Shown here: positions 1-64,000 of the stretch, piece by piece | Layout: the number at the start of each line of letters is the position of its first letter | Numbering within the stretch: the first letter of the stretch is position 1 | Assembly: GCF_000341005.1 (NCBI RefSeq) | Contig: NZ_ANBD01000029.1 | Span: forward strand, 1-64,000 | Source of the DNA: Nocardiopsis alkaliphila YIM 80379 | Lineage (GTDB): Bacteria; Actinomycetota; Actinomycetes; Streptosporangiales; Streptosporangiaceae | Length of the DNA: 64,000 bases | Direction of reading: 5' to 3' | Notes under the pieces: generated by a model | Told to the model about the DNA's origin: nothing | What the model saw: only the letters and a program-made list of their open reading frames with translations | The model's database searches: none | Translations under genes and position numbers: made by a program

Positions 1-13
1 GGCCGGACGGCGC

Positions 14-811
14 TCAGCGGGTGCTGAGCGCTCGACGGTGCCTGAGCGCGCGTACCGCCATCGCGCCCGCGAGGGCTCCCGCCGCGGCCGCGGGGAGCGC
101 CACCCTGAGCGCCGTCCGGTGCGTGCGGAAGTCATGGATGGGCCAGCCGTGCGCCCGGGCGTACCGACGCAGCTCCGCATCGGGGTTCACCGCGTGCGGG
201 TAGCCGACCAGCGACAGTAGGGGCAGGTCGTTCGAGGAATCGCTGTAGGCGGAGCAGGACGCCAGATCCCAGCCCTGTTCACGGGCCAGTCTCCGTACCG
301 CCACCGCCTTGGCCGGGCCGTGGAGTAGATCGCCGTTGAGACGACCCGTGTACACCCCGTCGATGTTCTCGGCCTCGGTGCCCAGCGCCCCGGTCAACCC
401 CAGCCGACATCGAATGATCTCGGCCAGTTCCACCGGTGTCGCGGTGACCAGCCATACCTGTCGGCCCGCGTCCAGGTGCCCCTGAACGAGCGCTCGCGCG
501 CCCTCCCAGACGCGGCTCGCCATGGAGTCGTCGTAGATCTCCTCACAGAGGGAGACCAGGTCCGCCACGTCGTGTCCGGCGATGAAGGCCAAGGCGGCCT
601 CCCGAGCGGCGTTGATGTGCCCGGGCTGCTCGCTGCCGGTCACCCGGAACACCGTCTGACCCCACGCGAAGCGCAAGAGGTCGCGTGTGGTGAACAGGTC
701 ACGCGCGGCCAAGCCCTTGGCGAAGTGGTAGATCGACGCGCCCCGCATCAGGGTGTTGTCCACGTCGAAGAAGGCGGCTCCGGGGCCGGGGGGCGGAGCG
801 TCCTGCAACAC
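14..811 (-). CDS. HAD-superfamily IB hydrolase (SerB-like phosphatase)
   Basis: A HAD-type phosphatase of about 265 aa. The nucleophile motif DVDNT (D16, D18) lies near the N terminus, LVTATP is motif II, and SDSSNDLPLL holds the Mg-binding aspartates. This layout is typical of the HAD-IB group that includes phosphoserine phosphatase-like proteins; the substrate cannot be read from sequence. The C terminus adds a short alanine-rich hydrophobic helix followed by basic residues, so it may be membrane-associated. I chose the GTG at 811 because AGGAGAG sits about 4 nt upstream. A longer frame reaches 925, but its extra 38 residues look non-coding. It is divergent from the next gene. Confidence 0.85.
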   Translation of the reverse strand: MLQDAPPPGPGAAFFDVDNTLMRGASIYHFAKGLAARDLFTTRDLLRFAWGQTVFRVTGSEQPGHINAAREAALAFIAGHDVADLVSLCEEIYDDSMASRVWEGARALVQGHLDAGRQVWLVTATPVELAEIIRCRLGLTGALGTEAENIDGVYTGRLNGDLLHGPAKAVAVRRLAREQGWDLASCSAYSDSSNDLPLLSLVGYPHAVNPDAELRRYARAHGWPIHDFRTHRTALRVALPAAAAGALAGAMAVRALRHRRALSTR

Positions 812-871
812 GGTTCTCTCCTGGAATCGGGGTGGGGAGGCTGTCCTCCGGTGACCGGGGCCGGGCCCCGA

Positions 872-953
872 ACACTGTGAGCCTACGGGCCCCCGTGGGC
901 CCTCGTGCTGTCGCTGCACCTCCACGTGGGGCTGGTGATGAAGCTCACAGTGT
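872..953. repeat. Widely spaced perfect inverted repeat in a divergent promoter region
   Basis: ACACTGTGAGC at 872-882 is repeated in reverse complement, GCTCACAGTGT, at 943-953. The 60-bp gap lies between two divergent genes. Each arm contains the partial dyad ACANTGT, so two binding sites for one regulator are as likely as one long hairpin. No regulator can be named. Confidence 0.4.
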
Positions 954-1058
954 CAAGTGTGGTTTCGGCCTGCACTCTGCGAGATCTCGCCTGGAGCGAC
1001 CCCACCAAAAGTGCATGTTGGGCACATCCACCCATCGGGGTGCGACATCATTGTCGTG

Positions 1059-2207
1059 ATGGTCACGGTAGGACTGACATTCATGAGCGCGTTGGTGGGT
1101 TGGAGCGCCACCGCCGCGCTGACCGCGTATGCCCAACGTCGTCCCGGTGTCGCCGCGATCGCTTGGTTGATCGCCTCGCTGGGGATCACCGTCGGGCTCA
1201 GTGCCGCGGTGATCGGTGCGCTCTTCGACTTCGGCGAACTCACCTTCCGGCTCCTGCAACTGGGCGTCAGCCTTCTGGGCCCCGTCTACATGGCTTGGGG
1301 AGCCTTCGAGTACGCGGTCCGCGTACCGAACGCTCGTTTCACCTCCCGCCTGTTCCTCAGCGTCTTCACCATCGTTCCCATCGTGGTGTTGGCCGTCGAC
1401 CGCCTCAGTGGTCGTTTCGGCTCTTCCTTCCCCCCGCTGGCCGAGCACTACGACCTGATCCCGCGCGTGTTGGTGAACAGTGCGCAAATCTTCGCCGCCG
1501 TCCTTCTCGTCACCGCCTTGGTCGCCGCCGCGCGTCGCGGCACCCGTGGTCGGGGGAGGACCGACCTGGCCGTCCTCGGGCTGCTGGCCCTGGCCACGCT
1601 CCTGGCCGTCCTCGTCGGTCGTATGGGCTTGGACGTCATGGGACCGTCACTGATGCTCGGCGCCGTTTCCGCCCTCTGGGGGGCCGGCGCCCTGGCGGCC
1701 AGACCTCGTCGCGACGTCTACGACGACGATGACGACGACTACTTCGAAGACGAGTACGACGACATGGACGACGAACTCGACGACCCGCAGGAGGAGCCCG
1801 TGCGCCGAAAGCGCCGTAAAGCCGACCCCTACGACGACCTCTACGGGGACCCGCCCTCGAACCCCGCCACCGACGAGCTGCGTGGTGTCATCACCATCTA
1901 CACACTGGCCGAAGGGCGGGGCGAGGGGTTCGACCAGCTCGCCAACGCCATGGTCGCCGAGGTGGCCGCCCGTGAACCGGACACCCTGTTGTTCGCCTCC
2001 CACACCGTGCCGAGCGCGCCTCTACAGCGCATCGTCTACGCGATCTACCGTGACGAGCCGGCGCAGGAGGAACACGAGCAGCAGCCGCACACCATGGAGT
2101 TCACCCGCCACCTGTCCGGGTACGTGGTCGCCACCAACGTGATCGAGCTCTCCCTTTCCGGTGCGGCGGCCAGTGACGGCCTCGCCGCCATGTTGCCGCC
2201 CCGCTGA
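1059..2207 (+). CDS. Membrane protein with acidic linker and C-terminal ABM-like domain
   Basis: The N-terminal ~215 residues form about six or seven hydrophobic helices. An extremely acidic stretch follows (nt 1717-1797, runs of Asp/Glu including DDDDDD), then a basic RRKRRK patch. The C-terminal ~110 residues (from about residue 275) look like the dimeric alpha/beta-barrel antibiotic biosynthesis monooxygenase (ABM) fold: a GVITIYTL strand, a helix with VAAREPDTLLF, then IVYAIYRDEPA and H-x(n)-H near the end. ABM proteins are usually small soluble oxygenases or dimerisation modules, so fusion to a membrane region is unusual. The start is uncertain: ATG 1059, GTG 1056 and ATG 1083 (behind GGTAGGA) are all possible. 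Confidence 0.65.
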   Translation: MVTVGLTFMSALVGWSATAALTAYAQRRPGVAAIAWLIASLGITVGLSAAVIGALFDFGELTFRLLQLGVSLLGPVYMAWGAFEYAVRVPNARFTSRLFLSVFTIVPIVVLAVDRLSGRFGSSFPPLAEHYDLIPRVLVNSAQIFAAVLLVTALVAAARRGTRGRGRTDLAVLGLLALATLLAVLVGRMGLDVMGPSLMLGAVSALWGAGALAARPRRDVYDDDDDDYFEDEYDDMDDELDDPQEEPVRRKRRKADPYDDLYGDPPSNPATDELRGVITIYTLAEGRGEGFDQLANAMVAEVAAREPDTLLFASHTVPSAPLQRIVYAIYRDEPAQEEHEQQPHTMEFTRHLSGYVVATNVIELSLSGAAASDGLAAMLPPR

Positions 2208-2403
2208 CGCTTCGATCACGGCCCGACGTGGTCGGCATCGCACCGATTCGGTGCACTCCGCGTCCAATACGGGGTGAAGTACTCTTCCCTACAGGTTCTT
2301 CATGACCGGCACCCATCGGGTGCCGATGGCGTGTGACCAAGAGCGGCCGGATGACCCAGCCGGGCGGCGCGCCGGAGCGAAAGAAAGTGTGCTGGGATTT
2401 CCG

Positions 2404-3102
2404 ATGCGTAAGTTCCTTGTCGTCTTCCTGATCCTTCTCGCGGCACTCGTGGTCGTGGCCGACATCGGGGCGCGCTCGTTCGCGCAGAACACCCTCTCCG
2501 AACGTCTGGCCCACCAGATGGAGATGTCCGAGGAACCGGACGTGGCCATCAAGGGGTGGGCCTTCCTGCCCCAGGTGTTGAGCGGAACCTACACGGAGGT
2601 CGACATCAACGCCGACAGTGCCACCATGAGTGAGGTGACGGTCGAGCAGATCGAGGCGACCGCCTCCGACGTCGAGGCCCCGCTGAGCGACCTGATGGAT
2701 CAGCCCACCGTGACCGCCGGCCAGGTCGACGGCTCCTTCGTGGTCCCCTACTCCTACTTCAACCCCTACCTGCCCGAGGGCATGACCATCGGCACCGAGA
2801 ACGGTGAACCGCGCATCAGTGGCGAGTTGGCCCTACCGGAGTTGGGCCTGAGCACCTCGGTCTCCAGCGGTGGCGAGTTCACCGTCGAAGACGGCGTGCT
2901 GGCCGTGACCCCCGTCGACATCGAGGTCGGTGACCTGCCCATCAACGTCGACGACCAGGTCGCCGCCATGCTCACCTTCGGCGCTCAGGTACCCGACCTG
3001 CCCTTGGGACTGACCATCACCGACATGGAGCCCACCTCCAGCGGCCTGCGGATCACCGGTGCCGGAACGGAGATCCCGCTGATGGGCTCCGAGGTCGCCT
3101 GA
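2404..3102 (+). CDS. LmeA-like phospholipid-binding protein (DUF2993)
   Basis: A 232-aa protein with one N-terminal membrane anchor or signal (MRKFLVVFLILLAALVVVAD) and an extracellular beta-rich body typical of DUF2993. In mycobacteria the family member LmeA binds phospholipid and supports lipoglycan maturation in the periplasm; the exact role here is inferred only. The ATG at 2404 fits the signal peptide and follows a weak GGGA; the longer frame from 2302 adds a charged non-signal sequence. The stop overlaps the next start (TGATGA), so it is coupled to the thioredoxin gene, as in other actinomycetes where this pair precedes the rhodanese cluster. Confidence 0.8.
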   Translation: MRKFLVVFLILLAALVVVADIGARSFAQNTLSERLAHQMEMSEEPDVAIKGWAFLPQVLSGTYTEVDINADSATMSEVTVEQIEATASDVEAPLSDLMDQPTVTAGQVDGSFVVPYSYFNPYLPEGMTIGTENGEPRISGELALPELGLSTSVSSGGEFTVEDGVLAVTPVDIEVGDLPINVDDQVAAMLTFGAQVPDLPLGLTITDMEPTSSGLRITGAGTEIPLMGSEVA

Positions 3103-3425
3103 TGACCCCCGCCGTGGAGACGCTCGGCGCCGAGCAGATCGGCGCCGAACTAGGGGAGAGGGCCACCCTGGTACAGGTCTCCAGTGCCTTCTGTCAGCCC
3201 TGCCGGGCCACGCGACGGATCCTGGCGGACGTGACGTCCATGGTGGAGGGCGTGGCCCATGTCGAGGTCGACGCCGAATCACACCTGGACCTGGTACGCC
3301 GACTCCAGGTGCGGGGAACACCCACGGTGTTCGTGCTGGACGCTTCCGGCCGAATCGTGCGCAGGGCTCAAGGGCAGCCTCGCAAGGCCGACGTGATCGC
3401 CGCGCTCGGCCAAGCGGTCCCTTGA
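3102..3425 (+). CDS. Thioredoxin-family protein
   Basis: A 107-aa single-domain thioredoxin fold. It has the redox motif CQPC (C31-C34) in the expected place after a beta strand, and the cis-proline loop RGTPTVFV (P74). It has no signal peptide, so it should act in the cytoplasm as a thiol-disulfide oxidoreductase. The active-site dipeptide QP differs from the GP of housekeeping TrxA, suggesting a dedicated partner. Its start codon overlaps the stop of the LmeA-like gene. In many actinomycetes a DUF4395 membrane gene follows; here the next element is the leader peptide and rhodanese. Confidence 0.88.
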   Translation: MTPAVETLGAEQIGAELGERATLVQVSSAFCQPCRATRRILADVTSMVEGVAHVEVDAESHLDLVRRLQVRGTPTVFVLDASGRIVRRAQGQPRKADVIAALGQAVP

Positions 3426-3553
3426 CCCGGGAACGGCCCTCGAAGCCGCCGATTTCGTTCCTGAGACGCCGTTCCCACATCTCGGACCACTCCGAACGGC
3501 CCTGAAGCGAGGATTGTCGGGGCGAACGGAGCTTCCTGTGATCTACGGCACTA

Positions 3554-3582
3554 GTGACAACGCGAGGGACTCCCTGTAGCGT
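3554..3582 (+). promoter_or_regulatory. Promoter of the leader-peptide/rhodanese transcript
   Basis: GTGACA at 3554-3559 and TAGCGT at 3577-3582 are separated by 17 bp, a good match to a principal-sigma promoter. The predicted transcription start is at about 3590, exactly on the GTG of the leader peptide, so the mRNA should be leaderless. Confidence 0.6.
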
Positions 3583-3589
3583 CTAAGGC

Positions 3590-3676
3590 GTGACTTCCTT
3601 GCTGAGCGCGTATCTGACGAAGCGACGGGCGGTTGATTTCTGCCGCGTCGCCGCCGCGCTCTGTCTGTGTCCCTAG
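3590..3676 (+). CDS. Cysteine-containing leader peptide upstream of rhodanese
   Basis: A 28-codon ORF starting GTG and ending KRRAVDFCRVAAALCLCP-stop. This is the actinobacterial leader-peptide type found before sulfur-assimilation genes (basic K-R-R, then A-V-D-x-C-R-V and C-terminal cysteines). It has three cysteines, two of them within the last four residues. Stalling at Cys codons when Cys-tRNA is low is the accepted logic for such uORFs in related bacteria; here it is inferred. There is no Shine-Dalgarno and the promoter places the transcript start on the GTG. The rhodanese starts about 355 nt downstream. Confidence 0.75.
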   Translation: MTSLLSAYLTKRRAVDFCRVAAALCLCP

Positions 3677-4031
3677 GGCGGACGGGCCTCGTGCCCACCG
3701 CACCGTGCGAGCCGGTTCCTCCGTATCTCGACGCACACAGGGATGACATCTCATGCGGGTCATGTTCGACGAGCAGCGCCTCAGCGCCTTGATCACCGAT
3801 CAGCCCCCGACGCCCTCGTGCGCCCAGGACGGCGGAACCCGACCGCGTCCGCCCCGCTCAACCCTGACTCTTCCTCCGTGCTCGCCCCGGTACTTCCCCG
3901 GGTCTAGTGGGTTACTCCGACGACCCCGGACGAACGAGAACGGCGCGATCTCCCACTTTCGGCCACCACGCCCGAAACCCTGACCCACCGATCACACACG
4001 CGACACCGCACAAGAAACACAGGAGGTTCTC
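3677..4031 (+). promoter_or_regulatory. Long leader region between uORF and rhodanese
   Basis: About 355 nt with no convincing gene. It contains short possible hairpins (GGGC-5-GCCC near 3680; CCCGG-7-CCGGG near 3888-3904) and ends in AGGAGG 7 nt before the rhodanese ATG. Given the Cys-rich leader peptide, this is where an attenuation structure would lie. I could not settle on one mutually exclusive fold by eye. Confidence 0.4.
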
Positions 4032-4877
4032 ATGAGCCGCTCCGACGTCCTCGTGGACGCCGACTGGGTGGAGGCTCACCTGGACGACGCCGGCGTCGTT
4101 CTCGTCGAGGTCGACGAGGACACGTCCGCCTATGACAAGGGCCACATCCGCGGCGCCGTCAAGATCGACTGGAAGACGGACCTCCAGGACCCGGTCCGCC
4201 ACGACTTCGTGGACAAGGCCGGTTTCGAGAAGCTGCTGTCCGCCAAGGGCATCGGCAACGACGACCAGGTCATCCTGTACGGCGGCAACAACAACTGGTT
4301 CGCGGCCTACGCCTACTGGTACTTCAAGCTCTACGGACACGAGAACGTCCGCCTGATGGACGGTGGCCGCAAGAAGTGGGAGCTCGACTCCCGCGAACTG
4401 GTCACGGAGGTCCCTGAGCGGACCCCCACCCGGTACCAGGCCAAGGAGCAGGACACCTCGATCCGTGCCTTCCGCGACGAGGTCGTCGAGGCCATCGGGA
4501 CCAAGGCCCTGGTCGACGTCCGCTCGCCCGACGAGTTCACCGGCAAGCTGCTCGCCCCGGCCCACCTTCCGCAGGAAGCGGCCCAGGTGGGTGGCCACAT
4601 CCCCACGGCGCGCAACATCCCGTGGGCCAAGACGGCCAACGAGGACGGCACCTTCAAGACCGCCGAGGAACTGCGCGAGCTGTACACCGAGGCCGGTGTC
4701 GACCTGGACAAGGACATCATCGCCTACTGCCGGATCGGGGAGCGCTCCTCGCACAGCTGGTTCGCGCTCAAGGAGATCATCGGAGTTCCGAACGTCAAGA
4801 ACTACGACGGCTCTTGGAGCGAATACGGCTCCCTGGTCGGCGTTCCGGTCGAGGTCGGGGAGGCCGAGCCCAAGTGA
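4032..4877 (+). CDS. sseA: Two-domain sulfurtransferase (rhodanese)
   Basis: A 281-aa protein with two rhodanese domains, close to the actinobacterial CysA/SseA thiosulfate sulfurtransferases. The C-terminal domain carries the catalytic loop AYCRIGERSS with persulfide-forming C233. The N-terminal domain keeps the fold (GHIRGAVKIDW) but lacks a catalytic cysteine, as expected. It should transfer sulfane sulfur from thiosulfate or another donor to a thiophilic acceptor in the cytoplasm. A strong AGGAGG precedes the ATG. The stop overlaps the next gene's GTG (GTGA). Control through the upstream cysteine leader peptide is likely. Confidence 0.9.
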   Translation: MSRSDVLVDADWVEAHLDDAGVVLVEVDEDTSAYDKGHIRGAVKIDWKTDLQDPVRHDFVDKAGFEKLLSAKGIGNDDQVILYGGNNNWFAAYAYWYFKLYGHENVRLMDGGRKKWELDSRELVTEVPERTPTRYQAKEQDTSIRAFRDEVVEAIGTKALVDVRSPDEFTGKLLAPAHLPQEAAQVGGHIPTARNIPWAKTANEDGTFKTAEELRELYTEAGVDLDKDIIAYCRIGERSSHSWFALKEIIGVPNVKNYDGSWSEYGSLVGVPVEVGEAEPK

Positions 4878-5179
4878 GTGACAGCTGCGGAGCCCCCGAG
4901 GGCGGTGTCGCCCTGGCCGACGTCGACGCCGGGAACCAGGCGGTCATCCAGGGCACGGTGACCCGTGACGGACAGCCGTTGCGAGGTGCCTACGCCCGTC
5001 TGTTGAGCTCCTCCGACGACTTCGTCGGCGAGGTCGCCACCGGTGACGAAGGAACCTTCCGGTTCTTCGCCACCGATGGCGACTGGAAGGTGCGGGTGTT
5101 GGCCTCCAAGGGCTTCACCGGTGAGTACCCCGTCCAAGCCGAGATCGGCAAGGTCGTGGACGTCCAAGTCCAGGCCTGA
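4874..5179 (+). CDS. DUF1416 protein
   Basis: A 101-aa protein of the DUF1416 family, found almost always directly after the rhodanese gene in actinomycetes. After a short N terminus with one cysteine (VSDSCGAPEGG), it shows a carboxypeptidase-regulatory/transthyretin-like beta fold: VIQGTVTRDGQPLRGAYARLL, then FRFFATDGDWKVRVLA. It has no signal peptide. A partner or accessory role for the sulfurtransferase is inferred from conserved linkage and the 4-nt GTGA overlap; no biochemical role is known to me. Confidence 0.85.
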   Translation: MSDSCGAPEGGVALADVDAGNQAVIQGTVTRDGQPLRGAYARLLSSSDDFVGEVATGDEGTFRFFATDGDWKVRVLASKGFTGEYPVQAEIGKVVDVQVQA

Positions 5180-5197
5180 CCGGCAGTGGAACGAACC

Positions 5198-5239
5198 CGG
5201 CGCCGGTGCCGACGGAGCGATCCGTCGGCACCGGCGCCG
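5198..5239 (+). terminator. Perfect 19-bp hairpin after DUF1416
   Basis: The arms at 5198-5216 and 5221-5239 are perfectly complementary (CGGCGCCGGTGCCGACGGA) and close on GCGA, a GNRA tetraloop. There is no T run, as is common in high-GC actinomycetes. It lies between convergent genes and can serve both strands. Confidence 0.8.
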
Positions 5240-5296
5240 TCGTGTGTGCGGTGTCCTCCCGTCGGGGTCGTGGTTCGAGTGCACCGATTCTCGGGG

Positions 5297-5824
5297 TCAG
5301 GGGGCCGGATCGCGTGAGCCCGGGCCGAAGCCGCAAGGGCCGTCGTCCGGGCACTCGGTGGGTCGTCGAGCCGCGAGTCCCTCGTTGAGTTCCAGGGCTC
5401 TGCGGGAGTGGCCGACCACGCTCCGTAGGCGGAAGGGCAGGTATACGGCGAAGGAGACCAGGACGAGGACACAAAGCCACACCAGGGCCGAGGGCCAGGC
5501 CAGGTACACACCTCCCAGGGCGGCGACCTGTAGGGCCATGACCAAGACGAGCAGGGACTGTAGGGCGACCTGCCAGGGGTTCTCCCACGCCCGGAGTCGG
5601 GCTCGGGCGGTGGCGACGGTCAGCCGGGCCGACTCGGCGTCGGGCGCGGGTCTTGCCCCCTTGACGTAGGGGCGAACCCTGCGCTGTGCGGCCATGTCGG
5701 GCGTCTGGGTACGCCATTGCTCGCGCAGCAGCCACCCCGGCTGCCCGTGGCGTCGATTCCAGCGCCAGGCCGACACCGCGCAGAAGATCAGCGCCACCGC
5801 GAGCAGGGGCGTGCATAGGGCCAA
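5297..5824 (-). CDS. Small integral membrane protein of unknown function
   Basis: About 175 aa with an N-terminal helix (ALCTPLLAVALIFCAVSAWRW), a basic cytoplasmic-looking segment with PGWLLREQWRTQTPDM, two closely spaced central helices and a hydrophilic tail. I do not recognise the family. The only in-frame canonical-type start is TTG 5824, which lacks a ribosome site. The frame stays open upstream and would give IAEFDPRIVLALC from an ATC at 5851, with GAGGAG 7 nt before it. A natural AUC start or a sequence error at that codon is therefore possible. It converges on the DUF1416 gene. Confidence 0.55.
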   Translation of the reverse strand: MALCTPLLAVALIFCAVSAWRWNRRHGQPGWLLREQWRTQTPDMAAQRRVRPYVKGARPAPDAESARLTVATARARLRAWENPWQVALQSLLVLVMALQVAALGGVYLAWPSALVWLCVLVLVSFAVYLPFRLRSVVGHSRRALELNEGLAARRPTECPDDGPCGFGPGSRDPAP

Positions 5825-5851
5825 AACGATGCGGGGGTCGAACTCGGCGAT

Positions 5852-6225
5852 GGGGGCGCTCCTCGAAGCTCGATCTTCCGTTGTGTTCCGGGTTCCTACC
5901 CTATTGTCCCCTCGCGCCCCGGACCCGTTCGAGTGAACGTACCCGTGATCGATGGTCGGGGGAACGTCTTTCCGCGGAGTTTTCCACGGGTGGGGGTTCG
6001 GGACTGGAAAGCGGTCGGCCGCCCTGCTTCACTGATGACCATGGCCACACCGTTCGGGTGTGTGGACACCCTCCGCCTTCGACCATTGGGCGTGGCCGAC
6101 CGTGGCAAGCACGCGGGGCGCCGATTCCGGGCACCCGGCCTCCGATCGCCCGGGGACCGGAGCCCCCCCGCGTGGACGATTCCCCGGTGGTTCCTCTCCG
6201 CCGCCGGCCAGGAGGTGTTCGGACG
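5852..6225. other. Intergenic divergent promoter region
   Basis: About 370 bp with no supported gene between two divergent genes. Near 5896-5909 the minus strand reads CAATAGGGT, a possible -10 for the membrane-protein gene. CGTTC-4-GAACG near 5930-5943 is a small dyad. AGGAGG at 6210-6215 is the ribosome site of the next gene. Confidence 0.4.
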
Positions 6226-8409
6226 GTGCCCACAGCACGGTCATCGGTGATGGCGGCCCGAGGTGAAGCGGGGCGCACCTACCTCGGATGGCGACACAAG
6301 GTCCTCATCCCACCGCCCGGGCCCGCTCCCCGCCGTCCGGCCCCCGAGGACGTGCGGACCGTCAGTGAGGAATGGATCGCCGGCCAGCGGGACAGTGAGG
6401 CACAGACCAATCGGCCACTCCACGTCGCCTTGGGCGGGCTCGGACTGTTCGCGCTCCTGTGCCCACTGCTGTGGTTGTTCCGTATCCTGCCGGGCAGCCT
6501 GGCCCTGGGCGGGGTCTTCGCCTGTATGGCCATCGCGGCCCCGGTCACCTTCGCGCTGGTCCAGAGTCGTCAGGTGATGGCCCAACGTCTCGAACGCGCC
6601 GAGGAACGGCTGGCCGCCGAACGCGCCGATCGAGATCGGATCCTGCACGAGCGGCAGCGTGAACACGCCGCCCGGTACACCGAGTGGCAGGCCGCGTCCC
6701 GCGCCTACGAGGCTCAACCCCGGTGGTACGGGATGACGGTGCCCTCCGACACTTCGGCGGTGGTCGTGGTCGGTGGCTCGGACACGGGATGGTCGGCCCT
6801 GCTCACCACCATCGGTGTCTCCCGTCTCAGGGAGGGCGGAGACCTCACCGTCGTCGATCTCACCGGACACGCCATCACCCGCGAACTCGCTCGCCTGAGT
6901 CGAAGATGTGCGGTGGAACCCAGACGTTGGGTCCTTCCGGCCGACCTGCCGAGGATGACACTGGGAACCAACCTGGACGCCGGACAGCGTGCTCGCGTCC
7001 TGTCCGCGGTGGCCGCGGCCTCAGGGCGGGCCGAGGACGCCGACGCCGATGAGACGCTCCTGTTGCGCCTGCTGGAGGTGCTCGGCCAAGAGGTCGGAAT
7101 CGCTCGGCTCATCGGAGGGCTACGCGCCCTGTCGACCCCCGTCGACGACGTGGCCGAGGACGACCCGGCATTGGCCCTGCTCACGCAACGGGAGCGTGCC
7201 CGGGTCCGGGCACGATGTGCCGACGATCCGCAGATCCGGGGACGGGCCTGGGCACTGGAGCAACGTCTGGCCCCGTTCGAAGCGGTCGGAACCCGTGCGC
7301 GGGACGAGACCTACGCCCAGGTCAAGATCATCTCCACCGACCGCGCTTCCGGGCCCGACGCGGCCCGGATGTACGGCACCTACGCGGTGGCCGCGCTCAG
7401 CGAACTTCTGGAGGCACGGGAACCGGCCCCGGCCACCCCGGGTGGCCGACCACCCCGGGTACGTCCGGGACGGACCCGCAGTGTGGTGGTCTGCGGGGCC
7501 GAAAGACTCCCCGAGGACGAGGTGGAGCAGGTCCTGGCCGCTGCCGAGGACGGCGGGGTCGAGGTGATCTTGATGTTCCAAGACGCGGTCCCCGCCGCCC
7601 TACGGCACGTGAGGGGACCCACGTGTGTGCCGGTGGTGATGCGTCCGCCCGGAGGGGGCGAGCGATTCCGACGCCTGCTCGCCGAGATGCCGGATGCGTG
7701 GACGCACACCCGGAAGGACCTGGAGGTCCATCGCCTCACCGAGGTGGTCGGAAAGTTCGTCGGTGACATGGCGGTCGGAGCCGATGGTGACGACCAGGTC
7801 GAAACCGAGGGCGATCCCCTCTTTCCGTCTCCGCACACCGAGTCAGGGGCGCTCATCCGCAACGCCGCCGCCGCGATCGCCCCCTTGGACCTGGTGCGCC
7901 ATGTGAGATCCGCCACGGTGTGGGGGCGTGTCACCACCCAGGCGGCCGACGTCGATGCCCTGGACGCGGTGGAACGTGAGGAGGAGACCACGGTAGGACT
8001 CACGGGGCTGGACTGGAGAGCCCTTGTGCGACTCCCCCCCACCGCTGCCCTCGTCCTGACCCCCGATGGCCCGATCCTGATCGACACCAACCCGGGTATC
8101 CTCACCCTGTCCACAGCCACTCTCGCCACCGCCGAGGACCACCGCGAGTCCGATGCGGTCGCAGGCTTGGCTCCTAAGGACGGGTTCGAGGACGGCGCTC
8201 CCCGGGCGGGGACGTCCCGGCGATCCCCGGACACCGGACCACGTATCGTGTCGACGGGTGAGGGCGTCCGGGCCGATGGGCCAAGGGGTGGTGGAAAGCC
8301 CGAGGACGTTCACGTACCAGAGGCCTCGGCGGTCGACGTCAGGACCGATCCGACCCGGGTGCCACCCAATCTGGGGCCGCCACCCGAGCGTTTGGACTGG
8401 CGGGTCTGA
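6226..8409 (+). CDS. Large membrane-anchored protein with coiled coil; family not recognised
   Basis: About 727 aa. Two adjacent transmembrane helices lie near residues 65-110, followed by a charged coiled coil (ERAEERLAAERADRDRILHERQREHAARY). A long cytoplasmic globular region then begins with a strand and SAVVVVGGSDTGWSALL, which sits where a Walker A loop would but lacks the GK[ST]. A second similar strand, RSVVVCGAERLPEDEVEQVL, and VEVILMFQDAV suggest a NTPase-like alpha/beta fold that may have lost nucleotide binding. The C-terminal ~90 residues are disordered. The start GTG 6226 follows AGGAGG by 10 nt; ATG 6250 is the alternative. It is 86 bp upstream of murT on the same strand, but a promoter lies between. 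Confidence 0.65.
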   Translation: MPTARSSVMAARGEAGRTYLGWRHKVLIPPPGPAPRRPAPEDVRTVSEEWIAGQRDSEAQTNRPLHVALGGLGLFALLCPLLWLFRILPGSLALGGVFACMAIAAPVTFALVQSRQVMAQRLERAEERLAAERADRDRILHERQREHAARYTEWQAASRAYEAQPRWYGMTVPSDTSAVVVVGGSDTGWSALLTTIGVSRLREGGDLTVVDLTGHAITRELARLSRRCAVEPRRWVLPADLPRMTLGTNLDAGQRARVLSAVAAASGRAEDADADETLLLRLLEVLGQEVGIARLIGGLRALSTPVDDVAEDDPALALLTQRERARVRARCADDPQIRGRAWALEQRLAPFEAVGTRARDETYAQVKIISTDRASGPDAARMYGTYAVAALSELLEAREPAPATPGGRPPRVRPGRTRSVVVCGAERLPEDEVEQVLAAAEDGGVEVILMFQDAVPAALRHVRGPTCVPVVMRPPGGGERFRRLLAEMPDAWTHTRKDLEVHRLTEVVGKFVGDMAVGADGDDQVETEGDPLFPSPHTESGALIRNAAAAIAPLDLVRHVRSATVWGRVTTQAADVDALDAVEREEETTVGLTGLDWRALVRLPPTAALVLTPDGPILIDTNPGILTLSTATLATAEDHRESDAVAGLAPKDGFEDGAPRAGTSRRSPDTGPRIVSTGEGVRADGPRGGGKPEDVHVPEASAVDVRTDPTRVPPNLGPPPERLDWRV

Positions 8410-8423
8410 GGGGTGATGGACAT

Positions 8424-8429
8424 TAGGCT
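8424..8429 (+). promoter_or_regulatory. Probable -10 hexamer for murT-gatD
   Basis: TAGGCT at 8424-8429 matches the TANNNT -10 used repeatedly in this window. It would start a transcript near 8437, about 60 nt before the murT ATG. No convincing -35 is seen. Confidence 0.35.
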
Positions 8430-8495
8430 TGGCCCGACACATCGCCCGCCGCCGAAGCGCGTTCGTGCGGGTGATCTAGCGATCGTGGAGATTTG

Positions 8496-9752
8496 ATGAG
8501 CGAGCTTCCCCTGCGCGCCCAACTGGCCTCGGTACTGGGCAGGAGCGCGGCAAGCCTGTCCAGGGCCACCGGACGCGGAGACGGCTCCGTCATCGGCGGC
8601 CGCGTCGCCCTCAAGGTCGAGCCCGACCTGCTCGCCAAACTCGCCCAAGGGCGCCGCCTCGCCCTGGTCAGTGCCACCAACGGAAAGACCACCACGACCC
8701 GTCTCATCGCACAGGCTCTGCGCGAGTTCGGTGACGTGGCCACCAACGAGTACGGCGCGAACATGCCGACCGGGCACATCACCGCGCTGTCCGACAACAA
8801 ATCCGCGGTCAACGGTGTGCTGGAGGTGGACGAGAAGTACCTCCCCCAGGTCATCAAGGCCACCAACCCCACCTTCGTCGTGCTGATGAACCTCAGCCGC
8901 GATCAAATGGATCGTGCCTCGGAGATCAACCTGCTCGCCAAGAAGTGGCGCACCACCCTGGCGCAGAGCAACACCCACGTGATCGCTAACGCCGACGATC
9001 CGCTCGTCGCCTGGGCGGGATTGGGCGCTCCCAACGCGACCTGGGTGTCGGCGGGTCAGCGCTGGAAGGAGGATTCCTGGTGCTGCCCCGAGTGCGGTGG
9101 TCACCTCAAGCGTGACGTCGACCCGCATTGGGAGTGCCCCGAGTGCGGCCTGGCCCGTCCTCGGACCACCTGGTCGGTGGACAACGAATCCGACACCCTG
9201 TCCACCCCCGAGGGACAGCAGATCAAGCTCCGTCTCAATCTGCCCGGTGACGCCAACCGCTCCAACGCCGCGATCGCCGCGGCCACCGCCGCCGCCTATG
9301 GCATCCATCCGGAGCGCACCGTCGAACGTCTGCGCGACATCACCTCGGTGGCCGGCCGCTACACCTCCGTGGTCACCATGGGCGTGGAGGTCCGGCTCCT
9401 GCTCGCCAAGAACCCGGCCGGCTGGCTGGAGTCCTTCGCCGTCCTCGACCCGCCGCGGGTTCCGGTCATCCTGGCGGTCAACGCCCAGGTCCCCGACGGT
9501 AAGGACACCTCCTGGCTGTGGGACGTGGACTACCGTGTCCTGCGCGATCGTCGTGTCTTCGTCATGGGTGAACGCCGCACCGACCTCGCCCTGCGCCTGG
9601 AGACCGACGAAGTCCCCTTCGAGGTCGCCGACCGGGTGGACGAGGTTCTGGCCAAGCTCAAGACCGAGCGCCCCGACATCACCAAGGTCGACGTCATCGC
9701 CAACTACACCGCCTTCCAGCAGATCCGCACGGCGTACGGCCGAGTCCAGTAG
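8496..9752 (+). CDS. murT: MurT, lipid II isoglutaminyl synthase ligase subunit
   Basis: A 418-aa Mur-ligase-like protein. It has the P-loop ATNGKTTT (G63-K64-T65), the conserved DEKYLP and NLSRDQMDR segments, and a Cys4 zinc ribbon inserted in the central domain (C197-x2-C200 and C214-x2-C217). The ribbon plus the C-terminal DUF1727 region is diagnostic of MurT. With GatD it amidates the D-Glu alpha-carboxyl of the lipid II stem peptide to D-isoglutamine using ATP and glutamine, at the inner face of the membrane. ATG 8496 is chosen over the TTG one codon earlier; GTGGAG lies 5 nt upstream. Confidence 0.95.
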   Translation: MSELPLRAQLASVLGRSAASLSRATGRGDGSVIGGRVALKVEPDLLAKLAQGRRLALVSATNGKTTTTRLIAQALREFGDVATNEYGANMPTGHITALSDNKSAVNGVLEVDEKYLPQVIKATNPTFVVLMNLSRDQMDRASEINLLAKKWRTTLAQSNTHVIANADDPLVAWAGLGAPNATWVSAGQRWKEDSWCCPECGGHLKRDVDPHWECPECGLARPRTTWSVDNESDTLSTPEGQQIKLRLNLPGDANRSNAAIAAATAAAYGIHPERTVERLRDITSVAGRYTSVVTMGVEVRLLLAKNPAGWLESFAVLDPPRVPVILAVNAQVPDGKDTSWLWDVDYRVLRDRRVFVMGERRTDLALRLETDEVPFEVADRVDEVLAKLKTERPDITKVDVIANYTAFQQIRTAYGRVQ

Positions 9753-9762
9753 GAGACCACCC

Positions 9763-10476
9763 ATGTCGAACACCAGCAGCGCCCTGCGGATCGTGTGGAT
9801 CTACCCCGACCTGCTCAGCACCTACGGGGACCAGGGCAACGTCCTCATCCTCAAGCGCCGCGCCGAACTGCGGGGCATCCCCACCGAGGTCGTGCACGTC
9901 CACTCCAGTGACTCCGTGCCCGAACAGGGCGACGTCTATCTGCTCGGTGGTGGAGAGGATCGGCCGCAGATCCTGGCCGCCGAGCGTCTACGCGCCGATG
10001 GCGGACTCGCGCGGGCGGCCGCTCGTGGTGCCTGCGTCTTCGCGGTCTGCGCCGGTTATCAGATCATCGGTGAGAGCTACGGTGACGATGAGAACAACCC
10101 GCTTCCGGGCGTGGGCATCCTCGACATCCGTAGTGGTCGCGGTCAGAGCCGAGCCGTGGGGGAGATCGTCGCCGACGTCGACCCTGCCCTGGGCGTGGGT
10201 CGGATCACCGGTTTCGAGAACCACCAGGGCCGTACCACGATCGGGCCGCAGGCACGCCCGCTGTCGACCACGGTGAAGGGCATCGGTAACGATGACCGGA
10301 CCGAGGGGGCCTACCAGGGGCAGGTGCTGGGCACCTACCTGCACGGGCCGGCGCTGCCGCGTAACCCGCAGCTCGCCGACCTGCTGCTGCGCTGGCGTGT
10401 GGGGCGGCTCGACCCACTGCCGCCGGCCTGGGGCGAGCGTCTGCACGAGGAGCGCCTGGCCGCGGCCCTGCGCTAG
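9763..10476 (+). CDS. gatD: GatD, lipid II isoglutaminyl synthase glutamine amidotransferase subunit
   Basis: A 237-aa class I glutamine amidotransferase. The nucleophile is C96 in AVCAGYQ, and H194 in GTYLHGP is the catalytic histidine. The N terminus has the YPDLLSTYGDQGN motif of the CobB/CobQ-like GatD group. It supplies ammonia to MurT for peptidoglycan stem-peptide amidation. The AGGAG that serves it overlaps the murT stop codon, and the gap is 10 bp, so the two subunits are co-transcribed and coupled. Confidence 0.95.
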   Translation: MSNTSSALRIVWIYPDLLSTYGDQGNVLILKRRAELRGIPTEVVHVHSSDSVPEQGDVYLLGGGEDRPQILAAERLRADGGLARAAARGACVFAVCAGYQIIGESYGDDENNPLPGVGILDIRSGRGQSRAVGEIVADVDPALGVGRITGFENHQGRTTIGPQARPLSTTVKGIGNDDRTEGAYQGQVLGTYLHGPALPRNPQLADLLLRWRVGRLDPLPPAWGERLHEERLAAALR

Positions 10477-10527
10477 ATCGCGTTTTTCGGATCATTTCGG
10501 GCTCGCGTCCATCAGGCAGGCCGCCTC

Positions 10528-10560
10528 TGGCCGTGCCTGTGCGCTCGTCGGGCACGGCCA
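10528..10560 (+). terminator. 10-bp hairpin after gatD
   Basis: TGGCCGTGCC (10528-10537) pairs perfectly with GGCACGGCCA (10551-10560) around a 13-nt loop, about 50 nt after the gatD stop. It is a likely first terminator of the murT-gatD operon. Confidence 0.55.
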
Positions 10561-10666
10561 GGCCGAACCTCGCGCATCGCCTTGCGAGGGCTCGCCTGGA
10601 GGGCCGCTCACCGATCCAAAAGCCTTGTGAAAAACACTGCCTGGGCCCGCGGTCGAACAGGACCAA

Positions 10667-10704
10667 AAGGAGCCCGCTCGGAGGATTCTCGGAGCGGGCT
10701 CCTT
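10667..10704 (+). terminator. 13-bp hairpin terminator
   Basis: AAGGAGCCCGCTC (10667-10679) pairs perfectly with GAGCGGGCTCCTT (10692-10704). It is followed by a T-rich tract around 10720. The rest of 10477-10776 holds no gene that I can support. Confidence 0.75.
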
Positions 10705-10776
10705 CGAATGTCCACGGTCTTTTTTCGGGCGAGAGTGGGTAAACGGGGCACATAAGCGGAATGAAGCCCCGGTGTC

Positions 10777-11490
10777 ATGCGTCACATCGACATGGGAAAG
10801 GATGCCTCGCGAGCGAACCACTCCGCCGGCAGCGGAAGGTTCACACGCACGCTCGCGATCCCCGCTGCGGTACTCCTCGCCACGGGTACCTGTACGGCCG
10901 CCCTGGCCACCTGGGACGAGTCACCGGGCTCCACCGCGCAGGTGCTGGAAGGGCCTCGAAGCGAACCCACGGGTTCCGCACGGACCTCCTCGGAGTCCGC
11001 CACGGAGGCTTCGATCGAACCTGAAGCCGAAGCGGTGGCGAAGACCTCATCCGGATCCGAAGACATCGGTGCGGCGAAGCTGATGGCCGCCGACGCGGTT
11101 CCGCTCTCGTCCTTCAACGGCTCCTCGACGTCGGTAGGCTCCCTGCGGGTGGTGGTCGAAACGGCCTACACCGACCCCACCGTCACCGACGGGATGGGCT
11201 CACACGCCACCGCCCCGTCGGGGATGACCTACTACATCTACCGGCTCAAGGTCACCAACCAGGGCTCCTCCCCGGCCATCTTCGACACGTACGGTACTCG
11301 CGGTTTCACTCCCGACGGGACCTCGTACGCCAACGACATCGAGGCCGAGGTGACCGTGGCCTGGGACTACTACTGGGACGAGATCAATCCGGGCACCACG
11401 GTCACCACGCACATCATGTTCCTGCTTCCCGAGGGGACCGAGCTCTCCTACCTGAGGGTCTCCGGCCAGAGCGAGCTCCACCCCTCCTGA
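10777..11490 (+). CDS. Secreted or membrane-anchored DUF4352-like protein
   Basis: A 237-aa protein with an N-terminal signal or anchor (about residues 22-46), a Ser/Glu-rich linker and a C-terminal immunoglobulin-like domain. The last domain (SLRVVVETAYTDP...YYIYRLKVTNQGSSPAIFDTYGTRGFTPDGTSY...EINPGTTVTTHIMFLLPEGTEL) has the strand pattern of DUF4352/telokin-like domains, which are common on actinobacterial surfaces. No enzymatic motif is visible. ATG 10777 is used; ATG 10792 is an alternative and neither has a clear ribosome site. It is convergent with ygfZ, with only 9 bp between the stops. Confidence 0.65.
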   Translation: MRHIDMGKDASRANHSAGSGRFTRTLAIPAAVLLATGTCTAALATWDESPGSTAQVLEGPRSEPTGSARTSSESATEASIEPEAEAVAKTSSGSEDIGAAKLMAADAVPLSSFNGSSTSVGSLRVVVETAYTDPTVTDGMGSHATAPSGMTYYIYRLKVTNQGSSPAIFDTYGTRGFTPDGTSYANDIEAEVTVAWDYYWDEINPGTTVTTHIMFLLPEGTELSYLRVSGQSELHPS

Positions 11491-11499
11491 GGATCCGTC

Positions 11500-12516
11500 T
11501 CAGCGGGGCCTGCGACGTAGGTCGATCTGGGCGTTGGCACCGGTGTCGGGATCCACGATGACCTCCTGGCCCGCGGCGATACCGTCCACGACGAGGTCGG
11601 CGTCGATCGGCGCGGTGCGCTTGACCAGACCGAGGGCGATCGGGCCCAGCTCGTGGTGGCGGGCGGAACTTCCCACCCGGCCGATTCTGCGCCCTTGCAG
11701 TTCGATGTCGGCGCCCACTTCGGGCAGTCGCTCGGCGGTCCCGTCCAAGTGCAACATCACCAGGCGGCGCGGTGGTCGGCCCAGGTTGTGCACCCGCGCC
11801 ACCGTCTCCTGTCCCGGATAGCAGCCTTTGTCCAGCTGCACGGCGGAGCCGACCCAGTCCATTTCGTGTGGGATCGCGCGGTCATCGGAGTCGAGTCCCG
11901 CCCGAGCCCGATGGGCGGCGATCCGGTGGGCCTCGTAGGACCACAGACCCGCCGGGCGGGCCCCCGCCTCGGTCAGCTTCTCCGCGGTGGCCACGAGCTC
12001 CTGGGAAGGGACGAACAAGTCGGTTTCGTCCTCGGTCGGGCGGGTGGTCAGACCCTCCACCGAGACCAGGACCTTCTCCCGTGCGGGGCCCAGGACGGTC
12101 AGGACCGACAGGGAATCGGACAGGTCCTCGATCTCCACACGCAGCATGAACACCATGGAGTCCAGGAAGCGGGCCAGTTCGGCGGCATCGCCCGGCTCGG
12201 TGTGGATCCACGTGGACTCACCGTCGTCCACCAGGGACAGGTGGTGCTTCAAGCGGCCACGCGCGTCCATGATCAGTGCTTCGGTACCCACCCCCGGGGC
12301 CAGGTCACGGGTCGACTGGCTGGTGAGGTCGTTGAGCCATCCCAGACGGTCGGGACCGCTCACCCGGACCACGCCCCGGTTGCTCCGGTCGACCCAGGCA
12401 CTGGACCTTGCGATCGCGCGGCCCTCGTGGGAAGGGTCACCATAGTGCGCGGCGACGTCGGAGTCGGGGTTTGCGGCGCTCACGGCACCGGGTGTGGTCA
12501 TCAGCGGCGAAGTCAT
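11500..12516 (-). CDS. ygfZ: YgfZ/GcvT-like folate-binding protein
   Basis: A 338-aa protein of the YgfZ family, related to the T protein of glycine cleavage. The signature KGCYPGQE (K230-E237, with C232) is intact. YgfZ binds tetrahydrofolate and supports assembly or repair of certain iron-sulfur enzymes, including tRNA thiomethylation in E. coli. The protein is cytoplasmic. The ATG at 12516 gives the expected length. It is divergent from the structured RNA locus at 12.6 kb. Confidence 0.88.
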   Translation of the reverse strand: MTSPLMTTPGAVSAANPDSDVAAHYGDPSHEGRAIARSSAWVDRSNRGVVRVSGPDRLGWLNDLTSQSTRDLAPGVGTEALIMDARGRLKHHLSLVDDGESTWIHTEPGDAAELARFLDSMVFMLRVEIEDLSDSLSVLTVLGPAREKVLVSVEGLTTRPTEDETDLFVPSQELVATAEKLTEAGARPAGLWSYEAHRIAAHRARAGLDSDDRAIPHEMDWVGSAVQLDKGCYPGQETVARVHNLGRPPRRLVMLHLDGTAERLPEVGADIELQGRRIGRVGSSARHHELGPIALGLVKRTAPIDADLVVDGIAAGQEVIVDPDTGANAQIDLRRRPR

Positions 12517-12594
12517 ACCGCCGAGGGTAGCCGCCTTGGGCGAGGGCGCGCCGACACGCCTGATGACCTGCGCTTACGAAGGTTGAAAAAACAC

Positions 12595-12624
12595 TTGCGT
12601 CGCGCCGGGCCCAGGACGTACCTT
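12595..12624 (+). promoter_or_regulatory. Promoter of the orphan micro-ORF RNA
   Basis: TTGCGT (12595-12600) and TACCTT (12619-12624) are 18 bp apart. The predicted start is around 12631, just before the extended ribosome site. The region immediately upstream is AT-rich (TTGAAAAAAC). Confidence 0.55.
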
Positions 12625-12636
12625 GACTGCACGCAG

Positions 12637-12651
12637 GAAAGGAGGTGGTCC
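12637..12651 (+). promoter_or_regulatory. Full-length anti-Shine-Dalgarno complement
   Basis: GAAAGGAGGTGGTCC can pair over all 15 nt with the conserved 3' end of 16S rRNA (one G-U pair). Typical genes in this window have 4-6 nt of such pairing. It precedes the 12-codon ORF by 5 nt, or 11 nt measured from the GGAGG core. Confidence 0.7.
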
Positions 12652-12656
12652 GAAAG

Positions 12657-12695
12657 ATGATTGATCTTAGGACTTGCGAGGTGTCCGTCCGCTAG
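12657..12695 (+). CDS. 12-codon micro-ORF
   Basis: ATG to TAG encodes MIDLRTCEVSVR. The frame begins just after an exceptionally strong ribosome site and ends inside the 5' arm of a hairpin, so translation would melt that structure. No protein gene follows on this strand for about 900 bp, so it is not an ordinary operon leader. A peptide product is possible, but a role for translation itself is equally so. I do not recognise it. Confidence 0.45.
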   Translation: MIDLRTCEVSVR

Positions 12696-12750
12696 GACGA
12701 CGCCGGGTATTCGCTCGACGCTCGTCGCCGGCGAATCTCAGACGGACACC
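12680..12750 (+). ncRNA. Nested stem-loop overlapping the micro-ORF
   Basis: GGTGTCCGTC (12680-12689), inside the micro-ORF, pairs perfectly with GACGGACACC (12741-12750). Within the loop, two alternative inner stems compete: CGCCGG/CCGGCG (12701-12706 with 12728-12733), or ATTCGC/GCGAAT (12709-12714 with 12731-12736). Alternative pairing next to a translated codon run resembles an attenuator or a regulatory RNA. Confidence 0.55.
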
Positions 12751-12813
12751 CGAACCCCGGGCTGTCGGACCTTGTCCGATCCGACCCCTACATGGGAGCA
12801 GGCCCGGGGTTCG
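12751..12813 (+). terminator. 12-bp stem with nested hairpin ending the orphan RNA
   Basis: CGAACCCCGGGC (12751-12762) pairs perfectly with GCCCGGGGTTCG (12802-12813). The loop itself contains TCGGAC/TCCGA pairing. It would end the transcript at about 180 nt, just before the antisense end of the nitrobindin-like gene. Confidence 0.55.
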
Positions 12814-12852
12814 TTCATGTCCGGAACCCTTGGTGGACGAACCCGACCCGGC

Positions 12853-13416
12853 CTACTTGCCCTGGTTCGGTTCGATCTGGGACACCCGCTTGAGCTGAGC
12901 GGACATATAGGACTGGAGGCCCTGGTCACGCGCGGCCAGGTCCCAGGCGTAGCCCAGGTTCCCGCTGCCGTCGTTGAACAGTCCGTACAGTCGGTGCGAC
13001 CCCTGTACCTCCAGGCCCGTGATGGTGCGCACGATTCCCGCGCTGCGCATCTCCACCCGGTTGGCGAACACGTTGCCCTCGTAGGACTCCAGGTAGCCCT
13101 CGTTGTGGGCGATCAGCACCTCGAGGTGGACGATCCGCTCCTCGTCGTCCTTGGCGTACTCGGCGGTGTCCCCCTCGGACAGAGCACGCCAGTACCCCGA
13201 TTCCTCGGTGATCAGTTCGCCGGTGGCGCCGTCGGAGTTCATCCGCCAGGCCTTGCTGGTGTAGGCCAGGTAGGGAAGTCCCGCGCGGGGGGCGAACTCG
13301 ACCTCTTGGCCGAACTGGAATTTTTCCTCTTCAACGTAACCGGCGACGCCGACGCCTTCCCAACGTCCGAACAGGAAGGACAGTTTCGCCAGATCAGGGT
13401 GTACCGCAGCGTCCAT
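12853..13416 (-). CDS. Ferric nitrobindin-like protein (FABP family)
   Basis: A 187-aa beta-barrel protein of the nitrobindin/THAP4-like family. It keeps the N-terminal signature GRWEGVG (residues 17-23) and barrel strands such as FGQEVEFAPRAGLPYLAYTSKAWRM. In heme-binding members the C-terminal segment reads LQ-x-H-L-x-A, with His ligating ferric heme. Here it is LQSYMSAQL, with Y170 in the histidine place, so peroxynitrite isomerase activity should not be assumed. ATG 13416 gives the family length, though GGAGG is only 2 nt upstream. It is divergent from the membrane protein at 13.6 kb. Confidence 0.8.
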   Translation of the reverse strand: MDAAVHPDLAKLSFLFGRWEGVGVAGYVEEEKFQFGQEVEFAPRAGLPYLAYTSKAWRMNSDGATGELITEESGYWRALSEGDTAEYAKDDEERIVHLEVLIAHNEGYLESYEGNVFANRVEMRSAGIVRTITGLEVQGSHRLYGLFNDGSGNLGYAWDLAARDQGLQSYMSAQLKRVSQIEPNQGK

Positions 13417-13613
13417 AACCTCCGAGACTAGCTTGTGGACGGGGTGCCGGGAACGCCGTCCGTGTCGCCACCTTCGGGCCTTGGGCTGGACATGCCCAAT
13501 TGGCCCCGCTTTCCCGGAGAACTGGTAAAGATGGTGAACGGACACGGTGCGGTCATGGGGCTCGCCGGCGACCACTGTTACGACCTCCGACGCACTTTCC
13601 TAAGGGGCTGCCT

Positions 13614-14396
13614 GTGTTACTGGTGATCGGTGTGGCACTGCTCGCCACAGCGGTGGCCCTCTTGCCGCTGACCATCAAAGCGCTGCGCCGATGGCAACGT
13701 CAGCGTGACCTGGCCAGGCTCCTGCCGGGAGCCCTCGCCGCCCGTCAGGGGCAGCGCGTGACCCTGAGCGGTGTGGCCGCACCCGGTCCCGCCGGCACCA
13801 TCGAGTCCGGATTGGCGGGGGGCGGGGGGGGCTGGCACGGCCACGAGGTTCTGCGTCATTATCGACCGCCGGCCCGTGACGAGGCCGGGGGCCGAGTGGA
13901 TGAACGCACCTGCGACTCGATCGCCGACTACGGTTCCGAGGACTTGTTCGGCCTGATCGCCGAGGGACGGCCCAAGGACTGCGACCGGATCTTCGTCGAC
14001 CCCGCCGGCACCGAACCCAAAGACGCCGAGTTGTGTCTCAAACGCCTGGTGGGGCGCCCCCAGCCAGGAGTGGCCGCGGCCGCCGACGACCTGCTCCCCC
14101 GGGTCCGTGGTCGCATCCTCGGGGTCTTTCGGGGAGAGACCATCGAGTTCGAGTACCGTGAGTGGGTCGTCCGGCCCGGAGCCCGTGTTCGTGTCACCGG
14201 ACGTCTAGGGGTGCGTGACGGCCAGGTGGTGTTGACCGGTTCGGACGAGGCGCCCGTGACCATCGAACATGGGGTGGACGAAGGGCCCATCAGGGTCTCC
14301 CCCCGCCGTGTCGAGGCTCTGAGCCTGGCGGTCGCCCTCACCCTGTGCGTGATCGTGGGAGCGGCGCTCACGTTGGTCGGGCTCTCGGTAGTCTGA
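13614..14396 (+). CDS. Membrane protein with terminal helices, possible GIDE-like fold
   Basis: A 260-aa protein with one transmembrane helix at each end (residues 2-24 and about 236-260) and a ~210-residue middle domain. The order (helix, WHGHEVLRHYRP-like segment, EFEYREWVVRPGARVRVTGRLGVRDGQVVL, helix) resembles the GIDE-type domain that some actinobacterial proteins share with eukaryotic MULAN, without any RING. This similarity is by eye and uncertain. GTG 13614 follows AAGGGG by 6 nt. The DsrE gene begins 5 bp after its stop. Confidence 0.55.
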   Translation: MLLVIGVALLATAVALLPLTIKALRRWQRQRDLARLLPGALAARQGQRVTLSGVAAPGPAGTIESGLAGGGGGWHGHEVLRHYRPPARDEAGGRVDERTCDSIADYGSEDLFGLIAEGRPKDCDRIFVDPAGTEPKDAELCLKRLVGRPQPGVAAAADDLLPRVRGRILGVFRGETIEFEYREWVVRPGARVRVTGRLGVRDGQVVLTGSDEAPVTIEHGVDEGPIRVSPRRVEALSLAVALTLCVIVGAALTLVGLSVV

Positions 14397-14401
14397 CGGA
14401 C

Positions 14402-14764
14402 ATGTCTCGTACTCTGGTGATCAAGGTCACGGTCGGCGAGGACGCTCCGGAGCGCTGCAATCAGGCTTTCACGGTCGCGGCCGCGGCGGTGGCCAGTGGC
14501 GTCGACGTCTCGCTCTGGTTGACCGGCGAGTCCGCGTGGTTCGCCGTTCCCGGCCGGGCCGCCACCTTCGAACTTCCACACGCGGCCCCTCTACAGGACC
14601 TGCTCGCGGTGGTGCTCGACACCGGCCGGGTGACGGTGTGCACCCAGTGCGCGGTCCGACGGGACCTCGCCCAGCACGACCTGATCGACGGGGTGCGCAT
14701 CGCGGGGGCCCCGACCTTCGTGGAGGAGACCCTCCAGGACGGAGCCCAGGCCCTCGTCTACTGA
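14402..14764 (+). CDS. DsrE-family protein
   Basis: A 120-aa alpha/beta protein of the DsrE/YchN group (TLVIKVTVGEDAPERCNQAFTVAAAAVASGVDVSLWLTGE). It contains a CTQC pair (C80, C83) at the position where sulfur-relay members carry a reactive cysteine. A role in sulfur transfer is possible but not shown. The ATG lies 7 nt after TAGTCT (14389-14394), so a leaderless transcript is possible in addition to read-through from the upstream membrane gene. Confidence 0.78.
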   Translation: MSRTLVIKVTVGEDAPERCNQAFTVAAAAVASGVDVSLWLTGESAWFAVPGRAATFELPHAAPLQDLLAVVLDTGRVTVCTQCAVRRDLAQHDLIDGVRIAGAPTFVEETLQDGAQALVY

Positions 14765-14805
14765 GCGCACACGTGTATCGATCCCGGGTGCCCGTCCCAC
14801 GCGAA

Positions 14806-14838
14806 CGTGCCCGTACCGCCCAGGGCGGTACGGGCACG
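14806..14838. terminator. 15-bp bidirectional hairpin
   Basis: CGTGCCCGTACCGCC (14806-14820) pairs perfectly with 14824-14838 across a 3-nt loop. It lies between the convergent DsrE and gpmA genes. Confidence 0.8.
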
Positions 14839-14861
14839 GGTGTTCCCGGGCGGGAACGAAG

Positions 14862-15608
14862 CTACTTCTTGCCCTGGTTGGCGACGGCCTCGATGGCGGC
14901 CTTCGCGGCCTCCGGGTCGAGGTAGGTGCCACCCGGGTTGGTGGGCTTGAACTCTCCGTCCAGCTCGTAGACCAGCGGGATGCCGGTGGGGATGTTCAGC
15001 CCGGCGATGTCGGCGTCACCGATCCCGTCCAGGTGCTTGACCAGGGCCCGCAGCGAGTTGCCGTGCGCGGCGACCAAGACGGTCCTGCCCGCGGACAGGT
15101 CGGGGACGATGCTGTCGTACCAGTACGGAAGGAAGCGGTCCAGCACGTCCTTGAGACACTCGGTGCGCGGCAACAGCTCTGGCGGAAGCAGTTCGTAACG
15201 GGTGTCCCCGGCCTGCGAGTAGGTGTCGTCGTCGGCGATGGGCGGCGGAGGCGTGTCGTAGGAGCGACGCCAGATCATGAACTGCTCGTCGCCGTACTCC
15301 TCACGGGTCTGCGCCTTGTCCTTGCCCTGAAGGGCGCCGTAGTGGCGCTCGTTGAGGCGCCAGGTGCGCTTGACCGGCAGCCAGTTCAGGTCGGCGGTCT
15401 CCAGGGCCAGGTTCGCGGTGCGGATGGCGCGCTTGAGCAGCGAGGTGTGCAGAATGTCCGGGGTCACCCCGGCGGACTTGAGCAGTTCGCCGCCTCGGCG
15501 GGCCTCCTCCTCGCCCTTCACGGACAGATCCACGTCCACCCAACCGGTGAACAGACCCTTCGCGTTCCAAACACTTTCACCGTGGCGCAGCAGTACCAGA
15601 GTTCCCAT
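14862..15608 (-). CDS. gpmA: 2,3-bisphosphoglycerate-dependent phosphoglycerate mutase
   Basis: A 248-aa histidine-phosphatase-fold enzyme. It has the phosphohistidine motif RHGE (R8-H9-G10-E11), the [10 protein letters not shown] substrate segment, [15 protein letters not shown], and [10 protein letters not shown] with the second catalytic histidine. This matches dPGM in length and motifs. It interconverts 3- and 2-phosphoglycerate in glycolysis and gluconeogenesis. The conserved [12 protein letters not shown] beginning fixes the ATG at 15608, although the ribosome site is weak. It is followed by a strong terminator. Confidence 0.95.
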
Positions 15609-15670
15609 GGGGACAAGCCTAGTCACTCGAGGGTCCGGCTCGGGAGCCGCCCCTTGGCCGGATCGAAGGT

Positions 15671-16201
15671 TCAACGCCCGTTCGTGGTCCGCTCCGCGTC
15701 GGTGGGCTCGAGCAGGTGGGTGAAGGCTCGCAGGTTCCGGGTGTCGTGACCGCGCTCGGTCCGCCACCGCCACTCCTTGCGGATCGCCGAAGCGAAGCCG
15801 AGCTCCAACGCCGTGTTGAAGTTCTCGTCGGAGTAGGTGAGCACGCAGCCCAGCAACCGGTCGACCTCCTCGACGGTGACGCCGGGCAAGGGGAGACGGC
15901 CACGGATGTACACGTCGCCCGACTCGTCGGAGGTGAAGGCCATACCGTACATGTCCGCGCTGCGCCGGGTCAGCCACTGGTAGAACGCGGCGTGGTTCTC
16001 GTCCGGTTGTCGACAGAAGAACGAGGTCAGTGTGAGGCTGTGCGAGCCCGCCTCCAACCACACCAGGGTCCTGAGTTTGGCCTTGCCGGGGATGGTGACC
16101 AGGAAGGAGCCCTCCCGTGGTCGTTCGACCTCCAGCCCCGCCTCGGTCGTGGCCTCGTCGATCGCCTTGATCGCGTTCTCGCGCGCCGTCGTATCCGCCA
16201 C
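15671..16201 (-). CDS. YbjN-domain protein
   Basis: A 176-aa protein of the YbjN family, which adopts a type III secretion chaperone-like fold. The centre shows [55 protein letters not shown], then [21 protein letters not shown]. The function is unknown; in actinomycetes the gene commonly lies between mshA and gpm, as here. GTG 16201 is chosen because GGGAGG lies 7 nt upstream. It probably forms a transcription unit with mshA (33 bp gap) and possibly gpmA. Confidence 0.82.
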
Positions 16202-16233
16202 GTGCGTTCCTCCCTTGTCCTCGGTCGGCCCGG

Positions 16234-17538
16234 TCACCGGCACGCGGCCGCGGCCAGCGGGAGCTCGCGCGGGGTGAGGGCGGACCGATACACGTTCAAC
16301 AATTCGTCCACGGTCCGTGACCAACCCAGGGTGGCAGCGTGCCTGGGCGCGGCCTCGGCCAGCTTGGCATGCCATGACGGTTCGTGGATCAACCGGTACA
16401 GCTCGGCGGCGTAGTGGCATGGATCGTGTCCCTCCACCAGTACTCCCGAACTTCGGTCCGAGACCGCCGTGGTCAGCCCGCCGACCCGGGCCGCGACCAC
16501 CGGGGTGCCGCAGGCTTGTGACTCCACGGCCACCAGGCCGAAGGACTCCGAGTAGGAGGGCACCACCGTCACAGTGGCGGCTCGGTAGTAATCGGCCAGA
16601 CGTCGGCGATGCTGTGGGGGCTCCAGGCGCACGATGTCGGCCACTCCCAACGATCGGGCCAGTGCGGTGAGCAGACCTGGTTCACGTACCCCGGCACCGG
16701 ACAGCCCACCGACCACTCCGACCACGAGACGGTCGCGCAGGGACGGATCCCGCTCCAAGAGTTCGGCGGCGGCGCGGATGAGCACGTCAGGGGCCTTCAG
16801 CCGCTGTACTCGGCCGACGAACAGCAGGAGGTGGGTGTCACGGGGCAGGCCGATCCGCTCCAAGGCCTCGGCCCTCGGCCCCGGGGTGAAGACCTCCAGG
16901 TCTACGCCGGGCGGGATCGTGTGGATTTGTTCACCGCGCGCGCCATAGAACTCGGTGAGTTGACGGGCCTCGTCATCGGTGTTGGCGATGAGCCGATCGG
17001 ACTGGCGGACCAGTTGGTCCTCACCGCGCACCCGTTCCTCGGGTTCGGGGTCGTCGCCGTCGGCCAGGGCGGCGTTCTTCACTCGGGCCATGGTGTGCAT
17101 CGACTGGACCATCGGCACACCCCAGCGCCGAGCGGCCACCACCCCGGCCTTGCCGGACAACCAGTAGTGGCCGTGTACGAGGTCGTAGTGGCCGGGTGCG
17201 CCTTGGGCCTCGGCCCGCAACATGCCGAAGATGAAGGGGCACAGGTGTTCGGCGAGGGTGTTCTTGTCCAACTCCCCGTACGGGCCGGCGGGTACGTGTC
17301 GCACGTTCACACCGGGGGCGAGTTCGACCACGGGCGCGAGCGAGGGGCTGGTGGCTCGGGTGAACACGTCCACCGCCACGCCTCGCTCCGCCATCCGGCG
17401 GGCCACCTCGACCACGTAGACGTTCATTCCACCTGCGTCACCGGTGCCGGGTTGGTCGAGTGGTGAGGTGTGCAGACTGACGGTCGCGATCCTCGAGGGA
17501 AGCGACGCCTGATCTCCCAACGGAACGGGTCCGGACAC
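16234..17538 (-). CDS. mshA: D-inositol-3-phosphate glycosyltransferase (mycothiol synthesis)
   Basis: A 434-aa GT4 retaining glycosyltransferase. It has the [20 protein letters not shown] loop that binds inositol phosphate, [23 protein letters not shown], and the [19 protein letters not shown] donor-binding motif. This is the MshA signature. It transfers GlcNAc from UDP-GlcNAc to 1L-myo-inositol 1-phosphate, the first step to mycothiol, in the cytoplasm. The GTG start has GGAGG 6 nt upstream. Its presence supports an actinomycete source. Confidence 0.95.
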
Positions 17539-17645
17539 CGTGGCCCTCCAGGTCGTGTGTGCGGTCGGTAGTCGTCAACAGCGACGAAGGTACACACTGT
17601 TCCCGACCGGGCCGTCCCAGGGGCGGGGGTTGACACGTCTTCGGA

Positions 17646-18036
17646 TCAGGGGGCGGCGGCCCGAGCGGACACCAGGAAGTCCGTGGTCTCCGGGAAGGTG
17701 CGCTTCCACGTGTCGAGGTCGTGGCCGCTCCGAGGCCGCAGGGTGGTGACCGTCATACGCGCGCCGGGTCCACAGGGAACGCTCCTCCTGCTCGGGGGAC
17801 CCGGGTCGGGGAGGGGGATGACCTCGTCGCTGCCGGGTTCGTCACAGGAGGTGACTCGGCCGGGGCGGGGAATCGGCTTGGAGGGCGGTGGGGCCGAATC
17901 TTGGCCGAACGTGTACGTGATCGGTGACGAGCCCGGGGCGGGGCAGGTGTCGACCGATCCGCTCGACCAACCGTTCAGGAGGGACGGTGGCCAAGGACGC
18001 GGCTGTCAGGACCACGGCGCAGGAGGCGAACGGCAC
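17646..18036 (-). pseudogene. Frameshifted small secreted protein
   Basis: Reading from 18036, a GTG frame gives a hydrophobic signal-like stretch (VPFASCAVVLTAASLAT). Around 17970-17990 the good coding sequence moves to the next frame, which then runs open to TGA at 17646 with coding-like codon use (NGWSSGSVDTCPAPGSSPIT, ending TFPETTDFLVSARAAAP). The second frame has no usable start and a TGA just upstream. One extra base, or two lost, explains this. It may be a genuine pseudogene or an assembly error. Three cysteines and Pro/Ser richness suggest an extracytoplasmic protein. Confidence 0.5.
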
Positions 18037-18222
18037 CGTGGCGCGTCGGGAGAAGGAGGCGAACGCGTCGAAACCTCAGGGGTCGGGACGAGCCGGTGAC
18101 CGCTCATCTCATGACCGAGGGATGGTGGCGCAGGGTATTTCGATGTGAACGATCGGTGCGAGTGGTGCGGTGTGTCCGCGCGGACCTTCGCCATTTCGTG
18201 TCCCGGCTCGTTCCTTGTGTCC

Positions 18223-19182
18223 TCAAACGGCCACCGGATGCCGAAGACGCAAGGAGTCCGGGTAGGGGCGCAGGTAACTCTGTTCATTCGCCCACGCCAC
18301 GTCCTCGGCGGCACAGTGGTGTCGCAGAAGCGCTATGGGCAGGCTCAGCGGAGCGTCTCCCCGGCGATACGTCTCGATTTCGGCCAGCAGGTCGTGCCGG
18401 CGTGCGTCGTCCAGCCGGGGGCTGATCATTCCGAAGGCGTGTTGAAGGACGTTGGCGTGCTTGCCCCGACTGCTCTTCACCGCCAGCGTCCGACGGAACG
18501 CCTCGCCGTAGGAGGCCCCCACCCCTTCGAGGTCTTCGAGACCGGCCCGCGCCACGATGCGTCCCGTCTCCCGGTAGCCGTCGGGGGAATGGGCCATCAA
18601 CTGGAGCTTGTGACGGGTATGGAACTCCACCAGGTCACGTGCGGTCCAGTCGCCCTCCAACAGGGCTCGTAGGCGGGCGTGGGCGAAGACCCGCTCCGCG
18701 AAGTGCTCGCGCAGCACCGCGTCCGACAGGCGTCCCTGCTCCTCGACGGGCAGGTTCGGCAGTAGTCGGGTGAGCCGATCGGCGAAGGCACCGCGGCCGG
18801 TGCCGCGCGCGAGGTCGCCGTTGTCATCGAAGACCGGCAGGGCGAACAGTCCGCAACTCGGTGACTTGTTCTTGAGTACGTAACCGTCCAGCCGACGAAG
18901 TTGCTTCAAGTGCTGGTCGGCGACACCGGCGAGCTCGTCGGTGCGGTCGGCGCCGTCGGCACTGGAGATCACCCGGCCCGCACCGTCCGAGTCCTGGAGA
19001 CGCAGGGTCGGGCGGGGCACCCCGAGACCGATCTCGGTTTCTGGGCAGATCGGCAGCCAGTCCACGTGCCGATCCAGCTCATCGGTGAGGAAGCGGTACC
19101 GAGAATGCCCGCCGTTGTAACGCACGGGGGCGCCGAGCAGACAACTGGAGACACCGAGGACGGGACGCTCGTACGCGTTCAT
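18223..19182 (-). CDS. DUF523-DUF1722 fusion (TudS-like desulfidase domain plus YbgA domain)
   Basis: A 319-aa two-domain protein. The N-terminal DUF523 part has the three conserved cysteines C14 (VSSCLLG), C46 (CPE) and C110 (KSPSCG). In thiouracil desulfidase TudS these hold a [4Fe-4S] cluster. The C-terminal DUF1722 part (WTARDLVEFHTRHKLQLMAHSPDGYRETGRIVA) matches E. coli YbgA, encoded next to photolyase phr. Here it is divergent from a photolyase, so the functional link is kept. A role in handling damaged or thiolated bases is inferred. Confidence 0.82.
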   Translation of the reverse strand: MNAYERPVLGVSSCLLGAPVRYNGGHSRYRFLTDELDRHVDWLPICPETEIGLGVPRPTLRLQDSDGAGRVISSADGADRTDELAGVADQHLKQLRRLDGYVLKNKSPSCGLFALPVFDDNGDLARGTGRGAFADRLTRLLPNLPVEEQGRLSDAVLREHFAERVFAHARLRALLEGDWTARDLVEFHTRHKLQLMAHSPDGYRETGRIVARAGLEDLEGVGASYGEAFRRTLAVKSSRGKHANVLQHAFGMISPRLDDARRHDLLAEIETYRRGDAPLSLPIALLRHHCAAEDVAWANEQSYLRPYPDSLRLRHPVAV

Positions 19183-19212
19183 GTCGAAGCCCTACCCGCT
19201 CGCGCCCTTGAT

Positions 19213-19256
19213 AACCACGCATGACTTCTTGCGGTGGTTGAATGATCGCATAGAGT
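19213..19256 (+). promoter_or_regulatory. Photolyase promoter with inverted repeat
   Basis: TTGCGG (19229-19234) and TAGAGT (19251-19256) are separated by 16 bp. AACCAC (19213-19218) and GTGGTT (19234-19239) form an inverted repeat overlapping the -35, with additional GCA/TGC pairing inside. It could be an operator controlling both divergent genes. AAGGGAG at 19257-19263 is the ribosome site. Confidence 0.5.
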
Positions 19257-19268
19257 AAGGGAGTTCCG

Positions 19269-20588
19269 TTGGCCACGCCCGTCCTCGTCCTGTTCACCCA
19301 GGACCTGCGTTTGCACGACCATCCCGCGCTGACCACGGCTCTGCGCTCGGCCGGACCGGTGGTGCCGCTCTTCGTCCTCGACCCCGTGCTGCTCCGTCGA
19401 GCCGCTCGTAATCGCCTGGCCTACCTCGCCGAAGCACTCGCCGACCTGCGTGCCGGTCTACGTGACCTGGGCGGCGACCTCGTGCTCCGTCGGGGGGACA
19501 CGGTCACCGAAACCCTCGGCCTGGCCCAAGAGATCGGTGCCTGCACCGTGCACCTCGGTGCGGGGGTGAGCCGGTTCGCCGAGCGCAGGCTCGCCGGACT
19601 ACGCGCGGCCGGGCCGGCCGTACACGTGCATCCTGGGGTGACCGTCGTTCCCGCGGGTGGGATCACGCCTGCCGGTGGTGACCACTACAAGGTGTTCACC
19701 CCTTACTGGCGAGCCTGGGAGAAGGCCCGATGGCGGGAGGTGCTTCCCGTCCCCGAACGGATGGAACTCCCCGACGGCATCGCCCCGGGCGACCTGCCGA
19801 CCTCGGACGACCTCGTGCGCGGCGGCGTCGGATCCCTCGCCCCGGAGCGCCGGGTGGGAGGGTGGACTCGTGCGCGAGAACGTCTGCGGAACTGGATCGA
19901 CCAAGGGCTCGCCGACTACGGTGATCGACACGATGACCTGTCCGGCGCGGCCACTTCGCACCTGTCCGCCGACCTGCGCTTCGGTTGTCTGTCCGCGCTG
20001 GAGGTGGCCCGAGCCACCCGAGACCTCCCCGGCGGAGACGAATACGTTCGCCAACTCGCCTGGCGTGACTTCCACTACCAGGTCACCGCGGCCTTCCCCG
20101 ATATCAACGTCCGGGACTACCGCCCCCGGGACCGTCCATGGCGACGGGACCCGGATGCTCTCGCGGCTTGGAAGGAGGGTCGTACCGGAGTGCCGATCGT
20201 GGACGCCGGTATGCGTCAATTGCTTCGTGAAGGGTTCATGCACAATCGGACCCGGATGATCACCGCGAGTTTCCTCACCAGAACCCTGATGGTGCACTGG
20301 CGCGAGGGCGGTGCGCACTTCGACGCCCACCTGGTCGACGGCGACGTCGCCAACGACTTCGGCAACTGGCAGTGGGTGGCCGGGACCGGCAACGACACCC
20401 GCCCCGGTCGGGGGTTCAACCCCACGCGCCAGGCCAGGCGGTTCGATCCGGAGGGGACGTACGTGCGCAGGTACGTGGCCGAACTCGCCGGGTTGCCCGG
20501 AGCTCGTGTGCACACTCCGTGGCTGGAGGAGGATGGCGAGGGGGCCGAGGGTTATCCACCGCCGATCGCCGACCCCGGGAGGGGCTGA
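19269..20588 (+). CDS. phr: Deoxyribodipyrimidine photolyase
   Basis: A 439-aa class I photolyase. The N-terminal antenna domain begins VLVLFTQDLRLHDHPALTTAL. The FAD domain has WKEGRTGVPIVDAGMRQL, FMHNRTRMITASFL, HWREGGAHFDAHLVDGDVANDFGNWQWVAGTGND and FNPTRQARRFDPEGTYVRRY, all diagnostic of this family. It repairs UV-induced cyclobutane pyrimidine dimers using blue light and reduced FAD. The start is TTG 19269, supported by AAGGGAG 5 nt upstream. The antenna cofactor cannot be assigned. Confidence 0.93.
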   Translation: MATPVLVLFTQDLRLHDHPALTTALRSAGPVVPLFVLDPVLLRRAARNRLAYLAEALADLRAGLRDLGGDLVLRRGDTVTETLGLAQEIGACTVHLGAGVSRFAERRLAGLRAAGPAVHVHPGVTVVPAGGITPAGGDHYKVFTPYWRAWEKARWREVLPVPERMELPDGIAPGDLPTSDDLVRGGVGSLAPERRVGGWTRARERLRNWIDQGLADYGDRHDDLSGAATSHLSADLRFGCLSALEVARATRDLPGGDEYVRQLAWRDFHYQVTAAFPDINVRDYRPRDRPWRRDPDALAAWKEGRTGVPIVDAGMRQLLREGFMHNRTRMITASFLTRTLMVHWREGGAHFDAHLVDGDVANDFGNWQWVAGTGNDTRPGRGFNPTRQARRFDPEGTYVRRYVAELAGLPGARVHTPWLEEDGEGAEGYPPPIADPGRG

Positions 20589-20611
20589 CTCGACCTCCGT
20601 GGTCGGTACTC

Positions 20612-20719
20612 CTAGGAGTTGTAGTGGCCGCAGTTGGGACAGGTGTGTACCCCGGCGTTGAGGTACTCACCGCATCTCTCGCACTGACCCACGATGGGTT
20701 TGTCATGCTTTGGGGACAT
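20612..20719 (-). CDS. 35-aa zinc-ribbon miniprotein
   Basis: A short ORF (ATG 20719 to TAG 20612) encodes a basic N terminus, then C-x2-C (QCERCGEYL) and C-x2-C (HTCPNCGHYNS) separated by 13 residues. This is a classic zinc ribbon. Codon use fits the genome and the frame is compact, so it is probably real. It starts 33 bp after the stop of the 143-aa gene on the same strand and may be co-transcribed. The stop codon lies inside the palindrome ACTCCTAGGAGT (20608-20619). Function unknown; RNA-, DNA- or protein-binding is typical for such ribbons. Confidence 0.6.
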   Translation of the reverse strand: MSPKHDKPIVGQCERCGEYLNAGVHTCPNCGHYNS

Positions 20720-20752
20720 GTGCGGTGACCCCGGAACAATCGGCCTCAAGCG

Positions 20753-21184
20753 TCAACCCTCCGTCTCGGCCAGCCCGTCGATGATGTCGTCCAGGACCAG
20801 GGCACGGTCCGTGTTCGACATCAGACGTAGTTCCCGGAGCGCGGGAACGGTATCGACGCCTTCGGTCCCGGTCACCGTGCACACACGCATGCAGTGTTGG
20901 GTCGGGGCTCGCCAGAAGTCCCGCTCGTGGATCGGAGCGATGCGGTACACCGTCGCCGGATACCGGGACGGCCTGCTGTGCGAGTGCCACCGTTGGACAC
21001 GGGCGAGCACGAAACCCGTGAGCAGGGAATCGAAGACGCCGTCCGAAGCCAGGTCGGCCAGCGCGTCCTTGTCACCCTCGATCCGGCAGGCGTCGCATCC
21101 GGCGAGCTCCGCACGCAATAGCCATCGCGCGCGTGCGTGACCCACCTCTGGGTTTTTGAGCTTGCTCGGATGCCGGTGTCCCAT
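20753..21184 (-). CDS. Hypothetical protein, 143 aa
   Basis: A soluble protein with a basic N terminus (MGHRHPSKLKNPEVGHARARWLL) and GCDACRIEGDKD, a C-x2-C pair that might bind metal. A mid region follows with RYPATVYRIAPIHERDFWRAPTQHCMRVCTV, and then a helical C terminus. I recognise no family. It sits between the divergent BlaI regulator and the zinc-ribbon ORF. The start ATG 21184 has no strong ribosome site. Confidence 0.6.
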   Translation of the reverse strand: MGHRHPSKLKNPEVGHARARWLLRAELAGCDACRIEGDKDALADLASDGVFDSLLTGFVLARVQRWHSHSRPSRYPATVYRIAPIHERDFWRAPTQHCMRVCTVTGTEGVDTVPALRELRLMSNTDRALVLDDIIDGLAETEG

Positions 21185-21312
21185 ACAGGGGAGCGTACGA
21201 CGCTCCGCGAGGTCACCGGTAGCGAGAAGAGGTGTTCCCCGCGCTTGCCGTCAAGGTCCCGATGCCCTTGCTCGCAAGCCATCCTGGATTAACGTGGGGG
21301 TGCCACGACCGG

Positions 21313-21333
21313 TAGTACTACTGCGCGTAGACT
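21313..21333 (+). promoter_or_regulatory. blaI promoter with candidate operator
   Basis: TAGTACTA (21313-21320) is a perfect palindrome, and CTAC-5-GTAG (21318-21321 with 21327-21330) overlaps the -10 TAGACT (21328-21333). BlaI repressors bind TAC/GTA dyads, so autoregulation is plausible. The ATG is 7 nt after the -10, predicting a leaderless mRNA. Confidence 0.5.
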
Positions 21334-21340
21334 CAGGTGT

Positions 21341-21703
21341 ATGAATCGGCTTGGCGAACTTGAACGCGCGGTGATGGATGTACTGTGGGAGCGCAACGAA
21401 CCAATGACGGTTCGCGAGGTCGGAAAAGCGCTCGCGGAGCGGGACCTGGCGCACACGACCGTCATGACCGTGCTCGACCGGCTGGCCAAGAAGAAGGTCG
21501 TCACCCGGGCACGTGAGGGGCGTGCGTGGCGGTACCGTCCGGCAGCCAGCCGTGAGAACTACGTTTCCGAGTTGATGTTCGACGCACTCGGGCAGACGGT
21601 GGACCGTGACGCGGCCCTGGCCGCCTTCGTCCAATCCATGGACGGCCAGGAGGCCGAAGCGCTTCGGCGCGCGCTCTCGGAAACCGAGCAGTCAAGGAAC
21701 TAG
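21341..21703 (+). CDS. blaI: BlaI/MecI-family transcriptional repressor
   Basis: A 120-aa winged-helix repressor. It has the family pattern LGELERAVMDVLWERNEPMTVREVGKALAERDLAHTTVMTVLDRLAKKKVVTRAREGRAWRYRP, followed by a dimerisation helix region. Such proteins repress their own operon until cleaved or released by a membrane M56 sensor. The next gene is an M56 peptidase-like protein, with a 5-bp gap, so they form a BlaI-BlaR1-type pair. No beta-lactamase lies nearby, so the inducing signal is unknown. Confidence 0.9.
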   Translation: MNRLGELERAVMDVLWERNEPMTVREVGKALAERDLAHTTVMTVLDRLAKKKVVTRAREGRAWRYRPAASRENYVSELMFDALGQTVDRDAALAAFVQSMDGQEAEALRRALSETEQSRN

Positions 21704-21708
21704 CCCGT

Positions 21709-22653
21709 ATGGTCAGTGCCGCCCTCCTCACCCTTGTCGCGGTCTGCTGCCTCATCGCCATGGAAGCCCTGCACCGGGCGAAATGGCCTTCCCGCGGTCC
21801 CTACACAGCGGTCATCACCTGGCAGGCCCTGGGCCTGGCCTGGGGGGTGTCCACCATCGGCGCGCTGCTGGCCTACGGTCTGTCCTCCTATCGGCTCGGT
21901 GCGGCCGGCGGCAGCATGGCCCTGTTCTCCGACCTGGTCACCGGTGAATTCATACTCGCCGAGTTCTCCCAGGGGTGGGAGGGCGTAAGCCACTTGGCCG
22001 CCGTCGCGTTGGCCCTCACCCTTACCCTCGTGCTCTTCTTCGGACTGGTCGCCTCCTTCGTCCAGGTGGTCCGTGTCCGCAGGCGCCACCACGACCTGCT
22101 CGAACTGGTTGCCAGCGACCATCCGGACGTCCCCGGAGCCCGAGTGGTGGACCACCCCGCGGCCGCCGCCTACTGCCTTCCGGGCGTCATGCGGTCCCAG
22201 GTGGTGATCAGCGCCGGTGCGCTGGAGGTCCTCGACAACCGAGAGCTGGCCGCGGTCCTTGCCCACGAGCGTGCTCACCTGCGTCAACGACACGATCTCG
22301 TATTGTTGCCCTTCTCCTCGCTCAAGCGGGCGTTCCCCCATGTGCGCCTGGTGCGCACCTACTACGAGAGTGTCGCGTTGCTCATCGAGATGTGCGCCGA
22401 CGACCAGGCTCGGCGGAAGAGTTCGCCGCGTGAGCTGGCCATGGCCCTGTTGCGCTTCGGAGCCGCCGGGCCGGCCCCCGTGCCGGCGGGAGCAATGGCC
22501 GCCGTGCAACAGGCGGAGCCCACCGTGATGCGCCGCGTCAACCGCCTCCTGCACCCCGATAGTGAACTCTCGTACCACGCGGGCGCCTTCATCATGGGCG
22601 CTTCGGCCTTCCTGCTGGCCACGGTCACCTGTCTGTGGCACATCCCGGTCTGA
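21709..22653 (+). CDS. M56-family membrane metallopeptidase (BlaR1-like)
   Basis: A 314-aa protein with three or four N-terminal transmembrane helices, a cytoplasmic loop with the zinc protease motif HERAH (H186-E187, H190) in VLAHERAHLRQRHD, and further helices to the C terminus. It lacks the extracellular penicillin-binding sensor domain of BlaR1, like most actinobacterial M56 proteins. It likely senses an envelope signal and cleaves or relieves the adjacent BlaI repressor. AAGGA precedes ATG 21709. Confidence 0.88.
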   Translation: MVSAALLTLVAVCCLIAMEALHRAKWPSRGPYTAVITWQALGLAWGVSTIGALLAYGLSSYRLGAAGGSMALFSDLVTGEFILAEFSQGWEGVSHLAAVALALTLTLVLFFGLVASFVQVVRVRRRHHDLLELVASDHPDVPGARVVDHPAAAAYCLPGVMRSQVVISAGALEVLDNRELAAVLAHERAHLRQRHDLVLLPFSSLKRAFPHVRLVRTYYESVALLIEMCADDQARRKSSPRELAMALLRFGAAGPAPVPAGAMAAVQQAEPTVMRRVNRLLHPDSELSYHAGAFIMGASAFLLATVTCLWHIPV

Positions 22654-22821
22654 CCAGGTACGCCGAGAACGACGAAGGGCGCGGTCGGACCTTTGGGCCG
22701 GGCCGGTGAGCCGCGACACCCGTGATCCCGACCTCGGTCGGGCACGATCGTCACTCCCGATCCGTTTACCGTGGAGAGTGGACGAACCACCGCTCGATCA
22801 CGCGTAGCCCTGGAGAATGTC

Positions 22822-23124
22822 TTGTTTTCGTTGATCTGGCAGCTCATCTACCTGGCCACCTTCGTCGCCGGCCTCTACGCGTTCATCGAGGCGCTACGGA
22901 CACCGGCACAGGCCTTCGAGATCATGGACAAACAAACGAAGAAGCTGTGGGTGATCCTGACCGGTGTCGCGAGTGGCCTGTCCCTGCTCGCCGTGATGAG
23001 TGGAACGGGCATGTTCGTCATCCTGGGCTTGGTGGCCACCCTCATCTTCCTGTTGGACGTACGCCCCGCGGTCAAGGGTGTGGGCGGCGGCAACCAGAGC
23101 AACGGTCCCTACGGCCCCTGGTAG
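22822..23124 (+). CDS. DUF2516 small membrane protein
   Basis: A 100-aa protein with three hydrophobic segments. It begins FSLIWQLIYLATFVAGLYAFIEALRTPAQAF and contains DKQTKKLWVILTGVA, the layout of actinobacterial DUF2516 proteins. The TTG at 22822 is preferred because GGAG lies 6 nt upstream; the frame is open further but has no better start. The C terminus is Gly/Asn-rich. Function unknown. Confidence 0.75.
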   Translation: MFSLIWQLIYLATFVAGLYAFIEALRTPAQAFEIMDKQTKKLWVILTGVASGLSLLAVMSGTGMFVILGLVATLIFLLDVRPAVKGVGGGNQSNGPYGPW

Positions 23125-23206
23125 AAGCACACACTCCACGCGTGGCCGGGGCGGGGCGTCTCACGTCTTGGGGAGGCGGCCCCTCACGTGTGGTCCGGTC
23201 GAGGGC

Positions 23207-25666
23207 TCAGGCGGAGGAGCCGGTGGTGTTCGAGTCGGCCCGGGGGCGTTCGGTGGGCAGCACCTGCCATACCGCCTCGGCGTAGGCGGGATCGCCCGTG
23301 TAGTAGGAGTGACCGAGGATCTCTGGTCGGCGGGCCTCGCCGGGCAGGGCGTCATAGGAACGCGGGTCCGGCAGCGGGTCGGCGGTCTCGATGGTCTCCT
23401 CTCCGCTGGGCCCACTGCGACGCACCGGTCCGGCGATGGCGTCGGTGACCCGCCACAGGTTGCGCCAAGAGGACACCCTCCGATCCAGGTCGGCGAAGGC
23501 CACCGGACCGAAGTAGGCGGGAAAGTAGCGGGCGTACAGGCGGTCCAGTGGAGAACCGTGGGTGATCAACGAGACCCTGTCGGCACACTCCTGCGGTAGC
23601 TGCCACACCGTGGCCGCCGCCAGGACCGATCCCTGGGAATGGCCCGACAACACCACTCCGGTGCCCTCTTGGGCCATCCGACGGACCCGAGCGGCGAGTT
23701 GGGGGACCGCACGCTCGGCGTAGGAGGGTGGTGCCAACGGGTGCGCCACCCGGGGCCAGAACGTGCCGACGTCCCACACCGCGCCCACGGCCTGCCGGGT
23801 CGGACGATCCCGGTAGGCGCTGCGCCCGATCCACACCAGAGTGACCAGGGCGAGACCACCAAGAAGCGAGCCGATCGCCACCATGACGTCCAGGATCTCT
23901 TGGGCGAGTTCCCGGGCCCCACCGGTGGCGGCCATGGGAGGGGCGGTCGGTTCGGCCATCAGGTTTCCGGTGAGGACCGAGTACAGGGACAGGGTCACCA
24001 GCGGCACCACCGGCAATAGCAGCGCGCCCAGGACCTTGGGTGTCACCTCGGTCATCCTCCCGACCGCCCGGGCGCGCGCGATGTCCCAGGTGCGTCGATC
24101 ACGGATACTGCGCGAGTACAACGCGGTGACCTTGGGAAGTTGGGCACGGATCGCTCCGCGCAGGCGCAGTGCCAGGACCGCCACCACGATGAGCACGATG
24201 GCGGCCTGGAACGCGAAGGCCAACTGGAGCCAGAAGTAGATGGTGGGCGGGGACAGGGGAAGACAGTCGGCCGCCGGAGAGTTCAACGAACCGCAGCCGC
24301 TCAGCCACAGGGCTCCCTGGTAGACCAGGGCGGCGGAGAAGGCACCGCCCAGGAGGGTGCCCAGAGCAGCGGTCGATGGTCCGGCCAGGCCACGCATGGC
24401 GGTGCGCCGGTGCGGACGATCCACCCTGAACAGCACCAGTGCCGCTATCAGCAGCACCAGGACCAGAACGCCCTGGACCGCGAAGAGGGTGTTGAGCATG
24501 GTGCCGCTGCCGGGCAGACGCCCTTCGAAGGCCCATCCCGGCCGTGGCCAGAGCGTGTACACGACCACCGCGGCGGTCAAACCCAGGGTGGTGTCGCGCA
24601 GCACCCGACACAGCAGATCGGCGCGAGCGTTCCATCGGGCGTCCTTGCCCGGGATCAGTACACCGACCATGCTGACCGCCGACACGATCGCCAATGAACC
24701 GGCCAGCCCCAGACCGACCATCCAGCGTCCGGGTGTGTCCGGCAAAGGCGTGTTCCGTCCGCCCAGGTCGTGCAGTAGGGGCGGGAGGAGGAGCAGCGCG
24801 GCGATCGTACCGATGGCGATCGCGACGTGCGCGGACCGAAGTCGGGCCATGATCTCGCTGTTGCGCCAAAAGTCGGGATGGCTGAGCGGGGCGTCATCCG
24901 AGTGCCGGGGCGGTACCGGGCCGGTCACGACCTCGTAGGCCGAGGCCGTGCGGCGGGACAGCCGCCACAACACCAACACGACCACGGTCGGCAGTACCGC
25001 ACCGACCAACAAGGACCGGCCGGGGGTGGACAAGGGAGAGGAAGGTGAGGCGAGGAAGGCCAGCCACGGCCGGGTCCGTACGCACGCTTCGCCTTGCCCA
25101 GCGCACTGCCAGGCCACGAGGTCCATCCCCACCCCGGCGGCGGCCAGGACGATGAGCATGGTCAGGGAGAGCGCCAGAAGCCGAACCCCCGTGCCGTAGG
25201 CGATGTTGGCGGCCCGGCGGGTGCCGGTCTGCCCGTCGTCCATCCGCCCCGGGCGCATCCAGTACGCCACGTTGAGCATCATGAACGGCAGCAGGAGGAG
25301 CCAGAAGGCCCGTGAGGCGGCGCCGGAGGTGAGGTTGCCCCAGGCGAAGATCTCCCGGCGCACCCCGGGCACGGTCTCGGTGTCCGGTTCGCGTCGCCAT
25401 CGGAAGAAACCGGCCAATCGGTCGCCCCCCACTCGCATGGCGGGCTCCACGTCCAGGAGTTCCTCCGCCTGCCCACCGCTCACACCGTGGACACGAAGTT
25501 CCACACAGTTGGGTGGACGCGCCGAGGAAGGGTCGGGTGCGGCCGACGTCGAAGGTGCGTGAGGTGAGGGAACGTGGGGCGAACGGATGTGGATCGAAGG
25601 CGTGTGAGGGGCGGGGGCTCGGGATTCGGGTTCGAGCGAACCCGGGGGGCGGGCTGTCTCCGGCAT
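23207..25666 (-). CDS. Multi-spanning membrane protein with C-terminal alpha/beta-hydrolase-like domain
   Basis: An 819-aa protein. The N terminus is Pro/Ser-rich, followed by ELRVHGVSGGQAEELLDVEPAMRVGGD, then roughly ten transmembrane helices. The C-terminal cytoplasmic domain shows TGVVLSGHSQGSVLAAATVWQL, a nucleophile-elbow G-H-S-Q-G with Ser677, and LITHGSPLDRLYARYFPAYFG, as in lipase-like hydrolases. HGVSGG near the N terminus also looks like an oxyanion-type loop, so the hydrolase fold may be split by the membrane region. The substrate is unknown. DUF2516 converges on it. Confidence 0.68.
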   Translation of the reverse strand: MPETARPPGSLEPESRAPAPHTPSIHIRSPHVPSPHAPSTSAAPDPSSARPPNCVELRVHGVSGGQAEELLDVEPAMRVGGDRLAGFFRWRREPDTETVPGVRREIFAWGNLTSGAASRAFWLLLLPFMMLNVAYWMRPGRMDDGQTGTRRAANIAYGTGVRLLALSLTMLIVLAAAGVGMDLVAWQCAGQGEACVRTRPWLAFLASPSSPLSTPGRSLLVGAVLPTVVVLVLWRLSRRTASAYEVVTGPVPPRHSDDAPLSHPDFWRNSEIMARLRSAHVAIAIGTIAALLLLPPLLHDLGGRNTPLPDTPGRWMVGLGLAGSLAIVSAVSMVGVLIPGKDARWNARADLLCRVLRDTTLGLTAAVVVYTLWPRPGWAFEGRLPGSGTMLNTLFAVQGVLVLVLLIAALVLFRVDRPHRRTAMRGLAGPSTAALGTLLGGAFSAALVYQGALWLSGCGSLNSPAADCLPLSPPTIYFWLQLAFAFQAAIVLIVVAVLALRLRGAIRAQLPKVTALYSRSIRDRRTWDIARARAVGRMTEVTPKVLGALLLPVVPLVTLSLYSVLTGNLMAEPTAPPMAATGGARELAQEILDVMVAIGSLLGGLALVTLVWIGRSAYRDRPTRQAVGAVWDVGTFWPRVAHPLAPPSYAERAVPQLAARVRRMAQEGTGVVLSGHSQGSVLAAATVWQLPQECADRVSLITHGSPLDRLYARYFPAYFGPVAFADLDRRVSSWRNLWRVTDAIAGPVRRSGPSGEETIETADPLPDPRSYDALPGEARRPEILGHSYYTGDPAYAEAVWQVLPTERPRADSNTTGSSA

Positions 25667-25744
25667 GTCAGCATCCTGCCACGCTCCGTCGCGGTGAAAC
25701 AGCGAAGTCGTCTCACCGGTGGATGATCTGGGGCGGGAAACGTT

Positions 25745-26761
25745 TCACTGCACCAGGGACTCGTCCTCCAGGTCCCAGGTGTTGCACGCGCTCGGAGACT
25801 GCTCCTCCCAGCCGGTGTGGGTCCACCGCACACTGTTCTCCGCTTGGCCGTGGGTGCGTTCCTCCTCCGGGCCGCCCTCCCTGTCGGCGGTCGCCGAGGC
25901 GTCCTCCAGCAGGGCTTCGAGGTCGTCCTCGTCCAGTGGGTAGCTCACTCGAATCGATCCGAGAAAGGCCCCTGCCAGGCAGTTGGCCTGTAACTCACTG
26001 CGGCGTGTCCACGAATTGCGTTCGGTGACCTCCTCCTCCAACTGACGCTGCTCGTGGTAGTACTCCAACAGCCCCGACTCGCCTTGCACGTGGTGCCCGT
26101 ACTCATGGGCCAGTAGGGACGCGTACACCACACTGTCCTCGGCCCCGTGCCACTTCTCCACCACGTCCTCGACGCCGATGTAGATGGCTCCATTGGCCCG
26201 ACAGTAGAAGGCGCCCGCCGCGGAGGGATAGGCACGACAGGGACTCGCACCGGGTTCGGTCCAAAACACCCGCTCGGGTGGTTCGAAGGGGATCCCCGCA
26301 CGTTCGAACTGGGTTCGCCACACCTGGTCCAGGCAGTCGGCGACACCGTGCAGGAACTCCTCCATGGAGGAGACACGGTCCACGTCCACCTCGGGAACGG
26401 GACAGGGCAGAGGACTCAGCCGCCCGGTCTGGTACAAGGGATTGGCGATCAACGCCGTCTCCCCGTCGGGGCGGTCCGGCACCACACGACCGGGTAGTTC
26501 CAACCGGCCGGTGGGGGCGTCCTCGACCGCGCCGTCCTGGCCGGGTTTATCGTCCCCTTCCCGGGTGTGCTGCTCGGTCACCGTGTCGGCCCTGGTGTCC
26601 TCCTCCTGGACGGTGGCCAACGACAGCAACGACAACGCCGGCAACGCCACCACGAGGCCACAGGCCGCACCGAGTACCCGGCGATTGATCCGATGCGTCC
26701 GGCGCGCCCGCGCCGGCCGGGAGGGTTCGTCGGATCCACCACGGTCCAGGCCCACGCTCAC
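25745..26761 (-). CDS. Membrane-anchored neutral zinc metallopeptidase (first copy)
   Basis: A 338-aa protein with one N-terminal transmembrane helix (about residues 28-50) and an extracellular domain of the putative neutral zinc metallopeptidase family (Pfam PF04228). The zinc motif is HEYGH (H219, E220, H223) in SLLAHEYGHHVQGESGLL; downstream RRSELQANCLAGAFLGS supplies the third ligand Glu region. Four cysteines suggest disulfides. Its GTG start overlaps the stop of the upstream homologous gene by 4 nt (GTGA), so the two are translationally coupled. Confidence 0.88.
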   Translation of the reverse strand: MSVGLDRGGSDEPSRPARARRTHRINRRVLGAACGLVVALPALSLLSLATVQEEDTRADTVTEQHTREGDDKPGQDGAVEDAPTGRLELPGRVVPDRPDGETALIANPLYQTGRLSPLPCPVPEVDVDRVSSMEEFLHGVADCLDQVWRTQFERAGIPFEPPERVFWTEPGASPCRAYPSAAGAFYCRANGAIYIGVEDVVEKWHGAEDSVVYASLLAHEYGHHVQGESGLLEYYHEQRQLEEEVTERNSWTRRSELQANCLAGAFLGSIRVSYPLDEDDLEALLEDASATADREGGPEEERTHGQAENSVRWTHTGWEEQSPSACNTWDLEDESLVQ

Positions 26762-27717
26762 CGCACCAGCTCCTCGCGAGCCTGCCAGGTGTTACAGGAG
26801 GCCGGATCCCTGCGATCCAGGCCATGGTCCGTCCACAGGCGCCCGTTCTCCACCGAACCGTGAGTGCCGGTCCCGGCGTGATCGGAGCGGCGCGTGACGT
26901 CGTCGAGGATGTTCTCCCGCTCCGCCTCTCCGTAGCCGAGGGAGTCTTCGGAGGAGCCCACGAACACCGCGCCCAGACAGTTGGCCTGAAGCTCGCTGCG
27001 GCGGGTCAACTCATCAGCGGTCTCGGAGTCCGCGTTGGCGCGTAGGGCGTGGAATTCGGCGAGTATCCGGGACTGCCCCTGTACGTGGTGGCCGTACTCG
27101 TGACTGAGTAGGAACGTGTACGCCTCGGGTTCGTCATTGCCGGCCGACGCCGCCACGATGTCCTTCACACCCAGGTAGAGACCCTGGTTGGCCCGACAGT
27201 AGAACGCGGCCGTGCCTTCGGAGGGAAAGGGGCCGCATGGACTGTGCCCCTCCGCGTACCAGTACACACGGTTGGGGGAGGTGAACGGCAGGCCGGCCTC
27301 ATCGAAGTAGGTCGCCCAAGCGGTGTCCAGGCAGTCGGCGATCGCGTGCGCGAACACCTCCACCGAACGCGGATCCTCCTGGTCCAGCGGGGGTGGGGAA
27401 CAGGTCACCTCACCCATCTCACCCACCGCGTACAGGGGATTCAGGCCGAGGGGGTCCTCGATCGGTGCGTCCGGATGGTCGACCTGATGTATCGTCCGCT
27501 CCTGTGCCGAGGCCTCGGTGAGGCCGCTCCCGGCCGCTCCACTCCAAGCCGGTTCGGCCGTCGGCAAGATCGATGAGATCGCCAGGAACCCCGTGAACCC
27601 GACCGCGGCCAGCCCGGTGCCCAACGACAGGGACGCCCCCAGCCCCATCCGTTGTAGGAACCCGGGGTGTTCGTCCCACGGGTCGAGATCGGCGCCGGTG
27701 CGCCCTCGCCTCACCAT
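26758..27717 (-). CDS. Membrane-anchored neutral zinc metallopeptidase (second copy)
   Basis: A 319-aa paralogue of the following gene in the same operon. A transmembrane helix lies near residues 30-52. The zinc motif is HEYGH (H206, E207, H210) in FLLSHEYGHHVQGQSRIL, then RRSELQANCLGAVFVGSS. Both copies end in a similar ASCNTW or ACNTW segment, so they arose by duplication but diverged strongly. ATG 27717 is used; the frame is open to 27984 but the extra residues are low-complexity Arg/Pro. It is divergent from the DUF2207 gene. Confidence 0.86.
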   Translation of the reverse strand: MVRRGRTGADLDPWDEHPGFLQRMGLGASLSLGTGLAAVGFTGFLAISSILPTAEPAWSGAAGSGLTEASAQERTIHQVDHPDAPIEDPLGLNPLYAVGEMGEVTCSPPPLDQEDPRSVEVFAHAIADCLDTAWATYFDEAGLPFTSPNRVYWYAEGHSPCGPFPSEGTAAFYCRANQGLYLGVKDIVAASAGNDEPEAYTFLLSHEYGHHVQGQSRILAEFHALRANADSETADELTRRSELQANCLGAVFVGSSEDSLGYGEAERENILDDVTRRSDHAGTGTHGSVENGRLWTDHGLDRRDPASCNTWQAREELVR

Positions 27718-27820
27718 CTGTCCACGTCCTCTTGGGACACAGGGGTGGAGGGCGTTCGGGAACGCCGGCCCACGACGCCACGGAGGGCGCCCTGGGGGCA
27801 CGGCCCGGGGGAAGACCGGA

Positions 27821-27826
27821 TAGGCT
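27821..27826 (+). promoter_or_regulatory. -10 hexamer for leaderless DUF2207 mRNA
   Basis: TAGGCT ends 8 nt before the ATG at 27835, with no ribosome site between. No good -35 is visible. Confidence 0.4.
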
Positions 27827-27834
27827 CTCGCGTC

Positions 27835-29682
27835 ATGTGGTGGGTCGGCTCCTGGTGCCAGACCGTCGCTCGAGCGACGGTCTGGCTCGTGTTCTCCTCG
27901 CTGGTCACAGCGGTCACCTTGGCGTGGCCGGGAGGGGAGGCCCACGCGGCGGCGGCCGCACCGTCCACCACAGTACCGGGGCACACCTTGCCGGGCATCG
28001 TGCCCCGTTCCGACTCGGAACCGACCATCACCAACGAGATCGGTCTAGAACTGGACCAACACGGCGTTCTGAGCGGAGAGGAGAACATCCGCTTCGAGGG
28101 TGGGGCCCCCGAAACCTTCACTCGGGCACTGACCGCCACCATGATCTACGACACCGAATACGATCGCGGGTTCGAGATCAGCGGTATCTCGGCGGTCGAC
28201 GCCGACGGGGCCACGCTCGAGATCGAGACCGAGGAGACGGGCGGTGCTCTCCTGGTCCACCTCCCCACCGAGGGAACACGGGGTGTACGGCTGTCCTACA
28301 GGGTGGCCGGCACGGTCGGCGAGGTCGCCCAGGGGACCCAGCTGGAGTGGCGCGCCGTGGGCGCCTACAGCCATCCGGTCCAGACCACCGACGTCGTCGT
28401 CACCGCGCCCATGCCGCCGGAGGCCCTGTCCTGTCTGGCGGGCGAACCTCGCAGTTCCATGTACTGCACGGCCTCGGACATGGGTGACGAAGCGGTCGTC
28501 GCCCACTTCCTCCAGGTCGACATGGGGCCTACGGACCGGCTCGACATCGTCGTGAACTATCCGCCCGGCACCGCCGAGGGCGAACCGATCCTGACCCGCC
28601 GCTGGTCGTTGGCCTCGGCCTTCGAAATCACTCCCGTCACCGCGAGCGTGTTCGGCCTGCTCCTGGTGATACTGGTGGGCGGCCTGATCGCACTCGTCCG
28701 GATCCGTGGACGTGACGAACGCGCCCTGCGCCGCGAGGCGTCCCAAGGCGATCACGCACCGGTCGAACCCGGCGAGAACGGGCGTCTGCGCTTCCACGCA
28801 CCCGATGACGTCCATCCCGGCCAGATCGGCACCCTGTTCGACGAACGGGTGAACATCGCCGACCTCACCGCCGCCGTCCTGGACCTGGCGGTGCGCGGCT
28901 ACATCCGGGTGGAGGAACTCCCGCACGAGCATTTCACCTCGATGGACTGGCGCCTGGTCCGTCTGGACGGGCCGCCCGGAGAGACCTTGCTCGGCTCCGA
29001 ATGGCTGCTGCTCGACGCCTTCTTCGGCGACAGACGTACCGTGCGCCTGTCCGAACTCGGATCCTCCCGTGCCTCCGATGACCTTCTGGAGCGCATCGAC
29101 CGGGTTCGCGAGGAGCTGTACCAGGACATGGTGCGTCTGCGCTGGTTCTCCCGCTCACCCAGCCGAGTTCGCGGGATCTGGACCGTTTCGGGTATGGCCA
29201 CCACCGCCGTGGGCGTACTCCTGACCGGACTGCTCGCCGCGTTCACCAGCGCCGCCTTCACCGGCCTGGCCGTCATCATCGCGGGCGCCGCCATCACCGC
29301 GGGCGCCCAGTACATGCCGGCCAAGACCAAACTGGGCAGCTCCGTCTTCGCGCACACCATGGGCTTTCGTGACTACCTGCTGAGCCCGCGGGCCCAGAGC
29401 GCTCCGCCGGGACAGCGGGTCGAGCTGTACTCGCGCTACCTGCCCTACGCGGTGATCTTCGACGACGTGGAGCGCTGGGCCAACGTCCTGGCCGAGGCCG
29501 CCATCACCGACCTGAGCCCCGCGGAACTCACGGGCGACGGTCTGGCCTGGTACACGGGGCCGCAGGAGTGGCGGATCGAGGACTTCACGAACTCCATCAC
29601 CACGTTCGTGCTCACCCTCACCGGGGTGCTCACCAACACCCGTCGTGCGCGCCTGTTCGACCAGCTGCAACGATCGAGGTAG
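27835..29682 (+). CDS. DUF2207 membrane protein
   Basis: A 615-aa protein. An N-terminal signal/anchor is followed by a ~200-residue extracytoplasmic beta domain ([18 protein letters not shown]...[42 protein letters not shown]). A transmembrane helix ([22 protein letters not shown]) and a cytoplasmic winged-helix-like region follow ([24 protein letters not shown]), then two further helices and a C-terminal tail. This order is the standard DUF2207 architecture. The function is not established. Start ATG 27835 fits the signal peptide. Confidence 0.82.
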
Positions 29683-29750
29683 CGACGACGCTCCGAAGAA
29701 CGGGACGTCGAGGGATCCGATGGCCAACACGAGGAACGAGGGGGGAACCC

Positions 29751-30176
29751 ATGCGCGCGGTCGTGCAACGGGTGTCGCACGCTTCGGTGACGGTGGACGG
29801 CGAGGTGGTCGGGGAGATCACCCGCCCCGGGCTCATGGCACTGGTGGGGGTCACCCACACCGACACCGAGGCCGAGGCGACCAAGATCGCCCGCAAGCTG
29901 TGGACGCTGCGGATCCTGGAGGAGGAGAGGTCCTGCTCCGACATCAACGCCCCACTCCTGGTGGTCAGTCAGTTCACCCTCTACGGTGACGCCCGCAAGG
30001 GGCGGCGTCCCACCTGGCAGGCGGCCGCTCCGGGGGAGGTCGCCGAACCCCTCGTCGACGCCGTGGTCAAGGAACTGCGTGGACGGGGCGCCGAAGTCGC
30101 CACGGGGGTGTTCGGCGCGCAGATGTCCGTTGGTCTGACCAATGAGGGACCCTTCACCGTCGTCCTCGAGGCCTGA
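29751..30176 (+). CDS. dtd: D-aminoacyl-tRNA deacylase
   Basis: A 141-aa DTD-fold protein. It begins [23 protein letters not shown] and carries SQFTLYGD and NEGPFT, the two motifs that form the cross-dimer active site (GP motif). It hydrolyses D-amino acids (and glycine from mis-acylated tRNA-Ala) from tRNA in the cytoplasm. GGGGGAA precedes the ATG. Its last 23 bp overlap the convergent flavin-binding protein gene. Confidence 0.93.
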
Positions 30177-30849
30177 CCCGGACGTCCTGAGCCGTGCCGG
30201 TGACACGGGCGGTCACGTGCTCGGGAACGGGCAGGTCGTGCACGAGGTCAGGGGCGGTGATCGCAGGATCGAACACCGTGCGTACCGGCAACACCCCCGC
30301 CCAGACCGGGAGGTCATAGTCCACCTCATCGCCGGTCGGCGGGCCCGTACGCACCTTCACCGACGCCTCGGTCAGGGGTAGCGCCAGCACTCGGGTGGCC
30401 GCCGTCTCCTTGGCGTCGGGCCTGCGTACCACATCCCACTGGCCAGGGGCGAGCTGTTCGGTGATCGCGCGCAGTGCAGCCTCGTGTTCCTCTGGGGCGG
30501 TGACCACCCGTGGAGTGCCGAAGATCATTGCCGACCGGTGGTTCATCGAGTGGTGGAAGGCCGAGCGCGCCATCACGATCCCATCCAGCAGGGTGATGGT
30601 CACGCACACCTCTCCGAGCTCCCTCAGGGACCGGGCACCGGTGGAGCCGTGCAGGTAGAGGGTGTCGTCGATTCGCCCGTACCCGGTGGGCAGTACACGA
30701 GGCGTTCCCTCCACAAGGACGCCCAAGTGGCAGACCAGCCCTTCGTCGAGCAGGTGATACAGCTCCGCGCGGTCGGTCCTGGTCTTGTGTCTGCCCCGAT
30801 TGAGACGGGTGCGTTCTGTGCTGGAGAGTTCGGGCTCGATGGAGGTCAT
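30154..30849 (-). CDS. Pyridoxamine 5'-phosphate oxidase-fold protein
   Basis: A 231-aa split-barrel flavin-binding protein of the PNPOx-like group ([46 protein letters not shown]...[30 protein letters not shown]). Such proteins are common partners of MocR regulators; the substrate is unknown. ATG 30849 is preferred to the in-frame ATG 30891 because TACGCT (plus strand 30856-30861) ends 6 nt before it, predicting a leaderless transcript. It is divergent from the MocR gene. Confidence 0.82.
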
Positions 30850-30916
30850 GTGTTCAGCGTAGAAAGAAGTGGATATCTCGACCATGGCCACTCTTCACCA
30901 AGAATGAAGGACCACT

Positions 30917-32329
30917 TTGCCTCGACCGCTCACCGATCCCGTCGTCCGCCTCAACCGCTCCAGCCCCATCCCGCTCACTACGCAGCTGGCGTCGGAGCTG
31001 CGCACGGCCATGTCCACCGGAGTCCTACGCCCTACCGAGCGACTTCCCTCCAGCCGTTCCCTGGCCGCCGGACTGAGTGTGAGCCGTACCGTCGTCACCG
31101 ACGCCTATCAGCAGCTCTACGCAGAGGGGTGGCTGGAAGGACGCCACGGCTCGGGGACCTTCGTCGCCGAACACGAACCCCTGTCGGAACGTCCCCGAGA
31201 GGCGTCCGGACCAGGTCATCGGCCCTCACCGGAGAGACTCCACACCAGGCCCTCTCGCGTGCAGGTCCGTGACGAGGGCATGATCGATCTGCGACCCGGA
31301 GCCCCCTGGGTCCATGACCATGACCGAGCGGCCCTACGCCGCGCCTGGCGGCACGCCGCCGAGCACTTTCCCGATGAGGAGCCCGACCCGCACGGTCTGC
31401 CCCGACTACGCGAACTCCTCGCCGAACACCTGCGCCGTGCCCGCGGCATCCGGATCGGCCCCGAGAACGTCCTCGTCACCCGGGGCACCGGGAACGGACT
31501 CGATCTGGTCGCAGCCTTGCTCGGACCCGGAATTCGAGCGGGTGTGGAGGAACCCGGTTATGCCAGGGCCCGTACGATTCTCTTTGCGCGCGGCGCCCAG
31601 GTCGTCCCCTGCCCCGTCGACCACGATGGCCTACGTGTCGAGAACCTGCCCGAGGACCTCGACCTCGTCTACACCACACCAGCCCACCAGTATCCGCTTG
31701 GCGGACGCCTCCCCGTACCTCGTCGTGAACGCCTTCTCGCCTGGGCCGCACGTACCGGGGCCCTGATCGTGGAAGACGACTACGACGCCGAGTTCCGCTA
31801 CGATGTGGCGCCCCTGCCGGCCCTGTACGGACTCGACCCCGACCTGGTCGTCCTGCTCGGTACCCTCTCCAAGACCCTCGATCCGGACCTGGGCATCGGC
31901 TGGATCGTCGCCGAACCCGAGCTGGTCCATCGCCTATCGCTTCTGCGCGCGGAGTTGACCGATCGCACCAGCGGGCCCGTCCAAGCGGCCACCGCACGGT
32001 TGCTGGAACGGGGGGACCTCGATCGTCATCTGCGGCGGATGCGCCGTGAGTACGCTCGCCGCCGAGCCCTGATCGTGGAACATCTGGGACTTCGCCTGGC
32101 GGGGGACACCGCCGGTCTGCACGTGTTGCTCTGCCTGCCGAAGAACGCGGTGGATGCGGTGGTCCGTGCCGCGAAGGCCGAAGGTGTCCTAGTGGAGGAC
32201 ACGAGCCGGACCAGTCAGGGTGCGCCACGGGTGCACGGGCTCGTCATCGGTTACGGATCCGTCTCGTATACGGAACTGCGGCGAGCCTGTGAGGTCCTGT
32301 CCAGGATCGTGGATCACCACGCAGGGTAA
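30917..32329 (+). CDS. MocR/PdxR-type GntR regulator with aminotransferase domain
   Basis: A 470-aa regulator. The N-terminal GntR winged helix (IPLTTQLASELRTAMSTGVLRPTERLPSSRSLAAGLSVSRTVVTDAYQQLYAEGWLEGRHGSGTFV) is fused to a fold-type I aminotransferase domain. The PLP lysine is K319 in GTLSKTLDPDLGIGW, and VEDDYDAEFRY supplies the pyridine-binding Asp. MocR proteins usually control vitamin B6 or amine metabolism and often the divergent gene. Here that target is likely the flavin-binding protein. The TTG start is supported by GAAGGA 5 nt upstream. Confidence 0.9.
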   Translation: MPRPLTDPVVRLNRSSPIPLTTQLASELRTAMSTGVLRPTERLPSSRSLAAGLSVSRTVVTDAYQQLYAEGWLEGRHGSGTFVAEHEPLSERPREASGPGHRPSPERLHTRPSRVQVRDEGMIDLRPGAPWVHDHDRAALRRAWRHAAEHFPDEEPDPHGLPRLRELLAEHLRRARGIRIGPENVLVTRGTGNGLDLVAALLGPGIRAGVEEPGYARARTILFARGAQVVPCPVDHDGLRVENLPEDLDLVYTTPAHQYPLGGRLPVPRRERLLAWAARTGALIVEDDYDAEFRYDVAPLPALYGLDPDLVVLLGTLSKTLDPDLGIGWIVAEPELVHRLSLLRAELTDRTSGPVQAATARLLERGDLDRHLRRMRREYARRRALIVEHLGLRLAGDTAGLHVLLCLPKNAVDAVVRAAKAEGVLVEDTSRTSQGAPRVHGLVIGYGSVSYTELRRACEVLSRIVDHHAG

Positions 32330-32389
32330 CGAAAGTGGAGTGAGTGTGGATGGGTCGCGACATGCGGAAACGGCCCTAGGAAAAGAAGG

Positions 32390-32424
32390 GGTCCCGGGCG
32401 ATGGCGGAGCCACCACCCGGGACC
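32390..32424. terminator. 9-bp hairpin between convergent genes
   Basis: GGTCCCGGG (32390-32398) pairs with CCCGGGACC (32416-32424), loop 17 nt. It follows the MocR stop by about 60 nt. Confidence 0.6.
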
Positions 32425-32458
32425 TGGGAACGGAAGGTTCGATGGAGTGGTGGATCGC

Positions 32459-32478
32459 GGGGCCCCAAGGAGGGCCCC
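32459..32478. terminator. 7-bp GC hairpin before regX3 end
   Basis: GGGGCCC (32459-32465) pairs with GGGCCCC (32472-32478), 6-nt loop. It is positioned to end the regX3 transcript on the minus strand. Confidence 0.55.
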
Positions 32479-32500
32479 CGTGCCCGCTCCTACTCCGCCT

Positions 32501-33199
32501 CTACTCCGCCTCGCCGGTCACCGGCTCGAACTTGTACCCCAGGCCGCGCACCGTCACGATGTGGCGCGGGCTGCTCGGGTCCTCCTCGATCTTGGCCCGC
32601 AGTCGCTTGACGTGCACGTCGAGGGTCTTGGTGTCACCGACGTAGTCGGCGCCCCACACCCGGTCGATGAGCTGCATCCGGGTGAGGACCCGCCCGGCGT
32701 TGCGCAGCAGTACCTCCAACAGCTCGAACTCCTTCAGGGGCAGCTGCACGTTGTCGCCGCGCACCGTCACCACGTGCCGCTCCACGTCCATGCGGACGGG
32801 ACCGGCCTCCAGCGCGGCGGGCAGCACGACCTCGTCCTCGCCCCGGCGGCGCAACACCGCGCGGATCCGAGCCACGAGCTCTCGGGAGGAGAACGGCTTG
32901 GTCACGTAGTCGTCGGCACCCAGTTCCAGGCCGACGACCTTGTCGATCTCGGAGTCCTTGGCGGTGAGCATGATGACGGGGACGTTGGACTTTTGCCGCA
33001 GGGTTCGGCAGACCTCGGTGCCGGACAGGCCCGGCAGCATGAGGTCGAGCAGTACCAGGTCGGCCCCGGTTCGGTCGAAGGTCTCCAAGGCGATGGTGCC
33101 GGTGGGAGCGACCGCGACCTCGAAACCTTCCTTGCGCAGCATGTACGACAGGGCGTCGCTGTAGGACTCCTCGTCCTCTACTACGAGAACACGCGTCAC
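32501..33199 (-). CDS. regX3: Phosphate-responsive response regulator RegX3/PhoP
   Basis: A 232-aa OmpR-type response regulator. The receiver has E8-D9 and phospho-acceptor D52 (LLDLMLPG), then the TAKD and GADDYVTKPF signatures with the conserved Lys. The winged helix (LPLKEFELLEVLLRNAGRVLTRMQLIDRVWG...LDVHVKRLRAKIE) binds DNA. Operon context with senX3 and divergent phoU identifies it as the phosphate regulator (RegX3 in mycobacteria, PhoP in Streptomyces). GTG 33199 overlaps the senX3 stop (GTGA) and has AGGAG upstream. Confidence 0.93.
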   Translation of the reverse strand: MTRVLVVEDEESYSDALSYMLRKEGFEVAVAPTGTIALETFDRTGADLVLLDLMLPGLSGTEVCRTLRQKSNVPVIMLTAKDSEIDKVVGLELGADDYVTKPFSSRELVARIRAVLRRRGEDEVVLPAALEAGPVRMDVERHVVTVRGDNVQLPLKEFELLEVLLRNAGRVLTRMQLIDRVWGADYVGDTKTLDVHVKRLRAKIEEDPSSPRHIVTVRGLGYKFEPVTGEAE

Positions 33200-34386
33200 T
33201 TTGCCGTCTCCTGGTGTTTGTCGTTCCGGGTCGAGTCGAACTCCCGGCTCTCGGGTCTGGGAAGACGCAGAGTGAACGTCGACCCCGACCCCTCCTTGCT
33301 CCACACGGTCACTTCTCCACGGTGGTGGGTCATGATGTGCTTGACGATGGCCAGGCCGAGTCCGGTACCGCCGGTGGCCCGGCTTCGAGCGGCGTCCACA
33401 CGGTAGAACCGCTCGAAGATCCTTTCCAGGTCCTGCTGGGGAATGCCGATGCCCTGGTCGGCGACGCTGACGTCGACGCTGGACCTGGAGACGCCCACGG
33501 AGATCGCTACCCGGGTGTCCTTCGGACTGTAGGCGACGGCGTTGGCGATGAGGTTGCGCAGGGCGGTACCGAGCATGGCCTCATCACCCAGGACGGTCAG
33601 CCCTTCGGCGCCGCTGCCCACCAACTCGATCCCGTTGGCCTCCGCGAGCATGCCCAGGGCGTCGATCGCCTCCTCCACGACCGATTCCAGGTCCACCGGG
33701 GCGGGTTCGCTGATCGGCTCGGCGCCCTGGATCCGGGAGAGTGTGATGAGGTCCTGGATGACCGCGGTCAGTCGAGAGGCCTCGGTCTGCATGCGTTCGG
33801 TGAAGCGACGGACCATCTCCGGGTCATCGCTCGCGTCCTGTACGGTCTCCGCCAACAAGGACAGTGCGCCCACCGGGGTCTTCAGTTCGTGTGAGATGTT
33901 GGCGACGAAGTCTCGACGGACCGCCTCCACCCTGCGGTGCTCCGTCTGGTCCTCGGCCAGGACCAACACCAGGCCGGTGCCGCCGAGTGGAGCCACCCGC
34001 ACCGCGAAAGATGTGGCGTCGGGGCCGAACTTACGGACGGCCACCTCGATGTCGGTCTCGCGGATGACCCCGTCCCGCCTGACCTTGCGAGCCAGTGTGA
34101 GGAGTTCGCCGATGACGAGTTCCTCCCCGCGGACGATCCCGAAGGCGCGGGCGGCGGAGGAGGCGCGCAACACCTTGTCACCGGAGTCCAGCACCACGGC
34201 GGAGGAGGGAAGCGCGGAGAGCACCTCGGCGATTCCGGGGGGAAGCGGACTGCCTTCCGGGTACGGTCGCGGTTCCAGTCGCTCCGCTCGCGTACGAAAG
34301 AACGGACCGGCGACACCGACTCCGATGACGATGCCGATGACGAGTCCGATGATGCCCGCTACAGCGGCGAGAAGTTCCCCTTGCAC
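33196..34386 (-). CDS. senX3: Sensor histidine kinase SenX3/PhoR
   Basis: A 396-aa membrane kinase. It has one or two closely spaced N-terminal helices (residues 7-30) with almost no periplasmic loop, a PAS-like sensor (about 50-150), HisKA with H166 in NISHELKTP, and an HATPase domain with NAVAYS (N box), DQGIGIP (G1) and GTGLGLAI (G2). The very short external part agrees with SenX3, which senses phosphate through PhoU and the Pst system rather than directly. The GTG start is at 34386, divergent from phoU. Confidence 0.93.
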   Translation of the reverse strand: MQGELLAAVAGIIGLVIGIVIGVGVAGPFFRTRAERLEPRPYPEGSPLPPGIAEVLSALPSSAVVLDSGDKVLRASSAARAFGIVRGEELVIGELLTLARKVRRDGVIRETDIEVAVRKFGPDATSFAVRVAPLGGTGLVLVLAEDQTEHRRVEAVRRDFVANISHELKTPVGALSLLAETVQDASDDPEMVRRFTERMQTEASRLTAVIQDLITLSRIQGAEPISEPAPVDLESVVEEAIDALGMLAEANGIELVGSGAEGLTVLGDEAMLGTALRNLIANAVAYSPKDTRVAISVGVSRSSVDVSVADQGIGIPQQDLERIFERFYRVDAARSRATGGTGLGLAIVKHIMTHHRGEVTVWSKEGSGSTFTLRLPRPESREFDSTRNDKHQETAK

Positions 34387-34447
34387 GATTCGATCGTAAA
34401 CGTGCCGACCAAGGCTTTACTCGGTGAGGGCACACGACACAGCGGAG

Positions 34448-34469
34448 GTTCTTCCACAGTTCATCGATT
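34448..34469. promoter_or_regulatory. PHO-box-like direct repeat
   Basis: Two adjacent 11-bp units, GTTCTTCCACA (34448-34458) and GTTCATCGATT (34459-34469), share the GTTC head and 11-bp period of actinobacterial PhoP direct repeats. A weaker GTTC recurs at 34477. The site lies between senX3 and phoU, where PHO boxes are known in Streptomyces. Confidence 0.5.
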
Positions 34470-34510
34470 CTTGGCCGTTCCTTCAAATCGACACTGGGAG
34501 CATTGATCAC

Positions 34511-35173
34511 ATGCGCGATACCTACCATGAGGACCTTGACAGCCTGAGCGAGCGTCTCGTCGAGATGACCAGGCTCGCCAGGCACGCCGTCGCGCGTGCC
34601 ACCACCGCGCTGCTGGACAGCGACCTTACTGCGGCGCAGGAGGTGATCTCCGGCGACGAGGCCATCAACCGCTTGGACGCGGACATCGAGGAGACCGCAC
34701 TCAGCCTGATGGCGCGGCAGCAGCCGGTGGCCTCCGACCTGCGGACCATCATCACCTCCCTGTACATGCGCGGTGACCTGGAACGCATGGGCGACCACGC
34801 GGTCCACCTCGCCAAGATCGCCCGCCGCCGGCACCCGGACTCGGCCATCCCCAAGCCGATCCGCTCGATCGTCCTGGAGATGGGACACGAGGCGGAGATG
34901 CTGGTCACCAAGGCCGGTGAGGTGATCTTGGAAAAGGACCCCGACACCGCCCTCGAGCTGGACAAGGACGACGACAAGATGGACCGGCTGCGGCGCAAGC
35001 TGCTGCAGCGCATCCTGGCCCCGGGTTGGGAGTACGGGGTGGAGGCGACCATGGACGTGACCTTGGTCGGTAGGTTCTACGAACGCTTCGGTGACCACGC
35101 GGTGCACGTCGCCGACAACCTGGTCTACATGGTGACCGGGGAGAGGCGCGAGGATTACGAACAGGAGCTGTGA
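34511..35173 (+). CDS. phoU: Phosphate signalling protein PhoU
   Basis: A 220-aa all-helical protein made of two PhoU repeats. It begins MRDTYHEDLDSLSERLVEMTRLARHAV, and each repeat has the metal-binding E-R-x-G-D-H-A motif (LERMGDHAVHLA and YERFGDHAVHVA). PhoU restrains the Pst transporter/PhoR-type kinase when phosphate is plentiful. GGGAG lies 10 nt before the ATG; the frame is open to 34424 but the extra sequence covers the PHO-box region. It is divergent from senX3-regX3. Confidence 0.94.
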   Translation: MRDTYHEDLDSLSERLVEMTRLARHAVARATTALLDSDLTAAQEVISGDEAINRLDADIEETALSLMARQQPVASDLRTIITSLYMRGDLERMGDHAVHLAKIARRRHPDSAIPKPIRSIVLEMGHEAEMLVTKAGEVILEKDPDTALELDKDDDKMDRLRRKLLQRILAPGWEYGVEATMDVTLVGRFYERFGDHAVHVADNLVYMVTGERREDYEQEL

Positions 35174-35201
35174 CCGAGCAGGTTCGGTCACACGAAGGTC
35201 A

Positions 35202-35237
35202 AAGGCTCCGGAGCGACCCCCGACGCTCCGGAGCCTT
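35202..35237 (+). terminator. 14-bp hairpin after phoU
   Basis: AAGGCTCCGGAGCG (35202-35215) pairs perfectly with CGCTCCGGAGCCTT (35224-35237), loop ACCCCCGA. A smaller hairpin, TGACCGA/TCGGTCA, precedes it at the phoU stop. Confidence 0.85.
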
Positions 35238-35611
35238 CGTCGTGAAAGGGCGGAGTGGCCAGGGGGTTCGTGGCTCGGAGGGGGCGAGGCGGAGGGACCC
35301 GAGATCCGGACGAGGCAAGGTCGGAGCAACCCCGTCCGAAAATCGTGACCAAGATCGCCCTGGGCCCGTGCGGAGGGTACTCGGGTGAGGGCGAACCCTA
35401 CCCTGGTTTCCGAGTCGAGGCATCACGCTTCGGCTGGCCAGAAGGGGTTCGGGGCCTCTTGGGATCACTCCGAACAAGTGCCGGGAACGCTTCGGGTACA
35501 CTTTGTCAAGGCCTAAAAAGTGCGGGTTGACCTGCGTGTTCGCAAAGCTAATAGGTACGTTAAGTCACAGATTCATGGTATCCTCGTTGTAGCGGAAGGG
35601 GTACCTGTCAC
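35238..35611 (+). promoter_or_regulatory. Upstream region of carD
   Basis: About 370 bp with no gene. The last 100 bp are AT-rich for this genome. TTGACC (35527-35532), 16 bp, TAATAG (35549-35554) is one candidate promoter. TATCCT (35579-35584) is a second -10 whose transcript would begin about 20 nt before the carD ATG. Two promoters would suit a housekeeping, stress-controlled gene. The first 270 bp show nothing definite. Confidence 0.45.
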
Positions 35612-36094
35612 ATGGCTTTCAAGGTCGGCGACACTGTTGTCTACCCCCATCATGGGGCTGCTCGTATTGAAGCGATCGAGACTCGCACTATTAAGGGCGA
35701 GGACAGAACCTACCTCGTGTTGAGGGTTGACAAGGGCGATCTGACGGTGCGCGTACCGGCTGAGAACGCCGAGGATGTCGGCGTTCGCGACGTGGTGGGA
35801 CAGGAAGGCCTGGACAAGGTCTTCGAGGTGTTGCGCGCGCCTCACACCGAAGAACCCACCAACTGGTCCAGGCGTTACAAGGCGAACCTGGAGAAGTTGG
35901 CGTCCGGCGACGTCAACAAGGTCGCCGAGGTGGTTCGGGACCTGTGGCGCCGAGACAAGGAACGTGGCCTGTCCGCCGGTGAGAAGCGGATGCTCGCCAA
36001 GGCTCGTCAGATTCTCGTCAGTGAACTCGCGCTCGCGGAAAAGACCAACGAGGACAAGGCCGAAGCCCTCCTCGACGAGATTCTGACGACCTGA
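35612..36094 (+). CDS. carD: CarD-family RNA polymerase-binding protein
   Basis: A 160-aa transcription factor. The N-terminal RNA polymerase-interacting domain starts [30 protein letters not shown]; the C-terminal helical DNA-binding part has [52 protein letters not shown], with the conserved Trp of SxxxW-like wedges (NW in TNWSRRYK). CarD binds the beta subunit and stabilises open complexes, especially at rRNA promoters. It is followed at 22 bp by ispF. Confidence 0.95.
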
Positions 36095-36116
36095 TACTCG
36101 CGGAATCACGTAATTC

Positions 36117-36596
36117 ATGACGAAAATGCCTCGGGTGGGTGTCGGGACCGACGTCCACCCGTTTTCTCCTGAACGAACACTTTTTCTCGCGGGTTTGGAA
36201 TGGCCGGGAGAAGAAGGTGTGAGTGGCCATTCCGATGGTGATGTCGCGGCCCATGCGGCGTGTGACGCATTGTTGTCGGCCTGTGGACTCGGTGACCTCG
36301 GATCCAACTTCGGAACCGCCGATCCTCGGTGGAAGGGTGCTTCGGGCGTGGCCCTGCTCACCGAGACCGTCGCGCGTGTGCGCGCCGCCGGCTTCGAGAT
36401 CGGCAACGTGGCCATCCAGATCATCAGTAATCGTCCCAAGTTCGCGCCCCGGCGTGCGGAGGCGCAGAAGGTGCTCTCCGAGGTCGTGGGAGCGCCGGTG
36501 AGCGTCTCGGCCACCACCACCGACGGCCTGGGCCTCACCGGACGCGGTGAGGGGATCGCGGCCGTGGCCACGGCCCTCTGCGCGTTCCGGGACTGA
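36117..36596 (+). CDS. ispF: 2-C-methyl-D-erythritol 2,4-cyclodiphosphate synthase
   Basis: A 159-aa IspF trimer subunit. Metal ligands are visible as D12 and H14 in VGTDVHPF and H46 in [17 protein letters not shown]; the C-terminal [18 protein letters not shown] motif is conserved. It converts CDP-ME 2-phosphate to MECDP in the non-mevalonate isoprenoid pathway, in the cytoplasm. IspD, the usual neighbour or fusion partner, is absent from this gap. The gene is probably co-transcribed with carD. Confidence 0.95.
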
Positions 36597-36610
36597 AGAA
36601 GAACGTCTCC

Positions 36611-36650
36611 CGTGTGGTCCCGCACCCCGAGCCGGGTGCGGGACCACACG
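36611..36650 (+). terminator. 17-bp hairpin after ispF
   Basis: The arms 36611-36627 (CGTGTGGTCCCGCACCC) and 36634-36650 are perfectly complementary with a 6-nt loop. The remaining 200 bp up to 36847 show nothing I can support. Confidence 0.85.
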
Positions 36651-36847
36651 TGTTCTCGGGGCATCGAAGCCGGGCGTTCTCGGACCCGGTGGCCGAGCGG
36701 AGGGATCCTGTATCCGGACCGTTGCCCTGGGCAGGACCGAGGGCCGAAACCTGCGAATGAGGGCTGGTGCGGGACGGCCTCGCTCCATGCCGTGAGTCTG
36801 GCGGTCACGACCTCCCGGTCGGGCCCTGAAGGGCCTGTCGACACATG

Positions 36848-36879
36848 TCGGCCCCGGAACCCGGGGTTTCCGGGGCCGA
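36848..36879 (-). terminator. 12-bp hairpin ending the long membrane-protein gene
   Basis: TCGGCCCCGGAA (36848-36859) pairs with TTCCGGGGCCGA (36868-36879), loop CCCGGGGT. It lies 8 nt past the stop codon of the minus-strand gene. Confidence 0.75.
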
Positions 36880-36886
36880 GGCGGGG

Positions 36887-38971
36887 TCAGCCGTCTTCGG
36901 GAGGCAGCGGCTCACTGCGCACCCGTCGGGAGGGCGGCCCCGAAGCCAAGTCCGGCATGGGCGGTCGCGGTGGCTTGAGTACCATCGGACGCTTCTCGAG
37001 TGGCTCGGCACGCCGGATGGGTGCCGAAGGAGCCGCCTGCCAGGGCTCCTCCTGTCGCTCCATGGCCCTTTCCGGCTCGGTGGCCGGCCCGTCGGCGGTC
37101 TCCCTCGTGTCCGGGGAGAGCCCGGGTTCCTCCTCCGGCACGTCCGGTGAGTCCGTCCGTCGGTTCGGTGAGCTTTCCTCGGTGACGAGCCCGGCTCGCG
37201 GACGGGGATCCCGTTCGGGGTGCGCGGAACCCGGTGGCGTCGAGCTCAGCCGGAAGGCGGCGCGTACCGTCGGTCCGGTGTCGTGGTCCAGGGCGAGACC
37301 GGCGACCGGGTCGGTGCGCTCGCCACCGGTGTCGATCGAGGAACCGGGGATCCGTGAAGCCGGTGTGTCGTCCTCGGGTGGGGTCCACACGGGCGGTACG
37401 TAGTCGTCCAGGGCGGAGCCCCGGGGAACATCGGAGGGAGGTTCCCAGAGCAGGGGGCCATGGTTCGGGGGATCGGCGTCCTCCCCGGTGTCGGATTCGT
37501 CGGTGGTGCTCGCGCTCACCGACTCGATGGGAGTCTCCGCCGACGTCCGAGCGGGCCCCTCCGGGGAGGGGTCGACCTCCTCGACGCTCTTGGCCCGCCC
37601 GTCCGGGTCCTGCCCGCCGTCCGTCTCCCGCCCGTCCGCGTCCAGGGACTCGTGGGTGCGTTCGGGGAAGAAGAGGCGTACTCCGGGCAGTTCCCCGGAA
37701 CGCTTCGCCACCTCCACCGGTTCCGCTTCGACGTCCGTGGTCGGTGGATCGGCCCGGGGGAGCGGCTGTGGTGCTTCGGCCTCATCCGAGCTGGGATCAC
37801 CGATGTCGGGTTCGTGCACGAAGCCCTCTTGCACGGAGTGCTCCGATTCCGAGGACGGTCCTTCCTCGGTCCCGTGGTGCGTGTCCCAGGTGCGCGCGTA
37901 CGAATTCGTACTTCGGGCCGGCTCCGGTTCGGGTGCCGCGGCCCCCGGCACCACCGGTGCTTCGGTGGCCGCCCGCTTGATCGGGTTGTCCCCGATACGT
38001 GTACGTCGGGGCAGCGGGGCGGCGGAGGGTTCGGGTTCGTTCGGCTCGGACGCCGCCACCGCCAAGCCCTCGGGCTCGGAGTGAGCCGTGTCGTGAGAAG
38101 GCGTCTTGGTGGGTTTTCCTTCGCCGGAAGGATCCCAAGGATCAGGAACGGTCTCGGTGGAGGTCTCGTGATCGAACCATCCCGGTCGTTCTCCTTCCTC
38201 CCCTTGCTCGTCCCGCTCTCGGTTCGAGGCGGGGCCTCGAGTGGCGAGGAGGCCCCCACGCTCGGTCTCGTCCGAACCCTCCCGCCACTCGTCGGGGCCG
38301 TAGGACTCTCGCGATGCTTCGTGCTCCTGGTCGGGCTCCGGCTCCCCGCCCAGCCGCAACAGGCGTGTCTTGAGGGCCTCGGATGCCTCGGGCGCCTTCT
38401 CCTCGGGCACGGGGCGAGGCCTGGGGGCACCACGCAGCACCGTGGTGCGATCGTCGCTGGGCTTGGGCCGTGGAAGGGCCTGGACACCTCTGCGTCGGAC
38501 GTGTGCCCGAACGGCGATCCACAGCAAAAAGGCGACGAGCAGCGCGGCCAGTGGGGCCACGGCCACCACCACGGTGAGTCCGCGAGGGAGGGTGTCACCG
38601 AGCCGACCGAACCATTCGGTTCGGGTCACCACCATGGGCACCGCGGCGCTGAGGATCAACAAGGGGATCAGCCCGACGTCGATCCACAGGCGTTCACGCG
38701 GTGGTGCCGCTCGTAGGAGGTAACTGACCCAGAAAGCCATCAGGACCAGCAGGGTGAAGGTCACCGGGAAGACGTGGGCCAGAGGGAGTGAGCTGTCCGC
38801 GTGCACGATCGCGGCGAGGCGGTAGATGCCTTCGTAGGCGATGAAGAGGGCACACAGGGCGATGACACTGACGAACAGAGCGCCACCGACGAGAGCACCG
38901 GCTCCCGCGCCGCGATTCGCGCTCCGACCGCTACGTGTCCCTGTTTCGGGGGCGTTGTTGTAAGGGGCCAT
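36887..38971 (-). CDS. Four-helix membrane protein with ~500-residue disordered tail
   Basis: A 694-aa protein. The first ~170 residues hold four transmembrane helices (ALVGGALFVSVIALCALFIAYEGIYRLAAIVHA; FPVTFTLLVLMAFWVSYLL; WIDVGLIPLLILSAAVPMVV; TVVVAVAPLAALLVAFLLWIAV). The rest is a Pro/Glu/Ser/Thr/Arg-rich, low-complexity cytoplasmic region without predicted fold. The helical part resembles small actinobacterial DUF2637-like proteins, but I am not certain. ATG 38971 is chosen because TACGCT (plus strand 38981-38986) ends 9 nt upstream and the added N terminus from 39061 looks non-coding. Confidence 0.6.
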   Translation of the reverse strand: MAPYNNAPETGTRSGRSANRGAGAGALVGGALFVSVIALCALFIAYEGIYRLAAIVHADSSLPLAHVFPVTFTLLVLMAFWVSYLLRAAPPRERLWIDVGLIPLLILSAAVPMVVTRTEWFGRLGDTLPRGLTVVVAVAPLAALLVAFLLWIAVRAHVRRRGVQALPRPKPSDDRTTVLRGAPRPRPVPEEKAPEASEALKTRLLRLGGEPEPDQEHEASRESYGPDEWREGSDETERGGLLATRGPASNRERDEQGEEGERPGWFDHETSTETVPDPWDPSGEGKPTKTPSHDTAHSEPEGLAVAASEPNEPEPSAAPLPRRTRIGDNPIKRAATEAPVVPGAAAPEPEPARSTNSYARTWDTHHGTEEGPSSESEHSVQEGFVHEPDIGDPSSDEAEAPQPLPRADPPTTDVEAEPVEVAKRSGELPGVRLFFPERTHESLDADGRETDGGQDPDGRAKSVEEVDPSPEGPARTSAETPIESVSASTTDESDTGEDADPPNHGPLLWEPPSDVPRGSALDDYVPPVWTPPEDDTPASRIPGSSIDTGGERTDPVAGLALDHDTGPTVRAAFRLSSTPPGSAHPERDPRPRAGLVTEESSPNRRTDSPDVPEEEPGLSPDTRETADGPATEPERAMERQEEPWQAAPSAPIRRAEPLEKRPMVLKPPRPPMPDLASGPPSRRVRSEPLPPEDG

Positions 38972-39253
38972 CGTTACCGCAGCGTAGCCGAGGCCATGGC
39001 GCCGACACGAGATTCCAACGGATTCCGGTTGCTCTCCAACGGTGGAGGAATAGGAAGTCATGTCCGGTTATGTGGCGATTGTCGGAGGGTGCTCAGTCCT
39101 GAGCCAGGTGTGTCGTCCCTCGTGAAGGGATCGATTCACATTCGAGCAGGGCGAATACGGTTCATCACTTATGAGTGCTCGGTCCTGTCCAGAGAGGACG
39201 GAGGGCCTGACAAGGCTTCCAAGTTCGTGACGCATGCGTGAGGGGAGAGCGGA

Positions 39254-39259
39254 TAGGCT
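39254..39259 (+). promoter_or_regulatory. -10 hexamer for leaderless cysS mRNA
   Basis: TAGGCT ends 7 nt before the cysS GTG, with no Shine-Dalgarno between. No clear -35 is visible. Confidence 0.45.
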
Positions 39260-39266
39260 TGCCAGC

Positions 39267-40670
39267 GTGAGTCTGCGCTTCTACGACACCAGTGCCCGAC
39301 AGGTCCGAGAGTTCACCCCACTGCGCGAAGGGTGTGCCTCCCTGTACCTGTGTGGTGCCACCGTGCAGGCACCTCCCCACATCGGCCACATCAGGTCCGG
39401 CGTCAACTTCGACATCCTGCGTCGGTGGCTGACCCACCTGGGCTACGAGGTCACCTTCTGCCGCAACGTCACCGACATCGATGACAAGATCATCAACGTC
39501 GCCGCCGAAGAGGGCGTGCCGTGGTGGCAGGTGAGCGAGCGCAATCAGCGCGCCTTCAGCCAGGCCTACGACGCTTTGGGCTGCCTGCCGCCCACCGTCG
39601 AGCCGCGCGCCACCGGTCACGTGCCGGAGATGATCGAGCTGATGCGGCGTCTCATCGACGCCGGGCACGCCTACGCGGCCGACGACGGTTCCGGTGACGT
39701 CTACTTCGACGTGGATTCCTTCCCCGCCTACGGTGAGCTGTCCAACCAGCGCCCGGACCAGGTCGTGGAGTCCGCCGACTCCGACCCCGGACGGGACAAG
39801 CGCGACCCTCGCGACTTCGCTCTATGGAAGGGCGCCAAGCCGGGTGAGCCGAGCTGGGACACCCCTTGGGGACGGGGACGGCCCGGCTGGCACCTGGAGT
39901 GCTCGGCCATGGCCACCAAGTATCTGGGCCCCAGCTTCGACATCCACGGTGGTGGCCTGGACCTGGTCTTTCCGCACCACGAGAACGAACAGGCCCAGTC
40001 CCGGGCCGCCGGGGACGGATTCGCCCGGTACTGGCTGCACAACGGTCTGCTGGCCGTGGGCGGCGAGAAGATGAGCAAGTCGCTGGGCAATTCGCTGCGC
40101 ATCCCGCAGATGTTGGAGAAGGTGCGCCCCGTCGAGTTGCGTTACTACCTGGGGCAGGCGCACTACCGCTCCACCATCGACTACTCCGACTCCGCGCTCC
40201 AAGAGGCCGCGGCCGCCTACCAGCGGATCGAGGGCTTCCTCACCCGAGCCGTCGAGGTACTGGGCCCCGTCGAGCACGCCTTGGACGTTCCCCGGGAGTT
40301 CGCCGAGGCGCTCAACGACGACCTCGGGGTCTCGCAGGGCTTGGCGGTCGTCCACGGGCACGTGCGTGAGGGCAACACCGCCTTGGCCTCGGGGGACAAG
40401 GAACGCGCCCAAGGGTTGGCCACCGAACTGCGCACCATGTTGGACGTGCTCGGTCTGGACCCGCTCAGCGAACAGTGGGCCACGGAAGGGGACCAAGGGT
40501 TGCGCGAGGTCGTCGACGCGCTCGTGGCGGTCGCCCTCCAACAACGTCAGGCCGCCCGTGGCCGTAAGGACTACGCGGCCGCCGACGCCATCCGCGACCA
40601 GCTCACCGAAGCGGGCGTGGTGGTGGAGGACACCCCGCAGGGGCCCCGCTGGGACCTGCGCCGGAGCTGA
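39267..40670 (+). CDS. cysS: Cysteinyl-tRNA synthetase
   Basis: A 467-aa class I synthetase. It has the HIGH motif PHIGH (38-41) next to the zinc ligand C29 (LYLCGATVQ), [18 protein letters not shown] with further zinc ligands, and KMSKS (268-272). It charges tRNA-Cys. Length and the C-terminal anticodon-binding region distinguish it from the mycothiol ligase MshC. GTG 39267 gives the conserved MSLRFYDT start; an upstream frame from 39234 overlaps the promoter. It is followed by rlmB, as in other actinomycetes. Confidence 0.95.
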
Positions 40671-40840
40671 ACGGTTTCGAGGGCCGGGGCCCGAGGACGG
40701 CCCTGGGCCCCGTACGACGCGTGTGGTGGCGTGTCACCATTAGGCTGTGAGTTTGCCGTCGATCCCTGGTGAGACGGATTTTCCAGTGGCCGGAAGTGTT
40801 CTTCCGGCATGTTCGCGACACGTATCAGGAGGCGGCGACC

Positions 40841-41812
40841 ATGCCGGCGAAGAAGAACAAGAAGGGCCCGACCAAGGGCAGCGGAGGCAAGGGACGTCGG
40901 TCCCTCGAAGGCAAGAGCGGCACCTTGCCCAAGGAACAGCGGCACTGGTACGAGGGCAAACAGCGGCACAAGGCCGGCAAGCGTGCCCAGGCCGGCGGTC
41001 CGACCACGGGTTCGGACACTCCTCGTAAGGAGCGTTCTCCCGATCGGCCCGACAACTCCGACCTGCTGATCGGTCGTAACCCGGTGGTGGAGGCGCTGCG
41101 CGCCGGAATGCCCGCCACCCGTCTGTTCCTGGCCAACAGCCTCGACCCGGATGAGCGCGTCAACGAGGCCGCCAAGATGGCCGGTGCCCAGGGCGTGGAC
41201 GTGGTCGAGGTGACCCGTTCCGAACTGGACCGTCGATGTGAGAGCAACGGCCTGCCCGGTGCCACCCACCAGGGCATCGTGCTCCAGGTCCGCCCGTACC
41301 AGTACTGGGCGGCCGAGGGGCTGCTGGACAAGGCGCTGGACTCCGGCACCACTCCGCTGATCGTGGCCTTGGACGGGGTGACCGACCCGCACAACCTGGG
41401 CGCCATCGCCCGCTCCACCGCGGCCTTCGGAGCCCACGGCCTGCTCATCCCAGAGCGTCGTGCCGCCGGGGTGACGATGGCTTCGTGGAAGACCTCCGCC
41501 GGCACCCTGGCCAAGCTGCCGGTCGCCCAGGCCACCAACCTCACACGTGCGCTGGAGACCTACAAGAAGGCCGGGCTGTTCGTGGCCGGGCTGGACGCCG
41601 GTGGTGACACGCGACTTCCCGAGCTGGAATTGGCCACCGGGCCGTTGGTGATCGTGGTGGGCGCCGAGGGCAAGGGGTTGTCCCGCCTGGTGCGGGAGAC
41701 CTGCGACGTGGTCGCGAGCATCCCGATCAGTGGGGCGGAGTCCCTGAACGCCTCGGTGGCCGCCGGAGTCTCCCTGTACGAGGTCGCCCGCCGCCGCGGG
41801 GCCGAGGCGTAG
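40841..41812 (+). CDS. rlmB: 23S rRNA (guanosine(2251)-2'-O)-methyltransferase (RlmB/TrmH family)
   Basis: A 323-aa SPOUT methyltransferase. A Lys-rich ~85-residue N-terminal extension typical of actinobacteria (MPAKKNKKGPTKGSGGKG) precedes the substrate-binding domain (LLIGRNPVVEALRAG). The SPOUT domain has VALDGVTDPHNLGAIARSTAAFGAHGLL, VVGAEGKGLSRLV and SLNASVAAGVSLYEV, the SAM-binding knot. It methylates a 23S rRNA guanosine, though tRNA methylation cannot be excluded. AGGAGG about 10 nt upstream supports ATG 40841. TAGGCT at 40741 would give a ~90-nt leader. Confidence 0.92.
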   Translation: MPAKKNKKGPTKGSGGKGRRSLEGKSGTLPKEQRHWYEGKQRHKAGKRAQAGGPTTGSDTPRKERSPDRPDNSDLLIGRNPVVEALRAGMPATRLFLANSLDPDERVNEAAKMAGAQGVDVVEVTRSELDRRCESNGLPGATHQGIVLQVRPYQYWAAEGLLDKALDSGTTPLIVALDGVTDPHNLGAIARSTAAFGAHGLLIPERRAAGVTMASWKTSAGTLAKLPVAQATNLTRALETYKKAGLFVAGLDAGGDTRLPELELATGPLVIVVGAEGKGLSRLVRETCDVVASIPISGAESLNASVAAGVSLYEVARRRGAEA

Positions 41813-41885
41813 GAGTGGCTCGGAGTCGCTTGTTCGGCTTCGAGTAGGCCACTTCGCTCCGAACCCGGTACCATTCGGGTGGACG

Positions 41886-41904
41886 TCGGGACCGTGGGTC
41901 CCGA
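41886..41904 (+). other. Hairpin immediately before the tRNA gene
   Basis: TCGGGAC (41886-41892) pairs with GTCCCGA (41898-41904). It ends 6 nt before the tRNA and may stop rlmB read-through or be part of the tRNA precursor leader. Confidence 0.45.
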
Positions 41905-41910
41905 TGGTCG

Positions 41911-41983
41911 GCCGACGTAGCTCAATTGGCAGAGCAATCGCCTTGTAAGCGATAGGTTAGGGGTTCAAGTCCCCTCGTCGGCT
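41911..41983 (+). tRNA. tRNA-Thr (anticodon TGT)
   Basis: A complete 73-nt cloverleaf. Acceptor GCCGACG pairs with CGTCGGC (discriminator T); D stem GCTC/GAGC; anticodon stem ATCGC/GCGAT with loop CTTGTAA, anticodon TGT at 41944-41946; T arm AGGGG-TTCAAGT-CCCCT. CCA is not encoded. It reads ACA, a rare threonine codon in high-GC genomes. Confidence 0.95.
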
Positions 41984-42056
41984 CTCTTGCTCCCAGGCTC
42001 GGTCACACGACCGGGCCGGAGTCGTTTCGGGCCCTCGTTCGCGATGCCGGCGAGGG

Positions 42057-43184
42057 TCAGGTTTCGAGGTACACGCGAACGCCCGTGGTCGAGCACCCCA
42101 GACCGCCCCAACCGATCACCGTGTCATCGGCGATGGGGACCGAAGGGCCGCAGTAGTCGGACAACTCCTGGCGTTGAAAGCGTTGGATCTGCTCGGTCTC
42201 GGGGTTCCAGAGACTGAACTCTCCGGGGCCGGTGGCCAGTAGGCCCAAGCCGCCCACGGTGCCCATGTCTCCCGCGAGCAAGGGGTGGGTGGTCGCCCAG
42301 ACGGGAGGGCGGAAGGCGGCATGGTCCGTTTCGGCCACCAGGTTCGAGTGTCCGTTCGGACCGAGCTCGTACAGGCTCGCGCCTTCCTGGTCTCGCAACG
42401 CGAGGAGAACCTTGCCACCGGGAGAGGTCGCCAGGCCGACGAAGACGTTCTCCGGATCGGTCTTCACGAGTTCGGGTGCTTCCTGGAACGAGGTGGAGCC
42501 GGCGTCCACGCTGAACGACGTCAGAAACACACCGGTGGGGGAACCCCCGACGGCCACCACCATCCCGTTCGCGAACGTCAGGTCGTACACGGTCAACGCC
42601 TCGTCCGCGCTTTCGATGGGGATGGTGCGCCAGGTGTCCTCTTCCACCGAGTACACGAGGAAATCGTTCTGCCTCCGCTCGCTGTGTCCACCCGCGAAGA
42701 CCACGTGTTCTCCGGCGACCACCCCGCGCGCCGAGGACCTGCCCTGCGGCGCTTGTGCGATCGGTTCCCAGGAATCCTGTTCGGGGTCGTAGAGAGCCCC
42801 GTCCCGGGCCAGGTGCCCGTCGGGGTCGCCGGAGTGAGTCGAGGTGAACCCTCCCCAGACCAGCATCCGTTCTCCGACCATGACGGTGCTGTGACGCGTT
42901 CGGGGCTTCAGGTCGTTCTCGGCGAGGAGACGCCAGGAACCGGTCGTGGGAGAGTAGGCGGCACCGTCGGGGAAGGGTTCGTGCTGGTTCGAACCGTGTC
43001 CTCCCCAGACCAGGACCTCCTCGCCGGACCAGACGAGTCCATGGTCCTGCCGTCGGTCGAGTGGGGATTGAGGAAGGGCGCTCACTGAAACCTTCAGTTC
43101 AGCTGAGTCCTGGAGTGGAGCACAGGAGACGGCTGCGGACAGCAGGGCCGGCAATGGCACCATCGCCGCGAACACACGCTTCAT
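42057..43184 (-). CDS. Kelch-repeat lipoprotein
   Basis: A 375-aa secreted protein. The N terminus MKRVFAAMVPLPALLSAAVSC gives a probable lipobox with C21. The mature part has at least four kelch-type beta-propeller repeats (LVWSGEEVLVWGGHGS; RHSTVMVGERMLVWGGFTS; RSSARGVVAGEHVVFAGGHSERR; VIGWGGLGC). Kelch propellers bind proteins or glycans; no enzymatic residues are evident. It probably sits on the outer face of the membrane. It starts 206 bp from a divergent methyltransferase gene. Confidence 0.75.
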   Translation of the reverse strand: MKRVFAAMVPLPALLSAAVSCAPLQDSAELKVSVSALPQSPLDRRQDHGLVWSGEEVLVWGGHGSNQHEPFPDGAAYSPTTGSWRLLAENDLKPRTRHSTVMVGERMLVWGGFTSTHSGDPDGHLARDGALYDPEQDSWEPIAQAPQGRSSARGVVAGEHVVFAGGHSERRQNDFLVYSVEEDTWRTIPIESADEALTVYDLTFANGMVVAVGGSPTGVFLTSFSVDAGSTSFQEAPELVKTDPENVFVGLATSPGGKVLLALRDQEGASLYELGPNGHSNLVAETDHAAFRPPVWATTHPLLAGDMGTVGGLGLLATGPGEFSLWNPETEQIQRFQRQELSDYCGPSVPIADDTVIGWGGLGCSTTGVRVYLET

Positions 43185-43390
43185 CCGACCACGCTTTCCC
43201 AGGGGAGTGTCGAGCCTGCGCAGTCTAGGGTGTGGTGGTCGGGCGTGGGCTCATCGAGTGAGCCGAAGTCCGGCCGGAACCCGAGCCTCAACGTCCATCG
43301 GTTCCGTGCCCACGGTGGGGCCGTACGCGTGTGACCGGGTGGACCGGGGAAGACTGAAGGGACCGAGTACTCGACCCTGGGAGCCGCCCG

Positions 43391-44608
43391 GTGACAGCGG
43401 ACCCGACCCCCGAACAGTGGCGGAATCGGATGGTGGAGGTCCTACGCCGGCCCGGCGTGGTGGGAGCGGAGTTCCTTTCCCCACGGGTCGAGCGGGCGCT
43501 GCGCATGGTGCCGCGCCACCTCTTCATTCCCGAGGCCGATCTGCCACAGGCGTACGACCCCTTCAGCCCGGTCATGACCAAACGCGACGAGGAGCAGGTC
43601 GTCGTCAGCTCGGTCTCCGCGCCGCAGATCCAGGCGATGATGCTCGCTCAGGCGGACCTTGGGCCTGGAGACCATGTTCTGGAGGTCGGTTCGGGTGGTT
43701 ACAACGCGGCTCTGATCGCCGAGGTGATCGGACCCCAGGGCGAGGTCACCACCGTGGACATCGACCCCGACATCACGGATCGAGCCCGGACACTACTGGA
43801 CGCCAACGGTTACGAGCGGGTGCGGGTGGTCACCGCCGACGCCGCTCATGGGGTCGAGGAAGGTGCTCCCTACGACGCCATCATCGTCACGGCCGGGGCT
43901 TGGGACATCCCGCCCGCATGGGTCGCTCAATTGGTCGAGGGCGGCCGACTGGTGGTGCCGTTGCGGGTGCGCGACCTGACTCGGTCGATCGCCTTCGTCA
44001 GGAGCGGAGAGGTGCTGGAGTCGACGTCGGCGCTGGTCTGCGGGTTCGTGTCCATGCGGGGCGAGGACGATCATCAACAGACCCCGCTCCGGCTCAGCGA
44101 CACCGGCGAGATCGTTCTGGTCTTCGATGACGAGGCACCCACCGATCCGCGCTTGCTGGACCACGCCCTACGTACTCCCAGGGTGGAACTGTGGACGGGG
44201 GTGAGGGTCGCTCCTCAGGAGCCGATCGACGGCCTGCAGCTGTACCTGGCCACCACCCTGCCGGGTTTTTGTGTCATGAGGGTCGATCCGGCGTTGGACA
44301 CGGGGTTGGTCGCTCCGAACAGCCACCGCTTCTCCATGGCCGCCGTCGAGGGCGGTGACTTCGCCTACCTGGTCACTCGGCGCACTGGCACCTGGGTCGA
44401 GTACGGGGTCCATGGCCTGGGTCCCATGGCGGGGGCGTTCGCGGAGCAGGTAGCGCGGCGGATTCGTGAATGGGACCGGGATCGGCGTGGCGGCCCGGGG
44501 CCGCGGATCCAGGTGTATCCGGTCTCCACCCCCATCGACCGGTTGAACGCCGATCGGGTGATCACCAAGCGGCACACCCACATCGCGTTCTCTTGGCCCA
44601 CACCCTGA
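43391..44608 (+). CDS. Protein-L-isoaspartate-like methyltransferase of the FxLD type
   Basis: A 405-aa protein. The N-terminal ~230 residues are a PCMT-like SAM methyltransferase (VPRHLFIPEADLPQAYDPFSPVMTKRDEEQVVVSSVSAPQIQAMML; VLEVGSGGYNAALIAEVIG; VDIDPDITDRARTLLDANGYERVRVVTADA). The additional ~170-residue C-terminal domain is that of methyltransferases from FxLD RiPP systems or of stand-alone paralogues, which usually modify a small precursor peptide. No peptide with an FxLD leader was found next to it. GTG 43391 has GGAG upstream. Confidence 0.72.
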   Translation: MTADPTPEQWRNRMVEVLRRPGVVGAEFLSPRVERALRMVPRHLFIPEADLPQAYDPFSPVMTKRDEEQVVVSSVSAPQIQAMMLAQADLGPGDHVLEVGSGGYNAALIAEVIGPQGEVTTVDIDPDITDRARTLLDANGYERVRVVTADAAHGVEEGAPYDAIIVTAGAWDIPPAWVAQLVEGGRLVVPLRVRDLTRSIAFVRSGEVLESTSALVCGFVSMRGEDDHQQTPLRLSDTGEIVLVFDDEAPTDPRLLDHALRTPRVELWTGVRVAPQEPIDGLQLYLATTLPGFCVMRVDPALDTGLVAPNSHRFSMAAVEGGDFAYLVTRRTGTWVEYGVHGLGPMAGAFAEQVARRIREWDRDRRGGPGPRIQVYPVSTPIDRLNADRVITKRHTHIAFSWPTP

Positions 44609-44618
44609 ACGGGGAAGT

Positions 44619-44643
44619 GGGCGGGGCCGCATCGGCCCCGCCC
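44619..44643. terminator. 11-bp bidirectional hairpin
   Basis: GGGCGGGGCCG (44619-44629) pairs with CGGCCCCGCCC (44633-44643), loop CAT. It lies between the convergent methyltransferase and LPMO genes. Confidence 0.8.
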
Positions 44644-44684
44644 CAAGCCCTCAAGGGTCAAGGGCTCTCACGGAAGACCTCTGT

Positions 44685-45578
44685 TCAGGAGGCGGCGCAC
44701 TCGACCTCGGGCGTACCGGAGGGCGGGTTGGCACCGGTGAAGCCGAACGAGGTCGACTGTCCGGCCGACAGCGTGCCGTTGTACCCGACGTTGGTCGCGG
44801 TGACCCGGCCATCGTTCTCGGACACGATCGCGTTCCACGCCTGGGCGACGGTTCCACCGCCGGAGTCCCACGAGACCGTCCAACCGTTGATGTCCTCTTG
44901 GGCCGTCACGGTCACGTTGCCCGAGAATCCGCCGCCCCACTGGCTGCTGATCCGGTAGTCGGCGACACACTCCCCGGTGGGGTCGGTGGGCTCCTCCGTG
45001 GGCGGGTCGGTGGGCTCCTCGGTGGGCGGCGGGTCGACCGGTCCACCGTCGCCGCCACCGATGTTCACGTCGACGCAGGCGTAGAAGGCGTTGGTGGTGT
45101 CGGCCACGGTCCAGCGGGCCAGCACGGTGTGCTCACCGCTGTAACCGGACAGGTCGACCTGGTGGGAGAGACGGGACGGCGGCTGGGCACCGCCCCCATC
45201 GAAGCTGTCGATGAGCTGCCCGTCGATGAAGTATTCCCAATCGGCGGTGGCGTGGTTGGCGGTGATGATCCACTCGAAGGTGGCGGTGGTGCCGACGGGG
45301 GTGACGTCCCAGCCGTAGTCGTCGTCATCGAGTTCGGCGAAGATCTCGTTGCCACCGGAACACTGCATCAGGCCTTGGGGGCCCTCGACGCTCTGCGGCT
45401 CGTAGCGGATCGGTCCGCAGTCGACGACGCCGGCGGCGCACTGGGCCTGGCGGCTGGGCGGGTCGGAGACGTAGCCGTGCGCGCTGGCGGTGCCCGCGGG
45501 CATCAGGGCGAAGATCAACGCGGTGGCTCCGGCGATCGCGGCGGAGGAGCTGAGGAGGTGTTTCTTCAAGGGGGGCAT
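44685..45578 (-). CDS. AA10 lytic polysaccharide monooxygenase with CBM2
   Basis: A 297-aa secreted copper enzyme. A signal peptide ends ASA|HGYVSDPPSR, so mature His1 (H34) and H109 (ITANHATADWEYFI) form the copper histidine brace. After the AA10 domain comes a Pro/Thr/Glu linker (DPPPTEEPTDPPTEEPTDP) and a C-terminal CBM2 (CVADYRISSQWGGGFSGNVTV...GWTVSWDSGGGTVAQAWNAIV). It oxidatively cleaves chitin or cellulose. GTG 45596 is an alternative start; neither has a good ribosome site. Confidence 0.9.
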   Translation of the reverse strand: MPPLKKHLLSSSAAIAGATALIFALMPAGTASAHGYVSDPPSRQAQCAAGVVDCGPIRYEPQSVEGPQGLMQCSGGNEIFAELDDDDYGWDVTPVGTTATFEWIITANHATADWEYFIDGQLIDSFDGGGAQPPSRLSHQVDLSGYSGEHTVLARWTVADTTNAFYACVDVNIGGGDGGPVDPPPTEEPTDPPTEEPTDPTGECVADYRISSQWGGGFSGNVTVTAQEDINGWTVSWDSGGGTVAQAWNAIVSENDGRVTATNVGYNGTLSAGQSTSFGFTGANPPSGTPEVECAAS

Positions 45579-45596
45579 GCCCTTCGTTCGGCTCAC

Positions 45597-45955
45597 GGTT
45601 CCCGGGGTCTGCACCACGGGGCCGTAGCGGGGGATGGCCGGACCGTTCCAGTCCGGTCGGGTGGAACGCACAAGCGGGCTCGGGTGCCTCCTGTGCCGGA
45701 CGGACACCGTTGTCCCAGAGATTCTTGGTCGTACCGATTGCTTCTGGTCATCCGGTGCGACGACCGTAAACAGCGTCTGATCGACCGTCAAGGCCGTCCT
45801 CGTGCGGTGGTGACGCCTCTGGGGAGGTCCTGGAGTAAGGCCGCCTGACGTGCTCGGACGACTGGTCTTGTGCCCTTTCGGGAAGCGCGCGCACTCCGAA
45901 CTGGAAAGACTCTTAACAGATCGCTTTCTGGTCTATCCGAAAAAAGGGGAAGAAA
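45597..45955. other. AT-richer intergenic region
   Basis: Divergent promoter region of the LPMO gene. The segment 45895-45955 is unusually AT-rich (TCTTAACAGATCGCTTTCTGG, run of A at 45940) and leads into a ribosome site at 45944. I see no clear -35/-10 pair. Confidence 0.3.
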
Positions 45956-46216
45956 GTGAGCGAGGACGGGTGGAAAAGCTTGGACCTTACCTCGAAGTTA
46001 GATCTTCCTTACCTGTCCTCGGCAAGCCCGCTCCATGCTCGATCCGCGCCCACCTCCAGGTGCGCGGCTGATTCGGCCTCATGGGCGGCGGTCGAATCGG
46101 CTACCGCCCTGCCGGAGACAACCTGCGGCCTACGGCTTCATCTCCCGCAGGAGGGTCGAGCGAAACGGAGCAGACTCGCGTTCCGGGTGGTCCGGGCCGG
46201 CGCATCGACGCCCTGA
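45956..46216 (+). CDS. Possible small protein of atypical composition
   Basis: An 86-aa ORF with a good ribosome site (AAGGGGA 5 nt before GTG). The N-terminal ~22 residues (MSEDGWKSLDLTSKLDLPYL) are encoded by AT-rich codons and read like a RiPP leader or amphipathic helix. The rest is Ser/Ala/Arg-rich with two cysteines and no recognisable domain. The sequence may be a recent or degenerate gene. It precedes the TPR gene by 36 bp. Confidence 0.35.
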   Translation: MSEDGWKSLDLTSKLDLPYLSSASPLHARSAPTSRCAADSASWAAVESATALPETTCGLRLHLPQEGRAKRSRLAFRVVRAGASTP

Positions 46217-46252
46217 CGTTTCTTCCGGTCATCGAGAACGTGGAAGGATTCC

Positions 46253-46723
46253 GTGGGGGCGTTGGCCGATGACCCCGCGTTGCACGTTCTGGAAGCGCGC
46301 TGGAGCGGCAGGCCCGAGGAAGCCGAACCCCTCGCTCTGAACCTCGTAAGAACCGGACCGACCCTTCGCCACCGAGCCTCGCCGGCCGACGTCCGCCGCG
46401 ACCTGGGGCGGACCACTCGGGCCGTGCAGGAGTACGAGCACCTCCTCGACCAATGCGGCGGGACCGCGCGTGGAGCCGTGATGTGGCGGCACCTGGGCAA
46501 GACGCACTTCGTCGATGGTGACTACGGGGCGGCCGTCCAAGCGTTCTCCGCGGCTCACCGACTCCGTGTTCGTGACAGCGCGGCGGCAGGTCTCATCGTC
46601 TCGTCACACGCCGCGCTGCGACGACCCCAGAGCCTCCTCGATGACCAGCGCAGGGCCGGGGAAGGGGGATGTGCCGATCAGCGAAGAGCGGTCTTCGGGG
46701 GCTTCTCCCGCAAAGCCCCATAG
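46253..46723 (+). CDS. TPR-like small protein with possibly extended tail
   Basis: A 156-aa protein with tetratricopeptide-like helices (RRDLGRTTRAVQEYEHLLDQC; GAVMWRHLGKTHFVDGDYGAAVQAFSAAHRLR). GTG 46253 has GGAAGGA 4 nt upstream. The fold seems to end at about residue 122 (SSHAALRR). The following 34 residues are low-complexity, and the last 46 bp overlap the convergent flavoprotein gene, so the native stop may have been lost by a frameshift. Its role is unknown. Confidence 0.55.
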   Translation: MGALADDPALHVLEARWSGRPEEAEPLALNLVRTGPTLRHRASPADVRRDLGRTTRAVQEYEHLLDQCGGTARGAVMWRHLGKTHFVDGDYGAAVQAFSAAHRLRVRDSAAAGLIVSSHAALRRPQSLLDDQRRAGEGGCADQRRAVFGGFSRKAP

Positions 46724-47904
46724 GCCAGTAGGTAGGGCGGAATCCCCCTGATCCACGGCACCCGTTCGGCCATCCGCAACGGCAATGGCGGGCTCTGGCG
46801 TCCCAGGTCGACACGCCCCTCCAACGCGGGCAGGATCGCCCGGCGGTGCGCCACACGTTGCAGATCCTGGATCAGCGCCGTGACGGGCAGGCGGCGCCGC
46901 TGCACGGCGGCCACGTCGGCCCGTGTCACCCTCCCACGCCGCAACGGCCCCTCCAGACATCGGGCGGTGGCCACCGCGTCCTGCACGGCCAGGTTGATAC
47001 CGATCCCTCCCACCGGCGACATCGCGTGCGCGGCGTCGCCGATGCAGAGCAACCCGGGTGTGTGCCACCGCTTCAACCGATCGACCCGCACGTCCAGCAG
47101 TTTCACGTCATCCCAACCGGCCACCAATCGGCGCCCCTCGAACCACGGAAACTGCCGGACCAACCCTTCGTTGAACTCCTTCAGGGGCTGAGCCCGGTTC
47201 CGTGCGTCGGCGCCCTTGGGGATGATCGCCGCCGCCTGGTAGTACTCCCCCCGGTCGATCAGGATGTTGAACCTGCCCTCGCCCATTCGTGCCACTCCGC
47301 CCGAGGGGTCCTCGGAGTCACGGGGCAGTCGGAACCACTGCACGTCCATCGGAGCGGAGAAGTCCCGCGACCCCAACCGGGTCAGCCCACGCGCCAGGGA
47401 ATCGCGACCGTCGCAGGCCACCGTGATCAACGCCCGAACCTCACCGGTCTCCCCCTCGCGAGTGCGGTACCGGACCCCGTTGATCCGGCCTCCTTCCTCG
47501 ATGAAGGAGGTCGCCTCGGTGTTCATCCGCAGGGTGAAACCGGGCTCCTGGGAAGCAGAGCCCGCCAGAAGGTCGAGAAGGTCCCACTGGGGGACCATCG
47601 CGATGTAGTTGTAGGCGCTGCGCATCCGACCGAAGTCCGCCAAGGTCACCAAACGCCCGTCGGGGCCTACGGGCAACCGGACCCGATCCACGCGACGCTG
47701 GGGCAGCCTCGCGAACCGTTCGGCCAGTCCGAGGTCGTCCAACAACTCCAACGTCGAGGGATGCACGGTGTCGCCCCGAAAGTCCCGCAGGAAGTCACCG
47801 TGCTTCTCCAGCACGGTGACCTCCACACCGCACCGGGCGAGCAGCAGGCCCAGGACGATTCCGGCGGGGCCACCGCCGATCACACAACACGTCGTTCGGG
47901 ACAT
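46678..47904 (-). CDS. FAD-dependent aromatic-type monooxygenase
   Basis: A 408-aa flavoprotein of the PHBH/UbiH class. It has GGGPAG (residues 10-15) for ADP binding, the central VACDGRDS (DG motif), and CIGDAAHAMSPVGGIGINLAVQDA for the FAD ribityl region. Such enzymes hydroxylate aromatic or polyketide substrates using NAD(P)H and oxygen. The C-terminal LPLRMAERVPWIRGIPPYLLAYGALREKP is a helical tail. No biosynthetic cluster surrounds it, so the substrate is unknown. It is convergent with the TPR gene. Confidence 0.87.
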   Translation of the reverse strand: MSRTTCCVIGGGPAGIVLGLLLARCGVEVTVLEKHGDFLRDFRGDTVHPSTLELLDDLGLAERFARLPQRRVDRVRLPVGPDGRLVTLADFGRMRSAYNYIAMVPQWDLLDLLAGSASQEPGFTLRMNTEATSFIEEGGRINGVRYRTREGETGEVRALITVACDGRDSLARGLTRLGSRDFSAPMDVQWFRLPRDSEDPSGGVARMGEGRFNILIDRGEYYQAAAIIPKGADARNRAQPLKEFNEGLVRQFPWFEGRRLVAGWDDVKLLDVRVDRLKRWHTPGLLCIGDAAHAMSPVGGIGINLAVQDAVATARCLEGPLRRGRVTRADVAAVQRRRLPVTALIQDLQRVAHRRAILPALEGRVDLGRQSPPLPLRMAERVPWIRGIPPYLLAYGALREKPPKTALR

Positions 47905-48019
47905 GGGGCCACCTCGACCGTGGAGTAGGTGTTCGGGACCTCAACCTACAAAGCTCCGGATCGCGTGTACAGGAAGGCGTGCGCTGGGAAATCGCCGGCG
48001 CTCGCTACCGGTCGGCCGT

Positions 48020-48025
48020 TAGGCT
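48020..48025 (+). promoter_or_regulatory. -10 hexamer for leaderless methyltransferase mRNA
   Basis: TAGGCT ends 8 nt before the ATG at 48034; no ribosome site is present. Confidence 0.45.
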
Positions 48026-48033
48026 TTCGAGCC

Positions 48034-48870
48034 ATGGACGCATCGATCCCCGTGGTACCCCCGGACTGGCGTGATACCAACCGTGCCCACTGGGACGAAC
48101 GCGTCCCCCTCCACGTCGCGAGCGACTTCTACGATCTGGACGGCTTCATGGCCGGTCAGGAGGCGTTGCGGGATTTCGAGTTGGTCGAGGTCGGTGACGT
48201 CACCGGGAAGTCGCTGCTACACCTGCAATGTCACATCGGATTGGACACTCTGTCATGGGCTCGGCACGGAGCCGCTCGGGTGGTGGGTCTGGACTTCTCC
48301 GGTCCGGCGGTGGAGGCCGCACGTGGGATCGCCGCCCAGATCGGTATCCCTGAAGCACGGGCGGGTTTCGTGCGGGCCGACGTGTACGACGCCGTCGAGG
48401 CAGTGCCCGAGGGGTCCTACGACATCGTCTACACGGGGGTGGGCGCGTTGTGCTGGCTGCCCGACATTCGGGAGTGGGCTCGGGTGGCCGCCTCGCTTGT
48501 GGCCCCCGGTGGATTCCTCTACCTGGCGGAGTTCCACCCGTTGACGGACGTTCTCGACGACGAGACCGGCACGAAGGTGGTGCACGACTACTTCGCGCGC
48601 GATCCCCACGTGTACGAAGCCGCTGGTACTTACGCGGACCACAAGGCCCTGACCCGGAACAACCGGACCGTGGATTGGCAGCACCCCATCGGTGACGTGG
48701 TGTCGGCTCTGGCCGCGGAGGGGTTGCGGCTGGAGTTCCTACACGAACACGACGTGTCGCTCTTTCCCCGCTTCGACTCCTTCGAGCGGGGAGACGACGG
48801 GTACTACCGCTTCCCGAAGGGGCGTCCGGCGATCCCGTTGATGTACTCCCTGCGGGCGAGCAAGCCGTAG
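48034..48870 (+). CDS. Class I SAM-dependent methyltransferase
   Basis: A 278-aa methyltransferase. Motif I is LLHLQCHIGLDTLSWARHGARVVGLDFS-like with the unusual LQCHIG loop of a common small-molecule methyltransferase subgroup. ARAGFVRADVYDAVE is motif II/III, and YTGVGALCWLPDI is the catalytic region. It begins with the family N terminus DTNRAHWDERVPLHVASDFYDLDGF. The substrate is unknown. The transcript is predicted to be leaderless. Confidence 0.85.
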   Translation: MDASIPVVPPDWRDTNRAHWDERVPLHVASDFYDLDGFMAGQEALRDFELVEVGDVTGKSLLHLQCHIGLDTLSWARHGAARVVGLDFSGPAVEAARGIAAQIGIPEARAGFVRADVYDAVEAVPEGSYDIVYTGVGALCWLPDIREWARVAASLVAPGGFLYLAEFHPLTDVLDDETGTKVVHDYFARDPHVYEAAGTYADHKALTRNNRTVDWQHPIGDVVSALAAEGLRLEFLHEHDVSLFPRFDSFERGDDGYYRFPKGRPAIPLMYSLRASKP

Positions 48871-49346
48871 CGGCCAGAGCGAAAAGGGCGCTTTGGTGCA
48901 GGGTTCGGAGGACTTCCGCAAAGAAATTTCAGGGATTTGGGTCACCCTCCGGAGAAGGGTGGGGCCGCTGTGATCAGTGGGAACGCCGGACCGTGCCGAA
49001 GGGGCACGAGTCGATCCCCGCTCGGGCCGCCGACGATGCCCGCAGAGCGCCTTTTCTGATGGCACAATGACCAACCGTACGCGCCATCGGTCCTGGTTTG
49101 TCGGTGGACGCTCGTGCCATTCCTACCTTTTGAGCACCATGCCGACACGGAACCACGGTCGGTGGTCGGAGTGATACCGCATGTTTCCAGCGACCCCTTC
49201 CACCACGGAGCCACTCCCCGAAGGCCTCCTCACGCCGCTCGCCCATCGGCCCCGCTGACGTCCTCTCCTTCCGAGCCACTCCAATCCCCCGCCTTGGGTC
49301 CTTGACGTCCCTTCCCAGCCCGCTTTCGACGTGAATCGACCGACAC
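48871..49346. other. Intergenic region upstream of the conservon
   Basis: About 475 bp with no ORF that I trust. AGCGGCC at 48869-48875 and GGCCGCT at 48963-48969 can pair, with CACCCT/AGGGTG (48942-48960) inside, a possible terminator for the methyltransferase. The segment 49050-49140 is AT-richer and may hold the conservon promoter, but no convincing hexamer pair is seen. Confidence 0.35.
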
Positions 49347-50825
49347 ATGCTGTTGACAGCCACCGTGCCCCCGGTGGAGCCCGTCACCGGGCAGATCTGG
49401 TCGTGGGTCCTCGCCGCGAGCACCGTCGCCCTCCTCGCGGCCACGGCCTATCTGATCTTCCGGTTGACGCAGAGCCGAAGGCACGCCACCAGTGCGGCAC
49501 GGCACCACGCCAGACTCCTCGATGAGGCCCGCGCCGAGACCGCACGCGCCCAAGCCCAGGTCGACAGGTTGCGCGCGGCCCTGGCCGAACGCGACCGGTC
49601 CGCCAGGGCGATCACCGAGGAGGTCCTCCCCCTGGTGATGAGGCGAGTGCGCGAAGGTGCCTCCACCGACACCATCATGTCGGAACTCGGTGAACCCGAT
49701 CCGGCCACTCGTCCCCTCACCGAATCGGTGACCCGCTCCCTTTGGCGCGGTCACCAGCAGCGGCGACGGTTGCTCAGCGTGGTCAAGGGCTGCGCCGACC
49801 GTGCTCGCGCCGGCGTCGCCCAACTGCGCGCCGAGGTCCAAGAACGCAGTCAGCCCTACTGGAAGTCGCTCGACGGCACCGGGACCAACGACCGGATGCG
49901 TGAGGACTTCATGGCCATGGAAGCCGGGCTCTCTCGCCTGGAGATGCTCATCCAACGCCTGCTGACCGTGGCCGAAGCGGACCGGATCGGGCGCAACTGG
50001 ACACGACCGTTGCGAATCGAACGCCTGGTGCGCGCGGCGATCGGCAGCGTGCCCGAGTTCGCCCGGGTACAGATGCACCCTCCGGCCACACCGATGGTGG
50101 TCGAGGGCCGCGCGGTCAACTCGATCATCCAGGTCCTGGCCGAACTGATCGACAACGCCACCTCCTTCTCCGCTCCCTCCGAAGCCGTCGTGGTGCACTA
50201 CGAGAACACCGCGATGCGCTTGGGCGTCCACATCGACGACAGCGGTCTGGCCATGACCGAGGAACAGTTGGCCGACATGCGCCGCCGTTTGGACCCGAGC
50301 CGCCCACCGGACATCACCGAACTGTCCGCGAACCAGCTGGGCCTGCTCGTGGTCCGCCGGGCCGCCGACCCGTTGAACATCCGGGTCGACCTCGGCCCCT
50401 CCCCGCGAGGTGGGACCCGGGCCACCGTGTGGATTCCCCGCAATGGGATCCTGCGCACCGACGAGGAAGCCCTGGCCCATTCGGCGTCCCTGCCCGGGTC
50501 GGGATCGATCCCTTCGGTACCCGCGCCCGCGGTGATACCCGAGCCGGCACCCCAGGCACCCACGGTGCCCACTCCCGTGGCCCCCACGCCCACCCGGCTC
50601 TCCGTGGTGGAGCGGTCCGCTCCCACGCCCCGGGAAGAGGCCGACGAACGTCCACGGCAGCTGCCACGCCGACGCCGGGGGGCCACCCTGCCCGACGAGG
50701 ACACCAAACCCAGAACAGTCGAAGCCCCCCGAGACCCGGCCGCCGCCGGTCGCCGTATCGCCCAGTGGCACGCATACACCCGGCCCACGCCGGTCCCTCC
50801 TGCCGAGAATCGTGAGGACTCCTGA
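49347..50825 (+). CDS. cvnA: Conservon histidine-kinase-like protein CvnA
   Basis: A 492-aa membrane ATPase. One transmembrane helix (17-39) is followed by a coiled coil, a helical linker and an HATPase_c domain (IIQVLAELIDNATSFSAPSEAVVVHYEN; HIDDSGLAMTEEQL; GLLVVRRAADPLNIRV). It lacks a normal HisKA phospho-histidine motif, like other CvnA proteins. A Pro-rich tail follows. In Streptomyces, cvnA-D products form a membrane complex resembling a eukaryotic G-protein coupled system. Its stop overlaps the cvnB start (TGATG). Confidence 0.9.
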   Translation: MLLTATVPPVEPVTGQIWSWVLAASTVALLAATAYLIFRLTQSRRHATSAARHHARLLDEARAETARAQAQVDRLRAALAERDRSARAITEEVLPLVMRRVREGASTDTIMSELGEPDPATRPLTESVTRSLWRGHQQRRRLLSVVKGCADRARAGVAQLRAEVQERSQPYWKSLDGTGTNDRMREDFMAMEAGLSRLEMLIQRLLTVAEADRIGRNWTRPLRIERLVRAAIGSVPEFARVQMHPPATPMVVEGRAVNSIIQVLAELIDNATSFSAPSEAVVVHYENTAMRLGVHIDDSGLAMTEEQLADMRRRLDPSRPPDITELSANQLGLLVVRRAADPLNIRVDLGPSPRGGTRATVWIPRNGILRTDEEALAHSASLPGSGSIPSVPAPAVIPEPAPQAPTVPTPVAPTPTRLSVVERSAPTPREEADERPRQLPRRRRGATLPDEDTKPRTVEAPRDPAAAGRRIAQWHAYTRPTPVPPAENREDS

Positions 50826-51235
50826 TGCAGAACAACCTGACCTGGCTCATGGACAAGCTGCGCGAGGTGCCCGGTGTGCGCCACGTGCTCCTGCTGTCCA
50901 CGGACGGTCTGGTCCGTTCGGCCGACAGCACCCTGGGCCGAGACGAGGCCGACGGACTCGCCGCCTCCGCGTGCGGCCTGCTCGCCACCGGTGGCCAGGT
51001 CAACGCCGTCTTCGGCGTCGATGAGCCGGTGCGGACCGTCACCGTCGACCTCGACCCGCACCACCTGCTGGTGATGGGAGCGGGGTCGGGCTCGGCGCTC
51101 GCGGTCCTGGCCGACCTCTCCCTCCCCTCCGCGGACCTGGGTGTGGTCGCCACCGAGATGGGACGCCTGGTGGAACGATTGCCCGAACAGCTCGCCACGC
51201 CGAGCCGTCACGGCGGTGAGGTCGGAACCTCGTGA
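50825..51235 (+). CDS. cvnB: Conservon roadblock/LC7 protein CvnB
   Basis: A 136-aa roadblock/LC7-domain protein (LTWLMDKLREVPGVRHVLLLSTDGLVRSADSTLGRDEADGLAASACGLLATG). Such proteins are MglB-like GTPase regulators. In conservons CvnB binds the kinase-like CvnA and the GTPase CvnD. It starts at the ATG overlapping the cvnA stop and ends overlapping the cvnC GTG by 4 nt, so translation is coupled. Confidence 0.92.
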   Translation: MQNNLTWLMDKLREVPGVRHVLLLSTDGLVRSADSTLGRDEADGLAASACGLLATGGQVNAVFGVDEPVRTVTVDLDPHHLLVMGAGSGSALAVLADLSLPSADLGVVATEMGRLVERLPEQLATPSRHGGEVGTS

Positions 51236-51606
51236 TAGATCCCGACGTGCCCGATGGTCTCTACATGATCGTCGGTGGGCGTAGTGGAACCTCACTGCGG
51301 CTGGACCCCTTCACGCTGGTGGTCACCGAACGCTCCGACACCACGGGGCTGACCCTGGAACAAGCCGACATCGTGAGGCTTTGCGAGCGACCGATCACCC
51401 CCGCCGAAATCAGCGCGTGCCTGACGATTCCGCTGGGTGCGGTCACGATCCTGCTGGCCGACCTCATCGACCAGGGCCACGTGAGTCTGCGTTCGGTGGG
51501 CAGGCCCACGCGTCGGTCCGCCGATCCGTCCGCCTTCTCTTCCCCGGCCGACGACCGTCAACTCTTGGAGAAACTGCGTGTTGGGCTCATCAACCTCGCA
51601 CTTTGA
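51232..51606 (+). CDS. cvnC: Conservon DUF742 protein CvnC
   Basis: A 124-aa DUF742 protein (GLYMIVGGRSGTSLRLDPFTLVVTERSDTTGLTLEQADIVRLCERPITPAEISACLTIPLGAVTILLADLIDQGHVSL). The central part reads as a winged-helix-like module, which agrees with its proposed protein- or DNA-binding role in the complex. It overlaps cvnB by GTGA; cvnD begins 19 bp later. Confidence 0.92.
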   Translation: MIDPDVPDGLYMIVGGRSGTSLRLDPFTLVVTERSDTTGLTLEQADIVRLCERPITPAEISACLTIPLGAVTILLADLIDQGHVSLRSVGRPTRRSADPSAFSSPADDRQLLEKLRVGLINLAL

Positions 51607-51625
51607 TCCCCCCTCTGGTGAACCC

Positions 51626-52234
51626 ATGTCCCACCAAGACCGGGTCTACCAACCCCTGGCGGCGTCCGCGACGATCCCCATGAAGATCCTCGTCACCGGG
51701 GGTTTCGGAGTCGGCAAGACCACGTTGGTGGGTGCGATCAGCGAGATCACCCCGCTGACCACCGAGGCCGAGATGACCCAGGCGGGGGCCGGTGTCGACG
51801 AGGGTCTGGAACTGAGGCCGGACAAGACCACGACCACGGTCGCCTTCGACTTCGGTCGGATCAGCATCGACGAACAGATCGTCCTCTACCTGTTCGGGGC
51901 ACCGGGCCAGGAACGCTTCCACGCCTTGTGGGAACGGCTCTGCCAGGGGGCGGTGGGCGCCATCGTGCTCGTCGACACCCGTGACGCGGAGGGTTCCTTC
52001 GCCGCCTTGGACCGGGTCGAACGGGCGAAACTGCCCTATCTCGTCGCCCACAACCCCTTCGGTGACGAGGCGGAGCGGTGGAGCCTGGAGGAGATCCGCG
52101 CCAGCCTGGACGTCGATCCTGGAACGCCGCTGCTGCGGTGCGATGCCCGTGATCCCGCACAGGTGCGCGAAGCCTTGGCCGCTCTGGTCCAGCACCGTCA
52201 GAACCTGTTGGAACAGGAGGGGGCTGATGAGTGA
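51626..52234 (+). CDS. cvnD: Conservon Ras-like GTPase CvnD
   Basis: A 202-aa small GTPase. Walker A is GGFGVGKTT; switch II is FGAPGQERF, with Ala-Pro-Gly in place of the DTAG of Ras. G4 reads VAHNPFGD rather than NKxD, as in other MglA/CvnD relatives, so base specificity may differ. It acts as the GTP switch of the conservon. ATG 51626 is chosen to follow the cvnC stop; TTG 51578 overlaps cvnC. Its 3' end overlaps the first P450 by 8 nt. Confidence 0.9.
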   Translation: MSHQDRVYQPLAASATIPMKILVTGGFGVGKTTLVGAISEITPLTTEAEMTQAGAGVDEGLELRPDKTTTTVAFDFGRISIDEQIVLYLFGAPGQERFHALWERLCQGAVGAIVLVDTRDAEGSFAALDRVERAKLPYLVAHNPFGDEAERWSLEEIRASLDVDPGTPLLRCDARDPAQVREALAALVQHRQNLLEQEGADE

Positions 52235-53534
52235 GATGAACACCGAGGCCGGACACCCCGAGCTCGACATCCCCATCCCGGATACGCATCGGGACGCGAT
52301 CAGTCTGCTCGACGAGCACTACCAGCGGGACTCGCCCGGCCTGTTCGCGAAGATGCGTCGCCGTCACGGCCCGGTGGTGCCCGTCCTGATGGCCTGGGAC
52401 GTACCCGCCTGGCTGGTGATCGGCTATTCGGAGCTGCTCCAGGTGACCTCCGATTCGGAGCTGTTCGCCCGGTCCTTCCGGCGATGGAATCTGGGAGATC
52501 GGGTACCGCCCCAGTGGCCGATGTGGCCACTGGTCGGAGGCGGCTTCGCCACGGAGTCGATGCTCTACACCGAAGGCGAGGAGCACCGGCGTCGTTCGGG
52601 TGTGCTCGGTGACGGCTTCGCCCGCATCGATCAGTGGGAGTTCGAGGAGTTCTGCCGTAGGGCCTCGCGCCGGCTGATCGAGGAGTTCGCGCAAGAGGGC
52701 GAGGCCGAGTTGATCCTCGCCTACGCGCAACGGTTGCCGGTTCTGGCTTTGGGGTGGGCCGTGGGCGCCCCGGAGAAGTACCACGACGACCTGGTCACCG
52801 GGTTCCTCCAGCTCATGGGAGCGGTGGGCGGCGACCCCAACGAGGGGATGGTCAAGGTGCAGGCCGTCTGCGACGAGTTGGCCGAGCAGGCCCTACGTGA
52901 ACCCGGGCCCCACATCGCCTCCCACCTGGCGCACAGTGGGCTCGGTCTGACCCGGCAGCAGCTCAGTGCCGACATCTACGTCTCCATCATCGCCGGCCAC
53001 CAGACGTGCGCCAACTGGATCGGCAACACCATCAGGCTGATGCTGACCGACCAGACGCACGCCAACGCACTCACCCGTGGCCGTCGTTCGGTGACCGACG
53101 CCGCACGTGAGGTCCTCAAGGACGACAGCCCCACCCAGATCTTCGCGGGACGTTGGGCGACTCGTACGACCCAGCTGGCCGGCACGACCATCCAAAGCGG
53201 TGACCTGGTCATGTTGGGTCTGGCCGCCACCCACCAGGATCCGCTGTTCCGTCCCCCCGGCCAGGTCCGCCAGCGACACCACAGCCGCGCCTACCTGTCG
53301 TTCTCGCACGGTCCCCACGGTTGTCCGCACGCGGCCCGTACCCTGGCCGAGATCATCACGGTCACCGCCCTGGAGACCCTTCTCACCCACCTCCCCGATC
53401 TGCATCTGGCCGTCCCCGCCGACCAGTTGCGTTGGCAGCCCCAGGTCCTGATCCGGGCCCTGGAATCGCTGCCGGTCCGCTTCACCCCACCCGTCGTTTC
53501 CGCTGATCCCCTTGGAGACTCCCTGTGGCTCTGA
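52227..53534 (+). CDS. Conservon cytochrome P450, CYP157-like, with non-canonical K helix
   Basis: A 435-aa P450. The heme loop is FSHGPHGCPH with C366, and the I helix has AGHQTC (256-261). The K helix reads EVLK (295-298), so the ExxR arginine is lysine. CYP157 enzymes of conservons are the known bacterial exceptions to ExxR, so this probably belongs there. AGGAGG precedes the ATG, which overlaps the cvnD stop. Substrate and redox partner are unknown; coupling to the GTPase module suggests signalling or a morphogen-like metabolite. Confidence 0.87.
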   Translation: MSEMNTEAGHPELDIPIPDTHRDAISLLDEHYQRDSPGLFAKMRRRHGPVVPVLMAWDVPAWLVIGYSELLQVTSDSELFARSFRRWNLGDRVPPQWPMWPLVGGGFATESMLYTEGEEHRRRSGVLGDGFARIDQWEFEEFCRRASRRLIEEFAQEGEAELILAYAQRLPVLALGWAVGAPEKYHDDLVTGFLQLMGAVGGDPNEGMVKVQAVCDELAEQALREPGPHIASHLAHSGLGLTRQQLSADIYVSIIAGHQTCANWIGNTIRLMLTDQTHANALTRGRRSVTDAAREVLKDDSPTQIFAGRWATRTTQLAGTTIQSGDLVMLGLAATHQDPLFRPPGQVRQRHHSRAYLSFSHGPHGCPHAARTLAEIITVTALETLLTHLPDLHLAVPADQLRWQPQVLIRALESLPVRFTPPVVSADPLGDSLWL

Positions 53535-54769
53535 ACCTGTCCAGACCGGTCCACCAACTCGATCCCCTCAGCCCCGACCTGCACGAAGACGCCACGAAGA
53601 TGCGTGGACACGGCCCCCTCGTTCCGGTCGAGTTGCCCGGTGGCGTGGTGATGTGGGGCGTGGTCGGTGACGAGGCGGGCCGCAACATCCTCAAGGACAA
53701 CGCCCGTTTCGCCAAGAGTCCCAAGTATTGGCGGGCGCTCCACGAGGGGGAGATCCCGCAGGACTGGCCGCTGCTCAGCATCGCGGCCCCTTCCGGGAAC
53801 TCGGTCGTGAACGCCGATGGCCCCGAGCACCGGAAGCTGCGCCGCCCCTTGGCCCAGGCGCTGACCGCCCGCCGGGTCGAGGCGCTGACCCCGCTGGTCA
53901 CCTCCCTCGTGGAGCGGCTCCTCGAAGACTTGGAGAAGGCGGCGCGGGCCTCCGAGGACGGCGTGGTCGACTTCCGCTCGCTGTTCGCCTGGCCCCTGCC
54001 GATGGGCGTGATCGGTTACCTGCTCGGTGTGGACGAGGCCGACCACGCCGAACTGGGCCGGCTGTACAACGCCCTGTTCGACGACACCCTCAGCGATGGC
54101 CGCAACGCCGAACTGAGTCTGCACTCTTGGCTCGACGCCCACGTGGCGAGAATCGAACGAGAGCCCGGCGATGACCTGGTCAGTGCCATGCTGGCGTTGC
54201 CGGAAGAAGACCGCCTCCCCCGTGAGGACCTGGTCGTGGCCCTGTACGTGGTTCTGGCGGCCGGCCATGAGACCACCACCCACCTGTTGCTCAACGCCGT
54301 GCGCGCGCTCAGCGCACGCCCCGAACAACTAGGGCTCCTGCTGTCGGGCGAGGTGCCCTGGGAGAACGCGGTGGAGGAGACCATGCGTTGGGACTCGCCC
54401 ACCGCGAACTTCTTCACCCGATTCGCCACCGAGGACGTGGACGGGGCCCAGATCCACCCGGACGCCGCAGGGGTGAGGATCGCCAAGGGCGACCCGGTGT
54501 TCGTCTCCTACATCTCCATGGGCCGAGACCCCGAGCGTTACGGTCCCACGGCGGGTGAGTTCGACGTGCGGCGCGGCGACGCGGCCCACACCGGTTTCGG
54601 ATATGGTGCGCACTTTTGCATCGGTGCGCCGCTGGCCCGACTGGAGGCGGGGATCGCCCTGGAACGGATCTTCGCCCGCTGGCCCGAACTGTCGGTCGTG
54701 GGTGAGGTGCCGCGCTCGCCCACGATCGTGGTCAACTCGCACACCCGCCTCGACGTGCGCTTGAAGTAG
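53525..54769 (+). CDS. Conservon cytochrome P450, CYP154-like
   Basis: A 414-aa P450 with canonical motifs: I helix AGHETT (246-251), ExxR as ETMR (285-288), and heme loop FGYGAHFCIGAPLAR with C365. GTG 53525 overlaps the stop of the first P450 by 10 nt and is preceded by GGAG. In Streptomyces, CYP154 genes are next to CYP157 in conservons. The pair should be produced together, possibly acting in sequence on one substrate; this is inferred from linkage. Confidence 0.9.
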   Translation: MALNLSRPVHQLDPLSPDLHEDATKMRGHGPLVPVELPGGVVMWGVVGDEAGRNILKDNARFAKSPKYWRALHEGEIPQDWPLLSIAAPSGNSVVNADGPEHRKLRRPLAQALTARRVEALTPLVTSLVERLLEDLEKAARASEDGVVDFRSLFAWPLPMGVIGYLLGVDEADHAELGRLYNALFDDTLSDGRNAELSLHSWLDAHVARIEREPGDDLVSAMLALPEEDRLPREDLVVALYVVLAAGHETTTHLLLNAVRALSARPEQLGLLLSGEVPWENAVEETMRWDSPTANFFTRFATEDVDGAQIHPDAAGVRIAKGDPVFVSYISMGRDPERYGPTAGEFDVRRGDAAHTGFGYGAHFCIGAPLARLEAGIALERIFARWPELSVVGEVPRSPTIVVNSHTRLDVRLK

Positions 54770-54795
54770 GTCCGAGGCCGGCGGGCCGCCGGGGT

Positions 54796-54818
54796 CGTCA
54801 TGTTCGCCGACCATGACG
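54796..54818 (+). terminator. Hairpin after the P450 pair
   Basis: CGTCATG pairs with CATGACG around a 9-nt loop, preceded by CCGGCG-3-CGCCGG at about 54779. This would end the conservon operon. Confidence 0.5.
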
Positions 54819-54853
54819 ATCCGGTGGTCCGCAGGCCTGGGTCCCCGCCGTGC

Positions 54854-55048
54854 TCAGTCCTTCGATTCTCGTGGGTGGACCACGGTGTCCGGGCCCGGAT
54901 AGATCATGCGCTCCTCGCCGTCGGCGAACCTCACCAGGTAGGGCGGCCCGTCGTGGGCGCCACGGACCTCGATGACCTCCGCCTCCCGCTCTCCCTTGGA
55001 ACTGCTGACCCCGTGGGTGCGCAGGCGGTCTCCTACTGCCGCTCGCAT
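54854..55048 (-). CDS. DUF1918 small protein
   Basis: A 64-aa beta-rich protein with the DUF1918 pattern: AAVGDRLRTHG at the start, then REAEVIEVRGAHDGPPYLVRFADGEERMIYPGPDTVV. Usual length for the family. These cytoplasmic proteins have no known function; the fold is SH3-like. It is divergent from the small membrane protein that follows. Confidence 0.85.
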   Translation of the reverse strand: MRAAVGDRLRTHGVSSSKGEREAEVIEVRGAHDGPPYLVRFADGEERMIYPGPDTVVHPRESKD

Positions 55049-55111
55049 GGCTCCTCCCCTTATCGACCGTCGCCCCGGTCGACCCGGCGAAGGGTCGTTC
55101 AGGGCGCCCCC

Positions 55112-55117
55112 TAGGAT
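55112..55117 (+). promoter_or_regulatory. -10 hexamer for small membrane protein
   Basis: TAGGAT ends 6 nt before the GTG at 55124, predicting a leaderless mRNA. Confidence 0.4.
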
Positions 55118-55123
55118 GTCCGG

Positions 55124-55324
55124 GTGAACAAGGTCGCCCCGGTCATCGCTTTCGTCGCCTTCATGCTCGTCTTCGTGGCCACCAGGACCCCGGCCCAGAA
55201 CTTCCTGGCCTCCTGGGTGGACCTCGAAGGCGTCGTCCTCGGGCTCGCCTCCCTGGTCGCCTCGATGGCTCTGGCCGCTCTGGCCGCGGGTGCCATCCTG
55301 TACGTGTCCCGGCTCTTGGAGTAG
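55124..55324 (+). CDS. Small two-helix membrane protein
   Basis: A 66-aa protein with two transmembrane helices (VAPVIAFVAFMLVFVATRT and VLGLASLVASMALAALAAGAILYVSRLL). I recognise no family. The GTG start is supported by the -10 placed 6 nt upstream. The gene converges on the dehydrogenase gene with 9 bp between stops. Confidence 0.6.
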   Translation: MNKVAPVIAFVAFMLVFVATRTPAQNFLASWVDLEGVVLGLASLVASMALAALAAGAILYVSRLLE

Positions 55325-55333
55325 CGCTCGGGC

Positions 55334-56554
55334 TCAGCCGGTGCCGAGGTAACCGTTCGGGTCGAGCACGTACTTGCTCGCCGCGCCCTTGTCGAAGGAC
55401 TGGTACCCTTCCGGGGCCTCCTCCAGCGGGATCGCCACCGCGTTGACCGCCTTCGCGATCTGGATGCGGTCGTTGAGGATCGCCCTCATCAGTTCACGGT
55501 GGTACTTCATCACCGGGCACTGTCCGGTGAAGAACGCGTGCGACTTCGACCAGCCCAATCCGAAGCGGATCGACAAGGAACCCTCCTTGGCGGCCTCGTC
55601 CGCCGCTCCCGGGTCACCCGTCACGTACAGGCCGGGGATACCGATGGAACCGCCCGCCTTGGTGACGTCCATGGCGTCGTTCAGGACACTCGCGGGGGCC
55701 TCCTGGCCGGCCTTCTTCCCGCTGCCGTGCGCTTCGAAGCCCACCGCGTCCACCGCGCTGTCCACCACCGGGGAACCCAGGATCCGTTCGACCAGTTCGC
55801 CGGGGGTGCCCTCGGAGATGTCGATGGTCTCGCAGCCGAATTCGCGCGCCTGGGCCAGTCGCTCCTTCTTGGAGTCGCCGACGATCACCACCGCCGCGCC
55901 CAGGAGCTGAGCCGAGGCCGCCGCCGCCAGGCCGACGGGCCCCGCACCCGCTACGTACACCGTTGAACCCACGGTCACCCCGGCGGTCACACAACCGTGG
56001 TAACCGGTGGGCAGGATGTCCGAAAGCATGGTCAGGTCCAATATCTTGTCCATGGCCTGATCGCGATCGGGGAACTTCAGCAGGTTCCAGTCCGCGTAGG
56101 GCACCAGCGCGTACTGTGCCTGTCCACCGACCCAGCCGCCCATGTCCACGTAGCCGTAGGCCGAACCCGGGCGGTCGGGATTGACGTTCAGACAGATCTC
56201 GGTACGCCGCGTCTTGCAGTTGACGCAGCGCCCACAGGAGATGTTGAACGGGACCGAGACCAGGTCGCCGACCTTGACGAACTCCACGTCGGGGCCGGTC
56301 TCGACCACTTCGCCGGTGATCTCGTGCCCCAGCACCAGGCCTTCGGGCGCCGTGGTGCGACCGCGGACCATGTGCTGGTCACTGCCACAGATGTTGGTGG
56401 CGACGACCTTCAGGATCGCCCCGTGCCGGACCTGGCGTCCCACGTTGTCCGGGTTCACGCCGGGGCCGTCCTTGAGTTCGAACTCCGGGTAGGCGATGTC
56501 CTCGACCGAGACCCGCCCGGCCCCTTGGTAGACCACTCCTCTGTTGCCGGTCAT
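55334..56554 (-). CDS. fdhA: Zinc-dependent formaldehyde dehydrogenase-like (glutathione-independent)
   Basis: A 406-aa medium-chain dehydrogenase. The catalytic zinc site is C56 and H77 (NICGSDQHMVRG, LGHEITG). The structural zinc cysteines are C107, C110, C113 and C121 (SCGRCVNCKTRRTEIC). NAD binding is AGAGPVGLAAAASAQLLGA. Length and insertions match glutathione-independent formaldehyde dehydrogenases, which oxidise aldehydes without mycothiol or glutathione. ATG 56554 is chosen; GTG 56566 is in frame 4 codons earlier. Confidence 0.9.
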   Translation of the reverse strand: MTGNRGVVYQGAGRVSVEDIAYPEFELKDGPGVNPDNVGRQVRHGAILKVVATNICGSDQHMVRGRTTAPEGLVLGHEITGEVVETGPDVEFVKVGDLVSVPFNISCGRCVNCKTRRTEICLNVNPDRPGSAYGYVDMGGWVGGQAQYALVPYADWNLLKFPDRDQAMDKILDLTMLSDILPTGYHGCVTAGVTVGSTVYVAGAGPVGLAAAASAQLLGAAVVIVGDSKKERLAQAREFGCETIDISEGTPGELVERILGSPVVDSAVDAVGFEAHGSGKKAGQEAPASVLNDAMDVTKAGGSIGIPGLYVTGDPGAADEAAKEGSLSIRFGLGWSKSHAFFTGQCPVMKYHRELMRAILNDRIQIAKAVNAVAIPLEEAPEGYQSFDKGAASKYVLDPNGYLGTG

Positions 56555-56683
56555 CTTCCTTCCCACCTCTCCGCCGCCGGTGTGGCGACGACCGTCGTAT
56601 GAGGAAAGCCTCCTGTGGGAGGCCTTGCCCCTCTCGTATCCGCGGAGCAGGGGAAATAATCGGTCCGGTGGGTTCGGGTCTGG

Positions 56684-56938
56684 TCAGGGGCGGCCACGGG
56701 AACCCTCGTTTTCGGGACCGTGGAGGTGGGTCGCGAGTTCGAGGAAGCCGACCGCGCCGCCCGAACGGACGCGGTGGTCGGCGTAGGGGACGCGGCCGCT
56801 GAGTTGATACCCGTTGGCCGCATACGGCCAAAGAAGGTGGATGTCGAGTCCTTGGGTACGGGAGTGCGTACCATCGCCACTCCGAGGGGGCGGGTTCAGG
56901 GAAGGGTCCTCCCCTTGGTGGTCCGATCGGGGCCGAAA
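56684..56938 (-). pseudogene. Possible remnant of a coding sequence
   Basis: On the minus strand one frame is open for over 120 codons to TGA at 56684 with coding-like, GC-ending codons in its last half (LWPYAANGYQLSGRVPYADH, then GGAVGFLELATHLHGPENEG). There is no ATG, GTG or TTG in this frame. It may be the 3' end of a gene that lost its start. I recognise no family. The rest of 56555-57099 holds nothing else that I can support. Confidence 0.3.
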
Positions 56939-57099
56939 CGGACCGGTCGGCGAGGACGGGCAGGGAAGAAGCCCGGGTGGGCGTGTACGGGCACGCCCAC
57001 GATGGAGGGCGTCCGGTGGGGTGTGGGTTCCGCCGGGCGCCCTTCGGGTTCGCGGAGACCGAGCGGGTGCTTTCGAACCTCGGATGAAACACTCCGTTC

Positions 57100-57762
57100 A
57101 TGCTCGGCATCACCGACCTGCCCACCTACCTGGCAGGACTCATCCTGATCGTGCTCCTACCGGGGCCCAACTCGCTGTACGTGCTCTCCGTCGCGGCACG
57201 TGGGGGAACTCGAGCCGGGTACACGGCGGCCGCAGGGGTCTTCACCGGCGACGCGGTGCTCATGGTGCTGGCCGCCGCCGGAGCCGCCACCTTGTTGAGG
57301 ACCAACCCCCTGATCTTCGCGATCGTCAAGTACGCGGGTGCCGCCTACCTCATCTGGATGGCGATCGGGATGCTGCGTTCCGCGTACGCCATGTGGAGCG
57401 CTCGGCATCGACGGGCGCAGGAACAGCGCGCCGCCGACGCTTCGGGTGGTGGTGCCGTGGGAGAGCGCCCCTATCGCCGAGCCCTCCTGGTCTCCCTGTT
57501 CAACCCGAAGGTGATCCTCTTCCTGATCTCCTTCTTCGTACAGTTCGTCGATCCCGCCTACGCCCATCCCGCGCTGTCCTTCCTGGTCCTGGGCCTGCTG
57601 ATGCAGCTCGTCACCTTCCTGTACCTGACCGCGGTGATCTTCGGCGGGACCCGGCTGGCGGCGGTCTTCGGACCGAGCCGACGGCTCACGGCCGGGGCCA
57701 CCTCGGTGACGGGCGCCCTCTTCCTGGGATTCGCGGTGAAGCTCTCGCTCAGCAGTGCCTGA
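57100..57762 (+). CDS. LysE/RhtB-family amino-acid exporter
   Basis: A 220-aa membrane protein with six hydrophobic segments. The family motif LPGPNSLYVLSVAARGGTRAGYTAAAGVFTGDAVLMVLAAAG and SLFNPKVILFLISFFVQFVDP are diagnostic. The LeuE-like features suggest export of leucine or similar amino acids. No regulator is adjacent except a TetR fragment downstream on the other strand. The ATG has no strong ribosome site. Confidence 0.88.
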   Translation: MLGITDLPTYLAGLILIVLLPGPNSLYVLSVAARGGTRAGYTAAAGVFTGDAVLMVLAAAGAATLLRTNPLIFAIVKYAGAAYLIWMAIGMLRSAYAMWSARHRRAQEQRAADASGGGAVGERPYRRALLVSLFNPKVILFLISFFVQFVDPAYAHPALSFLVLGLLMQLVTFLYLTAVIFGGTRLAAVFGPSRRLTAGATSVTGALFLGFAVKLSLSSA

Positions 57763-57869
57763 GCGTGGTGGCAGGGGGCGCTGGAAGGAGGAATGACGAT
57801 CCCCTGATCTGTGGGAGTGGTTCGCCCTGCCACGACCCCGAGCACTCGGATGATCCGAGCCCGCTCGGA

Positions 57870-58046
57870 GATGGTGCCGGTCAGCGGGGGGGCGAGGCCG
57901 ACGAGGAGGTGGCGGACGACCTCGGGCAGGCCCTTCTCCACGTCCGTGACCGCCTTGTCCGCGCTCAGGGACGCGAAGCCGTGCAGGGTGGAGGCGAGCG
58001 TGAAGGCGATGGGGTCGCCTTCGATGATCCCCCTCCCGTCGCCCAT
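57870..58046 (-). pseudogene. TetR-type regulator C-terminal fragment
   Basis: The frame from 58046 reads GIIEGDPIAFTLASTLHGFASLSADKAVTD, then EVVRHLLVGLAPP, which is the end of a TetR ligand-binding domain. No helix-turn-helix is found upstream on this strand in any frame, so the N-terminal half is missing. It may once have controlled the adjacent SDR or exporter. The rest of 57763-58202 is promoter sequence. Confidence 0.5.
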
Positions 58047-58167
58047 GGGTGATGGGATCGAGGAGGATGGTCGGCGGGGCGGCGCGTGGGTCTTGGTGAT
58101 GGTAGGGGCGGCGGTGGACCGCGTTCAGCGGCACAAGGGGATGTCGGCGGCGCCGGCATCGTTGTCA

Positions 58168-58196
58168 TTGCACCCTTCCGGCCGGGCCCCTACGTT
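58168..58196 (+). promoter_or_regulatory. SDR promoter, leaderless
   Basis: TTGCAC (58168-58173) and TACGTT (58191-58196) are 17 bp apart, and the ATG follows after 6 nt, at the expected transcription start. This is the best-formed leaderless promoter in the window. Confidence 0.65.
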
Positions 58197-58202
58197 GAGA
58201 AA

Positions 58203-59075
58203 ATGACCGAGAAAAGCATCCACCTACCCGACTTGAGCGGTCGCGCCGTCGTCATCACCGGAGCCAACAGTGGCCTGGGCTTGGAGGCCGCCAAGATCCT
58301 GGCCGGGCGTGGAGCCCGCGTGGTCCTGGCCGTACGCGACACCGCCAAGGGCGAGGAAGCCGTCCGGGAGGTCCCGGGCGAGACCGAGGTTCGTCGTCTC
58401 GATCTGGCCGACCTGGCCTCGATCCGCGAGTTCGCGCGAGGATGGAAGGGCGACCTCGAACTCTTGATCAACAACGCCGGGCTCATGGCCATCCCGAGGT
58501 CCCGAACCAAGGACGGCTTCGAGACCCAGTTCGGCGTCAACCACCTCGGTCACTTCGCTCTCACCAACCTGCTCCTGGAACACGTCACCGGCCGGGTCGT
58601 CACCGTCTCCTCCGGGTTGCACGCGGGGGCCACCGGGATTCACTTCGACGACGTGAACCTCGAACGGGGCTACACCCCCTACCGGGCGTACAACCAGTCC
58701 AAACTCGCCAACCTGCTGTTCACCTTGGAGTTGCAGCGCCGGTTGGAGGAAGCGGGCTCCCCGGTCCTGGCCGTGGCCTCGCACCCCGGCTACGCCGCCA
58801 CCAACCTCCAAGGTCGCACCGAGAAGGTGTGGGAGGACCGGTTCATGGGGGTGCTGACCAGGCTCGTCGCGCAGAGTGCCTTCGCCGGTGCGTTGCCCAC
58901 GATCTACGCCGCCACCCAGGACGTGCCGGGAGCCGCCTACGCCGGTCCCACGGGGCTGTTCATGAGAGGCGCCCCCGGCCTGGTGCGGCGAAGCGCCGCG
59001 GCTCAGGACACCGCCGCCGCCCGACGGTTGTGGGAGCTGTCCGAGGAGATGACCGGCGCCTCGTTCCCACTGTGA
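58203..59075 (+). CDS. Short-chain dehydrogenase/reductase
   Basis: A 290-aa Rossmann oxidoreductase. NADP-binding TGANSGLG (19-26), NNAG (90-93), catalytic Ser in TVSSG, and Y163-x3-K167 (YNQSK) are all present. It is close to the retinol-dehydrogenase-like SDR group (FETQFGVNHLGHFALTNLLL). The substrate is unknown. The promoter and lack of ribosome site agree with a leaderless mRNA. Confidence 0.9.
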   Translation: MTEKSIHLPDLSGRAVVITGANSGLGLEAAKILAGRGARVVLAVRDTAKGEEAVREVPGETEVRRLDLADLASIREFARGWKGDLELLINNAGLMAIPRSRTKDGFETQFGVNHLGHFALTNLLLEHVTGRVVTVSSGLHAGATGIHFDDVNLERGYTPYRAYNQSKLANLLFTLELQRRLEEAGSPVLAVASHPGYAATNLQGRTEKVWEDRFMGVLTRLVAQSAFAGALPTIYAATQDVPGAAYAGPTGLFMRGAPGLVRRSAAAQDTAAARRLWELSEEMTGASFPL

Positions 59076-59157
59076 GTCGCACCATGGGACGCGAACGAAC
59101 GGCGGCCCCAAGGCGATGATCCGCCTCGGAGCCGCCGGGTCTGGCACGGGACGTGGA

Positions 59158-61680
59158 TCACGGGGTGAGCGTGAGTTCGTCCGTGCTCGCCTCGCGGACG
59201 GCCTCCTCCGTCACCGCCCACGGCAGCGACGAACCCTGCGCCCACAGCTCCAACTGGTCGTCGTAGTTGCGGTGGAAGGCGTGCCCCGAGTTGCCGGTCA
59301 GGTGGATCCAGGTGGAGGCGTCCCGGTCGGCCAGGTCCACGACCATCCGCATGGACGGGACCGCGGTGATGCCGTAACCCTCGGCCGCGTTCCACCCGGT
59401 CGCGTTGACGATGCTGGAGCCACCCGAACTCTCCACCGGGCCACGGTTGAACAGCCACTCCACCGGGCCGATGCCCGAGGTGCCGAACGACTCGTGGGTC
59501 GCGGTGAGGGTGTGCAGGTCGCCCCAGCGCCAGTCGGCCGGGGTGTCGCCGAGCAGGTCGGTGAGCTCCTCGGTGGCCTCGTCCATGGCGGCGGCGAGTA
59601 CCGCGTCGCGGCCGTCGACCTCTTGGCCGTCCCACCATGGGGACTCGGGGTCCTGCAGCAATTCGGTCACCACGTACATGCCGCGTGAGCTGCTGTTCAT
59701 GGTCACCTCGCCCATCTCGTCGAAGAGCAGGGGGAGCAGGTGGCGCCAGGTGGCGTTGTAGAAGGCCGCGCCGGCGGAGTCGGGTTCGTTGAAGTGGTCC
59801 CACTCGGCCAGTTCGGACTGCGCCTCGGCGGTGGTGCCGTCCACGTCCACGTCCAGCAGGTACGGGGTGATCTCGACCGCCGCGCCGTGATGGGAGTCCA
59901 TCAGGACACGTTCCATGTCCTGGACCGTCACCGGCCCTTGGGCGATCGCCTCGGCCAGCAGGTCGTTGATCCGCTGACTCCGGTAACCGTAGTCCCAGTC
60001 GCTGGTGAGGAAGTGTTCGTAGTCCTCGTCGACCACCGACTGGTTGGCGGTGACGATGACCCCGGACTCGGGGTTGAACACGCTGGGCAGCTCGTCGAAG
60101 GGCAGGTACTCCTCCTCCCAGTCGTGGCCGGAGACCCAGCCGGGCACGGGCCAACGACCGTCGCCCTCGCCGCGCACCGGCACCAGGCCGGGGGACTGAT
60201 AACCGATGTTGCCCTCGTTGTCGGCGTAGATGAGGTTCTGCGCGGGCACCTCGAACTTCGACGCCGCGTCGCGGAAGCCGTCCCAGTCACGGGCTCGGTT
60301 CAGGGCGAAGACGGCGTCGGCGGTCGTGCCCGGCTCCAGGGCGGTCCATCGCAGGGAGACCGCGTAGGGCGCGTCGTCGCCCTCGGAGGGGTTGGCGCCG
60401 ACCTCGCTCAGGTTCGCCCCGACCTCGGTGTCGGACAGGATGGGGCCGCGGTGGGTGGAGCGGATGGTGATGTCCACGTCCTGGCCACCGGAGACCTTGA
60501 TGGTGTCCTCGATGATCTCCAGGGGAAGTTCCTCACCGTCCACCACGTAGTGGTCGCCCTCCACCTGTTCCAGGTAGAGGTCCATGACGTCCGGGTTGAG
60601 GTTGGTGAAGCCCCAGGCGATGGACTCGTTCTGACCGATGACGATTCCGGGCAGTCCGGAGAACCCGAATCCGCTGACGTCGAAGGGGCACTCCTGGGTC
60701 ACCTCGGTGCAGTGCAGGCCCATCTGGTGCCACGTGGACGGCATGGAGGCGCCCAGGTGCGGGTCGTTGGTCAGCAGGGGAGCGCCGGTGTCGGTGTGTT
60801 CACCGGAGATCACCCAGGAGTTGGAGCCCAGGTCGGGGCTGCTGGAGGGACCGAGGAGGTCGGGGATGGCCTCGTGGATCCTGTCCAGGCCGTCGAGGGC
60901 GGCGAGGGCGTCCTCGGGCAGGTCCGGGGCGGGCGACAGGTCGGCCTCGGGGGCGGTGCCGTCGTGCTCGTCGGTATCGGTGATGGGGGCGTGGCGCTCG
61001 GTCGGGTAGGCCGGGTACAACTCCTCGATCCGTTCCCGGTCGAGTCCGTTGGCGAGCAGGTGGGCGCGGGCGGTTTCGTCTTGGAGGTTGCCGCCCAGGT
61101 CCCAGGCCATGGCCTTGAGCCAGGCGAGGCTATCGGTGGGGGTCCAGGGTTGGACGGTGTAGTCGTCGGCGGTGATGCCCAGGAGTCCGTACTCCAGACT
61201 CGCGGACAGACCCTGGTTGTCGTCGAGCCAGGCGTTCACCCCGGCGGCGTAGGCGTCCAGGTAGAGCCGGGTCTCCTGGGAGAGGAGGTCGTACTCCTGC
61301 TCGGCGGTCCGTCGCCAACCCATGGTGCGCAGGTAGACGTCCGTCTCGACCTGGGCCTGGCCGAACAGTTCGGCGGTGCGGCCCGCGGTGACGTGGCGAC
61401 GGAAGTCCATCTCCCAGAAGCGGTCCTGGGCGTGGGTGAAGCCTTGTGCGATGAACAGGTCCTCGGCGTTGTCCGCGTACACGTGCGCGACCCCGTGGTC
61501 GTCCCGTAGCACGGTGACCGGCGAGTTCAGTTCCGACAGGCCGAGTTCTCCGTCCGTGGTGGGGAAGGAGCGTCGTACCGCCCACACACCCAACAAGGAC
61601 GCGATCAGTGCAAGTGACGCTATAACCGCCACAAAGCCCAAAAGGACACGAAGGAGGACACGCTTACGCAATACACCCAT
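59158..61680 (-). CDS. Penicillin-acylase-family Ntn hydrolase
   Basis: An 840-aa precursor with an N-terminal membrane anchor (about 10-33), an alpha chain (VTVLRDDHGVAHVYADNAEDLFIAQGFTHAQDRFWEMDFRRHVTAGR), and the autocleavage site G285|S286 in GSNSWV, S286 being the N-terminal nucleophile of the beta chain. NDPHLG follows as expected. Family members hydrolyse amide bonds in beta-lactams, acyl-homoserine lactones or lipopeptides. An extracytoplasmic location is likely. TACGCT (plus strand 61687-61692) ends 6 nt before the ATG, so a leaderless mRNA is predicted. Confidence 0.92.
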   Translation of the reverse strand: MGVLRKRVLLRVLLGFVAVIASLALIASLLGVWAVRRSFPTTDGELGLSELNSPVTVLRDDHGVAHVYADNAEDLFIAQGFTHAQDRFWEMDFRRHVTAGRTAELFGQAQVETDVYLRTMGWRRTAEQEYDLLSQETRLYLDAYAAGVNAWLDDNQGLSASLEYGLLGITADDYTVQPWTPTDSLAWLKAMAWDLGGNLQDETARAHLLANGLDRERIEELYPAYPTERHAPITDTDEHDGTAPEADLSPAPDLPEDALAALDGLDRIHEAIPDLLGPSSSPDLGSNSWVISGEHTDTGAPLLTNDPHLGASMPSTWHQMGLHCTEVTQECPFDVSGFGFSGLPGIVIGQNESIAWGFTNLNPDVMDLYLEQVEGDHYVVDGEELPLEIIEDTIKVSGGQDVDITIRSTHRGPILSDTEVGANLSEVGANPSEGDDAPYAVSLRWTALEPGTTADAVFALNRARDWDGFRDAASKFEVPAQNLIYADNEGNIGYQSPGLVPVRGEGDGRWPVPGWVSGHDWEEEYLPFDELPSVFNPESGVIVTANQSVVDEDYEHFLTSDWDYGYRSQRINDLLAEAIAQGPVTVQDMERVLMDSHHGAAVEITPYLLDVDVDGTTAEAQSELAEWDHFNEPDSAGAAFYNATWRHLLPLLFDEMGEVTMNSSSRGMYVVTELLQDPESPWWDGQEVDGRDAVLAAAMDEATEELTDLLGDTPADWRWGDLHTLTATHESFGTSGIGPVEWLFNRGPVESSGGSSIVNATGWNAAEGYGITAVPSMRMVVDLADRDASTWIHLTGNSGHAFHRNYDDQLELWAQGSSLPWAVTEEAVREASTDELTLTP

Positions 61681-61737
61681 GGCGGAAGCGTAGAGTGCCC
61701 CACCTCACGTGCTCTAGGTCTCATGCTCTGACTGGTC

Positions 61738-61836
61738 CTAATTGTTACCAACTGGTAGGTCCGCTTTCGCGGTGCGTAGCGGAAGGGGCACGCGGAGGAA
61801 GACGGCCAGGCCCATGAGACCGAAGTAGATGCCCAT
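61738..61836 (-). CDS. Short membrane peptide ORF after nitronate monooxygenase
   Basis: A 32-codon ORF, ATG 61836 to TAG 61738, starting MGIYFGLMGLAVFLRVPLPL. It begins 10 nt after the monooxygenase stop on the same strand. The beginning resembles the first helix of small actinobacterial membrane proteins, but the second half is short, so it may be a truncated gene. Confidence 0.35.
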   Translation of the reverse strand: MGIYFGLMGLAVFLRVPLPLRTAKADLPVGNN

Positions 61837-61846
61837 GCGTTCGGGA

Positions 61847-62884
61847 TCAGAGCCGGGCACCCGCGTCGATGGCCTCGGCGCGCAGCGCGGCCACCAGCTC
61901 GGCGGCCGGCAGCTCCCGGCAGCGACGAAAACCCGTACCGGCCCACAACGCCATGCCCTCGGGGTCGGCGACTCGAGTGGCCGCCGCGCGCAGCGGTTTG
62001 GTCATGTGGTGCACCTGCGGGTAGGCGCTGGGGGCGTCCTGGTGCTCGCGCATGAAGCGGTTGGTCAGTCCGCGCGCCGGTCGCCCGGTGAACGCGTACG
62101 TCAAGGAGGTCCGGGTGAAGGAAGGATCGACGAGTGCGGCCTTGTGCGGTGGCCGGGCACCGCTTTCGGGGCAACGCAGGAACGCCGTGCCCAGTTGCAC
62201 CGCCATCGCCCCCGAAGCCAAGGCGGCGGCGATGTCGGCACCGTCCATGATCCCGCCGGCGGCGATGATCGGCACGTCCACCGCGCGGGCCACCTCGGGC
62301 AGCAACTCGGCCAAGGGGCGGTCGTCGCCGCGTGCGGGATCGAAGGTGGCGCGGTGGCCACCGGCCTCCACCCCTTGGACGCACACCCCGTCCGCACCCC
62401 GGGCCACGGCGATCCGGGCCTCCTCGACCGTGGTGACGGTGACGACCGTCGTCGAGCCCACCGCGCGGATCCGGTCCAGGACCTCCTCGGAGGGACAACC
62501 GAACGTGAAGCTCACGAGCCCGACCCGGGCTTGGAGCAACAGGTCGACCTTGGTCGTCCAGTCATCCTCGTCGTACCGGGCGGGCCCCACCTCGGTCCCC
62601 AAGCGGCGGGCGTCCTCGATGAGCTCGGATCGGTAGGCGTCCAGATCCACGCTCGGTTCGAGGGCGCCGGAGGGGACGAACAGGTTGACACCGAACACGT
62701 CCGTACCCGAGGCCCGCACCGACTCGATCCGCTCCGCGAGGGTTCCCGCGTCCAGGTAACCGGCGGGAAGCGACCCCAGGCCGCCGGCGCCGCTCACCGC
62801 GACCACCAGGTCGGGAGTGGTCGCGCCCCCGGCCATCGGCGCCTGGATGATCGGACGCTTCGCCAACAACCGTGACAGGTCCAT
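61847..62884 (-). CDS. Nitronate monooxygenase (FMN TIM barrel)
   Basis: A 345-aa NMO-like flavoprotein. It starts with IIQAPMAGGATTPDLVVAVSGAGGLGSLPAGY. FMN phosphate-binding segments are VCVQGVEAGGHRATF, IIAAGGIMDGADIAAALASGAMAVQLGTAFLRCPES; VSFTFGCP is the nitronate-side loop. It oxidises alkyl nitronates such as propionate 3-nitronate, a detoxification function. It has no signal. The ATG at 62884 gives the usual length. Confidence 0.92.
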   Translation of the reverse strand: MDLSRLLAKRPIIQAPMAGGATTPDLVVAVSGAGGLGSLPAGYLDAGTLAERIESVRASGTDVFGVNLFVPSGALEPSVDLDAYRSELIEDARRLGTEVGPARYDEDDWTTKVDLLLQARVGLVSFTFGCPSEEVLDRIRAVGSTTVVTVTTVEEARIAVARGADGVCVQGVEAGGHRATFDPARGDDRPLAELLPEVARAVDVPIIAAGGIMDGADIAAALASGAMAVQLGTAFLRCPESGARPPHKAALVDPSFTRTSLTYAFTGRPARGLTNRFMREHQDAPSAYPQVHHMTKPLRAAATRVADPEGMALWAGTGFRRCRELPAAELVAALRAEAIDAGARL

Positions 62885-62921
62885 GGCCGCTTTCTCCCCC
62901 GTATCGACTGGCCGCAGATTA

Positions 62922-64000
62922 TCAGCGGGGGAAACGCGCTTTTCGAGTGGGCCGGTCCCTGCCTGAACCGCTCGTTGGATCGGTTCTCGAAATCGTGTTT
63001 TCCGAGGTGATGAATTCGGTGGACTCGGGAAAGCAACGTGTCAGAACGAGTGACGTGGCGCCGGCGATGACGGAGACCGTGGCCAGGAGCGTCACCGCTG
63101 TGGGGACACCCCACAGTTGCCAGAGCCAACCGAAACCGAAACTGGTCGCGATACCACCGAGCGCGGCCAGGGCCGTGATCGCGGAGAACATGGTGCTCCG
63201 GTTGGCGTCGGGGAACATCAGTTGGTACCAGACCCCCGCCACCACGCCCGCCAGGCCGATGAGGAGTTCGGCCGCGATCAGTCCCACGATCAGCGGGACC
63301 ACGTCATGGGCGGCCAGCACCACGGGCGTGCCGATCACCATGACGGCCAACGGACCCCACAGGTGTGGTCGTGTGGGATCGACCCAACGCGCGCAGGCGG
63401 CCCCCACGGTCAAGGACACGGTCATCGACAGCAGGAACAGGCCGTTGAGCCGTAGGTCCTCCCCGAACCGCTCCACCAGCATCGGCTGCCAGGAGACCAC
63501 CAACAACACCGTCGCCGACATGGCCCCCACGGCCAGAGCCACCATCGGAGCGAACCGCCGACTGAGCACCAGGGAGACCGACTCCAGCATGATCACGCCG
63601 ATCCGTCGGTCCGGTCGCCCGGGAGTGGAGGGAAAACACACCGGTGCCGCCAGGGCGAGCAGTAACAGCAACCCACCGCCGCACGCGATCAGCGGCCCAG
63701 CGGGCAGCCATGTGCCCGCCACCATGACCAGGGCCGCGCCCAGAGCGGACCCGATCCGCCCCCACAGGCCGCAGATCCGGACGATGCGCGCGATTCGCGT
63801 GGTCCGGTCCTCAGAACCGACCCGGTTGATCAGGATCGTCTGCAAGGTCCCCGAATGCAGGGCGAAGCCGATGGTGCCCAGGCACATGCCCGCCAGGGTG
63901 AGGGGCAGGGCCGTCACGGTCCCGATCAGCACGAAGCCACTTCCCCACGAGAGCAACCCGCTCACGAGGAGCCTGCGGTGCCCGTACCGGTCGCCCAGGG
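62922..64000 (-). CDS. MFS transporter, 5' end beyond the window
   Basis: At least 359 aa. From the window edge the frame reads LGDRYGHRRLLVSGLLSWG, the MFS motif A loop between helices 2 and 3, so the true start lies beyond 64000. At least nine more hydrophobic helices follow, for 12 in total with the missing part. The ATG at 63965 is not the start. The substrate is unknown; drug or metabolite efflux is typical. Confidence 0.82.
   Translation of the reverse strand, partial: LGDRYGHRRLLVSGLLSWGSGFVLIGTVTALPLTLAGMCLGTIGFALHSGTLQTILINRVGSEDRTTRIARIVRICGLWGRIGSALGAALVMVAGTWLPAGPLIACGGGLLLLLALAAPVCFPSTPGRPDRRIGVIMLESVSLVLSRRFAPMVALAVGAMSATVLLVVSWQPMLVERFGEDLRLNGLFLLSMTVSLTVGAACARWVDPTRPHLWGPLAVMVIGTPVVLAAHDVVPLIVGLIAAELLIGLAGVVAGVWYQLMFPDANRSTMFSAITALAALGGIATSFGFGWLWQLWGVPTAVTLLATVSVIAGATSLVLTRCFPESTEFITSENTISRTDPTSGSGRDRPTRKARFPR

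Follow-up and report, generated by a model that had tools for sequence, protein, structure and literature searches.

The locus at positions 12595-12823 of the window, as the whole analysed stretch of 64,000 nt is called here, is a member of the catalogued actinobacterial sRNA family RF02471 (Ms_IGR-5). Comparison of its homologues points to an sRNA that is selected for being translated and that carries two 16S-binding sites, one at the start and one at the stop of a short open reading frame. A check of the sequence found within the locus a promoter, a 16S-tail complement, a 12-codon ORF, a stem on the ORF end and a terminator-like stem. The full Rfam model (positions 1-184) matched at 97.9 bits (E 1e-20) against a gathering score of 45, so that the RNA is not an orphan, as the first-pass annotation had it. 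The fold of the RNA reaches −94.5 kcal/mol (z = −4.1), a value equalled by none of 200 shuffles. Apart from this RNA, the 64-kb window has a single Rfam match, a tRNA gene (RF00005, 41911-41983, plus strand).

Organization of the RNA locus

The features discussed below are as follows.

12595-12624, plus strand: sigma-70-type promoter, −35 TTGCGT (12595-12600), spacer of 18 nt, −10 TACCTT (12619-12624); from sequence and homologues
12631-12823, plus strand: the RNA, about 190 nt, 5' end at about 12631, 3' end approximate, RF02471 match 12631-12819; from Rfam model and fold
12632-12635, plus strand: P1 outer helix, 5' strand, partner 12675-12678; from covariation
12636-12651, plus strand: extended Shine-Dalgarno (SD) sequence GGAAAGGAGGTGGTCC, complement of the whole 16S rRNA 3' tail; 16-nt pairing, unique in the genome
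12648-12651, plus strand: GUCC, the 5' strand of the inner P1 helix, coinciding with the last four bases of the extended SD, partner 12670-12673
12657-12695, plus strand: 12-codon ORF MIDLRTCEVSVR, ATG to TAG; in-frame start and uninterrupted frame across homologues
12670-12673, plus strand: GGAC, alternative partners the end of the SD (P1 inner) and the terminal-hairpin GUCC; from flank covariation
12678-12683, plus strand: second SD-like motif GAGGUG within the ORF, first base to stop 15 nt; from invariance and spacing
12680-12689, plus strand: P2 stem, 5' arm GGTGTCCGTC, last ORF codons, 10 perfect bp with the 3' arm
12741-12750, plus strand: P2 stem, 3' arm GACGGACACC, pairing with 12680-12689
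12751-12813, plus strand: terminal hairpin 12751-12762/12802-12813, 12 bp, terminator-like without a U-run, inner GUCC at 12774-12777; from sequence and fold

The promoter TTGCGT-18-TACCTT proposed earlier is present and is kept at a fixed position in the Actinomycetia homologues: a −10 element TAnnnT is correctly spaced in all 76 of them (control positions 0-2), and the −35 TTG in 67 of the 76. Outside Actinomycetia, the promoter was seen in 18 of 41 loci of other classes. Ms_IGR-5, an sRNA of Actinobacteria, reportedly goes back to the work of Li et al. in 2013 on M. smegmatis. Its transcript has been described in S. lividans (PMC8079986) and S. avermitilis (PMC8780764), and an annotated sRNA of M. 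smegmatis overlaps it (PMC10454040). Ribosome footprints lie on Ms_IGR-5 in M. abscessus and M. smegmatis, with the authors' own caveat that protection can stem from RNPs instead of translation (PMC4974804). No function for RF02471 was found in the accessible literature.

At this locus the neighbours, as judged by eye from sequence, are a ygfZ-like and a nitrobindin-like gene, the downstream gene lying convergently on the opposite strand. By the same judgement, one locus of the Mycobacterium type is flanked by an aminotransferase-like and a nitrobindin-like gene and loci of the Streptomyces type by PAS/phosphatase-type and pdxH-like genes, while elsewhere ligA-like (in another class), gyrA-like, mazG-like or typA-like neighbours were found. 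Since the neighbours differ between clades, the RNA is an independent gene and not a leader, in agreement with the earlier statement that this is not a classical leader. A classical leader or leader-peptide attenuator was rejected as a candidate on the grounds that the next gene is convergent and that the neighbours change between clades. On one contig labelled Eisenbacteria (L179:6859-7196), an FMN riboswitch is located about 40 nt downstream of the RNA on the same strand.

The extended SD GGAAAGGAGGTGGTCC pairs over 16 nt, G-U included, with the 16S end ...GGATCACCTCCTTTCT, which was taken from complete congeners; the 16S rRNA end of the genome itself was not found in its draft assembly. The ribosome site with complementarity to the whole 16S tail, for which 15 nt had been claimed, is thus real and one nucleotide longer. 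In the window it is the longest such complement, the runner-up having 12 nt, and its duplex energy of −29.8 kcal/mol is the lowest, with a gap of 8.6 to the next site (−21.2). The string AAAGGAGGTGRTCC is present once in the 5.2-Mb genome, at this locus. Among complete relatives, GGTGATCC in its exact form turned out to be 16S antisense where it was read, and no genome had more than one occurrence of the GGTGGTCC form. The spacing from GGAGG to the start codon is mostly 11 nt, above the usual length.

The second 16S-binding site, GAGGUG, corresponds to codons 8-9 of the ORF, and all three positions of these codons are invariant among 60 distinct 12-codon ORFs. Its first base precedes the stop by 15 nt in 114 of 118 loci and by 14 nt in the other 4. 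When the stop codon is in the A site, GAGGUG would end 6 nt before the P-site codon, which is a normal SD distance.

Selection on translation and on RNA folding

The homologue set consisted of 118 extracted loci and at least 120 further ones obtained by scanning named genomes with a pattern; 238 were compared, of which 209 are distinct. The ORF, the SD and the stems, whose conservation in relatives had been named beforehand as the decisive comparison, are conserved across these homologues. An in-frame start without inner stop was found in 209/209 distinct homologues (500 shuffled loops, mean 102, maximum 123); read in frame 1 or 2, only 70 or 34 of them, respectively, are open. The reading frame persists while the loop length varies between homologues, the ORF measuring 12-15 codons across the family, and a stop at 14-15 nt from GAGGTG is kept in 235 of 238 loci. 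Among the 209 distinct homologues, 144 use a canonical start and the rest near-cognate codons (CTG, ATT, ATC, ATA, ACG), mainly outside Actinomycetia; the stop is TAG in 159, TGA in 34 and TAA in 16. The 12-codon ORF behind a real ribosome site, as proposed from the single sequence, is therefore borne out by its openness in every distinct homologue.

The peptide itself behaves differently. Codon 1 is NTG, with invariant T and G, in every one of the 60 distinct 12-codon ORFs, and codons 2-4 show an entropy of 1.5-1.8 bits at positions 1-2 and 1.2-1.7 bits at position 3. The C-terminal part T-x-E-V is common among homologues, and the conserved residues of the peptide fall where the RNA is paired or invariant (GGAC, GAGGUG, P2). 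In four loci with the 14-nt spacing (L084, L089, L090, L093), the frame over GAGGUG is shifted and the peptide is wholly different, yet an in-frame start (canonical in three, ATT in L084) and the stop remain. Because the stops interchange and the N-terminal codons drift, it is translation rather than the peptide that is conserved. As far as comparison of sequences goes, this shows translation to be under selection, with a peptide that appears largely free to change. Some amino-acid constraint on codons 2-4 may exist, given that synonymous single changes there amount to 0.34 against a chance expectation of 0.19.

Two subgroups were observed in passing. The 14-nt GAGGTG-to-stop spacing together with a shortened loop is found in L084, L089, L090, L093, L128, L161, L191 and L238; in the four of these loci that were checked, the terminal-hairpin GUCC is absent and the long-range pairing described below is lost, with start and stop kept. 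Outside Actinomycetia, L141, L165, L213, L218, L240, L249, L059, L069, L070 and L080 have a near-cognate codon (ACG, ATT, ATC or CTG) precisely at the position of the start. Such starts recall the IF3-sensed AUU start of infC, and by this analogy the RNA might read initiation fidelity in these lineages.

Three helices and one long-range pairing covary. The P1 outer helix is paired in 204 of 250 cases over 50 distinct combinations from all clades (shuffles, mean 156, maximum 175), with swaps such as CACG/CGUG, CCAG/CUGG and CUUC/GAAG and double changes at 3 of its 4 pairs, and double changes are also seen at 5 of the 10 pairs of P2. The P1 inner helix is paired in 96.8% of cells with G-U variation only, a low variability that says little either way. 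For P1 outer, P1 inner and P2 together, 95.5% of cells are paired in 31 diverse Actinomycetia sequences, compared with 88.6% after shuffling and 31-40% after sliding, and the same sequences show 43 double-change cells versus 14 when shuffled. The flanks of the long-range pairing GGAC/GUCC covary in 132 of 162 cases (shuffles, mean 106, maximum 120; examples CGAC/GUCG and UGAC/GUCA), as measured after anchoring the alignment on GAC/GTC; there was no signal in the unanchored column alignment, in which the groups are out of register. A local partner, GGAC at 12767-12770, is also available to the terminal GUCC in this genus and competes with the long-range contact.

The perfect 10-bp stem on the ORF end and the 12-bp closing stem noted earlier are both present, the latter without a U-run. 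The mutually exclusive structures that had been suspected are likewise supported, by the covarying P1, P2 and long-range pairings as well as by constrained folds, and they compete with translation. When the stop-codon region of this one sequence was held unpaired, the released 3' arm of P2 paired with the SD end (GUCCG/CGGAC). Since all these strands sit on or pair with the SD or the ORF, a ribosome has to undo the fold.

Proposed mode of action

Comparison of the homologues thus shows an evidently conserved layout consisting of a promoter, a nearly complete tail complement between covarying helix strands, a start codon in the loop, an ORF, a fixed distance from stop to GAGGUG and P2 on the last codons. 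Based on this layout, we propose, with about even confidence, that the RF02471 RNA is an autonomously transcribed ribosome-gated switch or ribosome trap. The 30S subunit would dock by its whole 3' tail and displace the GGUCC/GGAC hairpin. A single ribosome would then translate the ORF, undoing P1, P2 and the contact between the ORF GGAC and the terminal hairpin. With the ribosome at the stop, its 16S tail could pair with GAGGUG; with this motif 6 nt upstream of the P-site codon and within reach of the tail, termination or recycling should be slow. The parked ribosome would free the 3' arm of P2, which could pair back on the SD and block further loading. The RNA fold would in this way report or store what state the initiating and terminating ribosomes are in, with an output delivered by the RNA and not by the peptide. 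These steps of docking, translation, pause and feedback are inferred from the geometry and from the folding of one sequence. If such gating is true, the RNA would offer a direct genetic handle on how the cell reads the state of its ribosomes.

The first-pass annotation had suggested either ribosome titration or translation sensing, and either may apply, but the stop codon, its fixed spacing to the second SD-like motif and the covarying folds favour a translation-responsive RNA. As a titrator, the RNA would be a decoy that captures free 30S by the full tail complement and lowers SD-led initiation, perhaps in favour of leaderless mRNAs, with an ORF that only lets the ribosome leave. We consider this unlikely, even though the 16-nt complement is unique in the genome and stronger by 8.6 kcal/mol than any other in the window, and though near-cognate starts in many lineages would slow the exit from the initiation complex: a mere decoy needs neither a fixed distance between stop and second SD nor covarying P2 and long-range pairings on the ORF, and it would have to be very abundant. 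It is distinctly unlikely that the RNA acts in trans by base pairing, with a short ORF that ties the activity or stability of the sRNA to translation and with a target that pairs to a strand exposed by the ribosome, for example the 3' arm of P2. The unit is autonomous, with its own promoter and terminator-like hairpin, the AAUCC motif is conserved and the P2 3' arm is C-rich, as such a role would suggest, but most of its conserved strands are already paired within the RNA.

The two remaining explanations concern the product of the ORF and the gene downstream. The functional micropeptide suggested earlier, a product of 12-15 residues translated behind a strong ribosome site, could account for an ORF kept in all homologues, for the common C-terminal T-x-E-V and for the moderate synonymous excess in codons 2-4; it is nevertheless improbable, as these free codons drift and are as variable at positions 1 and 2 as at position 3, the conserved residues overlap paired or invariant RNA, and the frame switch over GAGGUG in L084, L089, L090 and L093 replaces the peptide. 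Least credible is a cis-acting attenuator, in which the ribosome opens the terminal hairpin and the read-through RNA acts downstream, here as antisense to the nitrobindin-type gene. An ORF with competing stems and a terminator-like stem does look like an attenuator, but the gene that follows lies on the other strand here and varies by clade (pdxH-like for loci of the Streptomyces type, ligA-like for another class), and in L179 the FMN riboswitch is found there instead.

The ribosome-gated RNA that we prefer resembles known systems only in part. Leader-peptide attenuators and translated leaders share with it the short ORF, the competing stems and the terminator-like hairpin, but unlike them it has no conserved downstream gene. 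As in dual-function sRNAs, a conserved translated ORF lies inside an sRNA (209/209 homologues, and footprints in relatives, PMC4974804), but here the free part of the peptide is hardly conserved. Initiation through extended SD pairing is also described for Staphylococcus aureus (PMC13009471); there the extended SD serves many mRNAs, whereas here it belongs to one sRNA-type transcript per genome and is complementary to the whole tail.

Distribution of the family and its possible relation to CC2171

RF02471 was detected in 54 of 60 relatives, with a single copy above the cut-off in each. The pairs drawn in the RF02471 consensus are those of P1 inner, P2, the terminal stem and one inner stem; in the form presented here, neither the ORF nor the outer P1, the 16S-tail complement or the long-range pairing belongs to that model. 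Over 396 genomes sampled across the phylum, the Rfam model matches 70 and a new model, R1, matches 135, under E-value limits that differ (0.01 versus 0.001), which suggests that the Rfam model overlooks about half of the homologues in this sample. R1 was built from Actinomycetia sequences only. Beyond the phylum, the spread seen among the matches listed is to be taken as a minimum. The R1 scores there were 51.3 and 39.3 bits for two loci labelled Eisenbacteria (L220 and L179), 28.8 for Truepera (L157), 22.6 for Bryobacterales (L234), 18.7 for Planctomycetota (L182), 17.8 for Thermoanaerobaculia (L201), 17.1 for an alphaproteobacterial-type locus (L252) and 17.0 for Vicinamibacteraceae (L187), the weak scores being partly circular since most of these loci were picked by their SD pattern. 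Eight 16S antisense controls, which share the SD complement, gave no R1 match at E up to 1.

Independent support comes from the in-frame ORF, for example MEYCSSGLMEVAAP in L187 and MEFDKRGLKEVASS (from GTG) in L201, and the AAUCC/P2 arm is also present in L179, L187 and L220. In single non-actinobacterial sequences, P2 was mostly not significant when judged by shuffling alone, so that these homologies rest on model score and position. Labels of metagenome-assembled genomes can err, and L145, L173 and L180 resemble Acidimicrobiia or Thermoleophilia types by sequence. Taken together, the family evidently extends beyond mycobacteria, across the phylum and to Eisenbacteria and Truepera, while the links to Acidobacteriota, Planctomycetota and CC2171 appear weaker.

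CC2171 (RF01867), a Caulobacter sRNA, has the same order of elements: a 5' 16S-tail complement, next a start codon (consensus CCAGUG), and a terminator last. CC2171-like loci carry a tail complement, a GTG start, a short ORF, in some cases a downstream pairing with the ORF, and a terminator. L252 and L255, of alphaproteobacterial type, have an ORF of 14 codons; in L253 and L255, the end of the ORF pairs with sequence further downstream. The present locus is not a member of RF01867, reaching 13.9 bits against a cut-off of 75, and L201, L182 and L179 (Acidobacteriota, Planctomycetota and Eisenbacteria) reach CC2171 at 28-31 bits, under the cut-off. A common origin of Ms_IGR-5 and CC2171 is possible, and two separately named Rfam families may then be one. 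It is a doubtful but conceivable extension that both are branches of one ancient, bacteria-wide ribosome-monitoring RNA (Actinomycetota, Acidobacteriota, Eisenbacteria, Deinococcota, Planctomycetota, Alphaproteobacteria), with a full 16S-tail dock, a throw-away ORF, a second SD that would hold the terminating ribosome and the fold as output.

Two further variants were seen among the loci collected. In the CC2171-like L252, L253, L255, L260 and L254 (a Methylobacterium plasmid and IMG/VR contigs), a perfect 16S-tail complement is followed by ORFs of 14 to about 33 codons that start with GTG TCT (MSY..., MSH...). The pattern of the actinobacterial RNA, in contrast, yielded nothing in IMG/VR. A compact variant of the RNA is found in Tsukamurella and Gordonia (L265:1498-1571, L136, L142, L193 and L186), with a 5' GTCAAC/TCAAGG, an ORF ending in ...EEVAAA* and a very short P2 loop. 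The variant in L265 sits on a 224-kb plasmid of Tsukamurella tyrosinosolvens, possibly as a mobile extra copy.
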